Positions 1 to 64,000 of a DNA stretch of 64,000 nucleotides are shown in pieces. Made by a program: the position numbers and the translations under genes. A model generated the notes under the pieces. The model made no database searches. It saw only the letters and a list, made by a program, of their open reading frames with translations, and had not been told where the DNA came from. The first letter of the stretch is position 1. Each line of letters starts with the position of its first letter. Source of the stretch: Endocalyx cinctus (lineage: Eukaryota > Ascomycota > Sordariomycetes > Amphisphaeriales > Apiosporaceae); contig BCKC01000005.1 of the NCBI GenBank assembly GCA_001600455.1, forward strand, positions 806,001-870,000. Reading direction: 5' to 3'.

Positions 1-1761
1 GTGATTTGGAGACAGGTCAAAAGACAAGAGGTAATAATACTCGTCGCTTTACTACCGCCCTCCATGTCTACAGCTACGAGCAAGCCATTTTATGTATCTT
101 TATACTCAGCAAAAAAAGCTGAATAAGTAAATACAAATTTAAAAATGAAAGACTACCTCGGACCTCGCATGCTAAGGATATCCGATCTACTTCACATCAG
201 TTGGCCATTCCTTAGAAGGGCTCGGGGGATAAGAGCAAAAAGGTCGGCCTGTTGATTGGGAAATTCAAATAAATGGAGATTTTAAGGATGACGACCCCTG
301 TTAGCTTGACTTAAAACAATTGCACAACTGAAGCTGGCAGGCTGGTAGGCTGGTTTTGGTTTAATCATACGGACACGGCATGATTATTTCCGCCGTCCAT
401 TTAGTGTCGTCTATCCGCCTTTTTTTTTTTGAACCCCGAACGAGTCAGACATCTATTATACCGCACATCAACTCCATGCTCATACTTATTCCGGAAAGTG
501 GGTAATTTACAATCTTGTTTCTAATACATATATTAAGTACATTAATTATGCTGCGATCTTCCAAAGCATAAAAGTAATACTCTGTACTCCGTATATATCT
601 CTGATTCCTGAATACGTACGTTATGATGAAGGATTCATGGTGAACGATCATCCCCATTGCTTTAGACAATGCGTCAACTTGGGAATCATTTGGTTTGCTC
701 AGCTTATAACTTATAGTCTCCACATATAACCATACCTCACGATTGGGTCTACTGTGAGGTCTTTTTGATAATTATTCACTTCCTGTAATTACACCCCTGG
801 CATGAATGAGTTGCACCAAACTTTTATGATGTTACGCTCCCTGGCTCCGTGCGGCGCTGTACATGCATAGTAACGCTGCAACAGGGCTTATTAACTGGGC
901 CTTAACTACGTACTGACCCCGGGAAAGATCTCCGTAAAAAATTCATGAGCGTGCTTGGTAGTTACTTGTAATTAATCTTTCAAAGTATGATCCGATTGAT
1001 CACCGACTTGTTATTCAGCGACAAGTGAGAACTAATACACGGATGGTTTGGTTAGTCTTGATGTAATACTTTTTATAAAAGAAGAGAGAGAAAATAAACG
1101 AATTAGGCCGCTCCGCCGCATAAACACACGCACACGATATTAATTTACCATAAACACATATGGTATAGCCTAGGTATATAAATATATGTGAATTTTCTCC
1201 TAAGAAGCACCTGGTGATGAGATAACTAATTAGCCTGGTTCAGCAGGAGGTTCAAATCAAATCAAAGAATAAATAAAGCACATATTAGTATAAATTCGGT
1301 TGCCCCCTACCCTCAATTCCTATTGAACCCTCTTCCTGCTTCTTCGCTTCAATGAAGGTATGGGTTAAGAGAATACGGTACTAAAACTTGAGAAGTATAC
1401 GGGAATGGGGTATATTGGAGTATAGGGTAGCGCAGTTATGTAGACGAAGCTTAGTAAGAGAAACCATTATAATAGGGTTTTACAATGGGATCTCATGGGA
1501 TCCCACGACCTTCCCATGGGAGGAAATTTCCTCCCGTGGGACTCCCACGAAAAATAAAATAAAACGAAAATAAACCCATGAATTCCCCACAGCTTTTTTT
1601 TTTTTTAACTCCTATTGGAATCCCATCGGGGCATGGGATCTAAGCGTGAGATGGGAGCGTAAAGCCGTAGTAGAATTATAGTTATCCAGGATCAAGTTGA
1701 CGCAGATATGAATAACAGAAAATTTACCTAAGCCTAAATTTTGAAGACGGTGGAGTTCTAG
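1..1761. other. Gene-poor AT-rich leader of the window
   Basis: No convincing coding region was seen on either strand. The small open frames lack family resemblance and good codon use. The stretch has a T run near 421-430, another near 1593-1605, and a cluster of short palindromes at 1487-1640 that is described separately. Confidence 0.6.
1487..1640. repeat. Cluster of short inverted repeats built on TCCCATGGGA-like words
   Basis: TGGGATCCCA at 1496-1505 is a perfect palindrome. At 1512-1541 a 15-base arm is followed directly by its reverse complement with one mismatch (TCCCATGGGAGGAAA against TTTCCTCCCGTGGGA). At 1621-1638 TCCCAT and ATGGGA flank a six-base spacer. The words recur within 150 bases, so the segment could fold into several hairpins. 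It may be a relic of a miniature inverted-repeat element or a regulatory hairpin. Neither is shown. Confidence 0.5.
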
Positions 1762-2086
1762 TTCAAAGCGTGGGCGCATGTCCCATTCGAGAAAAAGGTG
1801 ACGCTCATAAAGAAACTCGAAAACTTCGGCCTTGGCTGCGATCCCTATGACGAGAAAGACCGCCAGGCCCTCGACGAGCTCGAGAAGAAATTGACGCCTG
1901 AAGAACAGTCTATTCTAGAGACGCTAAAGGGACGACGCATGATTTGCCCCGATGATTCCCTCAACCTCGATACCTTCATGTTAAACTCAAACGATGCTTT
2001 TGCCTCTCGCTTGAAGCACGACAAACTGCGGTTGGCCCTACCGTCGGGGGTCAGGTGCCAGGTAGCTAAATACCAGCTCCCCTGGT
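1762..2086 (+). pseudogene. Isolated exon-like fragment of unknown family
   Basis: An open frame of about 108 codons runs from a possible splice acceptor (ttctag, ending 1761) to a possible donor (gtaagt at 2087). Its codon use and base composition are clearly richer than the AT-rich DNA around it. The predicted peptide is charged and helical, with motifs such as FEKKVTLIKKLE near its start and LTPEEQSILETLK in the middle. No ATG lies at its head and no matching upstream or downstream exon was found. It is best read as a leftover exon of a decayed gene or as an internal exon of an unrecognised gene. I cannot name the family. Confidence 0.3.
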
Positions 2087-4210
2087 GTAAGTGTATTATT
2101 ACTAGGTGTATATACATGAGGCCTCCCTCCTATATATTTAGTTTGAGAGAAGAGTCAGGAATCAGTGTATCATTGAGCCCTATACCTACCTAGCTGGTAG
2201 CATGCGTGCTGTACCCTGACTCCGGTAGACCTACTCTCACACCTACTAAATAGACTCAAGTCTCTTATACAGGTCACAATTCGGGTTCATATGTTGATCT
2301 CGAGGTTCAATAAGCGGAGATGAAGACGATGCATAATGGCCTTCTTAAACCCAATGGAAATAGTATGATGGCTAATTATGGCTATTTATTAGAGAAGGCA
2401 ACTCAGCTTCAATTATAGATATGCTCAACACTTAAGAGACAAAGGGGATGAAATGGTAAAAATATCAAGAGCTGAGCCTAGGAAAATAGCCAGAGAAAGG
2501 ACAAGTACTTCTACAAAGTGGTTCTATTCATTTTTCTATTTGGTAACAGCTCATTTTAATAACATAAATATATATCGGATAATTGACCAGAAGGAAATAA
2601 AGTCGTAAACAACCAAAATTCTTTTGACATTTATTAGATTCTGATCCAAATGGGTAAAGAACTTAACATGATAGTATTTCTAGGGGACCAACTACGAGAT
2701 GAAGTGAAAGGGACCATGTGAATAATGAAGGCATTGGGTACTTGTTGTGGGTCGCATGTATCGCTCAAAGGCATGGATTAGGTCGGTATGGTTGACGATA
2801 ATATGGGTTGGTGACAATTGCAACCAAAAGCGTAAGTAGTAGAAATAGTTTTAGTATATGCATGATCCTAAACCGGATTAATTCTAGAAGGGTGGTCAAG
2901 AGATGATGGTCTTCATGTGAGATAACTAACCTAGGATAAACTAAATGGTTCAAATCGACCTATGGAAACGAATATTTTCCTCTATTTGACTAGCTGTCCA
3001 TCAAGGTCAAACGGTATAGTTGGTATAAGAATAAGACATAAAAGGCATCGCCAAAGCACCCGTTGATCTTCATATATCTCCAACGCATACAATCTATCCA
3101 CTACTGGCTTTATATAGTAGCGCCACTGGTCTATCCTGTGCTAAAGCCCTAACATCACCTTCTGGTGGAAATTGGCTCTCCTTTCTTGACATAAACGGTG
3201 TCTAATTCACCCCTTTTTCTATATTGCCGGCTCATGAATCCTAACTTATCCATGTTGAGTCGACCGATGAAAGTGTGATCTCCATCTGCTCTCTGGTATT
3301 GACTGAATGTCAACAACTTCTCCTCTTTTTTGTCTGTATAGAGATCCCAACTGTCGGACTGGCCGGATGTACGAGGTGGGAGACTGGTTCTCAGGTATTG
3401 TGAGCCTGTAATGAGCGCTAGATTAGTTGAAGTACATCAGAGTATCAAGTTGATGAAAAGGCACATTTACCTGACGTTGGATTGATAGTTTTGCTCTTCT
3501 TTACCTCGACAGTATGCTGCAAGGGGTCGAGGATGACTGCTCTTGATTCCAGACTTCGAAGCATAATTGGCGGGTCTCCGGAAAAGGTTACACAGTAGAG
3601 AAATGGTTTTCTAAGTTGACAGCTAATTATGGGGAGACAGAGAGTGAAGCAGAAAATCTGGGAATCAACCGTTAATTAAATGTAGCTCAGTTGTACTACA
3701 TGTAATCAGTTCGCGAATTCTCGCACCGTATGACACTTCAATGCGGGACAAAGTGACATTTACCACCCACCTGATAATATGTGTCATGAGTTGATTGTCT
3801 TTTAAACAAAATTATCATCCATCCAGATCATCCCACGGCAATACAGTCAGCCAAAAATGCAGTATGAAATTGACCAATAATTTTGTACTTCTTTACATGT
3901 GTGTGGTTACACAAGGGTTTTATTCACTAGGACGTCTTTGACGAAGGGTAAGGCAGCATCCATATACGATAATAATGCATCGGTGATAGGAGATCTGGCC
4001 TCGCCCCCCGTTTTTTGCAGTATAATAGCTTCGGAATACTACTTCAGAGCGGAAGGCCCAAATTTCTTCAAAACGCAGCAACATAACATTAATCCATGAG
4101 GCTCTAACCGGAGCGTACATTAGCATATTTGGGTGAGATTAGGAAGACTAGGATGTTTCAATTGCAGGTACTTGTCAATATAAGAGAGATGGAGAGAACT
4201 TCTCGAGATT
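2087..4210. other. Intergenic stretch before the patatin gene
   Basis: AT-rich DNA with many stops in all frames. Short open frames at 2765-2953 (minus) and 3899-4126 (both strands) show no recognisable motif. The mixed look between 3000 and 3600 could be an old degraded element, but no terminal repeat or transposase motif was seen. Confidence 0.5.
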
Positions 4211-6062
4211 ATGCCTTTTCATAGCTTATCCTGTCTCCCGGTTTCGTCAGCCCGTTTCATTGCCACAATGACTAATAGAAACAGGCCCCCAACTGAAATT
4301 CTGTCAGACATTAAATCAGGTACTGAGCTTAGACGAGGCCCTGGAATCATCTCTTCCAGTCCATGGGTGAAACAGAATGTCCTAACGTTCGGTGAGTAAT
4401 TACTTGGCTCAGCTGAAACGCCACCAAAATCTGATACATAATTATTATTCATAGATGGCGGCGGTATTCGAGGATATTACAGCCTACTTCAGCTACAGGC
4501 TTTGATGAGGTGTATACAACAAGAAGAGGAGGCTCTTGAGAAGGAAAATCCACTTTTTAGAATTCAGTCTGGAGAGGCACTCTCTAGCTTCTCTCCCTGC
4601 GTAACCCCAGACAACGTCTGCCATAGCGCTAATCAAAGTGGAAAAATCTATCTGCCTTGCCACTACTTTGATTATATTGGAGGGTCGTCAACTGGATCGT
4701 AAGTTTCAAAACATATTCACTCTTTTCTCCGTTTCACTTGTAGTATCGCCACTAATACACGAATTCACCAGCCTTATTGCAATAATGCTAGGAAGGCTAC
4801 GAATGCCCGTTGATGACTGTATCGCCGAGTATAAGAACATGGGGCAGAAAATATTCGGTGCCCGTCCTCGACCGATGCATAAGGCTAGTAAACTCGGGCT
4901 TCTAGACGACATCTTATTTTTTGACAAGATGCCTCATAAGCTATCGACTGCAAACCTCGAGGAAGCTATCAAGAATGTCCTTGACAGGAAAGGGGAGATA
5001 GGGCGTACAGTCAGAGATGAAGATATGCGTTTTAAATCGCCGAAAGGACTATGTCGAACGTGAGAGATCCCCTTTTTTTTTTCTCAGCGTAGATTAGGTC
5101 TGCTAATCTTTCAGCTTGCTTGTTTCAGGATGGTACTGGTAGAGAGAAGAACGAGAAAAGGCTCATTTGAGCGTACATTAATGTTCAGTTCGTATAAAAT
5201 ATTCAACAGTAAAAAAATGGTCGACAGTAACGCCACCACCACCAACCGACCAAACAACGGATATGGACCCCGTTTATCACTATGGAAGGTTGCAAGAGCT
5301 GCAACGGCTGCCTCGCTGTACTTCAAACCTTTGAGGATAACATTCAGCGATGGAGAGGTTATTTCTGATGGGAATAACAACGCGACAGAGACCGGGCAGG
5401 TAGCGCTCTTGGTAGATGCCGGATACAGCCACAACAACAATCCCACCGAGATGGTCATTGACGAACTGAAGGCCATTTTCAAGACACGGCATAAAAAGAT
5501 TGGGACATTGGTCAGTATTGGCACTGCTAGAAGTCCGGTCGATAGAGCAAGGAAGAATCAAAAAGACTTAGCCATGGCCGGAGCTCAGGCTATGGGAGAT
5601 ACAGAGATTATTCACGAAAGAATAAAGAATTTATCGGAATTCCAATATTTTCGATTGAATGACGCCACGGGGATAAGGGTAGAGATGGATGAATGGAGAC
5701 CTAGGACCACTGGATTGGACACGATCAACCAAATGGACGAGTCTTTCAACAAATGGTACAAAAGCGAAAGTGTCAAAGAAATGTTTAGGAATTGTGCGAA
5801 GGGGCTGGTGAAAGCACGCCGAGATCGCGCCGGGGACAATTCACCGGGCGGGAAGTCGGTATGGGAGAGATATGCTCTGGGTACATTTTACGTCTGCCGC
5901 GAAGATCATTGTCAGTATGACTGTGATGACAAATGGAATTATTTCAGTACTTTCCAGCAACATTTGAAGATTGACCATGATCTAAGCGACTCCGACGTGG
6001 AGGGAAGGAAAGAGGATTGCCAGAGCCGGTGGGAGTACAAACCTCCGCCTTCGCAGCGTTGA
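4211..6062 (+). CDS. Patatin-like phospholipase with C-terminal C2H2-like finger
   Basis: Predicted exons are 4211-4391, 4455-4698, 4772-5059 and 5129-6062, giving 548 residues; the frame is continuous across all three introns. The patatin signatures are intact: the oxyanion-hole motif DGGGIRG, whose Asp codon is split by intron 1, the nucleophile elbow GSSTG with its Ser at the end of exon 2, and the partner Asp in VDAGYSHNNNP in exon 4. The family hydrolyses ester bonds of phospholipids or acylglycerols with a Ser-Asp dyad. Near the C-terminus the spacing C-x3-C-x12-H-x4-H (CQYDC...HLKIDH) fits a C2H2 zinc finger. No NB-ARC or TPR region is present, so this is a short form. The start is uncertain: ATG 4211 is used, and an in-frame ATG at 4268 is possible. 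The gene is followed by a membrane-protein gene on the same strand. Confidence 0.8.
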
Positions 6063-6684
6063 ACACGAACACAACTACTAATTAGAAAATTAGAATAATT
6101 TCGATTTTTTTTTTTTTCAATTCAAAAAAAAAAAAAAAAAACCTTGCATTATACCTGATGTACTTGAGATGATACCTACAGGTGCATTTTCACCGGCGGA
6201 TTATGCCTCTGCGAAGGCGCAGCATTCAAAACATTTGGTATAATGCGGTTAATTAACTCATATAACATAGGTAGTAATGAGCTTGTACAGTATGTTTTCA
6301 TACCGTCAAGTTCATGTAGAGCCTTTGCAACAGTTTTGCTTTTTTCCACTACCCTTACATATTGATAAATTGACCGGTCGCATTCGCATTCACCGGTCTG
6401 ACGATATTACCTCCTTTAGAGAAAATATGCACTTCCTTTTTTTAACCTCGTACATATAATATCCGGGCAGCTAGGCAGACTGGCAGAATAGTTATTCTTT
6501 ACCGCCACACTCATCTGCACGAAGTCATTCCAACCCCCCCCCCCCCCCCCCTTTTTCACGCTTGATATCCAGCTGGTAACGTAATGAATTATGATCAATT
6601 ATTGAATATTACAAACATGTTATCGCAAAATATAAATATCGACATAGAAAGCCATCACTACTCAGATATATTTCGTCAGTTACT
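6063..6684. other. Intergenic spacer with homopolymers
   Basis: Contains a T run and an A run close together near 6105-6140 and a C run of about 17 bases near 6535-6551. No gene was seen. It is 3' flank of the lipase gene and promoter region for the membrane-protein gene. Confidence 0.6.
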
Positions 6685-7737
6685 ATGGATAAAATCCTAA
6701 CCACAATTAGGTTAATTGTCAGAAAGGTTGGGTTTGGCGTATCCAACATCCTTACACTCCCTTATTATAGGTTCTATCGGCAGAATACTCTCCTTCCAAT
6801 CTTAGCTATTTCAAGGGAATTAGCGAGGAGGGAGTCTCCAAGAGTGATTTATTCCAGATTGCAACGTTGGAGGAAAAGAAAGCTACATGAACTGCACTTT
6901 GTACAGGTCGCCGTAAGTAAATGGAAAAGGAGGATCACACCGTTTGAGGCACAACCCCGCTCCTACTTCATACGCCCCCAATATCATTTACTGTATGTAG
7001 TATGAATTAGCGCTGATATTCTCATAATCGCAGGCCACCATTTTAGCAGCTGCTGTGATCGGTTGCTTTTCATGGCAGCAACATGAGAATATACATTGGA
7101 TAGGCCCTGGTAGTTGGTACAGCTCTCTTGTATTGTCCGTCACAGCCATTCTACTATCATCATCGGAAGCATTCATTTTGCAGAGTGTATCGAACCAGTC
7201 CGACGACACCAATTTAACAGACCAACTCCAAATGATAGTTAAACTGGAAAACTGGGATGAAGGGCAGACCACCATCGCCGATGGGGAAATTTGTGTCTCA
7301 ACGATGTCAAAGGAAGTACGTGGCCAATATCATCAACGATATGCTTCGGCTTCCGGCTCAAATGACTTTTGCCCAATAGCTCAAGTCAGGGTCAATGTTC
7401 GATGGAACATGATCTTTACGTGGCAAGCGCCAATGATGCTCATGGCGTATGCCGTGATGGGCTTCCTGATAGGTTTGATCGTCTATGTCACTACACCACT
7501 TTATAACGGCAGCCAATTTGATGATGCCAGCAAGGTAAGCTCTTTTTCGTCATCCCTTTTCTTACCACGAACCCTATTGGTCATACTTGCGTCACACTCA
7601 AAAGTTTCCTTCTTAGTGATGACTGATCATTCTCGCAGTCTGCTGTTCTTTTTCTTTCTTGGTTATTCATTACGAGTCTCATCTTTGTTTGGTGTTCGTT
7701 TTGGAGTTATAAATTCGTCTACAAAGTGTTTGATTAA
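6685..7737 (+). CDS. Hypothetical four-helix membrane protein
   Basis: Exons 6685-6912, 7034-7534 and 7639-7737 give 275 residues; both introns are phase 0 with good donors (gtaagt, gtaagc). The first 76 residues are basic and cytosolic-looking. Four hydrophobic segments follow: ATILAAAVIGCFSW at the start of exon 2, SSLVLSVTAILLSSSEAF soon after, MMLMAYAVMGFLIGLIVYV near the end of exon 2, and AVLFLSWLFITSLIFVWCSF in exon 3. Between helices 2 and 3 lies a polar loop of about 75 residues. Exon 3 reads out of the host frame until spliced, which supports the model because its frame gives a clean helix and a stop. The family is not recognised. The lipase gene lies 622 bases upstream on the same strand, so a shared role is possible but unproven. 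Confidence 0.6.
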
Positions 7738-9281
7738 GTTGAAGTTTTTGTATATCAGTTCCTCTTTTTTTTTCCATTTCCACAAAAAAAAAAAAAAAAA
7801 AAGAACTGATCAGCTGTACAAGATCTAATCATGAGCAGCCCAATTGCAATTGATTTTTCACTCTGCCCCTTTCAGAAGACATGTGATAAATAATTAATAA
7901 TAAATTTATTGGTCCATTCACCCACCCAATGGCCAGCCAGCCTACATGATGTCGGTCAAGTGGCGTGGCTACATAGGAGGCAACATCAAAACACCACACA
8001 CTGAAGCTCACGTCATTTCTTGTAAAGTAACGGCTCCTATATTTTCGAAATTATGAAATAGAAATTAGTTCATTAGGTTACTGGAAGTATAATATTCTAT
8101 ATTAAGCCTGGAATCATCACAGGTAAAGAAAAATGACAGTTTAGCTAATTAGTTAATTCTTAACCTCATTAGTTAGACACAGTTTCTGAGAAGAGCCGCA
8201 GTTGGTATGAAGTTTCAATTTACTTGTTAGACTGAAGAATAGAATTTATATATATAAATAGCCCCGTATAAGAGATGAGGCAGATAAAGGAAATTAACCT
8301 CCATCATCCAATAAAGGGTCCTCCTTTTATCTAACAGTATTACTCGTATCCTAATATATACTGCTCTACAAGAGCAATGCCAAGTTCGTCAGCTTATTCT
8401 CATAGAACCCTGAGATTTCAACAATTATGCCTTACCATTTGTCCTTAGGAGCCGATAATGCTAGCTGTAAAAAGAATTGCGGATAGACTCGTCTTGGTGT
8501 AATGGATATTTAACAGAAGTATCCGGTTGTAGACATTTCAGGTCATATTAATTAGATTCTTAGCAAATGAGATGTATTAATTCGGCACACCTCTACTCTA
8601 CCCTCTTCTGCGAACTTTCTCCTTCAAATAGATGATATTCAGATTTTAAAACTAATCAATAAAATGAGACCTGTTATTAGAAGATAGGGACTGAGAATCT
8701 GGCTACATACTTAAGCCGTGGTAAAGGGTACAATACACCTTTCTACTGTCACCATTTCTTGCCCAGCTACCCCATCAACTAATTAACCATTCTCAATATC
8801 TAAGCTACATATGATCTTCCCCTGGACCTAGAAAAAGTCAACTGCATGGTCATTCTGCACAGTAGACTAATTAATAGGTATATTATCAAGCCACGGGAAC
8901 TTGAGTCAATATTACTGACTTACCGGGAGCCGGCTTATCTTGACAAAGAGTGAAAATACGAGGGCCGTTGATGGTGTAAAAGAACCTGAATGGGCATAAA
9001 AAAATAGGAAACATAATAACCAAAATATGCCACATCATAAATAATTACTGAGAAGATAAAATTTTTCGTCATATTAGTTTATTTATTTTTTTTCTTCTCT
9101 TTTTTTTTCGACACTATAAGGAAATAGGTAAATTTACATGGATATTGTTGCCGACAACAAACTTAACACAAAAAAAGAGAGACAAGTATTAATATCCTAC
9201 ATAATTGTAGGTTTAGATCATGATCATTTCCCAATCCCAAAATATCCATCACCCAAGAAAAAAAAATTTGTGAAATCAATC
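7738..9281. other. AT-rich intergenic region
   Basis: No gene was seen. Homopolymer A near 7784-7802 and T-rich tracts near 9085-9108. Stops are dense in all frames. It separates the membrane-protein gene from the 3' end of the GPI-protein gene. Confidence 0.6.
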
Positions 9282-11684
9282 TTAGTAAACTGCTGTCGCG
9301 AGTAGAAGCGCTCCGAAACTCGCCAACAAATATATAGGCGTAGCCAGCCGCGAAGATCCTGCGGTGACAACGGGAAACGCTGTGGGCTGGCTCGAAGTAG
9401 AGTTGCTGCCACCTAGAGTGGGATAGGTGCCGAATCCACTACCAGAGCCGCTGGTAGGCACGGCGGTGAGGAGGGTGGTGCCGATCGTGCTCGTTAAGGT
9501 GGATTGACCTCCAGGAATTCCGATAGCTGCGGTGCTGCTAGCACTGTTATCAGATCCACTTCCCGATCCGGATCCAGAGCCAGAGCTGCTGCCTCCAGTT
9601 GGGTACCCGTTGTTGCCACTGTCCGATCCAGAGCCTGATCCAGAACCAGAGCTAGAACCTGAGCTAGAACCCGATCCTGATCCAGAGCCGGACCCCGAAT
9701 CACTTCCTGAGCCACTGCCACCAGCCGGGTAATCACCACCGCTGCTGCCACTACCACTGTCAGATCCAGATCCACTGCCAGATCCGCTACCAGATCCGCT
9801 ACCAGATCCGCTACCAGATCCGCTACCAGATCCGCTACCAGATCCGCTACCAGATCCGCTGCCCGATCCACTTCCTGGAGTAGCTGTTATAGCAGCCGTA
9901 GCGGTAGTACCAAAAGTAAATGAAGTAGCTGTAGAGAAGCTGCCACTATTACCAGCCCCGGGAAGTCCAACTGCATCCGTAGCCGAGGTGCCGAGTTGTA
10001 CACCGGTGGCAGAGTAAGAGCCTCCAGCTCCACCATCGGTAGGAGTAGCCGTGATACCAGCGCCACCTGCTAGTCCACCACTAGCACCTCCTCCGATACC
10101 CCCACCGATACCTGCATCTCCAGTAGGACTAGCACCGATTCCAGCCGTGGCGCTAGCGCTGCCACCTAGGCCACCGCTCGCACCGCCGCCAATACCGCCA
10201 CCAATGCCGCCGCTAAGACCTCCGGTGGCACTGGCACCATCACCTAAGCCGCCGCTTGCGCCGCCATCCACTCCTCCTCCAATACCGCCACTAAGGCCCC
10301 CTGTAGCACCAGCATCTCCAGTTGGAGTTGCTCCGATTGCAGCAGTGGCGCTTGCGCTACCACCCAAGCCGCCATTAGCACCTCCCCCGATACCACCTGT
10401 AGCGCTAGCACCGCCTCCTGTACCAGCTCCTACACCTCCGCCAATACCTCCGGTGGCAGAAGCGCCTCCTCCGATACCACCGGAAACATCTCCTCCGAGG
10501 CCCCCTGTGGCAGAAGCACCACCACCAATTCCACCATTTGCGCCACCACCAATGCCCCCAGTGGCGCTGACACCTCCTCCGATACCACCAGATGCATCTC
10601 CTCCAACACCTCCGGTGGCACTAGCACCACCACCCAGGCCACCACCAAGGCCACCTCCAAGGAGACCTCCTAGACCAGATCCTAAACCTCCACCAAGGCC
10701 TCCTGAAGCAGAAGCACCTCCAGTAGGGTAAGATCCAATTCCTGCAGTGGCGCTCGCACCGCCTCCTAGACCGCCATTGGCGCCGCCGTCTACTCCTCCT
10801 CCAATACTTCCCGTAGCAGCTGCGCCGCCTCCCAGGCCGCCGCTGGCATCACCACCTAGGCCAGCGCCGAGGCCACCCGACGCACTAGCATCGCCGGTCG
10901 GGCTTACTCCGATAGCAGCGGTAGCGCTAGCGCTGCTTCCCAGACTACCGCTCGCGCCGGCACCACCGCTGATGCTGCCGCTGCCGAGGCTGATGCTGCC
11001 GTCCGCGTTACCCACGTTCACGCAGACGCCGCTGCCGACGAAGGCGGTAAGCCCGGCATCGAACTTGCCGGCCAAGCCGCCGACCAGTTGAAAGAGGGCG
11101 CTCAGCTCGCCGTTTCCGGTGAGAGAGAAGGTATTCGAGTCGAACGTCAGGCCGAGGCCACCCGAGATACCGACGACGGCCTGGAGCAGGGCGGCGGCGG
11201 CGGCTTTCACGTCGACGACGACGTCGGACATGAGGCCGCAGGATCCGAGCTGGATAACTAGATCTTTCTTGGCGGCCAGGGTGGCCACGAGGGTGCCTAT
11301 GGCGGATACGAAGGGAGTCACGCTCGTCGTAAGGCTGATCAGGTCCGTGAGAGATAGGCTGCCCGAGCCGGAGATGGAGGTTTTGGCTTCGCCGAATATG
11401 GATAAGACGGCTTCGATGGCTGTGACGAAGCTTTTGAGGTCGGCCTCGACGTTGATGTTAACCGCTGCTGTGTTGGCTAGGTCGAGTTTAGCACTGCACG
11501 ACGAGAGGGAGGATCCTACGACGCTCAAGCCACCCGTAAGTGAACCCCCGAGGATGCCGCTGAGGTCACCGCCGAGGCTCCCGCTACCGCCAAAGGTGCG
11601 CTCGGAGTTCTCGTGCAATTTCTGCATCTCGGCATGAGTGCCGAGAGCAAGGGAAACGAGAGTGATGGTCTGGAGGAACTTCAT
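9282..11684 (-). CDS. Gly/Ala/Ser-repeat GPI-anchored cell-surface protein
   Basis: One uninterrupted frame of 800 residues from ATG at 11684. Residues 1-18 form a classic signal peptide (MKFLQTITLVSLALGTHA). About residues 60-225 form an alanine-, valine- and leucine-rich helical domain with three Cys, comparable in character with HsbA-type or cell-wall mannoprotein domains, though not firmly matched. From about 235 to 560 come degenerate repeats of the type GGIGGGASATGG, then Ser-Gly dipeptide runs to about 740. The C-terminus ends in a hydrophobic tail (TPIYLLASFGALLLATAVY) behind small residues, as expected for GPI attachment. A role in the cell wall or at the surface is inferred. Repeat number probably varies between strains. 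Long open frames on the opposite strand (for example 10051-10731) are mirror images of the repeats. Confidence 0.85.
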   Translation of the reverse strand: MKFLQTITLVSLALGTHAEMQKLHENSERTFGGSGSLGGDLSGILGGSLTGGLSVVGSSLSSCSAKLDLANTAAVNINVEADLKSFVTAIEAVLSIFGEAKTSISGSGSLSLTDLISLTTSVTPFVSAIGTLVATLAAKKDLVIQLGSCGLMSDVVVDVKAAAAALLQAVVGISGGLGLTFDSNTFSLTGNGELSALFQLVGGLAGKFDAGLTAFVGSGVCVNVGNADGSISLGSGSISGGAGASGSLGSSASATAAIGVSPTGDASASGGLGAGLGGDASGGLGGGAAATGSIGGGVDGGANGGLGGGASATAGIGSYPTGGASASGGLGGGLGSGLGGLLGGGLGGGLGGGASATGGVGGDASGGIGGGVSATGGIGGGANGGIGGGASATGGLGGDVSGGIGGGASATGGIGGGVGAGTGGGASATGGIGGGANGGLGGSASATAAIGATPTGDAGATGGLSGGIGGGVDGGASGGLGDGASATGGLSGGIGGGIGGGASGGLGGSASATAGIGASPTGDAGIGGGIGGGASGGLAGGAGITATPTDGGAGGSYSATGVQLGTSATDAVGLPGAGNSGSFSTATSFTFGTTATAAITATPGSGSGSGSGSGSGSGSGSGSGSGSGSGSGSGSGSGSGSDSGSGSSGGDYPAGGSGSGSDSGSGSGSGSGSSSGSSSGSGSGSGSDSGNNGYPTGGSSSGSGSGSGSGSDNSASSTAAIGIPGGQSTLTSTIGTTLLTAVPTSGSGSGFGTYPTLGGSNSTSSQPTAFPVVTAGSSRLATPIYLLASFGALLLATAVY
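9778..9862 (-). repeat. 12-base tandem array encoding Ser-Gly
   Basis: About seven near-identical copies of cagatccgctac (plus-strand reading) encode the Ser-Gly run of the surface protein. Perfect identity of adjacent copies indicates recent expansion. Confidence 0.85.
10050..10960 (-). repeat. Degenerate Gly-rich coding repeats
   Basis: Repeats of roughly 30-60 bases encode GGxGGGASATGG-like units, with longer blocks ending in ATPTGDA, SPTGDA or YPTGGA that recur about every 60-110 residues. This suggests both short-unit slippage and block duplication. Confidence 0.7.
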
Positions 11685-11919
11685 TTTGATTTTTAATTTT
11701 TTCTCGAAAAGAGATGTGGTTGGTTATAGTGGTAATGGAGATGATGAAAAAAAATATGTATATTAAATATGGTGAACGTTATAGAAAAAAAGCACTTCTT
11801 GACACAGTCAGAATTACAAATGAATGGGAGGAAAAAAATCTTGTCTTAGAGAGTGTTGACAAGACAGGAGTAGAGAATGTAAAACTTGGGAGAAAAGGGA
11901 CAACAAAAAGATTGAAAAA

Positions 11920-11946
11920 ATGATGATGATGATGATGATGATGATG
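11920..11946. repeat. (ATG)9 microsatellite
   Basis: Nine uninterrupted ATG triplets about 240 bases upstream of the GPI-protein start codon. Confidence 0.9.
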
Positions 11947-13646
11947 CTAAGAATATTTTACAAGAGTCCTCGAGGGACAATTTTCTTTTACTTATACATA
12001 TTCACGGTCATGATCAACATAGCCCGGATGACTCTATAAAAAAAGTAGACGGGTTGATAATCTATCAACAGCATCCATCACCTGAACCTGAGTGTATACT
12101 TTACTAGCTTCTCGTATTATTATAAAGGCATATGTGTTTTGAAACGATCATTCAACATTATCTAAATTACATTTTCTCATATACAATATACTCTCTTACA
12201 CTAGTTCTCGGGTAATATATTCATGGATACCACTAAACTTAAGCATATAATCGGCGTCATGACAAGCGCCATCTAAGCCCGTTGACTAGCAGCCCTCTCA
12301 TTTTACCGAGTTTATTAACGTTGATCAGGATAACTGGTTCTAACCAAATTTACTCTTAGTTTTCGTACGATTGTTTTGAACCACCTGAATTCACTAGACT
12401 ACAAGCACTACAAGCACGCGAGTATATCTAATTCTGTAAATAAGTGGCCGATATTTTCCTCCTTGACAGTTTCTATAAGTCATAGAAAATTTACTTTGCC
12501 GATTAGACTGAAAATGTCCTTACTTTTCATCGTCTAGACCGAGCCGAAGAAAGAATCCAGCTCTTCAGTTGCTATTTCTGTCAGATTAACAGTTTAAAAA
12601 AAGAAAAATAAGAAGAAAAAGGCTAGCCTATCAAGCCATTTTTGACGTTATTTTCTCTGTCAATAAAAGAAAGAAGAAGAATGAAGTAATATAAGATAGA
12701 AATTCGAACTCTATAATCGATACGCAGTGGAGGCTGTACTATGAGATCGTGTTAACATAGAGATTTCAAGCCTCAACAAGGCTGTCTCCCCGCATGATCC
12801 GCTCCAGATACCCGCGAACCGAGATATAAGCATAAAAGAGCATAATATAACTAATGAATTGTGGTGTTATTTACAGGGGGCTCCCTCGGTTTGGATGGGC
12901 GGAGAACTTCAACGAATCGCTCTTTAGACTCCCTTTATCTCTCGAGCAGCAAGTGTGCCCAGACTTTATGCGCAACCCCTGAAATTGCGGATGCTTGTTG
13001 ACACCTGTGCGGATCACTGCCACACAACTTAGTGGGAATAAGTCTCCTATTCTCTTATTATTTTTTTCCATCCACATATTTTGCTGTAAATCTAGAATTG
13101 TTGGTGATCATTTCTCGACTAACGTTAAGTGTGGGCTCGTGTAGGTTGCCTGAACTTCAGGGTCTCTCCTGGTTTCTCTTGTATTTTAGTTCAAGAAATC
13201 AAGTGGTTTATGTTGCTCCCTACTTACTTGAACTAGAGAGCATCTGTTAATGAATAATTAATTAAACACCATATACCAAGTTTTCCACAATCGAGAGTAG
13301 ATACATGTTAACACTAGCAACCCGGAGTTCGGAGTTTCTTGTCATCGGTCGTTCAGCTACATAGCCTCAGTATTGATATTGAACCAGTCAGCTCAGTCTC
13401 ACGCCATTGATCTTCAAAGAGTAGATTATCGGGATACTCTTAATGATTTGAACGATTTTTATGTGGATTTGTATTATATGACTTCTACTTTTTTTCCATC
13501 ACAAGACTCACATAGGTATTGCCGTAAAAGACGTGTGTAGCTGACAGAACAGTTGAACAGAGATCTCCGATGTCTCGATTACCAATAAAAAAGATGAAGT
13601 AATGTTTCAATACGGGAATAATAGAAATTAAGAGACAGACGATGAC

Positions 13647-13654
13647 TATATAAA
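13647..13654 (+). promoter_or_regulatory. Candidate TATA box
   Basis: TATATAAA lies about 160 bases before the ATG of the reductase gene at 13813. Position and sequence fit a TATA element; the transcription start is not known. Confidence 0.4.
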
Positions 13655-13812
13655 CAATGGCAGCGTCATTTAGTCTAGAGTAGATTCTGTACCATCGATA
13701 AAAACCTGCCTCGTTTCACACCATCGAAAGTCGTTCTCGGGACACTGAAAAAATAAAAAAATAAAGCAGAAAGTGAATAATAAACTAGCAAGTATCACTA
13801 TTATTCATATCA

Positions 13813-14853
13813 ATGTCTCCCCAAATCATGATCTACGGCGCCACCGGTTACTCCGGCCGCCTAGCCATTCAACGTGCCAGGGAAATAGGTCTCGATTTCA
13901 TCATCGCCGGTAGGAATGAATCCAAACTCGCTTCTTTTTCATCTTCACTTGGGGAAATTAATCATAATCCCGTCCCCTACCGCGTCTTCTCGCTGGATTC
14001 GTCAACTCCCACCCCCGTCATCGACGCGGCATTCGACGGCGTTAAAGTCCTCCTCAACGCCGCGGGACCCTTCGCCGACACCACCGCCTTCGTCATGGAC
14101 GCCTGCATACGCAACGGGGCTCACTACCTCGATCTATCGGCCGAGCTGGCGAGTTTCAAAGCCGCCGAATCTCGAGACGAAGCCGCCCGAAAAGCCGGTA
14201 TCGTCCTCCTCCCCGGAGGCGGCGCCGGTGCCGAGGTCGTTCTCGATTGCCTGATCGGTCGGGTGGCCGAGAAGGTGGCCGAGCCCGTAAGCGTTGAATC
14301 CGCGCTCAACATCGTCGGGCCTGTCACGAGGGGCACCGCCAAGACGGTTCTGCAGTCTTCTCCCGACGACGTACGAACGCGCGTCGGCGGTGAGCTGGTG
14401 CGTCTCCCGAGCCCGAACACCTTGGAATATTTTGATTTTCGTGACGGCAGGGGCGCGCTCCCTTGCTTTCCGACGGGCGACCCCCAGACCGTGACCATCC
14501 CGAAGGCATTCCCGGGGATTCGTGATGTGCGCACCTTCTGCCACAAGTCCGGAGGTGATTTCCCCACTGCTGAGGAGCTCGTGGCTTTACCTGAGGGTCC
14601 GTCGCAGGAGGAGTTGGAAGCTACCCCGTACCATGCCACCGTAGCCGTGACGGGGGCCGATGGGACTGTTAGGCGCGCCGCCATCCATACGGCTAACATG
14701 TACATGCTCACAGGGTTATTCTCGGCTATGGGTTCAAAAAAGCTCCTTGTTGGCGATGTTCAGACTAAGGTGGGAGGTTTTCAAACGCCCCTGTTAGTGT
14801 ATGGGAGTGCGTTTCTTGACAGTCTCCCCGATATGACAATTGAGGATTTCTAG
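13813..14853 (+). CDS. Saccharopine dehydrogenase-like NAD(P)-binding oxidoreductase
   Basis: Single exon, 346 residues. The N-terminus MSPQIMIYGATGYSGRLA is a Rossmann start with a GxTGxxG-type loop, followed by IIAGRNESKL, the usual second strand of this family. YLDLSAEL near residue 113 corresponds to the conserved YxDxxGE-like segment after the nucleotide fold. The family includes saccharopine dehydrogenases and trans-acting enoyl reductases; many fungal members of this length are uncharacterised. The GC-rich coding sequence contrasts with AT-rich flanks. It is transcribed toward the transcription factor gene on the opposite strand and the two end about 470 bases apart. The substrate is unknown; true lysine biosynthesis activity is unlikely at this length. 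Confidence 0.8.
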   Translation: MSPQIMIYGATGYSGRLAIQRAREIGLDFIIAGRNESKLASFSSSLGEINHNPVPYRVFSLDSSTPTPVIDAAFDGVKVLLNAAGPFADTTAFVMDACIRNGAHYLDLSAELASFKAAESRDEAARKAGIVLLPGGGAGAEVVLDCLIGRVAEKVAEPVSVESALNIVGPVTRGTAKTVLQSSPDDVRTRVGGELVRLPSPNTLEYFDFRDGRGALPCFPTGDPQTVTIPKAFPGIRDVRTFCHKSGGDFPTAEELVALPEGPSQEELEATPYHATVAVTGADGTVRRAAIHTANMYMLTGLFSAMGSKKLLVGDVQTKVGGFQTPLLVYGSAFLDSLPDMTIEDF

Positions 14854-15322
14854 ACTTATGGTGGAGGCTTGAGGAGGGTAATACTTTAACCACAAGAAGT
14901 GGATATAGAACGAGATTATCAAACACTACTGAGATAGTCGACATAGATTGAGATAAATCGCCACACCCCTTTATATTCTACTTTCTCACGTCTTCCTGGT
15001 TTATCATTACGACGTTTCATCAAATTTACTTCGTCGTTTATTATTGCCTCTCTTGAAAAACTTTAGTATTATGCCAAGAAATCTGAAGAAGTACTACGAG
15101 ATACTGCTGACCTCTCTATATAAACGCCAATGTTGATATTTTTACATAATCATAATCATAATCATTATCCCACTATGTTCGACCCAGCACCGGGTATTCG
15201 CGATAGGTCTCGTTGAGATGCATTTGCTACAGAGTTTAAACAGTTAGTTTGAAACACCTAACTCTGGGGAGGTGGGGGAAGCTCGGGTGTAGAGATTATA
15301 CAAGGACAGGGACTCAGGCTCA
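14854..15322. other. Convergent intergenic spacer
   Basis: Terminator region shared by the reductase (plus) and the transcription factor (minus). AT-rich 3' flanks with no further gene. Confidence 0.6.
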
Positions 15323-17252
15323 TTATAACTTACTAATAGTCATTATAAGCACACCCAACTCATCCGCATCCTCCAGCCAAGTCTCGATCCGCCTCGGCAT
15401 CGTCGGTCCCTTCTCGACGAGGAAGAAGTCGGCCTGTATCGGTTCCCGACCGTCCCACTGGGCGAGCCAGCGGGTGTAGAGGTTTCGCCAGAGCCCCTCG
15501 TCGGTGGCCTGCCAGAGGTACTTGGCGGCGGGGGCGCGCATCCTGCCCAGCTCGAGACAGTTGAAGTGGCGGGACCCGTGATATACCGAGTACGCCCAGT
15601 GCAGGAAGTAGAGCGAGCAGGTGGCGCGACGCTTAGCCTCGACGTACGCCCAGACTCGCCAGCTACGCGGCCGCACGTGCGCGCTTTCCTCGTGGAGAGT
15701 CATCCCCGTCGAAAGCACGTGGTACACCATCTGCTGGATCCGGTGGAATAGGGGATGTGGCACGACCGAGAGCGTCGTCTGCGTGTGAGCGGGAAATAGG
15801 AGGATAATCAGGTATAAAACGATGCTCTGGGTGGCGGCTAATAGGTCTTGGAAGCCGTACTCGCAGTACTAGACGTAGGAATGCCGGGCGAGAAACATGA
15901 TTGGTTAGCATTATTTCCGCACGTTTCGCGTATATAGGCACGTCACACGGAGCGAAGAATACTTTCATATTGCCCTAGATTCAAGAGCTTACCTTAGATA
16001 ATATGTTTTCGATCTCCTTCCCGACAGCTTCTCGAATCACACCATTCGTTTCCTCAGCTTGGCCAACCCACATCTTGCAGAGCGTTATGCAAGTAGCCAA
16101 TATTTTGGGAACACCGTCCCTGAACTGGAAAAAATGGATAATAGGCGGTAATTGAATCCCTTTCGCCAAAGTACGGGGCCAGGCTCTGAAGAATCGGAAG
16201 ATGTTTTGCATACTATGGTTAACCAGATCCGGCGGGTCCGGGATCGACGGTCGCGATGCCAATTCTAATATCCAGCTGTCGGCCATGCTATCCGAGCCCG
16301 TCGTCGCCGACATATACTCGGCTTCCTTAGCGTTGGCCAGGTTCACCAAGGATAGGATGGGCAGATCGCTCAAATCCATCATAATCGAGCTCGCGTCCTC
16401 GGACAGTACCGGTAGCCGGTGAGAGGACAGGAAGTTGGGGATGTCCTGAGCGGCTATATCCGGGTTCATTAGGGCCGAATAATCAGGTATAGAGGTCAAA
16501 AACCCATCATCGGCCGTAAGCTGGTGCTGTTGGTGCTGTTCTTCCCCTCCACCCCCGCCGCCGCTTCCGTTATGAGACGACGAGCTAAAACTGGACACAT
16601 CGTCCATGCTAAACGGGGAATGGTGTGAAGAAAGATCCTCGTGGACAGATTCGACCGTTGCCGTGAGAGGGGGCGGTTCGGGATCCACGACCTTCTTCAG
16701 CGGGTTCAAGTAGACGCAGCTTACACCCCTTAGCAAACACCGTGAGCACGTTGGCCTCCGTAGATCACATCTCGTCTTAGCTACTGTACAGTGCCTGAAA
16801 AGAAGAATTTACTTAGGAGTCAGATCAAAGGTACAAGGAAAATAAAATAAGAAGATATATAAGGTTACGATGTTTTAATCGCAGTAGTATCAGGGCTAGT
16901 GAGGATAAGTGACCAAAGTTATTGGTCAAGACGCTCACTTACCGGCATGCCTTTTGCCGTACACTCGGTACAGGTTCAAGGGTACATTTCTTTGTATGCC
17001 GGACCAACGAAGATTCTATGACGCAGCAATAATAACATAAGTTAATTAGTCCATAATTTTATTGGCTAGAAAAATTGAATTCATGAAAATAATTCATAGG
17101 GAGAAGAGAAGAAAAGGCATACTCTGTCTAAATGTTTTCCTGCAGAGTTGGCAGCGATGTTCTGGGTTTGTTTCCATGCCTCCGGTATTAACCAAATCAA
17201 CCACCACGTTGCTAGCATCGTAATTATTAGATAATGAAGACTCGGCAAGCAT
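15323..17252 (-). CDS. Transcription factor with C2H2 finger joined to a Zn2Cys6 cluster
   Basis: Exons 17252-17123, 17015-16943, 16794-15993 and 15868-15323 give 516 residues; frames join exactly. A C2H2-type finger ends with Cys: C34-x2-C37-x12-H50-x3-C54, its codons split by intron 1. Twelve residues later comes a fungal Zn2Cys6 cluster, C67-x2-C70-x6-C77-x6-C84-x2-C87-x6-C94, split by intron 2. A Ser/Gly/His-rich linker near residues 120-165 separates DNA binding from a helical C-terminal half in exons 3 and 4, which resembles the regulatory region of such factors. ATG 17252 is chosen because the frame upstream reaches a stop without another ATG. Factors with this tandem arrangement are known only in fungi and act in the nucleus. 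Its targets are unknown; the reductase next door is a candidate only by position. Confidence 0.85.
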
Positions 17253-18254
17253 ATTTTTCCCTTTGTTTATTAAAGATATCAAATGTAAAATAAAAGCGTA
17301 GAACTATCTTCAGCAGATGAGTAACACACAGATCAAACTTCGTGATTATTAAATATGTTCTCCCCTATTGTTTAAGCAACTCGGGCTTCCGGGTACGTTG
17401 GATTTATTTTACTATATATAGTGCGAATCGTCTGCACAGACAGCACGGAATTCCGGTACCATCTTTTCCCCTACGAGTCCTACCCAAGACTTGGCACTGA
17501 GTAAGGTAACATTCAATTATGGTACGGCATGGATAGTCAGACCCAGCACATTACCTGTATATATTTTGGGCAGAGGTCAGCTAAGTTAAAACTTTACGAA
17601 TTTAAGGTCTTAAGAATACGATGGCATTGGTAAGTGGGTTGGTGGGTAAATTATTCGAAAGCTATCAGGCAGCCAGCCATGCTTGGAAGATATTAATGGA
17701 TAGGACGGTCGTATTTAGATCACGGTCAAGCAAATATAGTCAAGCATCGATATCAAGGTCCGGCGATTTTTCTAAAAAGGGGTATTGCTTTTCGAGAGAT
17801 CCTTCAAATAGAATGAAAAATTCAACGCCGTAGGATAATTGACAGCCTCTAATAATAGATAATAGATACAGTCCATATCTTGCTTTCAACTCGCAAACTT
17901 ATACCTGTCGAAGTATAAGTGGAGTAAACTCATATAGAACCACAAAATAATGAATCTGCAACTTTTCGCAAAGTAATGCAATCCAACTTTTACATGTATA
18001 ACTACACACGGCGCGTCGCGTAAAGGATTTCCATCTACCGAACATCAATGCATCCTTCGCTCGGTTCCGTCCAAGAACACCACTTCAGCCCTAACCACGC
18101 CCGTATTATAAATGCCCAATTTAAACCCCTGTCCAAGTATAGGAGGCCTATTCCCTCAACACGAGCTTGATGCGAACCTCGGAAATAGTTGATTATCTCC
18201 GAGAAACCGTCAAAAGACATCTCATCACTATTTGGTTGAAAGATCATCCCTTTC
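17253..18254. other. Intergenic region upstream of the transcription factor
   Basis: No convincing gene. At 17621 the sequence ATGGCATTG followed by gtaagt could be a tiny first exon, but no second exon was found. AT-rich. Confidence 0.5.
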
Positions 18255-20359
18255 TCACGTCATGTAGTATTTGGGCCCTTCACCGCCCTGTGGGACGGCC
18301 CAGTTGATATCTTGATGAGGAGCCTTGATATCACAAGTCTTACAGTGGATACAGCTATATTAATCATGTTAGCTTTCCATTGCTTCAAGTTTCTTTTCGC
18401 AACCATGTCGAGCCAGCTTGTCGCTGATCAAGCGATGATTTCTATGAACACTTACTTCTGGGCATTGATTTGGAATCTGACACCAAGCGGCTTCGAGTCG
18501 TCTTCGACATACTCGTATACGCCAGCAGGACAGAACCGATTCTCCAGACCCTTATATTTGGGGTATGTTTCCTTCGCGTGAGCATCCCAGTCTTTAACCT
18601 GCAAATGAACCGGCTGGTCTTCCTCGTGATTGGTACCTGTCCGAGAAACGCTGGTTAGGATATCAAAGCTGATCTTCCCATCTGGCTTGGGGTATTCAAT
18701 TTTTGGACATTGGTCGGCGCTTTTCGTCGCGCTATGATCGGTATGCTTGTGCTTCAGCGTCCATGGAACTCGCCCTTTCAGAAGGTAAGCTTCGAGACCA
18801 GAATAAAGAACACCGCCGTAAACTCCGGTTGGATTATGGAAGGACGGTCTGATATTGCGGACCTCCTTTAACTCTTTCCAAATGCTAGATTGTCGTAAAG
18901 TGTCTTCGTACTCGTAGAGGAACACGGATCCGGGAGTCTCCCCCGAAAGAGCTTTCCACGCAGCTTCGCCGGCTAGCATTCCTGATTTCATCGCGTTATG
19001 TGTTCCCTTGACTTTGGGGACATTAACGAAACCGGCTGAGTCTCCAATTAATGCACCACCTGGAAAAGCAACTTTAGGTATCGACTGGAAGCCACCCTCG
19101 ATTAACGACCTCGCACCATACGAGATGCATTTGCCACCCTCCAGCACAGATTTGTATAAGGGGTGTTGTTTCATCTTCTGGAATTCGCCGTAGGGGGACA
19201 GCCACGGGTTCGGATAGTCGAGAGCGACGACCAACCCAACACTGACGAGGTTGTCTCCGAAGTGGTACATCCACCCACCGCCGTACGTGTCTGACGGTAA
19301 CGGGTATCCTAAGGAGTGAGTGATCTGACCTTTATTAAACTTTTCCGGGGAGATTTCCCAGACTTCCTTGAGACCCAATGCATAAGTCTGATTTTGACTG
19401 TCCCTCCTCAAGTCGAATTTGTCAATGACTTGTTTAGTCAAGCTCCCGTGGCATCCCTCGGCAAACATGGTCACCTTAGCATGGAATTCCATACCTCTTT
19501 CGAAGCTGTCCTTAGGTTTTCCATCTCGCGCAATACCTAAATCGTTCGTAGCAACGCCCATGACCGAGCCATCCGACTTGTAAAGGACCTCGGACGCGGC
19601 AAAACCGGGGTATACCTCGACACCAATCTCTTCGGCGCGTTCCGCCAGCCATTTTGTAAATTGGTTAAGACTGACGATGTAGTTCCCGTGGTTGTTCATT
19701 TGAGGTGGAGTGGGTATAGGTATAGCCGAAGACTTAGTCAGAAATCTCATCTTATCGTCAGCCGCTGGAGTGGCGTATTCGAAGCGACTCTCGTTCGCCT
19801 CATCAAGCCAATCGGGTATAAGTTCATTTATGGCGGTAGGTTGAATGACTGCACCAGATAGTATATGCGCACCAATCTCGCCAGCTTTTTCTAATAATAA
19901 CACTCGGAAGTCTTCGTTTCCGTTCTCGTTGGCGAGCTGTTTAAGGCGTATAGCGGCACTCAGACCGGCGGGACCTGATGACGAGTAAGACGAAAATTGT
20001 TAGTACAACTTGAATAGTACCAGACGAAAACAAAGACTCCAAAAGCATTAGAGCATACCTCCTCCCACTATACAGACATCAACCTCATCACTCTCTCTAT
20101 CTACCGAATTTGGGTCGAAACTTTCGGTACTAGGAAGAAACCGCGGGGTTGTGGTAGTGAAGGATCGGAGGGCTAAGCGAGGAGTAACAGCGACGGGAGA
20201 GACAGGATAACATCTTGTTCGGGTAGGTATTCTGGTGGAGGAAGAAAATAATGCTTTATAGGATGGTTTTATCGTTCTCGAACCGTTTCGACCGGAGGCA
20301 AGGAGTTGCCGGCGCAGGATGGTGTGGAGGGGTGAAGAGGTAGACATTTTTAAAGGCAT
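18255..20359 (-). CDS. Electron transfer flavoprotein-ubiquinone oxidoreductase, mitochondrial
   Basis: Exons 20359-20059, 19974-18456 and 18354-18255 give 639 residues. The N-terminus is rich in Arg, Ser and Thr without acids, as in a mitochondrial presequence. The FAD-binding loop [10 protein letters not shown] is split by intron 1, which has a perfect TACTAAC branch site. Exon 2 carries the quinone-binding and FAD regions (for example [10 protein letters not shown] and YGGGWMYHF). The C-terminus provides the 4Fe-4S ligands: the Cys of FCPAGVYEY, then C-x2-C-x2-C in [11 protein letters not shown], and ends [17 protein letters not shown]. The enzyme sits on the inner mitochondrial membrane and passes electrons from ETF to ubiquinone, serving acyl-CoA, dimethylglycine and sarcosine dehydrogenases. 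Length and motifs are normal, so it should be functional. Confidence 0.95.
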
Positions 20360-21099
20360 TATTACTGCGAAGTGAGGGTATGCAAAGGAGGCGATTAATT
20401 AAGATATAAAAAATATTAATAAGAATGAATATAATCTCAACAACCAAAATAGCGTTCACGAGTCATGATATTCCATATTTCACTCTAATTGAGATGTAAT
20501 ATGTACTGTACCATAGTAATTGTAAAACAAAAAAAAAAATAGATCCATGAAGCTAACAGAAGAGGAAGATGAGGAAAAAATGACATCAACGCCAAAGGAG
20601 CTTGTGAAAATTCCGAGCTCGGCTAGTTGAGAGATTACAATTCTCAAACCCCATTGGATGAAAAATACTTTTACACGGTTCACGACCGCCACAACCCGTT
20701 TTAAAGCGCTATTGATATTTTACCACACGTTAAAAGTCAGCTATTCAGCCTATCACATTTCAGCCATTACACACTGTCATTTGCCTGTTTAGGTACTTAC
20801 CTACGGTACCTACGGTACCTAAGTAAGCTAATAATACCGATTGGTTAATGGCTAAGAAGGACTTCTGATCTCGAGAGATCGCCGACAAATACTCCGTACT
20901 TCGTACTCCATAACAAGTCTCATGTTCTCATAATACAAAGGGTTAAAAAAAAAAAAAAAAAAGGCCATAGGTATTTATTTCTATTAAGATTAGCAGGTTA
21001 GCTAGGTATTATTTAAAAGAAAATGTAGAGCTATATACATATATATACACCATTCGGCCCATTTAAACATTGAAAATCTCTTGAGCGTCAATTTAAGAA
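20360..21099. other. Intergenic region with repeated ACCTACGGT words
   Basis: Promoter side of ETF-QO and 3' flank of the decayed gene. An A run occupies about 20944-20962. TACCTACGGTACCTACGGTA near 20800-20819 is a short tandem repeat. No gene seen. Confidence 0.55.
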
Positions 21100-21943
21100 T
21101 TAATCCATCTCCTTGTCGATCCATACACAAAATCCACGACATTTTTGGTAAGAACCATTTTCACCCGGTGCCCCACATTCCCGGCAATTAAAATCCTCGC
21201 ATAGATCAAGAGTAGGAGAAGGAGTATTAATAGTAGGAGTCGGGGACGTCCCGTTCGCGTAGCAATCCGGCGAGCACTCGCCGGCGCTAGCTCTCGTTGT
21301 AGTTGCACACGTCCGTCACGGTTCACGCGCGCCGTCGTTATCATCGAGCACCCGCCCGATATCGGGTCACTGGTGGTCCCGGTACGCCGGCGGGTATCTC
21401 GTTGGCGTGGAATTACACCAGTACCCGGAGTATATAGTCCCGCCGCACGTCGCCCCGGCCGTGGGTCTCGCCGCGGAAGAAAGCCCGGCGTGCGCCGAAC
21501 TAGTCTATTCTGGACTCTGCATCATGGTCGGTCGTCCCTAACTTATCATACCACATACCAAAAGGCGCCGCCGTCTGCTTACCGACAACCTCGATGGACG
21601 AGTTCGTCACGCTGATAGAACAACCAGAGATGACCTCGCACATAGTCTTCGACGAAGGCGATTTATGGGGCAATTATGACCCACCAGACGTTGTAGTGTA
21701 AACGAAGTCAAGGATATCCATGGATACTGCGTAGTATACAGATGTCGATATTTCACTAATATCCGCTAATTTATAGGGAGTTCCGTACTCAACGAAGTAC
21801 TTACTTGGTGTTATCGTTGTGAAGAGGTGAGGACAATCAGATGGCTGCAAGTATCTCATATTATTGGTACGTAGCAAGCCAATTTCTAACCTACCACAAC
21901 GTAAAGCAGATTTGAAATAATCGCCTTGCCAATTTATTTTTAA
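21100..21943 (-). pseudogene. Decayed cysteine-rich (probably secreted) protein gene
   Basis: Reading the minus strand from a possible acceptor ending at 21944, protein-like sequence runs to a stop at 21100 but only by changing frame. The first segment (WQGDYFKSALRCGR to DFVYTTTSGGS) meets TAA near 21674. The same frame resumes with SPSSKTMCEVISGCSI and stops again near 21509. The next segments (CGGTIYSGYWCNSTPTRY, then SGGCSMITTARVNRDGR) lie in two other frames. The tail ECSPDCYANGTSP, a Thr/Pro linker and a Cys-rich end (CRECGAPGENGS, CRGFCVWIDKEMD) closes the gene. Several Cys pairs, Thr/Pro-rich spacing and Asn glycosylation sites suggest an extracellular protein. No signal peptide exon was found. 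One of the breaks might be a short intron (a gtatgt donor exists), but at least three disruptions point to a pseudogene. Confidence 0.6.
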
Positions 21944-22638
21944 CTGCGGCGATAATCAGATAATCCATCATTAAAAGGTATCAAAATATATCCATAGATG
22001 AATCCTTAGTCGAAAAAAAGGTGAGTTTTAAGGTAAAGATCACCTCAAAGCTTTTTAATGCTTTGGTCACTGGCCTGACGATGGTGTAGTCGAGTTAATA
22101 TATATGCATGAATTCAGGTAGGTAGGTAGTAGAGGTAGGTACTTACTCAATTTATTTGGTCACTGGCAGGCCTAGCAGGCAGTCTGGCAGGCAGGTACAC
22201 TAGGTTGCTAACAGCCGGACAGGCGACAGGGCTGACGGACTGACAGGGTAAGCTGAACCGAAAACTTAAAACAACCTAATTATCCTAGTGCGGGATCATG
22301 CGCTAAACCTAATTTGCTTCTCTATAGTCGGACGCGCTGCCAATAAATCCCGACGTGTATCAACATTGATTTAAATGAATCTTGAGATTTTATAATAATC
22401 AAAATCAATACATACTGAGAGAGAGAACAAGACAGAAGAATCTGCTAACTCGCTATAACTTGATTGATGATAAAACTAGAAACTAACTACATATAGCTTT
22501 GCGGGGTTTAACTAATAATAAAAGACTCTGGGTTAGTCATCTATTTAGCACCGCCACAATACTAAGTAATCATCTTAGATACCTCATATACCGGATCGAT
22601 AGTCTTCCCAAGCTATAAGAGAGCTCATTTACGTAGAA

Positions 22639-22827
<189 letters not shown>

Positions 22828-24389
22828 TGGCTTCATCCGTATTTACCTAACGAGCACAATAGGAGAAAAAAAAAGTATTTGAGAAACAGAAACAAAAAGA
22901 ACAAGTTATTCCTCAATTGCGTCTTATAAATATCACATTAATAACAATCCCTATTAAACGTTACTAGAACGTGGTTATTAACTTATTATAGATATTTATC
23001 TTCAATCCGCAAGGAGAGGAAGGTGAAAGATCATTGGCCCACATAAGACAGGTTTGTTCTCTCATCCGATTTTGTTTTTTATCCCATTTTCTTCTCTCAG
23101 ATATCATCGAATCCATCCGAAGCCGTGTCGCATATTCTTTTTTAGAAAGCGAAACTACTAGATGACAGAATTGATTTATTTCGAAACGTTTGAGCTCGGT
23201 AGTCTAATAGTGTAGAATCGCGATACCTTCCTCTTCGACGACAGCTTCGTTTCGCACTTTTCAAATAGAGAATCACTAGGAGCGGTGCTTCCATGTCGGT
23301 TTTCCTTATAATTCGGTCTTATTATTATATAACCCTCCTCCAACCAGGTATGCACCTAAACACAGCCACTTCTCTATGGTTCAAGCTGCAACCGGAAACA
23401 AAGTTTCCCTGGAGGAATATGAAATCACCTATATAGTATATAGGGTATTGACCGGTAAAAATTCTACGTCGAAATGCCAGCTCGGCTCGTTCCACGTGAG
23501 TTCTAGTGTGTTCTTCCTTTTCCTTATTTTTGGGTTGCTATATAGAAAGTTTGGTTGAGCACGGTTTGAGGCTCTGTTTGATCTACGAGGTTCGGCACCT
23601 CCACAAGCGTTTTGAAACTACCCCTTGAAATTGCACCCAAATATTTATGGGCCTCAAAAGAGGAATTCTCCTATACGTAGAGCCAAGATCGACTTGATCA
23701 GACTTGGCAAAAGTCTATTTTTCGGTGCACGAATTGATCACCTCAAAAGATCTCCTTAGATTTTCTCAGCGCCAATCCCCAACGCTGTATGTATGATCTG
23801 CCAGTTTGGGCATCTTATGTTATTCATCGGTGTTTTGTCCTTGGCATTGTCATTCCCCCTTTTATCGTCTAACTATAGTGGATCGTATAGCCTTCGCCCT
23901 GTCCAGCTGCCTTGGCTATGGCTCCCCCCCCCCCCCCCCGCCCCCCCCCGCTCCGTTGCTCTACGCGAAGGGGGACTAGGTATCCCAGGAGCAGTTTGGG
24001 AGAAATGACACCATGTGTATGGGTTAGACTCGAAAAAATTCTCCGCAGCGCCCCAGATCTTTGGATGGCTAGATACTCGAGGAAGTTCATCCCGTCCATA
24101 AATTGACCTCGTTTCCCTTTGCCGTTATCCGTTTTCTTCTCCTCATCCACACTTCATCATCTTAACATTTGGCATCAGGCATTCCTTTGACCGTTGTTTT
24201 CTTTAGAGGTAAGTCTACTACCGACTCTACTACCGACACTCTCCGGATGAGACGTCCGACTCTATCCCGCCTAACCCTCCGTTCCTCGATCGCTAACATA
24301 ACCTCTATTTTAGCTGTGCTCCGTTATTTTACTTTCACTTCAATTGGGTTTGATACTCTCCTTCTTTAAATTCTCCAACTCAATCTTTT

Positions 24390-24402
24390 TATATTTTTAT
24401 AT
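24390..24402 (+). promoter_or_regulatory. Weak candidate TATA element
   Basis: TATATTTTTATAT lies about 30-40 bases before the ATG of the secreted repeat protein, followed by a pyrimidine-rich leader ending in CAAC before ATG. A leader this short would be unusual, so the call is tentative. Confidence 0.25.
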
Positions 24403-24430
24403 CCCTCGGATTCACACTCTCTCCGTCAAC

Positions 24431-25569
24431 ATGAAGAACTTCGGAACCGTCCTCTTTTTCCTCGCCACCGGCGCCTCTTACGTAGCCGGTCTTCCCCACC
24501 CCGTAGGCCCGGGTGAGGTTGCCATGGTTGAGCCCCGATTCCCCCAGACCCTCGACACCCGTGCTCCCAAGAGGGGCAAGAAGACTAAGGCTGCCGCTGC
24601 TGCTGCTGCCGCCGCCGCTGCCGCCGCCGCCGCCGGCTCAAACTCCACCCTACTTGTATGTCTACCAAAAGCTATTCTGCCAAGGAGTGTTCGGTTACTA
24701 ATTCTTCTATTTACAGGGAGCTGACAACGCTACTGGTAATTGAGCCCCTCGTCTCTGCCATATTGACATATATCAACCGACTCACCCCTTCGAACGCGTA
24801 TGACTAACCAGAGTTCTCTCCTATATAGCTGCCGATGGTGCTGCCAACTTAGGAGCCGGAAATAACGTCCAAGCTGAGGGACTGTCGGACATTGTAAGTC
24901 ACCTTTAATTTACCTTCATAAACTTTCTTACTCTCAGGCTACGGCATGCTAATATACCATAGCTCGGCGGACTTCTCGGCGGCAACGACAATGCCAATGC
25001 CGATGCCTCGGGCGGATTATCCGGCCTCGTAAGTCAACAGCACTTTATTTCGTTTTGGTCTCTTCTAATAGAAGCCCTGCTAACTTAATGCAGCTGGGTG
25101 GATTGACTGGACTTTTGGGCGGCGGTGATGCCGCTAACAGTACCGGTAACGGTCTGCAAGATATTGTAAGACAATACTCGATCTATCTTTACAGAAAGCA
25201 TTTTTGCTAACCCCTTCGCCCAATAGCTCGGTGGACTCCTTGGCGGTCTTACTGGTTCTGCCAGCGATAACGCTTCTGGTGGTGGCTTGTTGCAAAGTCT
25301 TGTAAGTCGTGACTCCCATGTCTATACTTTACGAATTATGAAACTAACCGATTTTTTAGTTGGGTGGCCTTTTCGGAGGCAACAACGGCAACGCTGCCGC
25401 TGATCCCGCCGCAACTGCTACTGCTAGCGTCGCCGCCCCCGCCGCCACTTCTGCTGCCGCCGACGTCGCCGCTCCTGCTGTCACTTCTGCCCCTGCTGCC
25501 GTCGCCGATCCTGCCGCCACTCCCGCCGCCAAGGCCAACGGGCTCGCCGAACTCCTTGGCGGTCTCTAA
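24431..25569 (+). CDS. Small secreted Leu/Gly-repeat protein, one exon per repeat
   Basis: Seven exons (24431-24655, 24717-24735, 24829-24893, 24963-25028, 25094-25165, 25227-25301, 25360-25569) encode 243 residues. Residues 1-20 or so are a signal peptide (MKNFGTVLFFLATGASYVAG). A dibasic KR at 47-48 could be a Kex2 site, followed by GKKTK and 15 alanines. Exons 4-7 each begin with LGGL followed within a few residues by another Leu/Gly segment (LGGLLGG, LGGLTGLLGGG, LGGLLGGLTG, LGGLFGG), and most end in a hydrophobic dipeptide at a phase-0 gtaag donor. The last exon adds an Ala-rich tail and ends NGLAELLGGL. Four N-x-S/T sites are spread along it. Introns are 58-93 bases. No known family is recognised; a wall or secreted structural or effector-type role is possible. 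Confidence 0.75.
24963..25301 (+). repeat. Three tandem duplicated exons in phase 0
   Basis: Exons of 66, 72 and 75 bases, each starting with CTC/CTG GG(C/T) GGA and flanked by phase-0 introns of 58-69 bases. Any of them can be gained, lost or skipped without changing frame. The pattern indicates exon duplication together with its intron. Confidence 0.75.
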
Positions 25570-26190
25570 AGAAATAAAGGCAAATCCCGCGTCGAGAATA
25601 TACGATAAGGTAAAACCTATTCGTCTCACGCCAGTACCTCATTTGAGTTATGTATACAATGAGTGACGTCGACTATGTATCAAGACGTGTACTCCAACAT
25701 ATTTCTTTTTTTTTTTGTAATTTTTAAAGGGTTCGGTTAGATAGACAGCAAAGCGTCGGTCGGTTATCTGGGTTGATTTCATCGGTTGGTTTGTTCCATT
25801 CCTATGGGGCTTACTGGAACCGTGTAAGATATCTCTTCATTGTGTCTCTAAAGGGAAGACATGAAAAATTTGACAAACTGATGACCATATATATCTGTCT
25901 TATGTTTTTATACCAAGTGAAAATGTGCTAGAATGAAAATTATGAATTTTCGGAATGTTCTCCTTGCAGATTTATCTTTTAATGTGATGGCCTGAAAAGT
26001 GTTGTCGAAGATACTGAATAAACATATCCAATGAATTTCTTACATTGACATGTATATCTTTCCCGTGCATTGTTCCTATTCCCATAACCGTCAAATTATC
26101 TTCTCTTCTCTCATTACGCAAGCAACAAGTTTATTTAAGTAGTTTCTCAATATACATTCAAGCGTATTTAAAAGAAAATATTCACTCCCG
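25570..26190. other. Convergent spacer
   Basis: 3' flanks of the secreted repeat protein (plus) and the ATRR-like gene (minus). AT-rich, with a T run near 25706-25716. No gene seen. Confidence 0.6.
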
Positions 26191-29100
26191 TCAAATCGGC
26201 TCGTCCCTCGGCTCGATTAGCACCTCGTTCACCGCGACATGTTCAGGCTGGCTAAGCGCGTAAACAATAGCATTCGCCACATCATCCGCGTCAAGCACCT
26301 TTGCGCCCGTAGGTTCACCGTACTTTTTAATAGCCTCGGCATCGGTCGACATACCTAACAGCTCCGTCGCCGTGTTTCCGGGCTGTACCGAAGTGACCCT
26401 CAATCCCGACCCGGCCGTCTCCAAACGCAAGCTCTGCAAAGTAGCCTCGACGAAGAACTTGCTCGCCGAGTAGACCCCCAACCCGGGAAACACCTTCCGT
26501 CCCGCGTCGGACGATATGGCCACGACGTGGCCCTTCCCGCGCGCCAGCATGCCCGGAACGGTCGAGGCGAGGCAGTGCAAGAGCCCCTTGCAGTTGACGT
26601 CGACGGTCCGATCCCACTCCTCCGTTTGCACGTTCGCCATCATGGTGTAGTACATGACGCCCGCGCACGAGACCAGCACGTCTACGTCGCCCAGCGCCGA
26701 CGCCGTCTCCCGCACGAGAGCTTCTACCTGCGCCCGGTCCGTGACGTCGGTCGCGTGCGCCAGGAACTTACCCCCACCCCCTAGTCCCGCCATCTTCGCC
26801 TTGAGGGATTCGAGCGCTTCGACTCGTCGCGCGGCGACGGCAACGTTGGCGCCTGAGCGAGCGAGCGCTAGCGCCACCGCCGCTCCAATACCGGAGGAAG
26901 CCCCCGTAACGACGGCGACACGGCCTGCTAGGGGTCCCGTCTTCTTCGTGTTCTTCTGTTCGCCCTTATCGCTCGCGAGCGCGTCGTCCCCGCCGTCTTC
27001 CAGATGCACGGGAAGCCGAGGAAGCCAGCCCCTGGCGCAGAAGTGGCGCGCGTACGTCTCCAGCAGCTTAGCGTCGATCTTGGGCCTCTCGAGCCCCGCT
27101 TTCGTCAGGAGGGGACCCGTGGCCGGGTCTTTCAGGACGACGACCCACTCGAGGAAGTCCGCCGTCGGCATCCCGCGCCGGAGGAGGTCGGCCGTGAAGA
27201 TGTTGTCCTTGGACTGGTGGGCGCGGCCCCGCTTCTCGTCCCACAGCGTTACCCACTCGTCCCACGGCAGCGGCCGCGTCGGGTAGCCTAGACGGGCTAG
27301 GATGGCGAAGACCTCTCCGGTCGACACGGGGTCCGGGTCGCCGACGTGAAATACCCGCCGACCCCCGGCTTCGACGTCGTCGACGTCCGCGAGGGACAGG
27401 ATCGCTTTGCTGACGAAGTCAGCCGGAGTCATCTCGGCGTACCAGTCCTTGATGTCGGGCGCGAACCCGAGTTGCAGCGACTCCACGACCAGGGCGTTGA
27501 GCATGTCGTACGTGTTGCTCGAGCCCGAGGTGCTGTGTCCGCTGATGGTGCCAGGGCGGTAGATTCGCGCGGGCAATCCCCTCTTGCCAGCCTCGACGAT
27601 GAGTTGTTCGGCTATCCACTTAGTTTGACCGTATCCGTCCAGCAGCTTCGCAGGTACGTCGTCGACATCAACCATAGCATCCTCGCACCACCCTTTTTTC
27701 ACGGGGGAACTTGGCGGCAGCACGCCGTTGGTCGAGACGTGGTGGACGGTAGCGCCCGCGAGGCACGCCAGCCGCAGCACCTCGCGCGTGCCGAACACGT
27801 TGGCCCCTTGCATCGCCGCGTACGGGTACACGAGGTTGACGGTGGCGGCCGAGTGGACGATGACCTGGACGCGGGAGGCCAACTCGTCGAAGACGTCCGG
27901 GGCCAGTCCGAATCGCTTCCGCGCCAGGTTGGCCGGCAGGACCTCGATCCGGCTGAGTATGCCGTCGTTCCAGAGGCCCAGGTCGAGCAGGTTACTCCGC
28001 ACTCGGGCGAGCCCGGCGGCGGGGCTGGTACTGGTGAGGTCGGCAAACCGGACGACGCAGATTATTTTGGCCGACGTCGTCTCCAGCAGATTGCTGAGGA
28101 GGAAGGCTCCCAAGAATCCGGTCGTGCCGGTCAGTAGGACCGTCTTCGCTTCGCTGAGTCGGCACATTTTGGTTTCCGAAGAAGGCTTGATGTCGGCCGG
28201 CAGGATGGAGTCCGCTCGCAGCACCTTGGGCAGGTCAGCTTGAAGGGCAGCTGTGTGTCCATCTCGAGCATCGAGCACGGCCTTCAGGTGTCCCTCGAGC
28301 GTGGGATTTCCAGCGAGTCGCGCAAGAGGTACGGGAAACCCGAAAGCACCGGTCAACTTGGTGACGAGGTCAACGAGCGCTAAGGAATGACCGCCCAAAT
28401 CAAAGAAATCATGATCCTGTTTCATGACAGATTCGTACGAAGCGCTCAACGAAGAAACCCAAAGCTTAGCAATGTCCTTAAGGGAAATCTTCAGGTCGCT
28501 GTCTTTCGTGGCACCGTTCCCGTTCAACTTGGTAGAATTTTTAGTCGATCTCGTCGGCGAGGGAAGCCTTTTCAGATCGACCTTGCCCGAAACTTCGTGA
28601 GTCGGGAGGTAGTCCACTTTCATCCACAGGGCGGGAATCATGTAGTGCGCGAGGTGTTCTGATAGCACGCGCCTAGCCATGGGACTAAATCCGGAATCGT
28701 CTATAACGACTTGAGGTCTGTCCGCCGTCTCCTCTCTGTCGGGGACAACATACGCGAGCAGCTGACGGTCGAGCCCATCACCGTAGGAAGTGACGGCGCA
28801 GTGGCCCACCGCCAAATGCTTCACTATTGCATTTTCTACCGCGCCCGGCTGAACGCTATAACCTCGGATCTTAATCATAGATCCGACACGACCGGTGATC
28901 TCGAGAAGACCCGAAGGAAGTAACTTGGCGGTATCGCCTGTCCGGTAAGCACGTGCTCCAGGAGTCGGATCAAACGGGTCGGGTATGAAAGCCTTAGCGG
29001 TGATATCGGGAAGATTGAGGTAACCACGAGCGAGCATTTTGCCTCCAATCAGAAGTTCGCCGCTATCTCCGGTTTCGACCTTTTTCCCATCTTCATCCAC

Positions 29101-30120
29101 AATATACGAATGCTCAATGTCAATGGGAGGGCCGACGGGAACGACCCGGGCGTCTTTATCAAACATCTCTCGGATATCTCCACAGGCGATTTCATGAGTC
29201 TCGCTAGCGCTGTAACAATTAAGTAAACGCGCATTTGGCAGGGCTTTCAAGCCTCGGCTGGCAAGATCGGTGGTGACGACCTCACCGTTAAGCCATACCG
29301 TTCGCAGATCTTTGAGTCTATTACCTAGCTGCGAGTGTCGGGCGAGGACCGTTGCCAGCAAAGTGGGAGTCATTAAAGTCTCGGTAATACGCTTGGAACG
29401 TAGTAGCTCCACGAGAGCGGCAGGGTCATAACTAGTCTCGTCCGGGACCGTAACCACCGTAGCGCCTCGAAGCAACGGACGGAGTATTTCCCATACGAAA
29501 AAGACGTTACAAGCTACCCGGTCGCCGGGCTTGAGATCGCTAAGTCTAAATCTCAAATCGTAAGAGAGCACGGGCGCCCTATGAGGATTTGCGATCCCTT
29601 TAGGGCGTCCCGTAGTGCCGGAAGAGTACGAAACAAAGGCAAGTCGCTCCAAATCATCTTCAGCAGGCAAAGGAAGCAGTTCATCAGACGATCCGTTGGT
29701 CACGGAGCTGCCATTTGTGTCCGGTACTTCTTCATCGAGTATAATCAGGGGCATCTCGCCCTTGATCTGACCCTCGTGGGCACGATGAGTAATAATAACA
29801 GTAGGTCGAGCATCCTCAATCACATCGGCTAGCAGACCCGGAGGATAAGCAAGTTCGAGAACAAGGAAAGCACCACCGGCTCTCAGTGCCGCCAGACAGG
29901 AGATGACATAATCAGCGCTTCTTCCCAGGAGCACACCGACCAAGTGATCTCGACCGACGCCGCAACGGCGAAGACGACTGGCAAGAAAGTCAACCTTTCG
30001 ATCCAACTCGGCATATGTCAAGCTTAGAGGCCCGTCTTCCAGGGCCACGAGGTCGGGCGTGGAGCTAACTTGGCTCGAAAAGAGCGCGGATAAGTCCTTA
30101 GTGGTGGTGATGATCGACAT
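26191..30120 (-). CDS. NRPS-like A-T-R-SDR enzyme, probable glycine betaine reductase (ATRR type)
   Basis: Single exon, 1309 residues from ATG 30120 (MSIITTTKD); the frame extends further upstream but without ATG. Adenylation domain about 10-520: A3 SYSSGTTGRPKG at 164-175, A5 NCYSASETHE at 301-310, AYRTGD at 391-396, and the catalytic Lys in SGKVDLKRLP near 513. Carrier domain: DLGGHSL with phosphopantetheine Ser at 579. Thioester reductase about 655-1040: TGTTGFLG at 664-671 and Y830-x3-K834. C-terminal short-chain dehydrogenase about 1065-1309: TGASSGIG at 1072-1079, Ser 1203/1204 and Y1217-x3-K1221. The A4 region reads NVFFVWE, so the Asp that binds an alpha-amino group is replaced. Known fungal ATRR enzymes activate glycine betaine and reduce it twice to choline in the cytosol. 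The order of domains fits that group; substrate identity is inference. Confidence 0.8.
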   Translation of the reverse strand: MSIITTTKDLSALFSSQVSSTPDLVALEDGPLSLTYAELDRKVDFLASRLRRCGVGRDHLVGVLLGRSADYVISCLAALRAGGAFLVLELAYPPGLLADVIEDARPTVIITHRAHEGQIKGEMPLIILDEEVPDTNGSSVTNGSSDELLPLPAEDDLERLAFVSYSSGTTGRPKGIANPHRAPVLSYDLRFRLSDLKPGDRVACNVFFVWEILRPLLRGATVVTVPDETSYDPAALVELLRSKRITETLMTPTLLATVLARHSQLGNRLKDLRTVWLNGEVVTTDLASRGLKALPNARLLNCYSASETHEIACGDIREMFDKDARVVPVGPPIDIEHSYIVDEDGKKVETGDSGELLIGGKMLARGYLNLPDITAKAFIPDPFDPTPGARAYRTGDTAKLLPSGLLEITGRVGSMIKIRGYSVQPGAVENAIVKHLAVGHCAVTSYGDGLDRQLLAYVVPDREETADRPQVVIDDSGFSPMARRVLSEHLAHYMIPALWMKVDYLPTHEVSGKVDLKRLPSPTRSTKNSTKLNGNGATKDSDLKISLKDIAKLWVSSLSASYESVMKQDHDFFDLGGHSLALVDLVTKLTGAFGFPVPLARLAGNPTLEGHLKAVLDARDGHTAALQADLPKVLRADSILPADIKPSSETKMCRLSEAKTVLLTGTTGFLGAFLLSNLLETTSAKIICVVRFADLTSTSPAAGLARVRSNLLDLGLWNDGILSRIEVLPANLARKRFGLAPDVFDELASRVQVIVHSAATVNLVYPYAAMQGANVFGTREVLRLACLAGATVHHVSTNGVLPPSSPVKKGWCEDAMVDVDDVPAKLLDGYGQTKWIAEQLIVEAGKRGLPARIYRPGTISGHSTSGSSNTYDMLNALVVESLQLGFAPDIKDWYAEMTPADFVSKAILSLADVDDVEAGGRRVFHVGDPDPVSTGEVFAILARLGYPTRPLPWDEWVTLWDEKRGRAHQSKDNIFTADLLRRGMPTADFLEWVVVLKDPATGPLLTKAGLERPKIDAKLLETYARHFCARGWLPRLPVHLEDGGDDALASDKGEQKNTKKTGPLAGRVAVVTGASSGIGAAVALALARSGANVAVAARRVEALESLKAKMAGLGGGGKFLAHATDVTDRAQVEALVRETASALGDVDVLVSCAGVMYYTMMANVQTEEWDRTVDVNCKGLLHCLASTVPGMLARGKGHVVAISSDAGRKVFPGLGVYSASKFFVEATLQSLRLETAGSGLRVTSVQPGNTATELLGMSTDAEAIKKYGEPTGAKVLDADDVANAIVYALSQPEHVAVNEVLIEPRDEPI

Positions 30121-31250
30121 GATTCCTTGTCGAAATGTAGGTAACACGAAAATGAGCGAGTGTTGCCGAGCGACTGTGACGTTAAATAACTGATGGCTTA
30201 TGTTAATTGGAATATTATAATATTCAAGTCTTAATTTGGTAATGCTAAACTTTATGAGATTGTCAAATATCTTCCTGGATGCAAGGGACACAATTCTAGA
30301 AGAGAATGATGAGTTTGTAGATCTCGATGAAAAGGAGTTCAGGCTCGTGACCTCACTCCTCTACACCTACGAAAAGGACAAAGTGAAGAGATTCTTTCGA
30401 GTTTTTTTCAATTACATTAGGAATAAAAGATTGATTTTAAAGTCAATATAGTTCAATGGATGATGTAGGTAATGTGTTATGCGCATGTGGGTGGAGCGAC
30501 CATGAATAGCCAAGTAGTCAACTAGCACACGAATGTTTAGGTAGTGTAGATCTAAGGCAAGTCTTTACCGCTACAAGCCGATTAACGGCTTTCCTCATTC
30601 TCATCCACTTAGTTGAAATTCTACAGTAGGATAATTCACGGCCTTTTCGCTAAATAGGGGGCGACATGTTTTTACGGAAAGAGTCTTCCTACCACGATAA
30701 AGGGTTACCTCGTCACAAGGCAATGTGTGGCAATGGTTAGGAATGAGGAGCCGACGAAGATCCATTATTTCAACATGGAAATTACCAAAAACCACATTTC
30801 TTACGTAGATAAATACTAACTTTTAAGAACTGTGACGTAGAAGTTACAGTTCAAGATCAAGATATTGCCGGGTAGTTTGTTGGGATTCGGAAAGACAAAC
30901 GAATGAAAGGTATTTTGATGATCTTGGTGGTCTGCGATACAGGGGCTTGGCGTGCATAGTCCTTCGCCCAGTACAGCAGTTCCTTACTTTTGTACCCTAC
31001 TAGCACGCCCTGAGTCGAGTTGTCCAGACCTATTCTTATTCGAGCCGAACCTAACAACTCCGTCAGGGTCCAATCCTAGTGGACTGGAATCCCCCACTCT
31101 ATCACATCATCCCCGGCCTTCGCAAAACAACTGACCTATGGTTGAAAGCTGTTTCGGAACCAATCCGACGTGAGCCCGGGTTCGAAGAAGATTCAGAGCC
31201 GCACCATTGCCCTTTTGGCTCGCTCTATCTCTCTCTCCCCCTCCCCCCCC

Positions 31251-31285
31251 TTTCCTTTCCTTTCCTTTCCTTTCCTTTCCTTTCC
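31251..31285. repeat. (TTTCC)7 microsatellite
   Basis: Seven uninterrupted TTTCC units preceded by a C-rich, CTCT-containing tract. Confidence 0.9.
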
Positions 31286-33302
31286 GTGCTGCCTTACCCA
31301 TGCAAAGAATAATACACCGCCTCCTCTCATCACATAGTATACAGAAAAAAAATTATGTTGTGGAACTTCTGCTAAGGCTGGTCGCTTATTATAATGTTAT
31401 TCTAGAATTTCTACGCCACCAGATCTTCTTGATTCCTGATATTCACGTGTGCGGGGCAGATGGGTATTGAACATGGATGCTACTCGGCTAGGTAAACCAG
31501 ACAGCCAGACAGCCCAGAGAGAATCTTGTACCGAAAATATGGGTATCGGGATGGAAAAGCTATATTCCGATCTAATAGCTCAAACCACACGGCTCGTGTT
31601 AATTGTCAGTGATGCATCGTATGTAAAGTGATATACGTAAATGCTAAATTTGTTGAATTAAAGGGGCTTTATATGAATATTTCCACCTATTCCGATAAGA
31701 TGACACAGGGCTCCCAATCAAAGAAGTAATCCAGAGTAGATATGACACCAACTACTCGTTTTCATGAACATGTTTTACACACGATTACCTATCAAGATTC
31801 AAGAGAAATTAGGTTCATAAATTTGTAGATAGATTGATCACGCAGAAACAGAAGTCAATATCCATGGATACGATATGCCGGTAACTAGTTTGTTAATCAG
31901 CTGGCTGCCAAAACTGGCAATTACTAATAATCCAAGAGATAAAGTTGAAGCAAAGAAAATGGTGAACCCGTAGTTCTTGATATCACAGAAAAAATCAATC
32001 ACCAAGGTATTGATTCAAATCTACTCGGCAAGTAGGGTTTCTTATATCACGTTTCATTTTGTTATGCGAAGAGAACTTTTATTAATAGTAAAATCGGTTA
32101 CGTATATGCACACGTAAATATAGAAATAGAACATCAAGTTTCCTGGGTTGAGAAACCACTTGGCTCTTCATGTACTCATTCTCTACAGCATTATTGACTC
32201 GCACTCTTTATTTATAACTATTCTATCGTTCTTTCTTCTTCATTGAACTTCCCGCCGCAGAGGCTCTAAACGGTTATCCATGGATGTGGCGTAATCTACA
32301 CAAGGAGTAATAATTAATTGCACGCCACTAAGGGGGAAAATTCGATATATATATCCAAAAACTGAGCCTTCCGTCTTATACGACATGACAGAAAGACGGG
32401 AAGGAACTGCAGCTATTTTCTAAGTCTCACCAGCTGTTTGTATCTACTGACCAAACCCTAATTATATACTCCTACTTGCTGATTCTGCGTTCTGAGATAT
32501 TCCCCTTTTACTGCGTCAAAGCTTTTGTTACTACCATAAATCATTCAACAGGGTAGTTGTCACTTAAAGTCTTGCTTACATTATCAACCCTATCGAGACG
32601 TCTGCTTCTTACAGCGACCGTTGGCTGAATATACGAGACGGTAGTAGTAGCACGTACCCGAGGTGGCTTTATGGGAGACAATTAATGTAACCGTGGGTAT
32701 AGCTGGAATAATGATAGCGTCTCGTATTGCTACTCATCGAAAAAAATTCCTCAGAGTGGCGTTATCTAGACATGCATCGCCGAATAACAACTGTACTTGC
32801 CACCTAGAGCTGAGAAGATTTAGTTATGGAAGGAATTCTTGTATTGCAAGCCGAACGTCTCTCCTTCATCTATACCGCACTACCCAGCAAACGCATAATG
32901 CTGCGTATTACTGCGGGTCCAAAGTACGTTCCAAGACGGGTTCTACACCGGAATTTTGAATCATGTGACTATTAGACATCTCCAGGGCTATGTCCACATA
33001 CTCCTGCCGCCGATAGTCGCTAGGTACGGACTATTTGCCAGGGAACGGTTTGATAAATGCTAGAATACCGTATACCGTCCCGTCACATCGTGTGGCCAAC
33101 GAGAGACATGTAGCGCCACCTAGACGGTTGATTGGTTATAAAGAGATACGTAATGTGGCTATTTCTTTGTGGCTTTGTAAACGCTGTGGCAAGTGTTTGT
33201 CAAGTTTTGAATAAGCCAATAGAAAGAATAGAGAAAGGTGGACTTAATTGGGACTAACGCCATTTAATGTCCGAGGTTCAAACTTCACACAAATAATTAT
33301 TT

Positions 33303-33345
33303 GTTTATTTTATTTATTTATTTATTATTTATTATTTTTTATTTG
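33303..33345. repeat. ATTT-type microsatellite
   Basis: Imperfect TTTA/TTTAT repeat in an AT-rich stretch. Confidence 0.7.
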
Positions 33346-36300
33346 CATATGACACAAATACATACCTAGCAGACTGGGGAGATGCTAGGTAATAATATCA
33401 AATATTTGAGATTTGCAACAAAACAAATCAAAGGCGAGACCAAATTCTATATAGCGACCGACATTTTATTTGTTATGTATGTCTATTTTCTTATACTACA
33501 TTTCTGAGTTCCATGATAGAAGTATTTCTTCATTTTTTTTTTTTTCTTTGGATACTTTTTTTGAGTGTGGTGTCCTTTCTTTTCTTCTAGTGTTTACACG
33601 TACGGCATGCAAATTTGATGTTATCTAAAGAGATAATAATATGATACACGATAATGACATGCATTAAATGCTCAGGTGATGCTGTAATCGAAATTACCTA
33701 GGTATTACGCACGATAAGAGCAGCCATTGCGCGGTACAAACAAAATTTTACCAAAAAATTTGATGAATTATTCAGGTGAAAATACAGTACGAGTTTACTG
33801 TATACTTAAAAGTACTTGAAAGGAATTTTCAAGCCGCACAAAGCCGCAAGCATGCACTTCGTATCGTCAGCCCACTTGCATTGATTGAAATGAAATGACC
33901 CATTGCTTGCATCAATCCGATCCTGTCGCGTCCTGAGAGTTTATAACAGGATTCCTTGTCAACAAAATAACAGGCAACATCATCGATCCCTCCAGTTAAT
34001 CTTACCTTTTCACAAATAACATGGATAAGGGTTACATCTACTACCTGAGTGAATAAGATAATAAAATAAAATAAATACCGTCTTCTACATGTACTTTTTT
34101 GATAGTAGTCAAAATAAAAAAATAAAAATAAAATGAATAATGATGTGAATGATTACGAGGTTTGATGGAGGTGGAAGGTGAATGAATGATTTATGTAGGT
34201 ATGCGGGTATGTATGCAACTGACTCTTGGGTTTCCCGTTTGTTGGGATGTGTTGTTTAAGTTGAGGCTGTGAGTGAGTCATAAGCAACAAGACGCGACAA
34301 AGTCTTGTGTTGGTATGTATGTACACTAGCATACCAGATTGTCCGAGCAAGGCTGGCTGGACTAGATTAACAGACGATGAAAAAAAGAGAGGAAAAAGAA
34401 AAAAAAGAAAAGGGTGGGTATGAGCTAGACCAGTCGGGGCGGCAGAAAATTTTTAAAAGATCCCTGTGAAATGTGGTACCGGCATATCGATGAAACCAAT
34501 AATACGAATGCTAGGGGGGAAGGGCACATTTTTTTTTTCTCGTCTCTCCATTTCCCTAACATAGTGAAATGGAAATGGAATCAAACTAAAGCTGAACTTT
34601 TTTTTTTCTTCTAACCAATTCTCTAGACTTCTAGTGTCCTGGTATTCATCACGTCTCTCGTAAAAAAAGATATCTAAGAAATCAAGGGAAAAAAAATAAA
34701 TAAATAGAAGATATCGATGATGAATAGGCTTGTCAAAGCGATTCAGTGATTAAATTTTTTTTTAATGACTGAAGAGGGAAGAAAAAAAGAAGAAAAAAAA
34801 AGTAGAAGATGAGGAGGTGAGGGGAGAAAGTGTAAAATCGATTGTGTCATCTTACTCTTGGAAGTTTTACTGCTTTGTGATTGGTACCTCCGAAACCACC
34901 GAAATGAAACCTGTGACGGATCAGCACTGATCATCGCAACCAAGAAATCATTCACCAAGCGATATTACCACTCTGCCACCCCAGCCTGCTTTTCAGTGTA
35001 CAGGGAGTCGTCGCAGTCTGACAGGCAATTTAAACTGATAAAATTTTGAAAAATCATGGAAAGGACAAAAAAAGAGAAGAATGAATAAAGAGTCAAGAAG
35101 CTGGAATAGAAATATTGATAGACTGAATCATGGAAAACTTAATATTTTCAAATGTCATGACAAAAAAAAACAAGAGAGGGTATTTATTAAAATTCTCGGG
35201 AATAGGCGACCGCCTAGTGAGCGTATGGGTTTAGAATGATGAACTGACGGAAGTTTTGAGAGAAGAAAAAAAAAATTAAATAAATAAAATATTAAAAAGA
35301 ACCGAGAGATAAAAAAAAAAAAAAAAAGACCAAAAGTATCGATCGGAATAGGGGGGATAAGAGGAAAATGATAGGTCAGAGGGGGTTGAACAGGATTATT
35401 TCGCGTTTCAAATAGTGGATGGATGCCCTGGAACGGTCTGTTTGTGGTTGGGGTCTAAAATCTCATTAGCGAATACCCACCATCCCTTCCAAGAGAAATT
35501 AATCACTCCCAGTGCGAGTAAAATGCCCCCCTTTTTTTTCCGTTCGTGTTATTTTTTTTTTTTGTTCCCATGTTCTAAAGCCTGACAATATCTGTCGCAT
35601 CGTGGTTATGTAGTCGACCGAGTCATGCGTTTCGTTGCGTTGATGACAAGCATAAATGTAAGATGCGTGAATTGAATATGTTGAATTTCTATTATTATTT
35701 TAATCGACGAACGATCGGGTATTCTCTGGTTCGGGTTGTGCTGTCAAGAGAGATCTGAGGACGCGTATACGAAAGTGAAAAATTAAAATAAAATAAAATA
35801 AAAAAGAAGAATAATAAAAATTAATACGGCTTACGCTCAGGATATTATTATAGTGTAATGTAGCGTAGTATAGGGTGGTGTAATGGTTAAAGTTGTAGTA
35901 GATATAGGTAGTTGTAGGGTAGTTATAGACGGTAAAGTTTGGCAAAGTGGGAAAAAGAAAAAAAAAAGGTTGAAAAGAGACATGAAGGAACCCCGAGAGA
36001 CACTTGTTCCTCAAAAATCGAAAAATTAAAGCAGACACGATCCAGGGGGTTAAAGTTGTTCGATGATTGGTCAAATTTACTTTAGTCTATCCGCTAAAGT
36101 AGTAGCAAGGAGAAGATAATTGTGGGTTCCCGCCACATTGGGGGCGTCGCTGCCTGAAAGGTCAGTGCACCAAAATCCAAGCTGGTCGACTTCAAAAAAT
36201 TATAAAGGGCAGGCCATCCCCTCAACCTGATGTTTCGAAAATTCTTGCGCCGAAGTCCGGACCGAAAGTCCCCCTACATAAAGAAATAAATAAAATTCTC

Positions 36301-37658
36301 AACCCCCCCTCTCATTTGACTCTCTCGCTCTCTCCCGCTAGCCTTACGTAATTATTATTTAGTGCATTTGTCACCTGTCATCAGATAATTTACGTCTGGC
36401 TTTATCTCTCTCACCTATTTGTCTCTTATCCTACTCCCCCCCCCTTCTTCCATCCTCTCATAACGTCTTCGTTGACTTTACCGAGAGTGACCCACTTCTT
36501 AAAGGATATACCGAGATACTTCTCTGAAACCTTCCCCCACCTTTTCCCAACGCCTCTATCGTCACTTTTTGTGGACTTAACCGTCTCTCTCTTTCCGTTA
36601 TTTTCACTTGACAACGTTGTCGTACATAATTCCACCGCACTACACAATAAGCACGTACTCTCGAGTTTTTCTCTTTTTGTGTTGTTAGCCGCTCCCGTCT
36701 ACTAAAATAGTACTCTACCGACAAGGGAATTTAAAGGAAACAAAGGATCGATACTTTTCGGCTTTGCATTCCTTTGTCCAGACTTGTCGCCTGACCTATT
36801 TAAAAGCCTCGAGCTGCCTTCAACCACAATTCTCGACGTCGGTCTTCCTATACCTTTACGGCATTCCGTATCGCCGATCAGGTCATAGGGCAGTGTAGCT
36901 ACGCGTTCGCAATAGAAAGAATAATACAGATATTGGTGAGGAATTAACGCGACTTTGCATCTTCCAAACGAAAACATCGCCCACATCTTCGAGTGTTTTT
37001 TTTTTCGTCGTCGTGCGTTACTAGATATTCGATATCCCATTACATTGGTCCTTCTCGGTCGCTTCGATTCTTCAAACCGTCGAGACACGATCACTGATAT
37101 CTGATTCATCTTCGTGCCTGTGTTATCTTATTGGTCTAAATCGCGAGATTTTCGACCAAGTTTTCTAAGCAGTCTGTTTGTATCGGGGAGACATTAGTTT
37201 GTTTATCTCCCATACATTACCTGGTAAGGCAGTATTTTCTTTTTCTTTCAATTTTGATGATTACCTCCAATAAGGGTAGTGAGGGGCAACATGTGTAAAA
37301 GTTGACAATGTCGCTCCTTCCTTACCTGACATTATTCAATTGTATTTGGTTGTTTCCAATGTGCAGTGACCCCACATTTAGTTACTGCCTTTTTTTATTT
37401 TTTATTTATTTTATCATTACCTACCCACCACACTTATTTACTTGCATATAATTCACTTCGCATACCACCACATCTTCCACATCCCATAAATATCGTATAG
37501 GCTTTATTACCTACATCGGTATTTATACGCGCGCACACTCTTTTTACTCTTTTCGCGTTTTCATTTTTATTATAAGTACCTTCTAACAAAGAAAAAACAG
37601 GACTACTGAATTCGATTTTAATTCATTTGTGGAAACACTTCTGAATTCATCAGTCAAC

Positions 37659-38607
37659 ATGGATAGCATCCAGACCCACCCTTCCACCGCGGCGCAAGCC
37701 AAGGCATTCACTGCTCCAGGTTCTCTATCCTTCCCCGGTGGTGGTGACTTAACTCCTCCCTCCTACGAACTTGAGAAGGTCAACGGTCAGAAGCCTATGA
37801 ACGGCGCATCCCAGCAGGGTGGACAAGCTAACGGTACCGGGGTGACACCCGCCACACCCGCCGCGACCCCTGCCGCTACTCAGGGTGGAAGTGGGTTAAC
37901 TCCCACCTTGCAGTACGTATAAACCTACTCTTGCATATTTTTATTTTCTGAATCCTTGCTTACTTTGCACGGTAAAGAAACATCGTTGCCACGGTTAACC
38001 TTGATTGCCGTCTGGACCTCAAGACGATTGCCCTGCATGCGAGAAACGCTGAGTACAACCCAAAGGTACCTATTCTCCACTGCTTCTAGTAGTCTATGAA
38101 CAGTTTGCTCACCTGAATAGCGTTTCGCGGCTGTCATTATGCGTATTCGTGAGCCTAAGACCACCGCTCTTATCTTCGCCTCCGGCAAGATGGTAGTGAC
38201 TGGTGCCAAGTCGGAAGACGACTCGAAACTTGCGTCGCGCAAGTATGCCCGTATCATTCAGAAGCTCGGATTCAACGCCAAGTTTACCGACTTCAAGATT
38301 CAGAATATTGTTGGCAGTTGCGACATCAAGTTCCCCATTCGTCTCGAAGGTCTCGCCTCTCGTCACCACAACTTCAGTTCTTACGAACCTGAATTGTTTC
38401 CTGGTCTTATCTACCGTATGATCAAGCCTAAGATTGTGCTGTTGATTTTCGTCAGCGGAAAGATCGTTCTCACCGGTGCCAAAGTTCGTGAGGAGATCTA
38501 CCAAGCTTTCGAAATGATCTATCCTGTGTTGCAAGGTATGTCCATCATATTTCTGTCATTGATAGTAATAAGTACTAACTCAGAATCAAGACTTCCGCAA
38601 AATCTAG
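37659..38607 (+). CDS. TATA-box-binding protein
   Basis: Exons 37659-37912, 37978-38065, 38121-38535 and 38591-38607 give 257 residues. The first 85 or so residues are a variable Ser/Thr/Pro/Ala-rich tail. From [15 protein letters not shown] on, the two direct repeats of the saddle domain are complete: [17 protein letters not shown] with [10 protein letters not shown] in the first, and [20 protein letters not shown] in the second. The last exon adds only five codons (DFRKI region) before the stop. The protein binds TATA DNA and nucleates Pol I, II and III initiation in TFIID, SL1 and TFIIIB. ATG 37659 is chosen because the longer open frame upstream starts with GTG. The last intron has an AGTACTAACT branch site. 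No abnormality was seen. Confidence 0.97.
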
Positions 38608-39548
38608 GCTTGTCAGGACGGGTTTCGGGACGTGATAGAAGTGGAGCTGCTGGGTTTTTTATTTATTGCGGAGCACTCGTCGCCGACAACCCATGCGCAG
38701 CTACCTTCTGTCTATGTCCCAGTCTCTCCCACCCACCTCTACATCTGTATGACTAAATTCACGATTTCACGACCTGCATGAACCCAAGAAGGGGCTTTAC
38801 CTGCCTTGTGTTCATGGTCTTCTCATTTTTGTATCATTGTTTATTTCGCGCATTGCATTGCATCGGCGTTTACACAGGGGAAAGGATTACACCGGCGACG
38901 TCCAGGTTGATATTTTCACGCGAAAAAAAAGTATCAAGGTCTGGTCTAAGACTGTTTTCACAAATAGATTGCACTGTGGCATTCTTCGACGGCATGTGCG
39001 CTGGTTCGAGATTGCCGTCTTAATTATTGAGAAAAAAAAAAAGAAAGGGTTGATAGAGAGATACCCTTGGGAGTTTGCGAGAAAGAGGGGAGTACCATAA
39101 CTAGTCACCTACGCTTTGACGGTGCTGGTTAATGGACAAAGAGTGACTATGAAGATGGTCTGTCTTGGCGGTGTCATTCAATAGATGCATGAACAGTATC
39201 AATATCCACCAAGATGTCATCAGAACCACTCAGTAAAAAAAATCTGCATAGTCCATTGCCTGTTGTTCTTTGCTTCGATTGTCTTTGTTGCAAATGTGGC
39301 CTAGAGCATAAGTAGTCTTGGTCACGCAGAGCATGAGGCCCTTCTTATGAGGTGTTCCCTCTTACATTAGATAGAGAATACATACTCATATTGTGGCCCT
39401 AGTTCATCGTGTTTTTCTCCCTTATGAGTAATTTAGTGAATGTCTTGTGGTAATGTTTTAAGTAAATATTCATCTAATATATTACAAAGTATTCTGTGGT
39501 GCATTGTTAATTTCCCTTTGCTTGCTAGCCACTCTTGTCATGTGTATC
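38608..39548. other. Convergent spacer between TBP and the flavin oxidase
   Basis: No gene supported; small open frames at 38778-39108 lack motifs. It contains 3' flanks of both genes. Confidence 0.55.
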
Positions 39549-41306
39549 TTATTTACTTCGTAACGCATCCTTAAGAAGCAGACCTGGTACCCCAGCTCTG
39601 CTTCCATCCATCGTGGCTATGGCATGTTCGACGTCACCCTCGTCACCATCTGTTTCCCCCTTCTTACCTTCGTCGCTGACAAGAGTCGAAGAACCTGTCC
39701 AACTCCACTTATTAGTAAACTCGGGCGGCCGACGACCAACGATGCAGTCAACGACGCAGTCGCCCAGTATAGGTAAGAACTTGAACGCGTGGCCGCTGCC
39801 TCCGGTGGCGACGAATAGACTCTTGTCCGACGCCCCGGGGTGGTAGTCGACGATCCAGTCCCCCGTCGCCGTGTCCGTGTACCAGCAGAGCCTAGTCTTG
39901 GAGAATTGTCGGGTATCCGGTAGGTCAAGCCAGGGAACGAATTTCTTCAAGGCTGCGCGGAGAGCGGTTTCAGCTTCGGGAGGAATCGAGAGGTTGGGGT
40001 CGGATAAGTGGGTGTGAGGTACCGAGACGGTCCTCGTCTTGGTCGCCTTCTCTGAAGAAGGGGAAGCGATGGTCGTCGGGTTGAGATATCCGAACGAGTG
40101 TTGCGCGATCTTGAGCACCCCGTTTCGAGGAGGGATGATGAACATTCCTTGTGATATGTTGAACAAGACCGGATTTTTTTCTAGCTTGGCTTGCTCTTCC
40201 TCCGTGATGTCCAGGTACGCCACGATCTGTCCCGTCGCGATTGCTTGCGACGATAGGTCGATGAGGGAGGGGGTCCAAGCTCCGGCGGCTAAGATTACGA
40301 GGTCGGCTGATAGTACCTCACTATCTTCTCCGTTTCCGAGGCGGGCGCCCGTTACGCGCGTCCCCGTCATCTCGAACGCCTTCGCCGTCCCGTTCACGAA
40401 TTTCACCCGCCCCGTCGCTACCACCTGATCATACAGCCACTTCATGCTCCTCTCGGCGTCGGCCCATCCGCTAGCTTCGTTCAGATATCCACACTCGGCG
40501 AACTCGCCTCCGCTTCCTCCTAGTAAGGCGATGCCCTGGCTGTTCCGCACCATACGGATCGAGGAGAGGGCACGGCCTTCCTTGAAGGCCAAGGCTAGGG
40601 CGTTGACCCAGCTCTTCTTCATGTACCATATACCCGAACGCTTCTGCGGCTGCGTTTCCGTCGCCGTCGCCTCCCTCGCGTTATCTCCCGGGGTATTCGC
40701 ACCGTCGAGGTTCTGACTCTTTTTTTCTTCTGCTACTTCCTTGCGCACTTCTTCTTCCGCCGCTTTCGGTGGTGCAAACGCCGCCTTTTGCCTCTCTTCC
40801 TCGGTGTCGTAGTCGGCCGCGAGCAGGAGTCCGCTCTGGGTATACCTGCCGTCGCCGCCCAGCGACTTCGGGTCCTCCATGCCGTCGCGCCATCGCACCG
40901 ACGCCTTGGAGGCGAGCGCGGCGTACGCGGGGTCGGCGTAGTCGGCCCGGATTATGCGCGACGAGTCGATCGAGGACGCGTCCCGGGCGGGGAAGACGCC
41001 CGGCTCGGGGGACCGGTCGAGGATGGTTATCTGCGTCGAGGAGAACTCGGGTCGCTTCGTCAGGGCCCAGGCCGTGGAGAGGCCGAAGACCCCCGAGCCG
41101 ATTATGAGGATGCTGGAGGGAGGTTGGAAGCTCTCATCTGCGGCGGTGTTGGCGGCGTCGGTAGAAGCGGCGGGGTCGCTGTTTTTCTCGTTAGTCGCGG
41201 TCTCCTTTGTCCCCGGCTCGTCTAACCCTTCACGCGTCAAGCTCAGGTTCGAGAGAGAGGATAGGAGCGGAACTGGACAGCTGGTAGCGGCTCCTGGAAG
41301 GGTCAT
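39549..41306 (-). CDS. FAD-dependent amine oxidase of the DAO family (fructosyl-amino-acid or sarcosine oxidase-like)
   Basis: Single exon, 585 residues from ATG 41306. An unusual acidic Ser/Thr/Asn-rich leader of about 60 residues precedes the FAD-binding ILIIGSGVFGLSTAWAL (GSGVFG at 70-75). FPARDASSIDSSRIIRADYAD matches the flavin and substrate region of fungal amadoriases and sarcosine-type oxidases. Further along are CWYTDTATGDWIVDYHPG and the C-terminal ATGGSGHAFKFLPILG, both typical of the group. A charged, low-complexity insert (about 185-240, rich in Glu, Lys, Ala) interrupts the domain and is probably a surface loop. These enzymes oxidise secondary amines to imines with release of peroxide. 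The precise substrate (fructosyl amino acid, sarcosine, pipecolate) cannot be told. The divergent neighbour is SR140, with an 822-base shared promoter region. Confidence 0.85.
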   Translation of the reverse strand: MTLPGAATSCPVPLLSSLSNLSLTREGLDEPGTKETATNEKNSDPAASTDAANTAADESFQPPSSILIIGSGVFGLSTAWALTKRPEFSSTQITILDRSPEPGVFPARDASSIDSSRIIRADYADPAYAALASKASVRWRDGMEDPKSLGGDGRYTQSGLLLAADYDTEEERQKAAFAPPKAAEEEVRKEVAEEKKSQNLDGANTPGDNAREATATETQPQKRSGIWYMKKSWVNALALAFKEGRALSSIRMVRNSQGIALLGGSGGEFAECGYLNEASGWADAERSMKWLYDQVVATGRVKFVNGTAKAFEMTGTRVTGARLGNGEDSEVLSADLVILAAGAWTPSLIDLSSQAIATGQIVAYLDITEEEQAKLEKNPVLFNISQGMFIIPPRNGVLKIAQHSFGYLNPTTIASPSSEKATKTRTVSVPHTHLSDPNLSIPPEAETALRAALKKFVPWLDLPDTRQFSKTRLCWYTDTATGDWIVDYHPGASDKSLFVATGGSGHAFKFLPILGDCVVDCIVGRRPPEFTNKWSWTGSSTLVSDEGKKGETDGDEGDVEHAIATMDGSRAGVPGLLLKDALRSK

Positions 41307-42128
41307 GATGGAATCACAGGTTTTATTCAGGAAGAGAAAGTAAAACTATCGAAATCTTCATACACTAAATAAACGATAAATATTACAACGTTTAGAGCTA
41401 CCTCTCAGATATAGATCGACAATGAGAGACTGAAAAAAAATCGAGGAATAAAGTACAAAATATATATACCCACACTAAGGAGGGGAAATACAAAATTCTT
41501 CTATAACAAATAGATAATAGCTGCTAGCTTTTTCTTGCATCGTAAGGCACCTATTCGGTCTAATAATAACTTTGGAACCTTGGAAAAGGCCCCTCATCAA
41601 TGACTGGCAAGCCCATCGGCCACGGCGGGGTCTCGAACTATCTAAGGCATAATAATGTATCGCGTTAAGTCATGTCTATGTAGGGCAATTGGGTAAGTTC
41701 AAGTCCGATAAGGTTGATGATGATGTACACACATGCAGATGTGGTGGATCCTAACAGCGCCGATACGGAAATATTACAGGCAGACAGGCAGGCAGGTTGA
41801 CAGGGGAGGGAGGTAAGTAATTACAGGCTTAAGCATTCACTAAATTATCCGCCTATTTCAGTATATAGAACGTTTACAGTGCTACATATACGCTGATAGG
41901 TAACCTAAACTACGCTAATCTGATAGTGCGATAAGCTTTCAGGAGCTTCTTTCAAGTCAATTAAGTACAGTAACCAAAGAATTCCACTCAAGTAATAACG
42001 TTGACTTCATTTTGAAAACATCGCCAACATAATTGTAAACGCGATAATGCCATCGCAATATAGATTTTCTGGATCACCGAGGTAGTTAACAGGGTTCTGC
42101 CAGGAGATCCGATCATTTAACCGTCAAT
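41307..42128. promoter_or_regulatory. Shared upstream region of divergent flavin oxidase and SR140 genes
   Basis: 822 bases between two start codons facing away from each other. AT-rich, with short GGCAGACAGGCAGGCAG-type repeats near 41770-41800. No open frame of note. It should contain both promoters. Confidence 0.5.
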
Positions 42129-44636
42129 ATGTCCTCTTCATTAAATAACAGTGGCAGTAACAAGAAAATAAACCACTTCCCCGAAGTCGAAGCCAAGCTA
42201 CAAAAACCTTCAAAACAATCCGCATTTGAAAAACAGAAAGCCGAAGCCGAAGCGAAACGACGACGAGAGGCTGCCGAAACCGCGGCGGTATACGAGAGTT
42301 TTGTCAAGAGTTTCGATAACGATGACGATTATGACCGCGGTAACAGCCAGCGAGGGACCCATAAAGGCGCGCCTTTCGGTCGATTGAATGCCAACAATAA
42401 TGGCCCCTTTGCAGGTGCAGGAGGTTCGAAGAGACATTTCGGTTCCGGGCCTGGTGGTTCTAATTTGAAGAGCGGTCCTGGGTCTTTAGGCCCGCCGCCA
42501 ATGGGATTTGGAAAGAGGAAATTCGATAATTATCAGCAAGGGGGTTCTTACAAGAAGGAGTTTGACGACGGTAGGGGAGGTCGATTAGGATTCCAAGACG
42601 ATGATAGCGACGGAGGTCTACCGCCGAGACCAAAGGGAGTCTCCCGCGCCTTCGATACGAGCGATGACGAGGGCGAAGTGACATCGAGAGACTTAGCTGA
42701 AGAGAAGGCTATAGCTAAACCTACTTTGCGCCTGGCGAATCTACCTCCCGGAATCTCGCCAGCAGCTATTAAAGCCATCATGCCACCTAACATGACGGTG
42801 GAAAACGTTAAGCTACTACCATCTACCAATACTTCGGAGGGCGGCGAGAGGAAATCAATAGCAGCTATCGTCACGTTGTCTAAAGAGACGCCAGCCACTG
42901 ATATTGACGCGGCCGTCAGTACGTTACAAAACAGATATATGGGCTACGGCTTCTACTTGTCACTCCACAGGCATTTGTCGTCTGCCGTTGCAACTACCGT
43001 AACTTCAACTCTCAATTCATCTTCTACCTCTCATCCATTTGGCGCGAAACCAGTCCCTCAGGCCAAGGACCATCATTCTTACCATTCGCATGGCGGCTTC
43101 CATCGTGGATTCGCTCCGCCTTCGTCTTACGCTCCTGGAGGCGGGGGCATAGGTTCGCGAACGATACTACATGTGCCAGTGAAAGCCCCCAACGATATTA
43201 AACAGATCCAACTTATTCACAAAGTCGTCGAGTCGGTCTTGGAGCATGGGCCAGAGTTTGAAGCTTTACTCATGTCGCGACCTGACGTGCAGAGGGAAGA
43301 GAAGTGGGCTTGGCTTTGGGATGCCCGCAGTGAAGGCGGAGTCTGGTACAGATGGCGATTATGGGAAGTCGTTACAGGCGGGCAGGCAAAAAAGGGGTCG
43401 CGGGCCAAGTATGTACCTCTTTTTGAAGGGAGTCATGCTTGGAAGATGCCCGAGAAATCTCTGGCATACGAATATACTACTACGGTCGACGAATTTGTCT
43501 CTGATTCCGATTACAACTCGTCCGACGAGGAGGACTACGAAGATGAGGGCAACAAGCCGGCTGAAGGCGGTGACGGCGAAATTCAATATTTGAACCCTCT
43601 AGACAAAGCCAAGTTGACGCACCTCTTGGCCCGGCTTCCCACAACGCTAGGGAAGATAAGGAAGGGTGATATCGCGCGCATAACCGCATTTGCTATAACC
43701 CATTCCACTCGAGGTGCAGACGAGATAGTAGATATGATTGTTTCGAATATTACGAAGCCGTTGGCACTTTCTTCGGCGAATCCGGATTATCAGAAACCTA
43801 GAAAAGGTAAAGAAAAAGAAAAAGACGAGCAAGATATCATGTCACAGGACTCTACACCGATGCCGGAAGATGCTACGGCAAAGTCAACCGAGACGCAGGA
43901 TACGAGTGCTGCGAGCTTAGTCGGTCTTTACGTCGTCAGCGATATTTTATCGTCGTCGGCGACAAGCTTGGTCCGACACGCGTGGCGGTACCGACAACTT
44001 TTCGAATCTTCTCTTAAGAAGGGCAAAGTATTTGAGACGCTTGGCTTATTGGCCGAGAGACACAACTGGGGTCGTTTACGAGCTGAAAAATGGAAGCGTA
44101 GCGTCACCCTAGTACTTGGCTTGTGGGAGGGTTGGTGTGCGTTCCCGAACGAAAGCCAGCAGCTATTTACGCAAGCCTTTGATAACCCGCCGAGCGCGAA
44201 GAAAGAGGAACATGTCGAACAGAACCCGAAGAAGGCAAACAAGTGGAAGACAGTTGATACAGCCCCGGGAGATCGCGACGAGAAGGAAGAGGGCGCTGTT
44301 CGTTCTGGCGGCGACGATATGGAGGTTGGTGGGCCGGTGGAGGACGAACTAGATGGCGAGGCGATGGACGAGGACATGGAAGACGTTGACCTAGATACTG
44401 ATATAGATGGTGTCCCGATGGACGACGATGAAGACGACGACGGGGAACCAATGGATGTGGACCCTGTTAGTGTCGATGCATCAGCCGATAAAACTCTTGG
44501 CGATCTACCAGAAAAAGCTTTGGTAGCCCCAGATAGCGCAAGTCCGTCATCAGCCAAGGGTCGTCAACTACCCAGGAGACGGATGCGAGCTGTGGACATG
44601 TTTGCAGATTCCGGGGATTCTGACGAGGAGAAATAA
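42129..44636 (+). CDS. U2 snRNP-associated SURP-domain protein, SR140 homologue
   Basis: Single exon, 835 residues. A basic, Gly-rich N-terminal region (1-190) leads into a divergent RRM from about 195 to 285 (LRLANLPPGISPAAIKAI, then YMGYGFYLSLHRHLSS). A SURP module follows at about 352-418 (IHKVVESVLEHGPEFEALL, then WAWLWDARSEGGVWYRWRL). A CID-like helical domain spans about 490-660 (KLTHLLARLPTTLGKIRKGD, then RHAWRYRQLFESSL). An acidic Asp/Glu/Met-rich segment lies near 730-780, and the protein ends RRMRAVDMFADSGDSDEEK. This domain order is that of SR140/U2SURP, a nuclear component of the U2 snRNP acting in branch-site recognition. The absence of introns in such a long gene is notable next to intron-rich neighbours. 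Confidence 0.88.
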   Translation: MSSSLNNSGSNKKINHFPEVEAKLQKPSKQSAFEKQKAEAEAKRRREAAETAAVYESFVKSFDNDDDYDRGNSQRGTHKGAPFGRLNANNNGPFAGAGGSKRHFGSGPGGSNLKSGPGSLGPPPMGFGKRKFDNYQQGGSYKKEFDDGRGGRLGFQDDDSDGGLPPRPKGVSRAFDTSDDEGEVTSRDLAEEKAIAKPTLRLANLPPGISPAAIKAIMPPNMTVENVKLLPSTNTSEGGERKSIAAIVTLSKETPATDIDAAVSTLQNRYMGYGFYLSLHRHLSSAVATTVTSTLNSSSTSHPFGAKPVPQAKDHHSYHSHGGFHRGFAPPSSYAPGGGGIGSRTILHVPVKAPNDIKQIQLIHKVVESVLEHGPEFEALLMSRPDVQREEKWAWLWDARSEGGVWYRWRLWEVVTGGQAKKGSRAKYVPLFEGSHAWKMPEKSLAYEYTTTVDEFVSDSDYNSSDEEDYEDEGNKPAEGGDGEIQYLNPLDKAKLTHLLARLPTTLGKIRKGDIARITAFAITHSTRGADEIVDMIVSNITKPLALSSANPDYQKPRKGKEKEKDEQDIMSQDSTPMPEDATAKSTETQDTSAASLVGLYVVSDILSSSATSLVRHAWRYRQLFESSLKKGKVFETLGLLAERHNWGRLRAEKWKRSVTLVLGLWEGWCAFPNESQQLFTQAFDNPPSAKKEEHVEQNPKKANKWKTVDTAPGDRDEKEEGAVRSGGDDMEVGGPVEDELDGEAMDEDMEDVDLDTDIDGVPMDDDEDDDGEPMDVDPVSVDASADKTLGDLPEKALVAPDSASPSSAKGRQLPRRRMRAVDMFADSGDSDEEK

Positions 44637-47603
44637 TGGCCGTAGCCGACGAGTTTACTTTCAAGCCACCTACCTCATTCAGATATATATGTACTTTATT
44701 TATCATGGCTTTACTTGTATACCTTAAAATATACCTAGAATAACTGACGAGAGAATGAACGATTGTATGCGATAAGACAAGTGGCGAGATCGGTTATGTA
44801 ATCCTAGTAATGGCGAGGAAAATTGCTTAGATCAAGAATAAATAGTATATCATTCTCAGAAGCCGGTGTGGCGTAAAGAATTTTGACACAGAATAGGTGA
44901 TAAGTCGGCAAAGACTACGCCGAAGATCTTGTTTGAACGGCGCAAAACCTGATGTTTTTCTATACTACGTAGAGATTGTTGAAACAGTCTAATTTCCATG
45001 CGACATCCACTTGGATAAGTTAATTGTTTCGAAACTTTTGATCTCAACTTGTTATTTTATTTTCTAAAATACTGAATAAGCGAAAGAGGGAACTGGAAAC
45101 AGAATGGGTCAGACTATATACATAGTACACTAGAACATCTCGGGTCCGCAAAATAAAATGGAAGATCTTTCATATTATTGGATAAGTCCAATCTCACGAA
45201 ACGAAGATTCGAAATGCTGGACTCGTTTCAAAACGAGTCCTATCCTAGCACCGAGGCAGCTAAGTTCCTAGCACCTCCACGTACATATAGGTGCCGGCTG
45301 AGGTTCCTTTTCTTAGGTTAGGGTTTGGTATAGTGTAGCGTGCATACAGTAGTGAAGTGGACATTAGATATTTAGAATCATCTTACCTAGCTGTCTACAT
45401 CCATGGATACATCTACTGTAGAATGTGTGAGAGTTAGCACGCTTGGTTTAAGGACTTTTAGTACTTCCTATCAAGGTACATCATCCCAAGTAAGCGGACA
45501 TATATCCATAAGCACATCGTAAATAATACTTTTACTTACGTGTATATACAATATTAAGTACCAATAGTTTAAACATGCTAAGTACCTAGGTACTGTAATA
45601 TACGGGTATCTCAATACCTTGTATCCATCACCCCCCTCAAAAAGAAATATCTCCGTGATAGTGTAGTATGTAGTGTGAAGGGTGTCGTAAAAGAAATATC
45701 TCCGTGATAGTGTAGTATGTAGTGTGAAGGGTGTCGTAGAGGATGGAGATGGAGGAGTGGTTGTGAGTGATAATCTTAGTATTTACTAGGCAGCTAGGTA
45801 GTAAATAATGAACAAAGATTCCCTTCGATAGCCGCGTCTTTTAAGAACCGAACCATAAAATATGTTTGTTAATTATATAATTCATACATATATATATGAT
45901 ACCTACAATCAAAAGTACCAAGATACGTTACTTAGATATCCAGGTCTTGGTTACCTTTTTCTTTTTGGTTCTCCGTACATACAAGTACATTACATATGTC
46001 CATTACAGTCGTAGATTTGGGTGTCATGTTACGAGGGATGTATGTAGGTTACTTTTGTTACTAGGTATCACGTACAAACCCGTACAAACTAGTGTACTTT
46101 GAACCACCCAGCCTGCCAGCCAGCCAGCCCACCCTTTCCCCTAACACCCCTCATCCCTCATCTGATCTACCTAATCCACCCAATCTAGTAGTTATATAGC
46201 GTAGGGTTTATTGGAACCATTCGCGGGAGGGACAAAGTAGCGGGATCAGATATTCTAGTGTATTAATATAAACCTGGCCGTTGTAAGAAAAAGGAAAAGT
46301 GAAGGGGGAGAAGAGAGAGAAAAAAGAAAAAGGGTTGTTTTTGGTCTGACAGGGACCCTGGATTTGGAGCTTGTTGGTACCATATTACAGTGGTACCAGG
46401 ATGGTTTAAGTATACGAATACCTATATTTATAGGGAGATATACTTATACTTATAGGGACTTGTACGTACACTTATACGTACACTTATACAAAGTAGGCCA
46501 TACCCAGGTAGGGTAAAGCCTTTTTAGTCTACTTCAGGAGTTCTAACCAATCAAAACTTGCTCGTTTTTTTCGGCACACCCCACTACCAAGTCAACTCAA
46601 CTACCAATACTTTCGACATCATCCTACACCTACGCCTACGCATAGATCCCATTTATCGATTGAGGACATAACGTATACTGTACCTGGTAATAACCATTAC
46701 AATATTATCAATACTCTCAACTCTTCCATGTCCCCTTTCTTTAGTATACTACTTCAATTCTCTTATCAATCGTGACTTCATTATTCTTGTTCTTGTTCTT
46801 GTTCTAAAGAAAGATTCATACTACCTTGTGCTATTCTAGCCAACCTTACCAACTTTATACCATCTCGAAAGATCTCAACCCTCTCTTTCTACCTTTTCTT
46901 TTTACCCTTCTGAGTTCATAGAATGGGGACTTTTTGACCATCAACTTTGAACCTCATCCTTCTCCCTCTTCTTTTCTTCTTTCCCTTTCCCTTATTCTGG
47001 TTTTCATTTTGTGGTTACCAGTCTCGTTATCTCCCTCCCTCCTCGTCTCGAAAACCAACTTACCAACTACCCATCCTTCTTTGATGGAGGATTTAGCAGA
47101 GGAATTAAGAAAAAAGAAAAACACGTATGTATCTTAGGTAGAAATATCTAGTTCGCAAAAGGAACTTGATTACCAACCAACCCTACTCTACTGGGCATAA
47201 ACGTACGTACTTTGTGGGCTTTTCTCGGTACGCCGGTACATGTCGGTATTGTTCCCCGCCAACAAAATAAAAAAAAAAAATCGAGTCAACCCTGGATGAC
47301 CACCTGGACAACCATCAAAGGAGACATTGATACGCACCCCCCCTGAGTCTTACGATTGGCAATCTCTTGTATTCTCGTCTCACTTCTTGTTGATCTCCCC
47401 GGGCAGACGAACTCCTCCACTCTGTCCCTTATCACCTCCATTCCCAAGCACGACGGCCTTCTCGGTTCCCCTCGGTTGGTTTCCCCCCCTAGCCTCATCA
47501 TAAAGTCGCGCTATTTCTTTCGTTCCTGAATTTCATCTATCCCATAATCACCTTTGACTTGGCCATCCTCTTCTTGAAATTATAACCTATTATCATTTTC
47601 AAG
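44637..47603. other. 3 kb intergenic region upstream of the copper-fist gene
   Basis: No gene recognised. It holds TACCTAGGTA at 45583-45592, ATCCATGGAT at 45399-45408, a 49-base tandem duplication at 45640-45737 and repeated CTTATAC/GTACGTACACTTATAC words near 46440-46490. The last 900 bases are pyrimidine-rich on the plus strand, as in fungal promoters and leaders. Confidence 0.5.
45640..45737. repeat. Perfect 49-base tandem duplication
   Basis: Two identical 49-base units lie head to tail (45640-45688 and 45689-45737). Lack of divergence implies a recent duplication or an assembly artefact. Confidence 0.9.
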
Positions 47604-49409
47604 ATGCCTATCATCAATGGGAGAAAAGTAGCTTGGTAAGTTGCGTCCTTTTTCTTCCTCTTCCTCGTCTTTTAAACCGACCTATTTCACTTTCTCCCCC
47701 GACCGCCTATTTTTTTTTTTATCTTTTCGCTTCTTTAGACGCTTCTTCGCCGGGCGTCTAGCGGCTGTTGAGTCAAGTACTATATTTAATTTATTATTTA
47801 TTTATTTATTTTCTGTTTATCTTCTGCATCGATGTCGATCTAGACTCACCGCATGGGTAAAATGGGTTTAGTGGTTAATATGTGACCTGAAGATCACCGA
47901 CCACGTACTTGTGCTGACTAGCCCTACCATAGTGCCCCGTGTATACGTGGCCACCGGTCAACAAAATGCCCGCACCTGAAGGAGCGAGTGATGATCACGG
48001 TGAATAAACCAGGCCGGCCATTAAGCGATTGCCCAGATCATCCAGATAGATCCGTGTGTCTTTGCCGCCGCGTTACCGTTGCTATGTCTCGGAAAAGGAA
48101 GTGTCCCTGCCCCGCAAACAAAAGAACCGGAGTTCCGACCCCGGCCGAGCAATCTAATGTTGAAGAGGAACCGCTTTCGCCTTCGACGCCGTTACCACCT
48201 CGAGGAAAGCCGTCGGAGCATAGTCCACACAGTCGAAAACAATCGTACGATATGTCGGCCATCCCGCCTATGGATGCAGGTAACCTTAATCTAGTTAATC
48301 ATACCCCGTTATCGCCGAGTTTTGCGCCGAACTTTCAGGATGGCGGCTTTCCGCAGCAGACCGGCACGTTCCCGCCGCAGTTTCGGTTTCCCGGGACAGT
48401 TCCTGTATTGGATACCTCGATACCCGCTTACTTACCGCCGAGGAACAACATGAACCCAGATATGTCACCAACTATGTCTTCCTGGAATGACGCCTCAAAA
48501 CGCTCTAGTTTCGAGTCGAGCGCGTCTATGGGACCGCAGCATACTCCCGTATCAAGTGCTGGGTCATTCTCGTTCGAATATATGCCGAAAGAAGGAGGTA
48601 GTTGCTGTTCTGGTAAAGCGCAGGCGGCGCCACAACCACAGAATCAGGGGTTTCATGTTCCGTTAAAGCCAAAGCCGCAAGCTCCGCCACAAGATGCGCA
48701 GAATGTTATGGGATACAATAACGCCATGCCGATGCCCGGGCCTGTCAACATGATTGGGCATTTCTCGCAGACGAACATATTCGACCCACGCATGCAGTCG
48801 ATGCCTTTCGGCCATTCGACGTACTTCGCTTACCCCCCTACGATTGGATCGTTTGATCGCCCCCTTCAGCTAGCACAGTGGCAGCAGATGATGGCAGTGT
48901 ATATGCAAGGTGTTCCACCAAGCCCGTCAATGATGGTTCATAACGGGGTCGACGGTAATGGTGGCATGCCAACGAACTCGTCACCTACGTTCCACCAATG
49001 CGACTGCGGACCTGCGTGTCAATGTTTAGGATGTCCTACCCATCCATACAACCAAACAACACAAGAATACGTACGAGATGCATTGAATGCTCAACGTCAA
49101 ACAATCAATACGGATATCGAAGGTGGTAGCATGGCGGCTTGTGGAAAAGGCCCAGATATAGATGTATCAGGGGATGGGTCTTCCCCAACATCCACATCAA
49201 CGCCAACATCAACCCACACATCATCTGACACGGGGGCCAGCCCATCGGGAGCGGAAAACCAAGCTGATTCGCCGCACGATTACTTGGTAGTGCAATACGA
49301 TGTAGACATGGGGTGTGGTGGAGAATCTAACTCTTGCCCCTGCGGCGACCAATGCCAATGTGTCGGGTGCATGATGCATGGGAACGCATTAAACGGACTT
49401 GGAGACTAA
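47604..49409 (+). CDS. Copper-fist transcription factor (Mac1/Cuf1/GRISEA-like)
   Basis: Exons 47604-47635 and 47933-49409 give 502 residues. Exon 1 holds only MPIINGRKVA plus two bases of the first zinc-ligand Cys codon; exon 2 continues CAPCIRGHRSTKCPH. The copper-fist zinc ligands C11, C14, C23 and H25 are present, followed by the minor-groove motif KPGRPLSDC (usually KGRP) and a CLC...CPCP cluster. The C-terminal half carries two copper-binding Cys motifs with spacing C-x-C-x3-C-x-C-x2-C-x2-H: CDCGPACQCLGCPTH and CPCGDQCQCVGCMMH. Two such motifs are the hallmark of copper-repressed activators of copper uptake such as Mac1 and Cuf1. A nuclear regulator of copper-transport genes is therefore likely. 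The 297-base intron is the longest found here. Confidence 0.9.
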
Positions 49410-50199
49410 ATACAAACTGAGGAAGAGAGAGACAGAAATATGATGCGTGGTAGATTTCATTATCAAATTGGGATGGTGACACAACATGATACCCTATATC
49501 CTTTTTCACATGTTTACGTTCCTTAAGAAGGCCAAAGAAGAAAAAGAAATAAGAAGCTTGGATGTGGTTATTATGTGAAAAAGGGCATGGATGTTAGGAT
49601 AATGTTCTTTACAGAAATGATTGTCGGTAATTTCGAAGGAAAAAACACCTGTTAGACAAACGGATGCTCGAGGTTAGGAGAGAAAGAGGTCTTTACTGAA
49701 GTGATACCCCCATTGTTATATTGCATATATATATGCTTAGTAGTTAGAGAACTTTGTCAATTTCGCACAGAAATAAATACGATTCGAAATAGAGAGTAGA
49801 GAGAAAAGAACTGTATATTTCGTGGAGGGTGATACAGTCTTGAATATATCGACTGGTATGTTTGAAGGGCTGGAGGGGACGGCAGATGGGGGGGGAATTC
49901 GGACCTAAGGGTCCTAACTTAGGGTGGTAATTAGTGGCACTACTCAGACCCACAAGAAGCCGCTGTTGCGTTGCTCCACCGTGAACGCTACATAGATACA
50001 TAGCTAATCCTAAAGTTAGCAGCTTATTTTGAAGATCATTAATTTTGAATTTAACTGAGTTGTTGAGGTCGCTTCAGTCACACAGTATTATTCAGTAGTG
50101 GATAGTAACGAGTAACTTTACGACGAGTACATGTACAGATAACGACGAAGAAAACAGTAATAAAGACTGTATACTCTACAATAAAATACCCAAGAAGAC
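49410..50199. other. Intergenic spacer
   Basis: 3' flank of the copper-fist gene and promoter of the next gene on the same strand. No gene seen; the minus-strand open frame at 49744-50001 has no recognised motif. Confidence 0.55.
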
Positions 50200-51534
50200 A
50201 TGAGGTCTCATCATTCAGGCCGCAACTCTAGACGCGACGAAGAACATCACAACGACCGCGAATATGATAACTGTGACGAACGAAGAGATGTATCCAGAGA
50301 TCAACATAATACGAAGAAAAGTAGGATGAATAGAAGTAGAAGTCCACAATTCGAAGATAAAGAGTATGAAGATGCTAGAGGAAGTGTAGATAGATATGGG
50401 CGTGAATATAGGCGACGCGACAACGATGGCAACGACGACCGATATAGTCGCCATGATCATAACAATAATAATAACAATAATCATCGTCGGCATGGAAATT
50501 CTCACCGCCATCATCATCACCATCACCACCACCGTCGTTCTCCCTCCCCGCAACAGCCGCAAGCGCAAAGCCACGTTTCCCTACCCTTCGACGCGCGACC
50601 GCTCTCTCGCTCGACAGCCGATCTCGACCTGTTTAGACCACTCCTCGCAAATTACCTCGAGGTACAGAAACAGAAGTATGTTGAGGACATGGACGAGCGC
50701 GAAGTAAAGGGTCGTTGGAAGTCATTTGTGTCTAAGTGGAACAAAGGCGAACTCGCCGAGGGGTGGTATTCTCCCGAGACGTTCGAGAGAAGCACCGAAT
50801 TATACGGTCATGCTCTCCAGGAACAGAGACAGGAACATAGTCGGAGAAAGACGACAACAGAGACCCCTCCTCGTGCTGCAGTTCGAGATAGAAGCACTGC
50901 TTCGGAGGATAGAAACCGCGATGATGGCGCCGAGCGAGCCGGGATATATAATGATGACAATGATTCAAAAATGCACGAGGACGAAGAAGAAGACGACGAT
51001 TACGGTCCTACACCGCTCGATGCCGCCTCAAAGAGCCACGACACCCGACGAGGAGCCACCATCCCCACCCGTCACGACCTCTCCCTCCGGGACGAAGCTC
51101 TCGCGGAAGAGCGCGCGACCGCAGCCTCCGATCTGCGGCTGGCGCGACGAGCCGACCGGGCGCTGCAGAAGGAGCGGCTAGACGACATACTACCGCCGCG
51201 GGCCGAGGCCGGGACGCGGGAGCGGCAGCTGGAAAAGAAGCGGGAGAAGGCCGAGCAGATGAGGTCCTACCGCAACGGGGCGTCGCCCGAACCGGCCGAG
51301 ACGGACGCCTTCGACGGGGAAGGCGGCGGCGCCGGCGGTGCCGGAGGGAGCCTAGAGGAATACAAAAGGCAGAAGGCGGAGGCGCAGAAGAAGAAGAGCG
51401 AGAGGGCGCTGAGAAGGGAGGAGGAGGCGAGGATAGAGGCCGCCGAGAGGGAAGAGAGGGTTAAGAGGTATAAGCAGAGGGAGGAGACGACGCTGGAGGG
51501 GTTGAAGGAGATCGCGAGAATGAGGTTTGGATAG
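50200..51534 (+). CDS. HEL117-like nuclear protein (Arg/Asp/His-rich, conserved core)
   Basis: Single exon, 444 residues. The first 125 residues are rich in Arg, Asp, Asn and His, including an SR-type segment (RMNRSRSPQ) and an eight-His run, as in nuclear RNA-processing proteins. The conserved core begins LPFDARPLSRSTADLDLF and includes YLEVQKQKYVEDMDEREVKG and WNKGELAEGWYSPETFE, the signature of proteins annotated in fungi as HEL117. No helicase motifs (Walker A, DEAD box) are present, so the helicase label of that name should not be taken literally. The C-terminal third is a long charged coiled coil (about 300-440). Function is unknown; an RNA-splicing or chromatin setting is only inferred. 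The gene converges on the TDA3-like gene, ending 330 bases from it. Confidence 0.75.
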   Translation: MRSHHSGRNSRRDEEHHNDREYDNCDERRDVSRDQHNTKKSRMNRSRSPQFEDKEYEDARGSVDRYGREYRRRDNDGNDDRYSRHDHNNNNNNNHRRHGNSHRHHHHHHHHRRSPSPQQPQAQSHVSLPFDARPLSRSTADLDLFRPLLANYLEVQKQKYVEDMDEREVKGRWKSFVSKWNKGELAEGWYSPETFERSTELYGHALQEQRQEHSRRKTTTETPPRAAVRDRSTASEDRNRDDGAERAGIYNDDNDSKMHEDEEEDDDYGPTPLDAASKSHDTRRGATIPTRHDLSLRDEALAEERATAASDLRLARRADRALQKERLDDILPPRAEAGTRERQLEKKREKAEQMRSYRNGASPEPAETDAFDGEGGGAGGAGGSLEEYKRQKAEAQKKKSERALRREEEARIEAAEREERVKRYKQREETTLEGLKEIARMRFG

Positions 51535-51864
51535 GCTGGAATGATGATTAAAGGGGTTTTGGATAACGTGCGGTGGGGAAGGGGGAGGACGTCTATTGAC
51601 TCTACCTCTTCACATGTACGGACAGATGTCCTACCTGATCTAGGGCTTCCTTCTTGACAATAAAAAGTATCACCAAATGCACAGGTGTAATCATCGCTGT
51701 ATATGATTTTGGGTTCTTTTACTTTCTTCTATATGTAACTCCATCAGCTAGATTACTTAGGGTCCGTGCTGATAGTAATAAATGCAGGTACATCTCTATT
51801 TTCACCATCATTACACTCGTACACGTATATACACACGAGCTCAGCTAACCTACTTGCAGATTAC
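51535..51864. other. Convergent 3' spacer
   Basis: 330 bases shared as 3' flanks by the HEL117-like and TDA3-like genes. Nothing else is seen. Confidence 0.6.
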
Positions 51865-53277
51865 TCAAAGTACCATAGCGGGGTCGCAACCACCCAAGCT
51901 CGCGCTTTTAGCCTTTCCCTCCATGACGATCTCGCTAACCAGTTTTCCCGTTCCTGGCGCGTTTTGTATACCCCAGCAGGTATGACCGGCGGCAACGACG
52001 AGCCCTTCTATTCCGGGGACCGGTCCGATGAAAGGACCTCCCTGAGGTAGGTAGCAAGCCTGCCGAGCGAGTACCTCACCTTGAACGCCCAGCTCGTCGC
52101 TGACGGCGCCCACCTGCCTCACTATATCGGCGCACCTCCCCGGATCGACCTTGACCTCCATCGTGGTGACGGGTAATTCTTCGTACTCGTCCGTGGGCCC
52201 GCAAGCGTACGCCGTCCCGTCCGGCCGCGCGTAGATCTCGGGCTCGACCGACTGCGGCTTCTTCAGCGGTTTCGGGTCGTTACCTTCGGTCTCCGCGCGG
52301 GAAGAAGTCGAAGGAGAAGGGGACGGGAACCCAGCGGGTAGCGAGATGGACGTGAACAGCGCGTAGGCCGATACCGGACGCGGCGTGCGCACCACCACGC
52401 TGTGGGCGCGGGACGCGCGGACGGGGATCTGCGGGAGAAGGCGCGAAGTCCAGGGTCCGGCGGCGACGACGCAGCGGTTCGCCGTCAACGTCTTTTCCAC
52501 TTCCTCTTTGGCTCCTCCTCCTTCTTTGGCGAGATACGTCACGCTCTCGACGGATTTCTTGCCCTCGCCGTCGCGGTAATTAATCGACGTCACGCGCGCG
52601 CCTGTGACGATGTTCACGCCCGCATCCGCCGCCAGCGAGGCCATCGCCCGCGTGAACAGCTCCGGATGCACCTGCGCGGTATCCTCGGGGGTCCCGATCC
52701 CGTCGTATCCGCGCACCGAAGGCGGGTTCACCCAATCGAGGTCGTCGGGGGCGCCCAGACGACGCAAGGCGCCGTCGTCGAGCCTGTGGTCCTTGTGCAG
52801 GCCTTTCGTCGTCTTCTCGCCTTTCGCCTCTTCGGGGTTAACCGGCTTCGGAACAGACGACGGCAGCCGGGCGACGCAATCGACCTGGCTCGCCCAGCAT
52901 CGTCGGTACCCCCACCTCTCGTCGCCGCCGTGCTCCCGCGCCAGCTCCTCGTGCAGCCGGAAGCTCAGCGGTACGATGTTCCGCGGGAAGGCCCACAGCG
53001 CGAGCAACCCGCCGGCTTTGCCGCTCGCGCCGCCGGCGATCCCCGCGTGCGCCGGGTTCGAGATGGGGTCGGCTCCGGGGCTGAGGAGGGTGGACGCTTC
53101 GCGCAGGCTTTCCGCGGTGCGTCCCCCGTCGCTGTGATGGGCGGCCTCGAGGAGGGTGATCCGGTGCCGGGAAGGGTCGTAGGACGGGTGGCGCGTTAGG
53201 TAGTACGCCGTGCTGCATCCGATGATACCCCCGCCTATTATGGTGATTTCTTTTTTGGAGGCGGTGGCGACGGACAT
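51865..53277 (-). CDS. TDA3-like FAD-dependent oxidoreductase
   Basis: Single exon, 470 residues from ATG 53277; the frame runs further upstream without ATG. Near the N-terminus ITIIGGGIIGCSTAYYLTRH is the FAD-binding loop. GGASGKAGGLLALWAFP follows at about residue 80, with the conserved ASGKAGG characteristic of the yeast TDA3 group. A charged low-complexity insert (PKPVNPEEAKGEKTTKG) and another near 320 (SPSPSTSSRAETEGND) lie in probable loops. The C-terminus GHTCWGIQNAPGTGKLVSEI closes the flavin site. Yeast Tda3 is linked to endosome-to-Golgi recycling; its enzymatic substrate is unknown. Fungal relatives are often filed as sarcosine or D-amino-acid oxidases, which is less certain. High GC contrasts with flanking DNA. 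Confidence 0.85.
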   Translation of the reverse strand: MSVATASKKEITIIGGGIIGCSTAYYLTRHPSYDPSRHRITLLEAAHHSDGGRTAESLREASTLLSPGADPISNPAHAGIAGGASGKAGGLLALWAFPRNIVPLSFRLHEELAREHGGDERWGYRRCWASQVDCVARLPSSVPKPVNPEEAKGEKTTKGLHKDHRLDDGALRRLGAPDDLDWVNPPSVRGYDGIGTPEDTAQVHPELFTRAMASLAADAGVNIVTGARVTSINYRDGEGKKSVESVTYLAKEGGGAKEEVEKTLTANRCVVAAGPWTSRLLPQIPVRASRAHSVVVRTPRPVSAYALFTSISLPAGFPSPSPSTSSRAETEGNDPKPLKKPQSVEPEIYARPDGTAYACGPTDEYEELPVTTMEVKVDPGRCADIVRQVGAVSDELGVQGEVLARQACYLPQGGPFIGPVPGIEGLVVAAGHTCWGIQNAPGTGKLVSEIVMEGKAKSASLGGCDPAMVL

Positions 53278-55420
53278 TCTCACGTGGGCGAATCTTCTTT
53301 TGAAGAAAGAAGAAGGGGGGAAAAGAAGCGAAGTATAGTAAGAGAGGGAAGTCAGAAAATAACACACAGGCAATTAATTGACTCGTGATTCTTATATGCC
53401 TTCTGTTTCTCTACGGTGGGGTTGTTCGCAGCGCAGACTGGTGGGGTTAGGTATAGTTGCCTACCCGTCGCAGTCATTCTCCGGTGAGGCAAGACGAGGT
53501 GGATGGATACTACGTCATAGGCTGATAGGTTGGTTTATAGTTGATTTGTGGGGACAACTCGTTACTTCTGACTTTTCACTAATACGATACTCCTCGAGGT
53601 AATCTATCTCAGTAACCTTCTATTTGTATTGGACTGCGATGTAACATCATCAACGTCAAAGATGTGAATTTCATGGCCAGCCAAAAAAAAAAAAAAAAAT
53701 CATCTCTATTATTTTGATGACCGGAGCACCGAAACCTGAGGTCCACTTCTCGGTATGATTCATCCTTTCAACTATCCCGACATAATCTTATCATCCCCGA
53801 AGACTTAATGGAAAATATTAAGATAAGTGATGTGGCGTGATATGACCTCTGTCTCACAGACGATTGATCTTGTCCGTAGACTCCATTCGATATATTTAGA
53901 AGAGATGCATCAACGAACTATTTCCTTTGCTGATTCACTATAGCGCCTGGAAGAAAGAAAATTCAAGAGTGATGATTTTCTATCACGGTCTCCTAGTTCT
54001 ACTTGACAAAATGCCAGTATTATAGCTGGAAGGTCTTGGCTATATCTTTCAAGTCGCGCTGTCCTTTCCAGCCTTAACATCTGTGATCTTGGTTAATGGT
54101 TGTTGACTTGAGAGGCTCATGCGAACCTGGCATCGACCTGACTGGTGACTTGAGGGCCCTAGATACTTAAGGTATCCTTATTCCGCCTTCAAACTCCGTT
54201 CACATGTGCGGCTTTAAGGAAGTTACTAGGTTGAACAACAGCGTCACTAGACTAAGTGTATGGAATCCACACCAGTCTTTCATACATACAGGACATCTTG
54301 ATGTGTTCAAACCATCCTGGCTACCGTGTCTGCGGAGAAGTACCTAGCACAAAAGAATCTAAGGGTAAATTCGGAGGGGCTCGTTAAATTGATAACACCG
54401 CTCATGATATTTCTTCCATCCTCAAGGAGAATTGTTGAAAACGCAATTTTCCATTTGAAAATACACATATTTAGGCTATGCTGCGCGAGCTTTGTCACAT
54501 CTAGATCATGTATAAGAACTGAAAGAAAAGAATTGAAGACTTCATCATAATATCGATCAGGGCGATGAATGGGTTATCCTATTCGGATGCCCAGATTTTC
54601 CGAGCGAATGATCATATCACGGCATCAATGTGTAATGACGCTTCTGCGAGATAATGGTGAGAGGAAGTATGCTCATTTGCCTACCTTCCATCACATTTAT
54701 TAAGCCATTCGTATTATCCCCTTGACCCCCACCAGCACGATGCTCTACCATTTTACTCGAGTCCTGAGAGACATTTTAATATATCTGAGATGAAAATTCA
54801 ATGGAATATGACTTTTTTTATAGGAGAGTTACCGACACCCCCCAATGTTCCATTTTGCCCGCCGTGACCCCTCAATATATCCATCCCCATAAATTGCCAA
54901 GTGATCGGGAAATTTGACCTGCTGGACATTGATTCTTGATTTCCTTAAGTGAATCTGCTATAGGTACACCAAGCAGGCTTTGAGCGTGGTGATCGCCAAA
55001 CGACTACTACCGGTAGGTTAGATTAAAAGTGAGGATACACCTTGGCGAGCGGCTGCTTTGGGTAATAATGAATGTGCTGCCGGATATTTCGTCAATACCC
55101 GGCACACGTGGTAAGGGTTGGTTTCTTTTCTTCCACCAAGGAAAGATAAGCTGGGAAGAGAAAAGAACTTCATTTACTTACTTGATATGACGTTGGGGAA
55201 ATCGGAATGTTTGGTTTTGGAATTCTTGTGTATCTATATATCTAGGCTTCCCAAGCTAGTGGAATGGATCCAACCCCCTTCCCCTTCCGCCTCCTTTTTA
55301 TTGTAACTTAGAAGTACCGGGTGGACCATAAAAAGGTCACGATTAACTTCTTTTTAAAAAAGACAATACCCCCGTATTACGTGCCGTATTCCTATTTCAT
55401 TTTGGTTTATTATAGTGAAA
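53278..55420. other. Intergenic region upstream of two divergent genes
   Basis: No gene recognised over 2.1 kb. It contains an A run at about 53682-53699. It should hold promoters for the TDA3-like gene (minus) and the quinoprotein-like gene (plus). Confidence 0.55.
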
Positions 55421-57041
55421 ATGATACCATTATTGATTTCCGCTGCTCTCGGGCTGTTGGCGACGACGGCGTCAGCACATAACTGTACCGGCAAGACTTT
55501 TGAGCCCGCGGTACCCTTAGATATAGCTGATGGTTATACGGCTAAGGTTATTCTAAATGACCTGAACCAGCCGCGTGGCATGGTCTTCGACAGAATTGGA
55601 AACCTTCTTGTTGTTGAACAGGGTGGGGCGGGTGTCAGAAGGATTATCATGACCGAAGATAGGGACCTGGAGAACGTTTGCGTCGTGTCGAGCAGTCAAC
55701 TTATTGACGATGCCACGGTAAGCACGAATTTATATTATAATTCAGACTCTGAAAAGAATACTGTGCTTCTCAGTATTTATTGAGAATCCTCATGCTAACC
55801 ATACTAAAAAAAAAAACAAAAACAAAGCTCAACCATGGTATTGCCTTCAATCAAGACGGCACCACACTCTTCGTTTCCAACTTGGGAACCGTGTTTGCGT
55901 ATCCTTACGACGCCCGAAACGGCACCGTTGGCACCCCCAAGTCTATCATAACCGGCATGAGCACGGCGGGACACTCGACCCGGACTCTCCTCGTTCCCGT
56001 CACGGCTCCCAACCTTCTTCTAGTATCTTGCGGATCAAACGCAAACATAGACAACGCAACTGTCGAGGCAGAGTCCGGAAGAAGTGTTATCAAAATGTTC
56101 GATATCGAAGCGCTCATGGCGTCCGAGGCTGCTACCGACTATAACACAGGCGGCGAAGTATTAGGAATGGGACTGAGGAATTCGGTGGGCGTGGGCGTGG
56201 ATCCGACCACGGGAGGTATCGTAAGTTTCGATCAAGGATAAAGCCCAAAAAAAAAAAAAAAAAACACTGACATTATTTATTTTCAGTGGTCCGTAGAAAA
56301 CTCGGCCGACGAGATCGCACGCGAGTCCGTGGACCTACACAACGAGAACCCGGCCGAAGAGATGAACTACCACGGAATCCTGGCGGGAGGTGCCGAAGGA
56401 AACGAGATGGTAGGAACCAACTACGGATACCCCGCCTGCTTCTCTGCGTGGAACGCGACAAATATCCCCTCCAACGTCAACATTACCGTGGGGTCCCAGT
56501 TCGGCTCCGTCGAGGGGACGCCATACCAGGAGGTCACGGCGGCGGCGACGAGTGAGGAAGTGGACGTATTCTGTAGGAGCGAACGTCAGGGTCCTAGCAT
56601 CGTCTTTCCTGCACACACGGCACCGCTAGATATCAAGTTCAAGCAAGACGGGAGTGTTGCCTACGTGACATTCCACGGGAGCTGGTTCGTTAGGTCCTTT
56701 CTTTTTGATCCCCTAACCAAATTCATATATCCTCTTTCGTAAATATACTTAACCGATACGAGAAGAAAAGATGACGCTAACGCCTATTAATTGAAAACTG
56801 CAGGAACCGCGCACCGCCCGATGGATACCGGCTGGGTAAAATCGCCTTCAGGAACGGGCAGCCAGTAACTCCAGTAGCGGACAGCGCGTCGGCGGTGACT
56901 TACATCATCCAGAATCCGGACCTGACTCAGTGTCCCGGTGCCTGCATTCGTCCCGTAGGCCTCGCGTGGGACGGTAAAGGACGTCTCTTTATGACGAGCG
57001 ACGAAACGGGCGAGCTTTACGCCCTCACGGGGTTGTTATAG
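55421..57041 (+). CDS. Secreted PQQ-type sugar dehydrogenase-like protein (sorbosone dehydrogenase/AA12-like)
   Basis: Exons 55421-55717, 55828-56220, 56287-56684 and 56804-57041 give 441 residues. Residues 1-19 form a signal peptide (MIPLLISAALGLLATTASA). The body matches soluble quinoprotein glucose/sorbosone dehydrogenases: YTAKVILNDLNQPRGMVFD, LNHGIAFNQDGTTLFVS, NYGYPACFSAWN, APLDIKFKQDG followed by VTFHGSW, and near the end IRPVGLAWDGKGRLFMTS. Fungal members are beta-propeller enzymes that use PQQ to oxidise sugars outside the cell, some joined to CBM1 and cytochrome domains; neither is present here. The third intron has a weak donor (gttcgt), but the spliced product restores the expected HGSWNR sequence. 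ATG 55421 is used because the frame before it starts with GTG. Whether PQQ is the cofactor here is inferred. Confidence 0.85.
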
Positions 57042-57752
57042 AGAGGAACTGGCTTGTTACGAAAACATTCCAATATTGGAAATATAGATGTTTTCTATTT
57101 TGTTCTATTTTGTAGTCTCTTTATGAAGAATAGAATAAAGAGGATAATGAATTTATCATCTCTGCTATTGTAGTTCGGATAGTGCTATTGGCCACATCAG
57201 TGACTTTAGCACCGATGTCTTACATACTGTCAATTAATTGCATCCTTTAAGCATTATTATCCATTTCTTATATGATACAACCTATTTATCCTTTATTGTA
57301 TGAACAAGCCAGGTAAACCTGGGATGAAAAGCATATGCAAATGATCTTCTCGTTTCAAGAGCGTATCGCTCTTAGCTGGACAAGATTGTTTAGTGCTGAG
57401 AGGGGAAAAAAAAAAGTAATAGCAGGTCGTGTCTAGCACTTTAAAAACACATAAATTTAATCCGCTGCCGTGGTCTGGTTTCACCAACGGTAAATATAAG
57501 GTTCGCTTCGGTAAAGAAGAATTCAAAAGAATGATGATAAATAACCGGATAGAGAAGAAGCTTAGGTGGGGCATGAAGTTGTTGCGCAGAGAAGAAATGT
57601 TGATGATGCGAGAGTGGTGTAGGTATTACGAGTTACTTAGTATCTTGAAGGTATGTCCAACCTTTGCCCGTCTCGAGGTTATGTATAGTAGTGTATATAC
57701 TTACGGATAGTACCTAGCTGCCTAGGTATACGTGGAAACAACTCTTAAGAGT

Positions 57753-57795
<43 letters not shown>

Positions 57796-58424
57796 ACCTG
57801 GGTATGTCCACGGGTACGTATATAATTTTTAAACGCCTGATCAATTCGATAGTTAATATAATTGCTTTTAAGGACGAACACGATCATTTCTTTTGAAGAT
57901 CCTCTCTTATATACGAAGTACAGTAGGTAGGTACCTTTATAGGCAGACAGGCTTCAAGTTTACGCGTTTGAAGGTAACCCAAGGCCTTCTAGGTTGCTAA
58001 GGTCAGTGCAGTCAAAGTTCTAAATGCAGCGTCATGTGGGGTATATTAGCGTACGCATACTAACTTTAGTAGTACCCTACTACCCCTCCAGCCCCTCCAA
58101 GCCTTAAAGTTTTTAAAGCCTTAAAGAGCACAAGTGACGTCTACCTAAGGTGCCTTCCTAGTGGGGTCAACTTATCGGTCATCCTTCATCCGTCATGCTC
58201 TCAACCTTTACGCTGCTGAGACCTAATAGACAATTACTTCCTTGTCATCTTTAAAACAAAGTATTATGTGAAGAAACTGACTCTAGACTTTGAATCAAGA
58301 TTAAATTTACTTATAATTATCCTCTTGATTCCTTTATCCCGTAATTTACCTCTTCTTCCTTGAACTTGATCATTCTGCCCTACCTATTCTACCGTTTAGA
58401 GAACCGGGAGTCCGGACGCCCATC
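57042..58424. other. Intergenic region with TA/TATG microsatellite
   Basis: A basic open frame lies at about 57429-57650 (see findings). It also holds (TA)n and (TATG)n at 57752-57795 and TAGGTAGGTACC near 57926. No established gene was found. Confidence 0.5.
57752..57795. repeat. (TA)n then (TATG)n microsatellite
   Basis: About nine TA units pass directly into about six TATG units. Confidence 0.9.
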
Positions 58425-59790
58425 ATGTTCGATATAATCCCTAAATTCTTCTCGTAAGTATTCATACTTATTACCTATGGATTGGAGTATTTTGTGAAAG
58501 AGAAAAAAGAAAGTAACAACTAACTAATCATTTCTAACCGCGACAAATAATATGCAGTTCCCTAGCATCCTTCCTCTTTCCCCTCTTTGCATCTTATAAA
58601 GCTCTTAAGACGTCGGATCCAGCCCAACTGACGCCATGGCTGATGTACTGGTCTGTACTCTCTTGCGCCCTCCTCTTCGAGTCCTGGACCGAGTTCATTC
58701 TTGTCTGGGTGCCTTTCTACTCCTGGATGCGTTTGTTTTTCCTGCTCTGGCTCGTCTTGCCCTCGACCCAGGGCGCCCGCTTCCTCTACGAGACATACTT
58801 ACACCCGTACTTGGAAGAGAATGAGACGGCCATTGAGGAGTTCATCGCGACATCGCACGACCGTATCCGAGCCGCTGGGGTCGCCTACTTTAGGCTCGCC
58901 GTCGAATACCTGCGTACCCAGATCCTGGGCTTGCCGCCGCGAGAGCAGGAACAGGAACAGCAACGCGCGTCTTCTGCACCCCAGAGTTACACCCAAGCGC
59001 TGCTCGCTAGGTTCAGCGTACCAGCTGCGCGCTGGGCTGCCGATAATGCCGGAACGGCCGGGCACGACTTCTACAACCTGCTGGCGGGAGCCGTCGGTGC
59101 CGCCATGAGCGCCAAGGACGATAACGGCGGTGTGGGCGCGAGCGCTTCTGCAGCAGGTGCTGGTACTCACATGTCGGCTAGCGGGAAGTTGATCCCGGAT
59201 AACCTCGGAAACGCGCAGGAAAAGATTAGCTTTATCGCGGCGCAGAAGGAGAGATTGGCCTTCATGATGGGTGCCTTGGATAAAGAGGCTGCGCAGCTAG
59301 AGATAAACGAGAAGGAAGAACGGGCGCGGAGAGAGCAGCGCCCCGGTAGCATGAGCCGTGAGTCCCCTCTCGGAACCTCCCTTCCTCCCCACTTTTTAGT
59401 CCCGTCTCCGCTGGGTTACGTTGTAGTCCCCGTTATGCCTGGTGTTGTGTTTCAAGGATATGCAACTTGATAGGACTGTAGTGCATAGTCTTCTGTTTGA
59501 GAACTCTCCTAAAAGCCAGACATACTGATGACTTCTCACCGAAATCAGTGGACGGTAGCTCGCGACCCCCCAGCGGCCATAGCGGGCTGAGCAAAAGCCG
59601 AAGCGAAGTCGATTTCGAGAAAATCGATGCTGAGAGTGGTGCCGAAGAAGATAGCGACGAGGCAGCCATGCGAAGGCGAGGCGGACAGACTCCTGCCGAG
59701 GGTAGCGACTTGAACTCGAAAGCCGGCTGGGGCTTCCTGGGAGGCTGGGGAGGCCAGTCAACTGGACAGAGTACCGGTTATGAGAAGTAA
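58425..59790 (+). CDS. YOP1/REEP family ER membrane-shaping protein (TB2/DP1/HVA22)
   Basis: Exons 58425-58453, 58558-59357 and 59549-59790 give 356 residues. The first ten residues come from the tiny exon 1 (MFDIIPKFFS). The TB2/DP1/HVA22 domain covers about 10-110 with ASYKALKTSDPAQLTPWLMY, then ESWTEFILVWVPFYSWMRL and YETYLHPYLEENE. It forms hydrophobic hairpins that bend ER membranes, as in Yop1 and REEP proteins. After the domain comes a long Ala/Gly/Gln-rich region, a short charged coiled coil (ERARREQR) and, in exon 3, a phosphorylatable acidic tail (SEVDFEKIDAESGAEEDSDE) ending in WGGQSTG repeats. The long tail resembles the REEP1-4 branch more than compact Yop1. Reading through intron 2 would give an alternative hydrophobic end at 59470; splicing is favoured because exon 3 is clearly coding. 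Confidence 0.85.
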
Positions 59791-60345
59791 ACAAATTCTA
59801 CTTCTGTTTATCATCGCCTAGATTTCGGGGACAATGGAGTTATATGGGGTCTTTTTTTCGTGTGGGTTCATTTGCGTGATCGGGTTGTCTTTAGAAGTGT
59901 TATTATTAGGCTCGATTTTCAACGGACGGCATCAATAATGAAAGGTGATACCGATTCGAAAGCAAGGTTTCACCTTACAACCAACCAGCCGCGGACGTTG
60001 GGACGTCAGATGTCTGTCTATATGTATGTCCACCTTACATCAGTTGTTTGTGCAGCTGAGAGCCAATATGCTTATGCTATATGGGCGCTTTGTATTATTA
60101 CAAATTTTATGCTCTATACCATCTACCTCGCGCTCCTATTTATTTGTTTCCTTGTTATTTATATATATGTGACACTATAGTGGCGAAATTGCTCATAGTT
60201 CTCTTCCAGAACCATGATATCGTATAAATCTAAAATCGACTCAAGGGCACTCTCAGTTGGGTATATCCCTCCTTGGTATCATAATTTCAAAAATAAACGG
60301 ACTTATCCTCCCCTCTCTCCATTATCTTTATAACGCCAATAAAGA
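59791..60345. other. Convergent spacer
   Basis: 3' flanks of the REEP-like gene (plus) and MGM101 (minus). AT-rich; open frames here lack motifs. Confidence 0.55.
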
Positions 60346-61435
60346 TCATGATTTCTTAAACGGATAGCGAACCTCGTCGTCCTTCCTCAGCCAGATCTGC
60401 TTCTTCTTCTTGGTCGTGACGTGCTCGACCCACTGCTGAACGGCGTGGGTCTTCATGAACTTGCGGATGAACCGGGGGTCCCACAGCTCCGAGGCGATGC
60501 CCAGGTCTTTGCAGCACCGCATCAGCGCATTCGACTTGCATCCCTCAGACGCGGTCGCTACACCGTCTTCGTTAAAGTATTGCTGTTCGCCTCGAGCTTG
60601 GGCTACGAATCTATAATTTTCGAGAAAAAAAAAAAAGAGGATGAAAGGTTAGTATGTACATGTACATATATTCGGATTTCTGCGTTTAGGCAGTTTTAGA
60701 AAAAGAGAATGTGAAGTTTTTTTTTAATTACCTTCCCTGCACCACGAGCGCATAATCCCTCGCCACTAACTTATCCTGCACGATCAGGTCCCCTCGAGGC
60801 GCCAATCCCCACCCGCCGGGACCGAAGGCGGCGTTTAGTATCCGCCGGTACTTGATCTCGGGTAGGTAGATGATCCCGTCGGGCTTCACCTCGATGTCAT
60901 CCGGGTCCAGGGGCGCCTGCAAGATGGTGGCGGTCTGGGGTGCGAACGGAGATACGCCTAAGCCGTGGAACGACTGCGTCCAGTCTACCGTGGCGGTTTC
61001 CCCGTTGCCGTTGCCGTTCCCATTTCCGTTTCCGTTCCCGTTAGTGTCTGGAGTGTACGACGGCGAAGGAGAAGGGGGGATAGAAGAAGAAGGTGCGTCG
61101 GGGAGTGGAACGCCGGAGACGGCAGGTATAGGAGTGCGTTTTGCGGCTGTCGTTGTTGTGGTGGTGGTCGAAGACGCAGGAGGGGATCGTGTGTAGGAAG
61201 AAGTCGAGGGTTTTGGCGCTGCTTTTGTCGCTGCTAAGTATGGAGGAGGAGGCGTAGTGGAAGGAGCAGGTGTTGTGGCGGGTTTTGGCGTCGATGCATA
61301 GGTTTTCGGCTTTGATGTCGATACCATAGTTCGTGACGACGATGATATCCTATTACTATAGCCATTACTTGGCGATAAGAACTGTAGACGGCGTGTGACT
61401 GCTGTCCGTAGCGGTGTTATGGACCGAGATGCCAT
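60346..61435 (-). CDS. mgm101: Mitochondrial genome maintenance protein MGM101
   Basis: Exons 61435-60732 and 60610-60346 give 322 residues. The N-terminus ([20 protein letters not shown]) is a mitochondrial presequence. A Ser/Thr/Pro/Ala-rich linker follows, then a short Asn-Gly repeat (NGNGNGNG) near 140. The conserved core begins [16 protein letters not shown] and contains [39 protein letters not shown] and [18 protein letters not shown]; it ends in a Lys-rich basic tail. Mgm101 is a Rad52-like single-strand annealing protein in mitochondrial nucleoids, needed for recombination and repair of mtDNA. ATG 61435 is used since the open frame beyond it starts with TTG. Both the Cys-rich and aromatic core residues are present, so it should be functional. 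Confidence 0.93.
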
Positions 61436-61983
61436 TTTGAGACTCGTCGTCAAGTTTTATATATAATTGATGGCGGGTATTGAACTTTGTCGAAGTCTTG
61501 ATTTTGCAATTGTGTATGTAGATATAGAAATTTTATGACATTGCTACGCTACACTAGTGCACTTGAATCATCTCTGCACTATACAACTTTACCCGATAAA
61601 TACATATTAGTATAGATGCATGGAATATCACTTAAAATATCACTGTAGCTGTGTAGATCTGCTTGATCTGATTCTATCATCAATTTACATAACTGTTGAG
61701 AGGAGAGTTATCCAGCTTTCTTTTTCGAATCATATTGCTTTACGTTGAGAAATTGAAATTGATATCTTGCCATATTACTAAAACACAAATGTCTACTTAA
61801 ATTAGAAGAAACAATGCCAAGTTTAAGTGAGGCATTTGCTAGACGTCACCTCCCCACGTCTTCTCACCTATGTGACGAGTATGGGTCACCATGGTACATA
61901 CTTAAGTATACAGTAGGCACTTGAGAAACTTTCATGTATATTTAAATCTCTCACCAATGGCCAAGAATATAAGATGATTTATA
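61436..61983. other. Intergenic spacer between MGM101 and COA4
   Basis: 548 bases of AT-rich DNA: 3' flank of COA4 and promoter of MGM101, both on the minus strand. No gene seen. Confidence 0.6.
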
Positions 61984-62612
61984 TCATGCATCCTTCGTAG
62001 ATGTTCTCTCGTTGTTGTTATGCCTCTTCCAACACTCTCTAAAGGTCTCCATCTATGAAGTCGAGATTAATCGTCAGTTTAAACCCAAAACACCATATGG
62101 TATCCTACTTACCTCCTTCTTACATTCTCTCCAGTCTTTCTTATCGTAATAGCAGTCGGTTAGCTTGGAGTTTTCGTCTATGAAATTCATATATCAGCTT
62201 TCTTCTATTTCCCTTCATCTTATTTAGATAGGGAGTATATAATCTCTCACCTGCACATCCCGTGCTGAATATTCGTTTATCCCTATATAAAGAAGCATCC
62301 GCATCAGTTCAGCTGTTCAGGTCAATTGCAGAATTCCTCCACATTAGAGCGTACCATTCGTCCGGCTCGTCATCTTCTTGAGCCTCGGCAGCTTTTTGCT
62401 GAGTAGTCTTCTCTTCCTTCGACATATCTGAGTTGTTCTGGAATCGTCAACAAGAAGTTTTTATTCTTGAGCTACGTCAATTGGCTATTCCTTTCTTGCT
62501 CGTAGCAATGCGATAGTGCAGGTATTAGTTGCAAGTAATAAACTATAACGTACCACTTACCTAAAAGATCAGCGCACGCCAAAAGCGGTGTAAGCCCCGG
62601 GGTTTCGGCCAT
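61984..62612 (-). CDS. COA4-like twin CX9C protein, cytochrome c oxidase assembly
   Basis: Five small exons (62612-62561, 62427-62355, 62282-62251, 62177-62113, 62052-61984) give 96 residues; each junction keeps frame and the product is coherent. A Lys/Gln/Glu-rich leader ends in DDEPDEWDKRIFSTGC. The first CX9C pair is C-ADENSKLTD-C and the second C-KKEMETFRE-C, with DWRE just before the second pair, as in Coa4 (human CHCHD8). Such proteins are imported into the intermembrane space by Mia40 and oxidised there; Coa4 supports cytochrome c oxidase assembly. The gene is so fragmented that no single open frame reveals it. It is head-to-head with the biotin ligase gene, 121 bases apart. Confidence 0.88.
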
Positions 62613-62733
62613 TCTGAAAACAACAAATCACCACACCTCCGTTATATTTAACCCGACGGATACGGGCCATATTTAATAGATCGACTGAGACCGGGGGATG
62701 TGGACACGGCATACTTGATATCTGTTATTCATC
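62613..62733. promoter_or_regulatory. 121-base bidirectional promoter region, COA4 and BPL1
   Basis: Only 121 bases separate the two divergent start codons, so both promoters and leaders must fit or overlap here. No clear TATA box was seen. Confidence 0.65.
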
Positions 62734-64000
62734 ATGTCTTCACGCAAATTAAACGTGCTCGTATATACCGGGGCGGGGACTACGATTGAATCCGTTAAGC
62801 ACGCGATATTTTCTCTCCGCCGTCTCCTTTCACCGAATTACGCCGTATTTCCTATCACGGAAAACGTCTTGCTCAAGGAACCCTGGACCCCGACCTGCGC
62901 GCTTCTGGTATTTCCCGGAGGCGCCGATCTCGGCTTTTGCCGAGCTCTCAACGGAACGGGGAATTCCATAATCTCTCAGTACGTCCGCCGAGGGGGCGCG
63001 TATCTCGGATTATGCGCCGGCGGCTATTACGGGTGCAAGAAATGTGAGTTCGAAGTCGGCAACAAGCCTATGGAAGTCGTAGGCTCCAGAGAACTCGCCT
63101 TCTTCCCAGGAACGTGCAGGGGTTGCGCTTTTAAGGGGTTCGAGTACAATAGCGAGAAGGGCGCCCGTGCGGTTCAGGTGAGCGTTAGGAAGGACGAATT
63201 TAAAGATGCTGGTCTAGTGCCAGACGTATTTACGTGTTATTATAATGGTGGAGGTACTTTTATCCCTTCAGCAGCATCCGAGGCCGATTACGAGGTTCTA
63301 GCTACGTATGCCGATGAACTTGATATCGAGGGTGGCCCGGACAAATCGGCTCTAGTATACTGCAAGGTCGGCTTAGGGGCTGCAATGCTCACCGGTATTC
63401 ATCCCGAGTTTGCTGCGGCAAATCTGAGTCCGCAGCATAGTGTGGATGGGTACGATGACCTGATAAAGCGTCTGCGAGCCAGCGACGAATCTCGAATCAA
63501 CTTTCTTAAGGCTTGTTTAACTAAGCTCGGGCTTCAAGTCAGCCAAGAAACTTCAGGTGTGCCTTCCCTGTCCCGGCTTCACTTATCGTCCCTCGTCAGC
63601 AGCGAGGTAGATGACTTGCTTGTTTCTCTGGAGGATATAATCACGAAGGAGGACGGGGAAGAGTATATTAAGGGGGAAATAGACACTTTTCAAATAGAGA
63701 AGCCCGAGACCAGGTGGTCAATGAACGGGCTCAAGACATCTCTACCCGCTGATGAAGATAACGCAAGCCAACTTACCTCTTCGTCTAGTCCGAGCAACGA
63801 AGCTATAGTAGATTATAGCAGCATCGTGAAGCGCATCGTCGCCCACGAAACCGCGTGGCCTGACGTCAAGGCTACTCCTTATTTTAATCACCACGTTTTC
63901 TATTCAAACTTAAGAGAATACCGCAGAGTTGAAAAAGATTCTGAAGACTGGGGAAATTATCTTATGTATGGAGAGGTACTGACGAGTACCAACACTCTCC
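62734..64000 (+). CDS. bpl1: Biotin-protein ligase (holocarboxylase synthetase), 5' part, cut by window end
   Basis: Open from ATG 62734 without a stop to the window edge (422 codons). The start MSSRKLNVLVYTGAGTT opens the glutaminase-like BPL_N domain, with VFPGGADLGFCRALNG and the nucleophile-elbow-like GAYLGLCAGGYYGC at about 90-103. FYNG-type and GIHPEF segments follow near 170 and 230. Just before the edge, GEVLTSTNT is the beginning of the biotinyl/lipoyl ligase catalytic domain; its GRGRG biotin-binding motif would lie outside. The enzyme attaches biotin to carboxylases in the cytosol. No intron is needed in the visible part. Confidence 0.9.
   Translation, partial: MSSRKLNVLVYTGAGTTIESVKHAIFSLRRLLSPNYAVFPITENVLLKEPWTPTCALLVFPGGADLGFCRALNGTGNSIISQYVRRGGAYLGLCAGGYYGCKKCEFEVGNKPMEVVGSRELAFFPGTCRGCAFKGFEYNSEKGARAVQVSVRKDEFKDAGLVPDVFTCYYNGGGTFIPSAASEADYEVLATYADELDIEGGPDKSALVYCKVGLGAAMLTGIHPEFAAANLSPQHSVDGYDDLIKRLRASDESRINFLKACLTKLGLQVSQETSGVPSLSRLHLSSLVSSEVDDLLVSLEDIITKEDGEEYIKGEIDTFQIEKPETRWSMNGLKTSLPADEDNASQLTSSSSPSNEAIVDYSSIVKRIVAHETAWPDVKATPYFNHHVFYSNLREYRRVEKDSEDWGNYLMYGEVLTSTNTL

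What the first reader, a model, noticed from the sequence alone, without database searches (positions are those of the whole stretch)
24431..25569. Secreted protein whose repeats are single phase-0 exons that can be skipped without frame loss
Seen: exons 4, 5 and 6 are 66, 72 and 75 bases, all multiples of three, flanked by phase-0 introns, and each starts with LGGL; exon 7 starts the same way. The signal peptide, dibasic site and poly-Ala tract are confined to exon 1. Inference: repeat number could change by exon duplication at the DNA level or by exon skipping at the RNA level, giving a family of secreted length variants. No named family matches.
Basis: partly seen in the sequence, partly recalled or inferred. 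Interest (0 to 1): 0.75.

Follow-up and report, generated by a model that had tools for sequence, protein, structure and literature searches.

The report
Fungal secreted protein, one repeat per exon
A small fungal gene for a secreted-type Leu-Gly/Ala-rich protein keeps each copy of its repeat in its own exon, so exons could in principle be dropped without harm, but the sequence suggests an old, stably spliced gene rather than a machine that makes variants.

Summary
A predicted seven-exon gene at 24431-25569 encodes a 243-aa secreted-type protein. Introns 3-6 cut at the same phase-0 point inside a repeated block, [IL]|LGGL. Exons 4, 5 and 6 (66, 72, 75 nt) can be dropped in all seven combinations without frame loss. 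The register is far beyond chance (2e-8, or 2e-6 if introns are restricted to phase 0). I add that the junction splits the block, so any skip rebuilds it, and that a fifth block closes the protein without an intron.

The inference is only partly supported. Introns 3-6 share no convincing similarity and no two of five exon units share an exact run over 9 nt: the duplication looks old. Repeat donors are GTAAG and repeat introns 58-69 nt, which predicts routine splicing; exon skipping was infrequent in the one fungal survey whose passages I read. No paralogue, Pfam family or fungal homologue was found.

Best reading: an orphan, probably well-expressed, disordered, amphipathic coat or wall-type protein built by ancient exon duplication. 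A schistosome-MEG-like variant generator remains untested and possible (about 0.1). No transcript data were available.

The parts
24209..24313 (+). candidate 5'UTR intron (GTAAGT ... CTAAC ... TTTTAG)
   Evidence: consensus signals only; inference
24431..24655 (+). exon 1: signal peptide (by eye, residues 1 to about 20), propeptide ending at a KR (Kex2-type) site 47-48, 15-Ala tract 54-68, NST sequon
   Evidence: signal peptide and Kex2 site judged from sequence, no predictor run
24717..24735 (+). exon 2, 19-nt microexon (with exon 3 forms an in-frame 84-nt pair ending GLSDI)
   Evidence: skipping it alone brings a stop at codon 83
24829..24893 (+). exon 3, 65 nt, starts in phase 1, ends GLSDI
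24963..25028 (+). exon 4, 66 nt, LGGLLGGNDNANADASGGLSGL
25094..25165 (+). exon 5, 72 nt, LGGLTGLLGGGDAANSTGNGLQDI
25227..25301 (+). exon 6, 75 nt, LGGLLGGLTGSASDNASGGGLLQSL
25360..25569 (+). exon 7: LGGLFGG unit, Ala/Pro/Thr/Val-rich tail, C-terminal fifth block NGLAELLGGL, stop
   Evidence: its end shares 15 exact nt with exon 6
24894..25359 (+). span of introns 3-6 (24894-24962, 25029-25093, 25166-25226, 25302-25359), all phase 0 with GTAAG donors

Best explanation
An orphan gene of a filamentous fungus for a secreted, cysteine-free, Leu-Gly/Ala-rich and probably disordered protein. It is made of hydrophobic blocks (of the kind GLxDI-LGGLLGG) separated by polar Asn/Asp/Ser linkers. The repeats arose long ago by tandem duplication of an exon with its intron; because the intron sits inside the hydrophobic block, every added exon was frame-neutral and rebuilt the block. 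Today the exons are routinely joined into one 243-aa precursor. After signal-peptide removal and Kex2-type cleavage at KR 47-48, the mature chain is secreted and acts as a structural or surface-active coat or wall component through its amphipathic blocks. Shown: anatomy of the predicted gene, register, frame neutrality, divergence of units. Inferred: duplication history, constitutive splicing, secretion, processing, abundance, disorder and surface role.
For: Register 4 of 4. Exon start spacings 134, 131, 133, 133 from exon 3 on; exon and intron lengths compensate, the tightest of 24 pairings (weak, n=4). Exon DNA similar for 4 of 10 pairs of exons 3-7 (4/6, 4/7, 5/6, 5/7: at most 1% of 400 shuffles reach the score), in part through the LGGL start (family D3). 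Introns diverged and no exact run over 9 nt between any two of five units: old duplication. All four repeat donors are GTAAG (4 occurrences in 24400-25600, all at unit ends; 45 on the + strand of the window). Third-base G at four-fold sites is 0.01, against 0.09-0.39 in nine other window ORFs and 0.00-0.09 in GAPDH and two elongation-factor-type matches of the same genome (L021-L024). Whole-CDS codon score +0.205 bits per codon, above the best of 178 windows from nine ordinary genes (0.051) and within the 0.10-0.42 of the four left-out reference pieces. This fits a well-expressed gene. No cysteine, and both dibasic sites in exon 1.
Against: The codon signal is carried mainly by exons 1 and 7 (+0.30, +0.36 per codon); residues 70-185 score only +0.04 and exons 3 and 4 are negative (-0.20, -0.40), so high expression is moderate evidence and may partly reflect how Ala tracts grow. 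The duplication itself is not proved: introns 3-6 retain no clear similarity (best pair 5/6, p 0.018 of 15 pairs), and 6 of 10 exon pairs are not similar at the 1% level. No transcript, localisation or homologue evidence was available or found.
Confidence: 0.6

Rival explanations
1. Splicing-based variant generator: exons 4-6 (and the 2+3 pair) are skipped in regulated or stochastic fashion, giving secreted length variants, as proposed for schistosome micro-exon genes.
For: 7 of 7 combinations of skipped exons 4-6 keep the frame; the block is rebuilt at each new junction; exons 2+3 together are also frame-neutral. Signal peptide and processing site lie in a first exon that would always be kept. 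Even with all three skipped, two LGGL motifs remain.
Against: Short introns with strong donors predict intron definition (general knowledge, recalled); exon skipping was infrequent in the fungal survey read in passages (PMC8942408). Frame neutrality follows from repeat duplication without any selection for skipping. Exons of 66-75 nt are longer than the 15-bp exons that are the majority in MEGs (PMC10526429 passages).
Confidence: 0.12
2. DNA-level length polymorphism: strains differ in the number of LGGL exons by exon duplication or loss.
For: The array must have changed copy number at least historically; uniform spacing of 131-134; 15 exact nt shared by exon 6 and the C-terminal block. In Sclerotinia SsGSR1, an allele lacking one Gly-rich repeat occurs in field isolates and loses activity (PMC10269696 passages).
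Against: No two exon units share more than 9 exact nt, and introns are diverged, so slippage or unequal crossing-over has little homology. [quoted passage not shown]
Confidence: 0.13
3. Repeats came first inside one exon, and introns were later inserted at the same site of each repeat (parallel intron gain or introner-like elements).
For: A fifth block at the C-terminus has no intron. Introns 3-6 are mutually dissimilar, as independent gains would be.
Against: Four independent insertions at the same base and phase are less economical than duplication of an intron-bearing unit; recent introner copies should be near-identical (recalled) and these are not.
Confidence: 0.12
4. The gene model is wrong in part (exon 2 or other boundaries), or the region is an unexpressed relic.
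For: No transcript data; 19-nt exon 2 rests on frame logic and a weaker donor (GTAATT); no homologue to check against.
Against: All six introns have donor, branch and acceptor signals; exon/intron GC alternates sharply; splicing gives one open frame from start to stop; codon bias is non-random.
Confidence: 0.03

Closest known systems
Schistosoma mansoni micro-exon genes (MEGs); passages of PMC10526429 and PMC4350168 seen
   Same: Secreted protein; core in short exons that are mostly multiples of three; frame-neutral skipping possible.
   Different: MEG exons 3-81 bp, mostly 15 bp, 10-20 per gene, introns 0.1-5 kb, 35 genes coding for at least 87 verified proteins. Here 66-75 nt repeat exons, 58-69 nt repeat introns, one gene, no isoform evidence, a fungal host; no sequence comparison with MEGs was run.
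Sclerotinia sclerotiorum SsGsr1 (PMC10269696, passages)
   Same: Ascomycete secreted protein with Gly-rich repeats; unit number can matter for function.
   Different: GPI-anchored, 11-aa repeats. The word exon does not occur in its main text. The units here are diverged and interrupted by introns.
SP7-like effectors of arbuscular mycorrhizal fungi (PMC11333574, passages and section 6)
   Same: Signal peptide plus imperfect repeats; an intron stands before the first repeat.
   Different: Hydrophilic repeats with conserved islands and an NLS in several members. [quoted passage not shown] found there only in Glomeromycotina.
AGL proteins of Glomeromycotina (PMC8786786, passages)
   Same: Secreted, disordered, Gly/Ala-rich, lineage-specific; short first exon carrying the signal sequence.
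   Different: P/G-rich with predicted GPI anchor, one or two introns only, repeats explained there by tandem duplication of DNA within the gene.
Aphid bicycle effector genes (PMC9168663, passages)
   Same: Secreted orphan-like proteins defined by gene structure: many small internal exons in one uniform phase.
   Different: Insect, about 17 exons, phase 2, CYC motif; this protein has no Cys and its repeat exons are phase 0.

Membership tests
Micro-exon genes (MEG) | Most of the coding region in very small symmetrical exons | tested here: inconclusive
   Exons 4-6 symmetrical (213 of 732 nt); exons 2 and 3 symmetrical only as a pair (84 nt); exons 1 and 7 (435 nt) are ordinary
Micro-exon genes (MEG) | Alternative splicing yields variant proteins | not testable with these tools
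   No transcript data held
Micro-exon genes (MEG) | Long introns (0.1-5 kb) | tested here: not met
   Introns 58-93 nt; range from PMC10526429
SP7-like effectors | Hydrophilic imperfect repeats ending in a conserved island, NLS in several members | tested here: not met
   Repeats centre on a hydrophobic LGGL block; no SP7 sequence was aligned
Hydrophobins | Eight cysteines (recalled) | tested here: not met
   0 Cys
Kex2-processed repeat proteins (recalled) | Dibasic cleavage sites between repeats | tested here: not met
   Only dibasics are 47-48 and 50-51, before the repeats
DUF937/YidB (PF06078, PF20159) | Profile match | tested here: not met
   Proteins with these labels match weakly, E 9e-4 to 9; Pfam scan of the protein gave 0 families at E<=1
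GPI-anchored Gly-rich wall proteins (SsGsr1 type) | C-terminal GPI signal | tested here: inconclusive
   C-terminus GLAELLGGL is only a short hydrophobic end; no GPI predictor available
Introner-like elements | Near-identical introns (recalled) | tested here: not met
   15 intron pairs within the gene, best p 0.018; introns were not compared with the rest of the genome
Bicycle effectors | CYC motif and phase-2 internal exons | tested here: not met
   0 Cys; repeat exons phase 0

The most novel reading that the evidence does not exclude
A fungal counterpart of schistosome micro-exon genes: a secreted coat protein whose hydrophobic-block number is set by combinatorial inclusion of frame-neutral, one-repeat exons, with every repeat splice junction lying inside the repeated block so that any combination rebuilds it. 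Up to eight in-frame isoforms from exons 4-6, or sixteen by arithmetic if the exon 2+3 pair also varies.
Probability: 0.1. Interest if true: 0.75.

Novelty: new member of a known kind. Interest (0 to 1): 0.38.

Why it matters
Exon-per-repeat genes are familiar in animals (recalled), but I did not meet one among small secreted fungal proteins in the listings (capped lists, mostly titles and abstract starts; most subscription papers are not held). If the exons are skipped, fungi would have a simple route to secreted protein variants. If not, it is still a clean case of what looks like an old exon-intron duplication kept in protein register after clear intron similarity has gone, and a warning that frame neutrality alone does not show alternative splicing.

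Tried and rejected
Homology: full-protein search gave 4 hits at E<=0.01, which I judge unrelated (bacterial-type domains); repeat region at E<=10 gave 50 hits, of which 46 carry PF06078 (DUF937), one PF20159 (named YidB/DUF937), one PF04391 and two no label, which I read as shared LLGGLLGG composition. In both searches only the roughly 8000 candidates sharing most words were scored, so a divergent orthologue could have been crowded out. N-terminal 54 residues: 6 candidates, none at E<=10. Whether that database covers this fungus's relatives was not tested, so 'orphan' is provisional. Own genome: only self exons with the full protein (6 of 6 matches), residues 1-57 (1 of 1) and the repeat part (4 of 4). 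Acceptor+LGGLxGG motif: 8 matches in 44.8 Mb; 4 are this gene within 420 bases, the other 4 lie singly on four other contigs, against 4 for the control pattern. I looked at those four (the reverse-strand one, L013, was translated only on the other strand) and list ORFs for one, L008, where an open frame runs antisense; none is part of an LGGL series. The motif is strict and would miss diverged units. Viral contigs: none of 38 stretches confirmed. PDB: 2 weak matches, E 0.021 and 0.026, not followed up.

A first exact 20-mer genome search used a guessed sequence that is not in the gene; its 0 matches mean nothing. Organism: not identified; 'filamentous fungus' is inferred from intron type, genome size and gene content. 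The paper search aimed at pentahydrophobins listed 8 of 103,656 papers, none of them on hydrophobins by title. One search ended in an error on its last line after printing the reference-gene statistics.

Full report
Observation. I re-read 23400-26600 and rebuilt the gene. Seven exons of 225, 19, 65, 66, 72, 75 and 210 nt join to a 732-nt CDS and a 243-aa product. All six introns are GT-AG, 58-93 nt, with a CTAAC/CTAAT-type branch site. Introns 1, 3, 4, 5 and 6 are phase 0 and intron 2 is phase 1. Exon GC is 54-69% and intron GC 35-46%.

Chance. The four introns after exon 3 each fall on the first base of an LGGL. Six LGGL start points exist in the protein, all in that region; random placement of four introns would hit them with probability about 2.3e-8 (0 of 2 million simulations), or 1.9e-6 if only phase-0 positions are allowed. 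The motif was picked after seeing the gene. Symmetric length of three exons alone is unimpressive; the register is what matters.

Refined anatomy. The junction contexts are GLSDI|LGGLLGG, GLSGL|LGGLTGLLGG, GLQDI|LGGLLGG and LLQSL|LGGLFGG. The intron therefore splits one hydrophobic block, and polar Asn/Asp/Ser linkers lie in mid-exon. A fifth block, NGLAELLGGL, ends the protein without an intron. Exons 2+3 (84 nt) end in GLSDI and may be a decayed further unit split by an extra intron (inference). All seven ways of skipping exons 4-6 stay in frame without a premature stop, as does skipping 2+3 together; skipping 2 or 3 alone does not. There is no cysteine, four N-glycosylation sequons, and dibasic sites only at 47-48 and 50-51. 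A candidate 5'UTR intron lies at 24209-24313.

Age of the units. Exon start spacings from exon 3 on are 134, 131, 133 and 133. Exon and intron lengths compensate more tightly than any other of the 24 pairings, which is suggestive but rests on four points. Of 10 pairs among exons 3-7, four are similar at DNA level (4/6, 4/7, 5/6, 5/7: at most 1% of 400 shuffles reach the score); 3/5 and 3/6 are marginal at 4% and 2%; 3/4, 3/7, 4/5 and 6/7 are not similar. Part of the similarity is the LGGL start. Introns are not alike: of 15 pairs only 5/6 is marginal by local alignment (p 0.018), and 5/6 and 2/6 at 0.03 by global alignment, about what 15 tests would give by chance. The longest exact run between any two of the five exon units is 9 nt (exon 7 taken for its first 133 nt); exon 6 and the C-terminal block share 15 nt, possibly because both encode LLGGL. 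The duplication is therefore read as old, and the present array offers little homology for further unequal exchange.

Expression hints. Of 62 Ala codons 39 are GCC, 22 GCT, 1 GCA and 0 GCG; four-fold third-base G is 0.01, against 0.09-0.39 in nine other window ORFs. GAPDH and two elongation-factor-type matches of the same genome (L021-L024) show 0.00-0.09, and the three other matches of the GTP_EFTU_D3 search (L025-L027) 0.20-0.35 (gene names beyond the Pfam hits are my reading). A codon score trained on four pieces (GAPDH in two pieces, two elongation-factor-type ORFs) against nine ordinary ORFs gives +0.205 bits per codon for the whole CDS, above the best of 178 windows of the ordinary genes (0.051) and within the left-out reference pieces (0.10, 0.40, 0.41, 0.42). 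The signal sits mainly in the Ala-rich exons 1 and 7; residues 70-185 give only +0.04, and exons 3 and 4 are negative. Three window ORFs (9282, 47988, 50200) were kept out of the training and scored -0.32, -0.79 and -0.63. Good expression is thus likely, not shown.

Relatives. No Pfam family, no convincing homologue in three protein searches, no paralogue found in the genome, and the acceptor-plus-LGGLxGG motif occurs in series only here: 4 of 8 genome matches, the other four single on other contigs, control 4. The bacterial DUF937 hits are compositional in my judgement. How well the protein database covers this fungus's kin is unknown, and searches scored only the roughly 8000 candidates sharing most words.

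Mechanism. Most likely the product enters the secretory pathway, is cut after KR 47-48, and serves as an amphipathic, disordered coat or wall component, with block number fixed by the gene. [quoted passage not shown] other surveys listed were not read). The frame neutrality follows from duplication of a phase-0 unit and needs no selection for skipping. The variant-generator reading is not excluded, because no transcript evidence was available.

Comparison. It works most like MEG or bicycle genes in structure (PMC10526429, PMC4350168, PMC9168663; passages) and like Gly-rich repeat wall proteins such as SsGsr1 in composition (PMC10269696; passages), but I file it under none: it lacks the long introns of MEGs, the CYC motif and phase 2 of bicycle genes, and the identical core repeats of SsGsr1. 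SP7-like effectors have one conserved intron before the first repeat (PMC11333574, section 6), and AGLs one or two introns (PMC8786786, passages). LGGLLGG occurs in three held papers, none on fungi by title and abstract start (search listing).

Noticed in passing
9282-11684 (-): An 800-aa open frame with an HsbA domain (PF12296, E 4e-10) followed by long GGLGGGASATGG-type and GS repeats in one uninterrupted frame: a Gly-rich secreted-type repeat protein about 13 kb from the focus gene, without the exon-per-repeat layout.
   Followed up: partly
26191-30291 (-): NRPS-like enzyme with AMP-binding, PP-binding, NAD_binding_4 (thioester-reductase type) and a C-terminal short-chain dehydrogenase in one frame, tail to tail with the focus gene.
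   Followed up: partly
39549-41306 (-) and 51865-53373 (-): Two FAD-dependent oxidoreductase (DAO, PF01266) open frames within 11 kb of each other.
   Followed up: no
22570-22836 (-) and 23924-23949: Long Ser/Leu simple-repeat frame upstream of the gene, and a poly-C run.
   Followed up: no
25530-25569: The C-terminal block shares 15 exact bases with the start of exon 6, the longest identity among the unit and block pairs compared; perhaps a later copying event, perhaps codon coincidence.
   Followed up: partly
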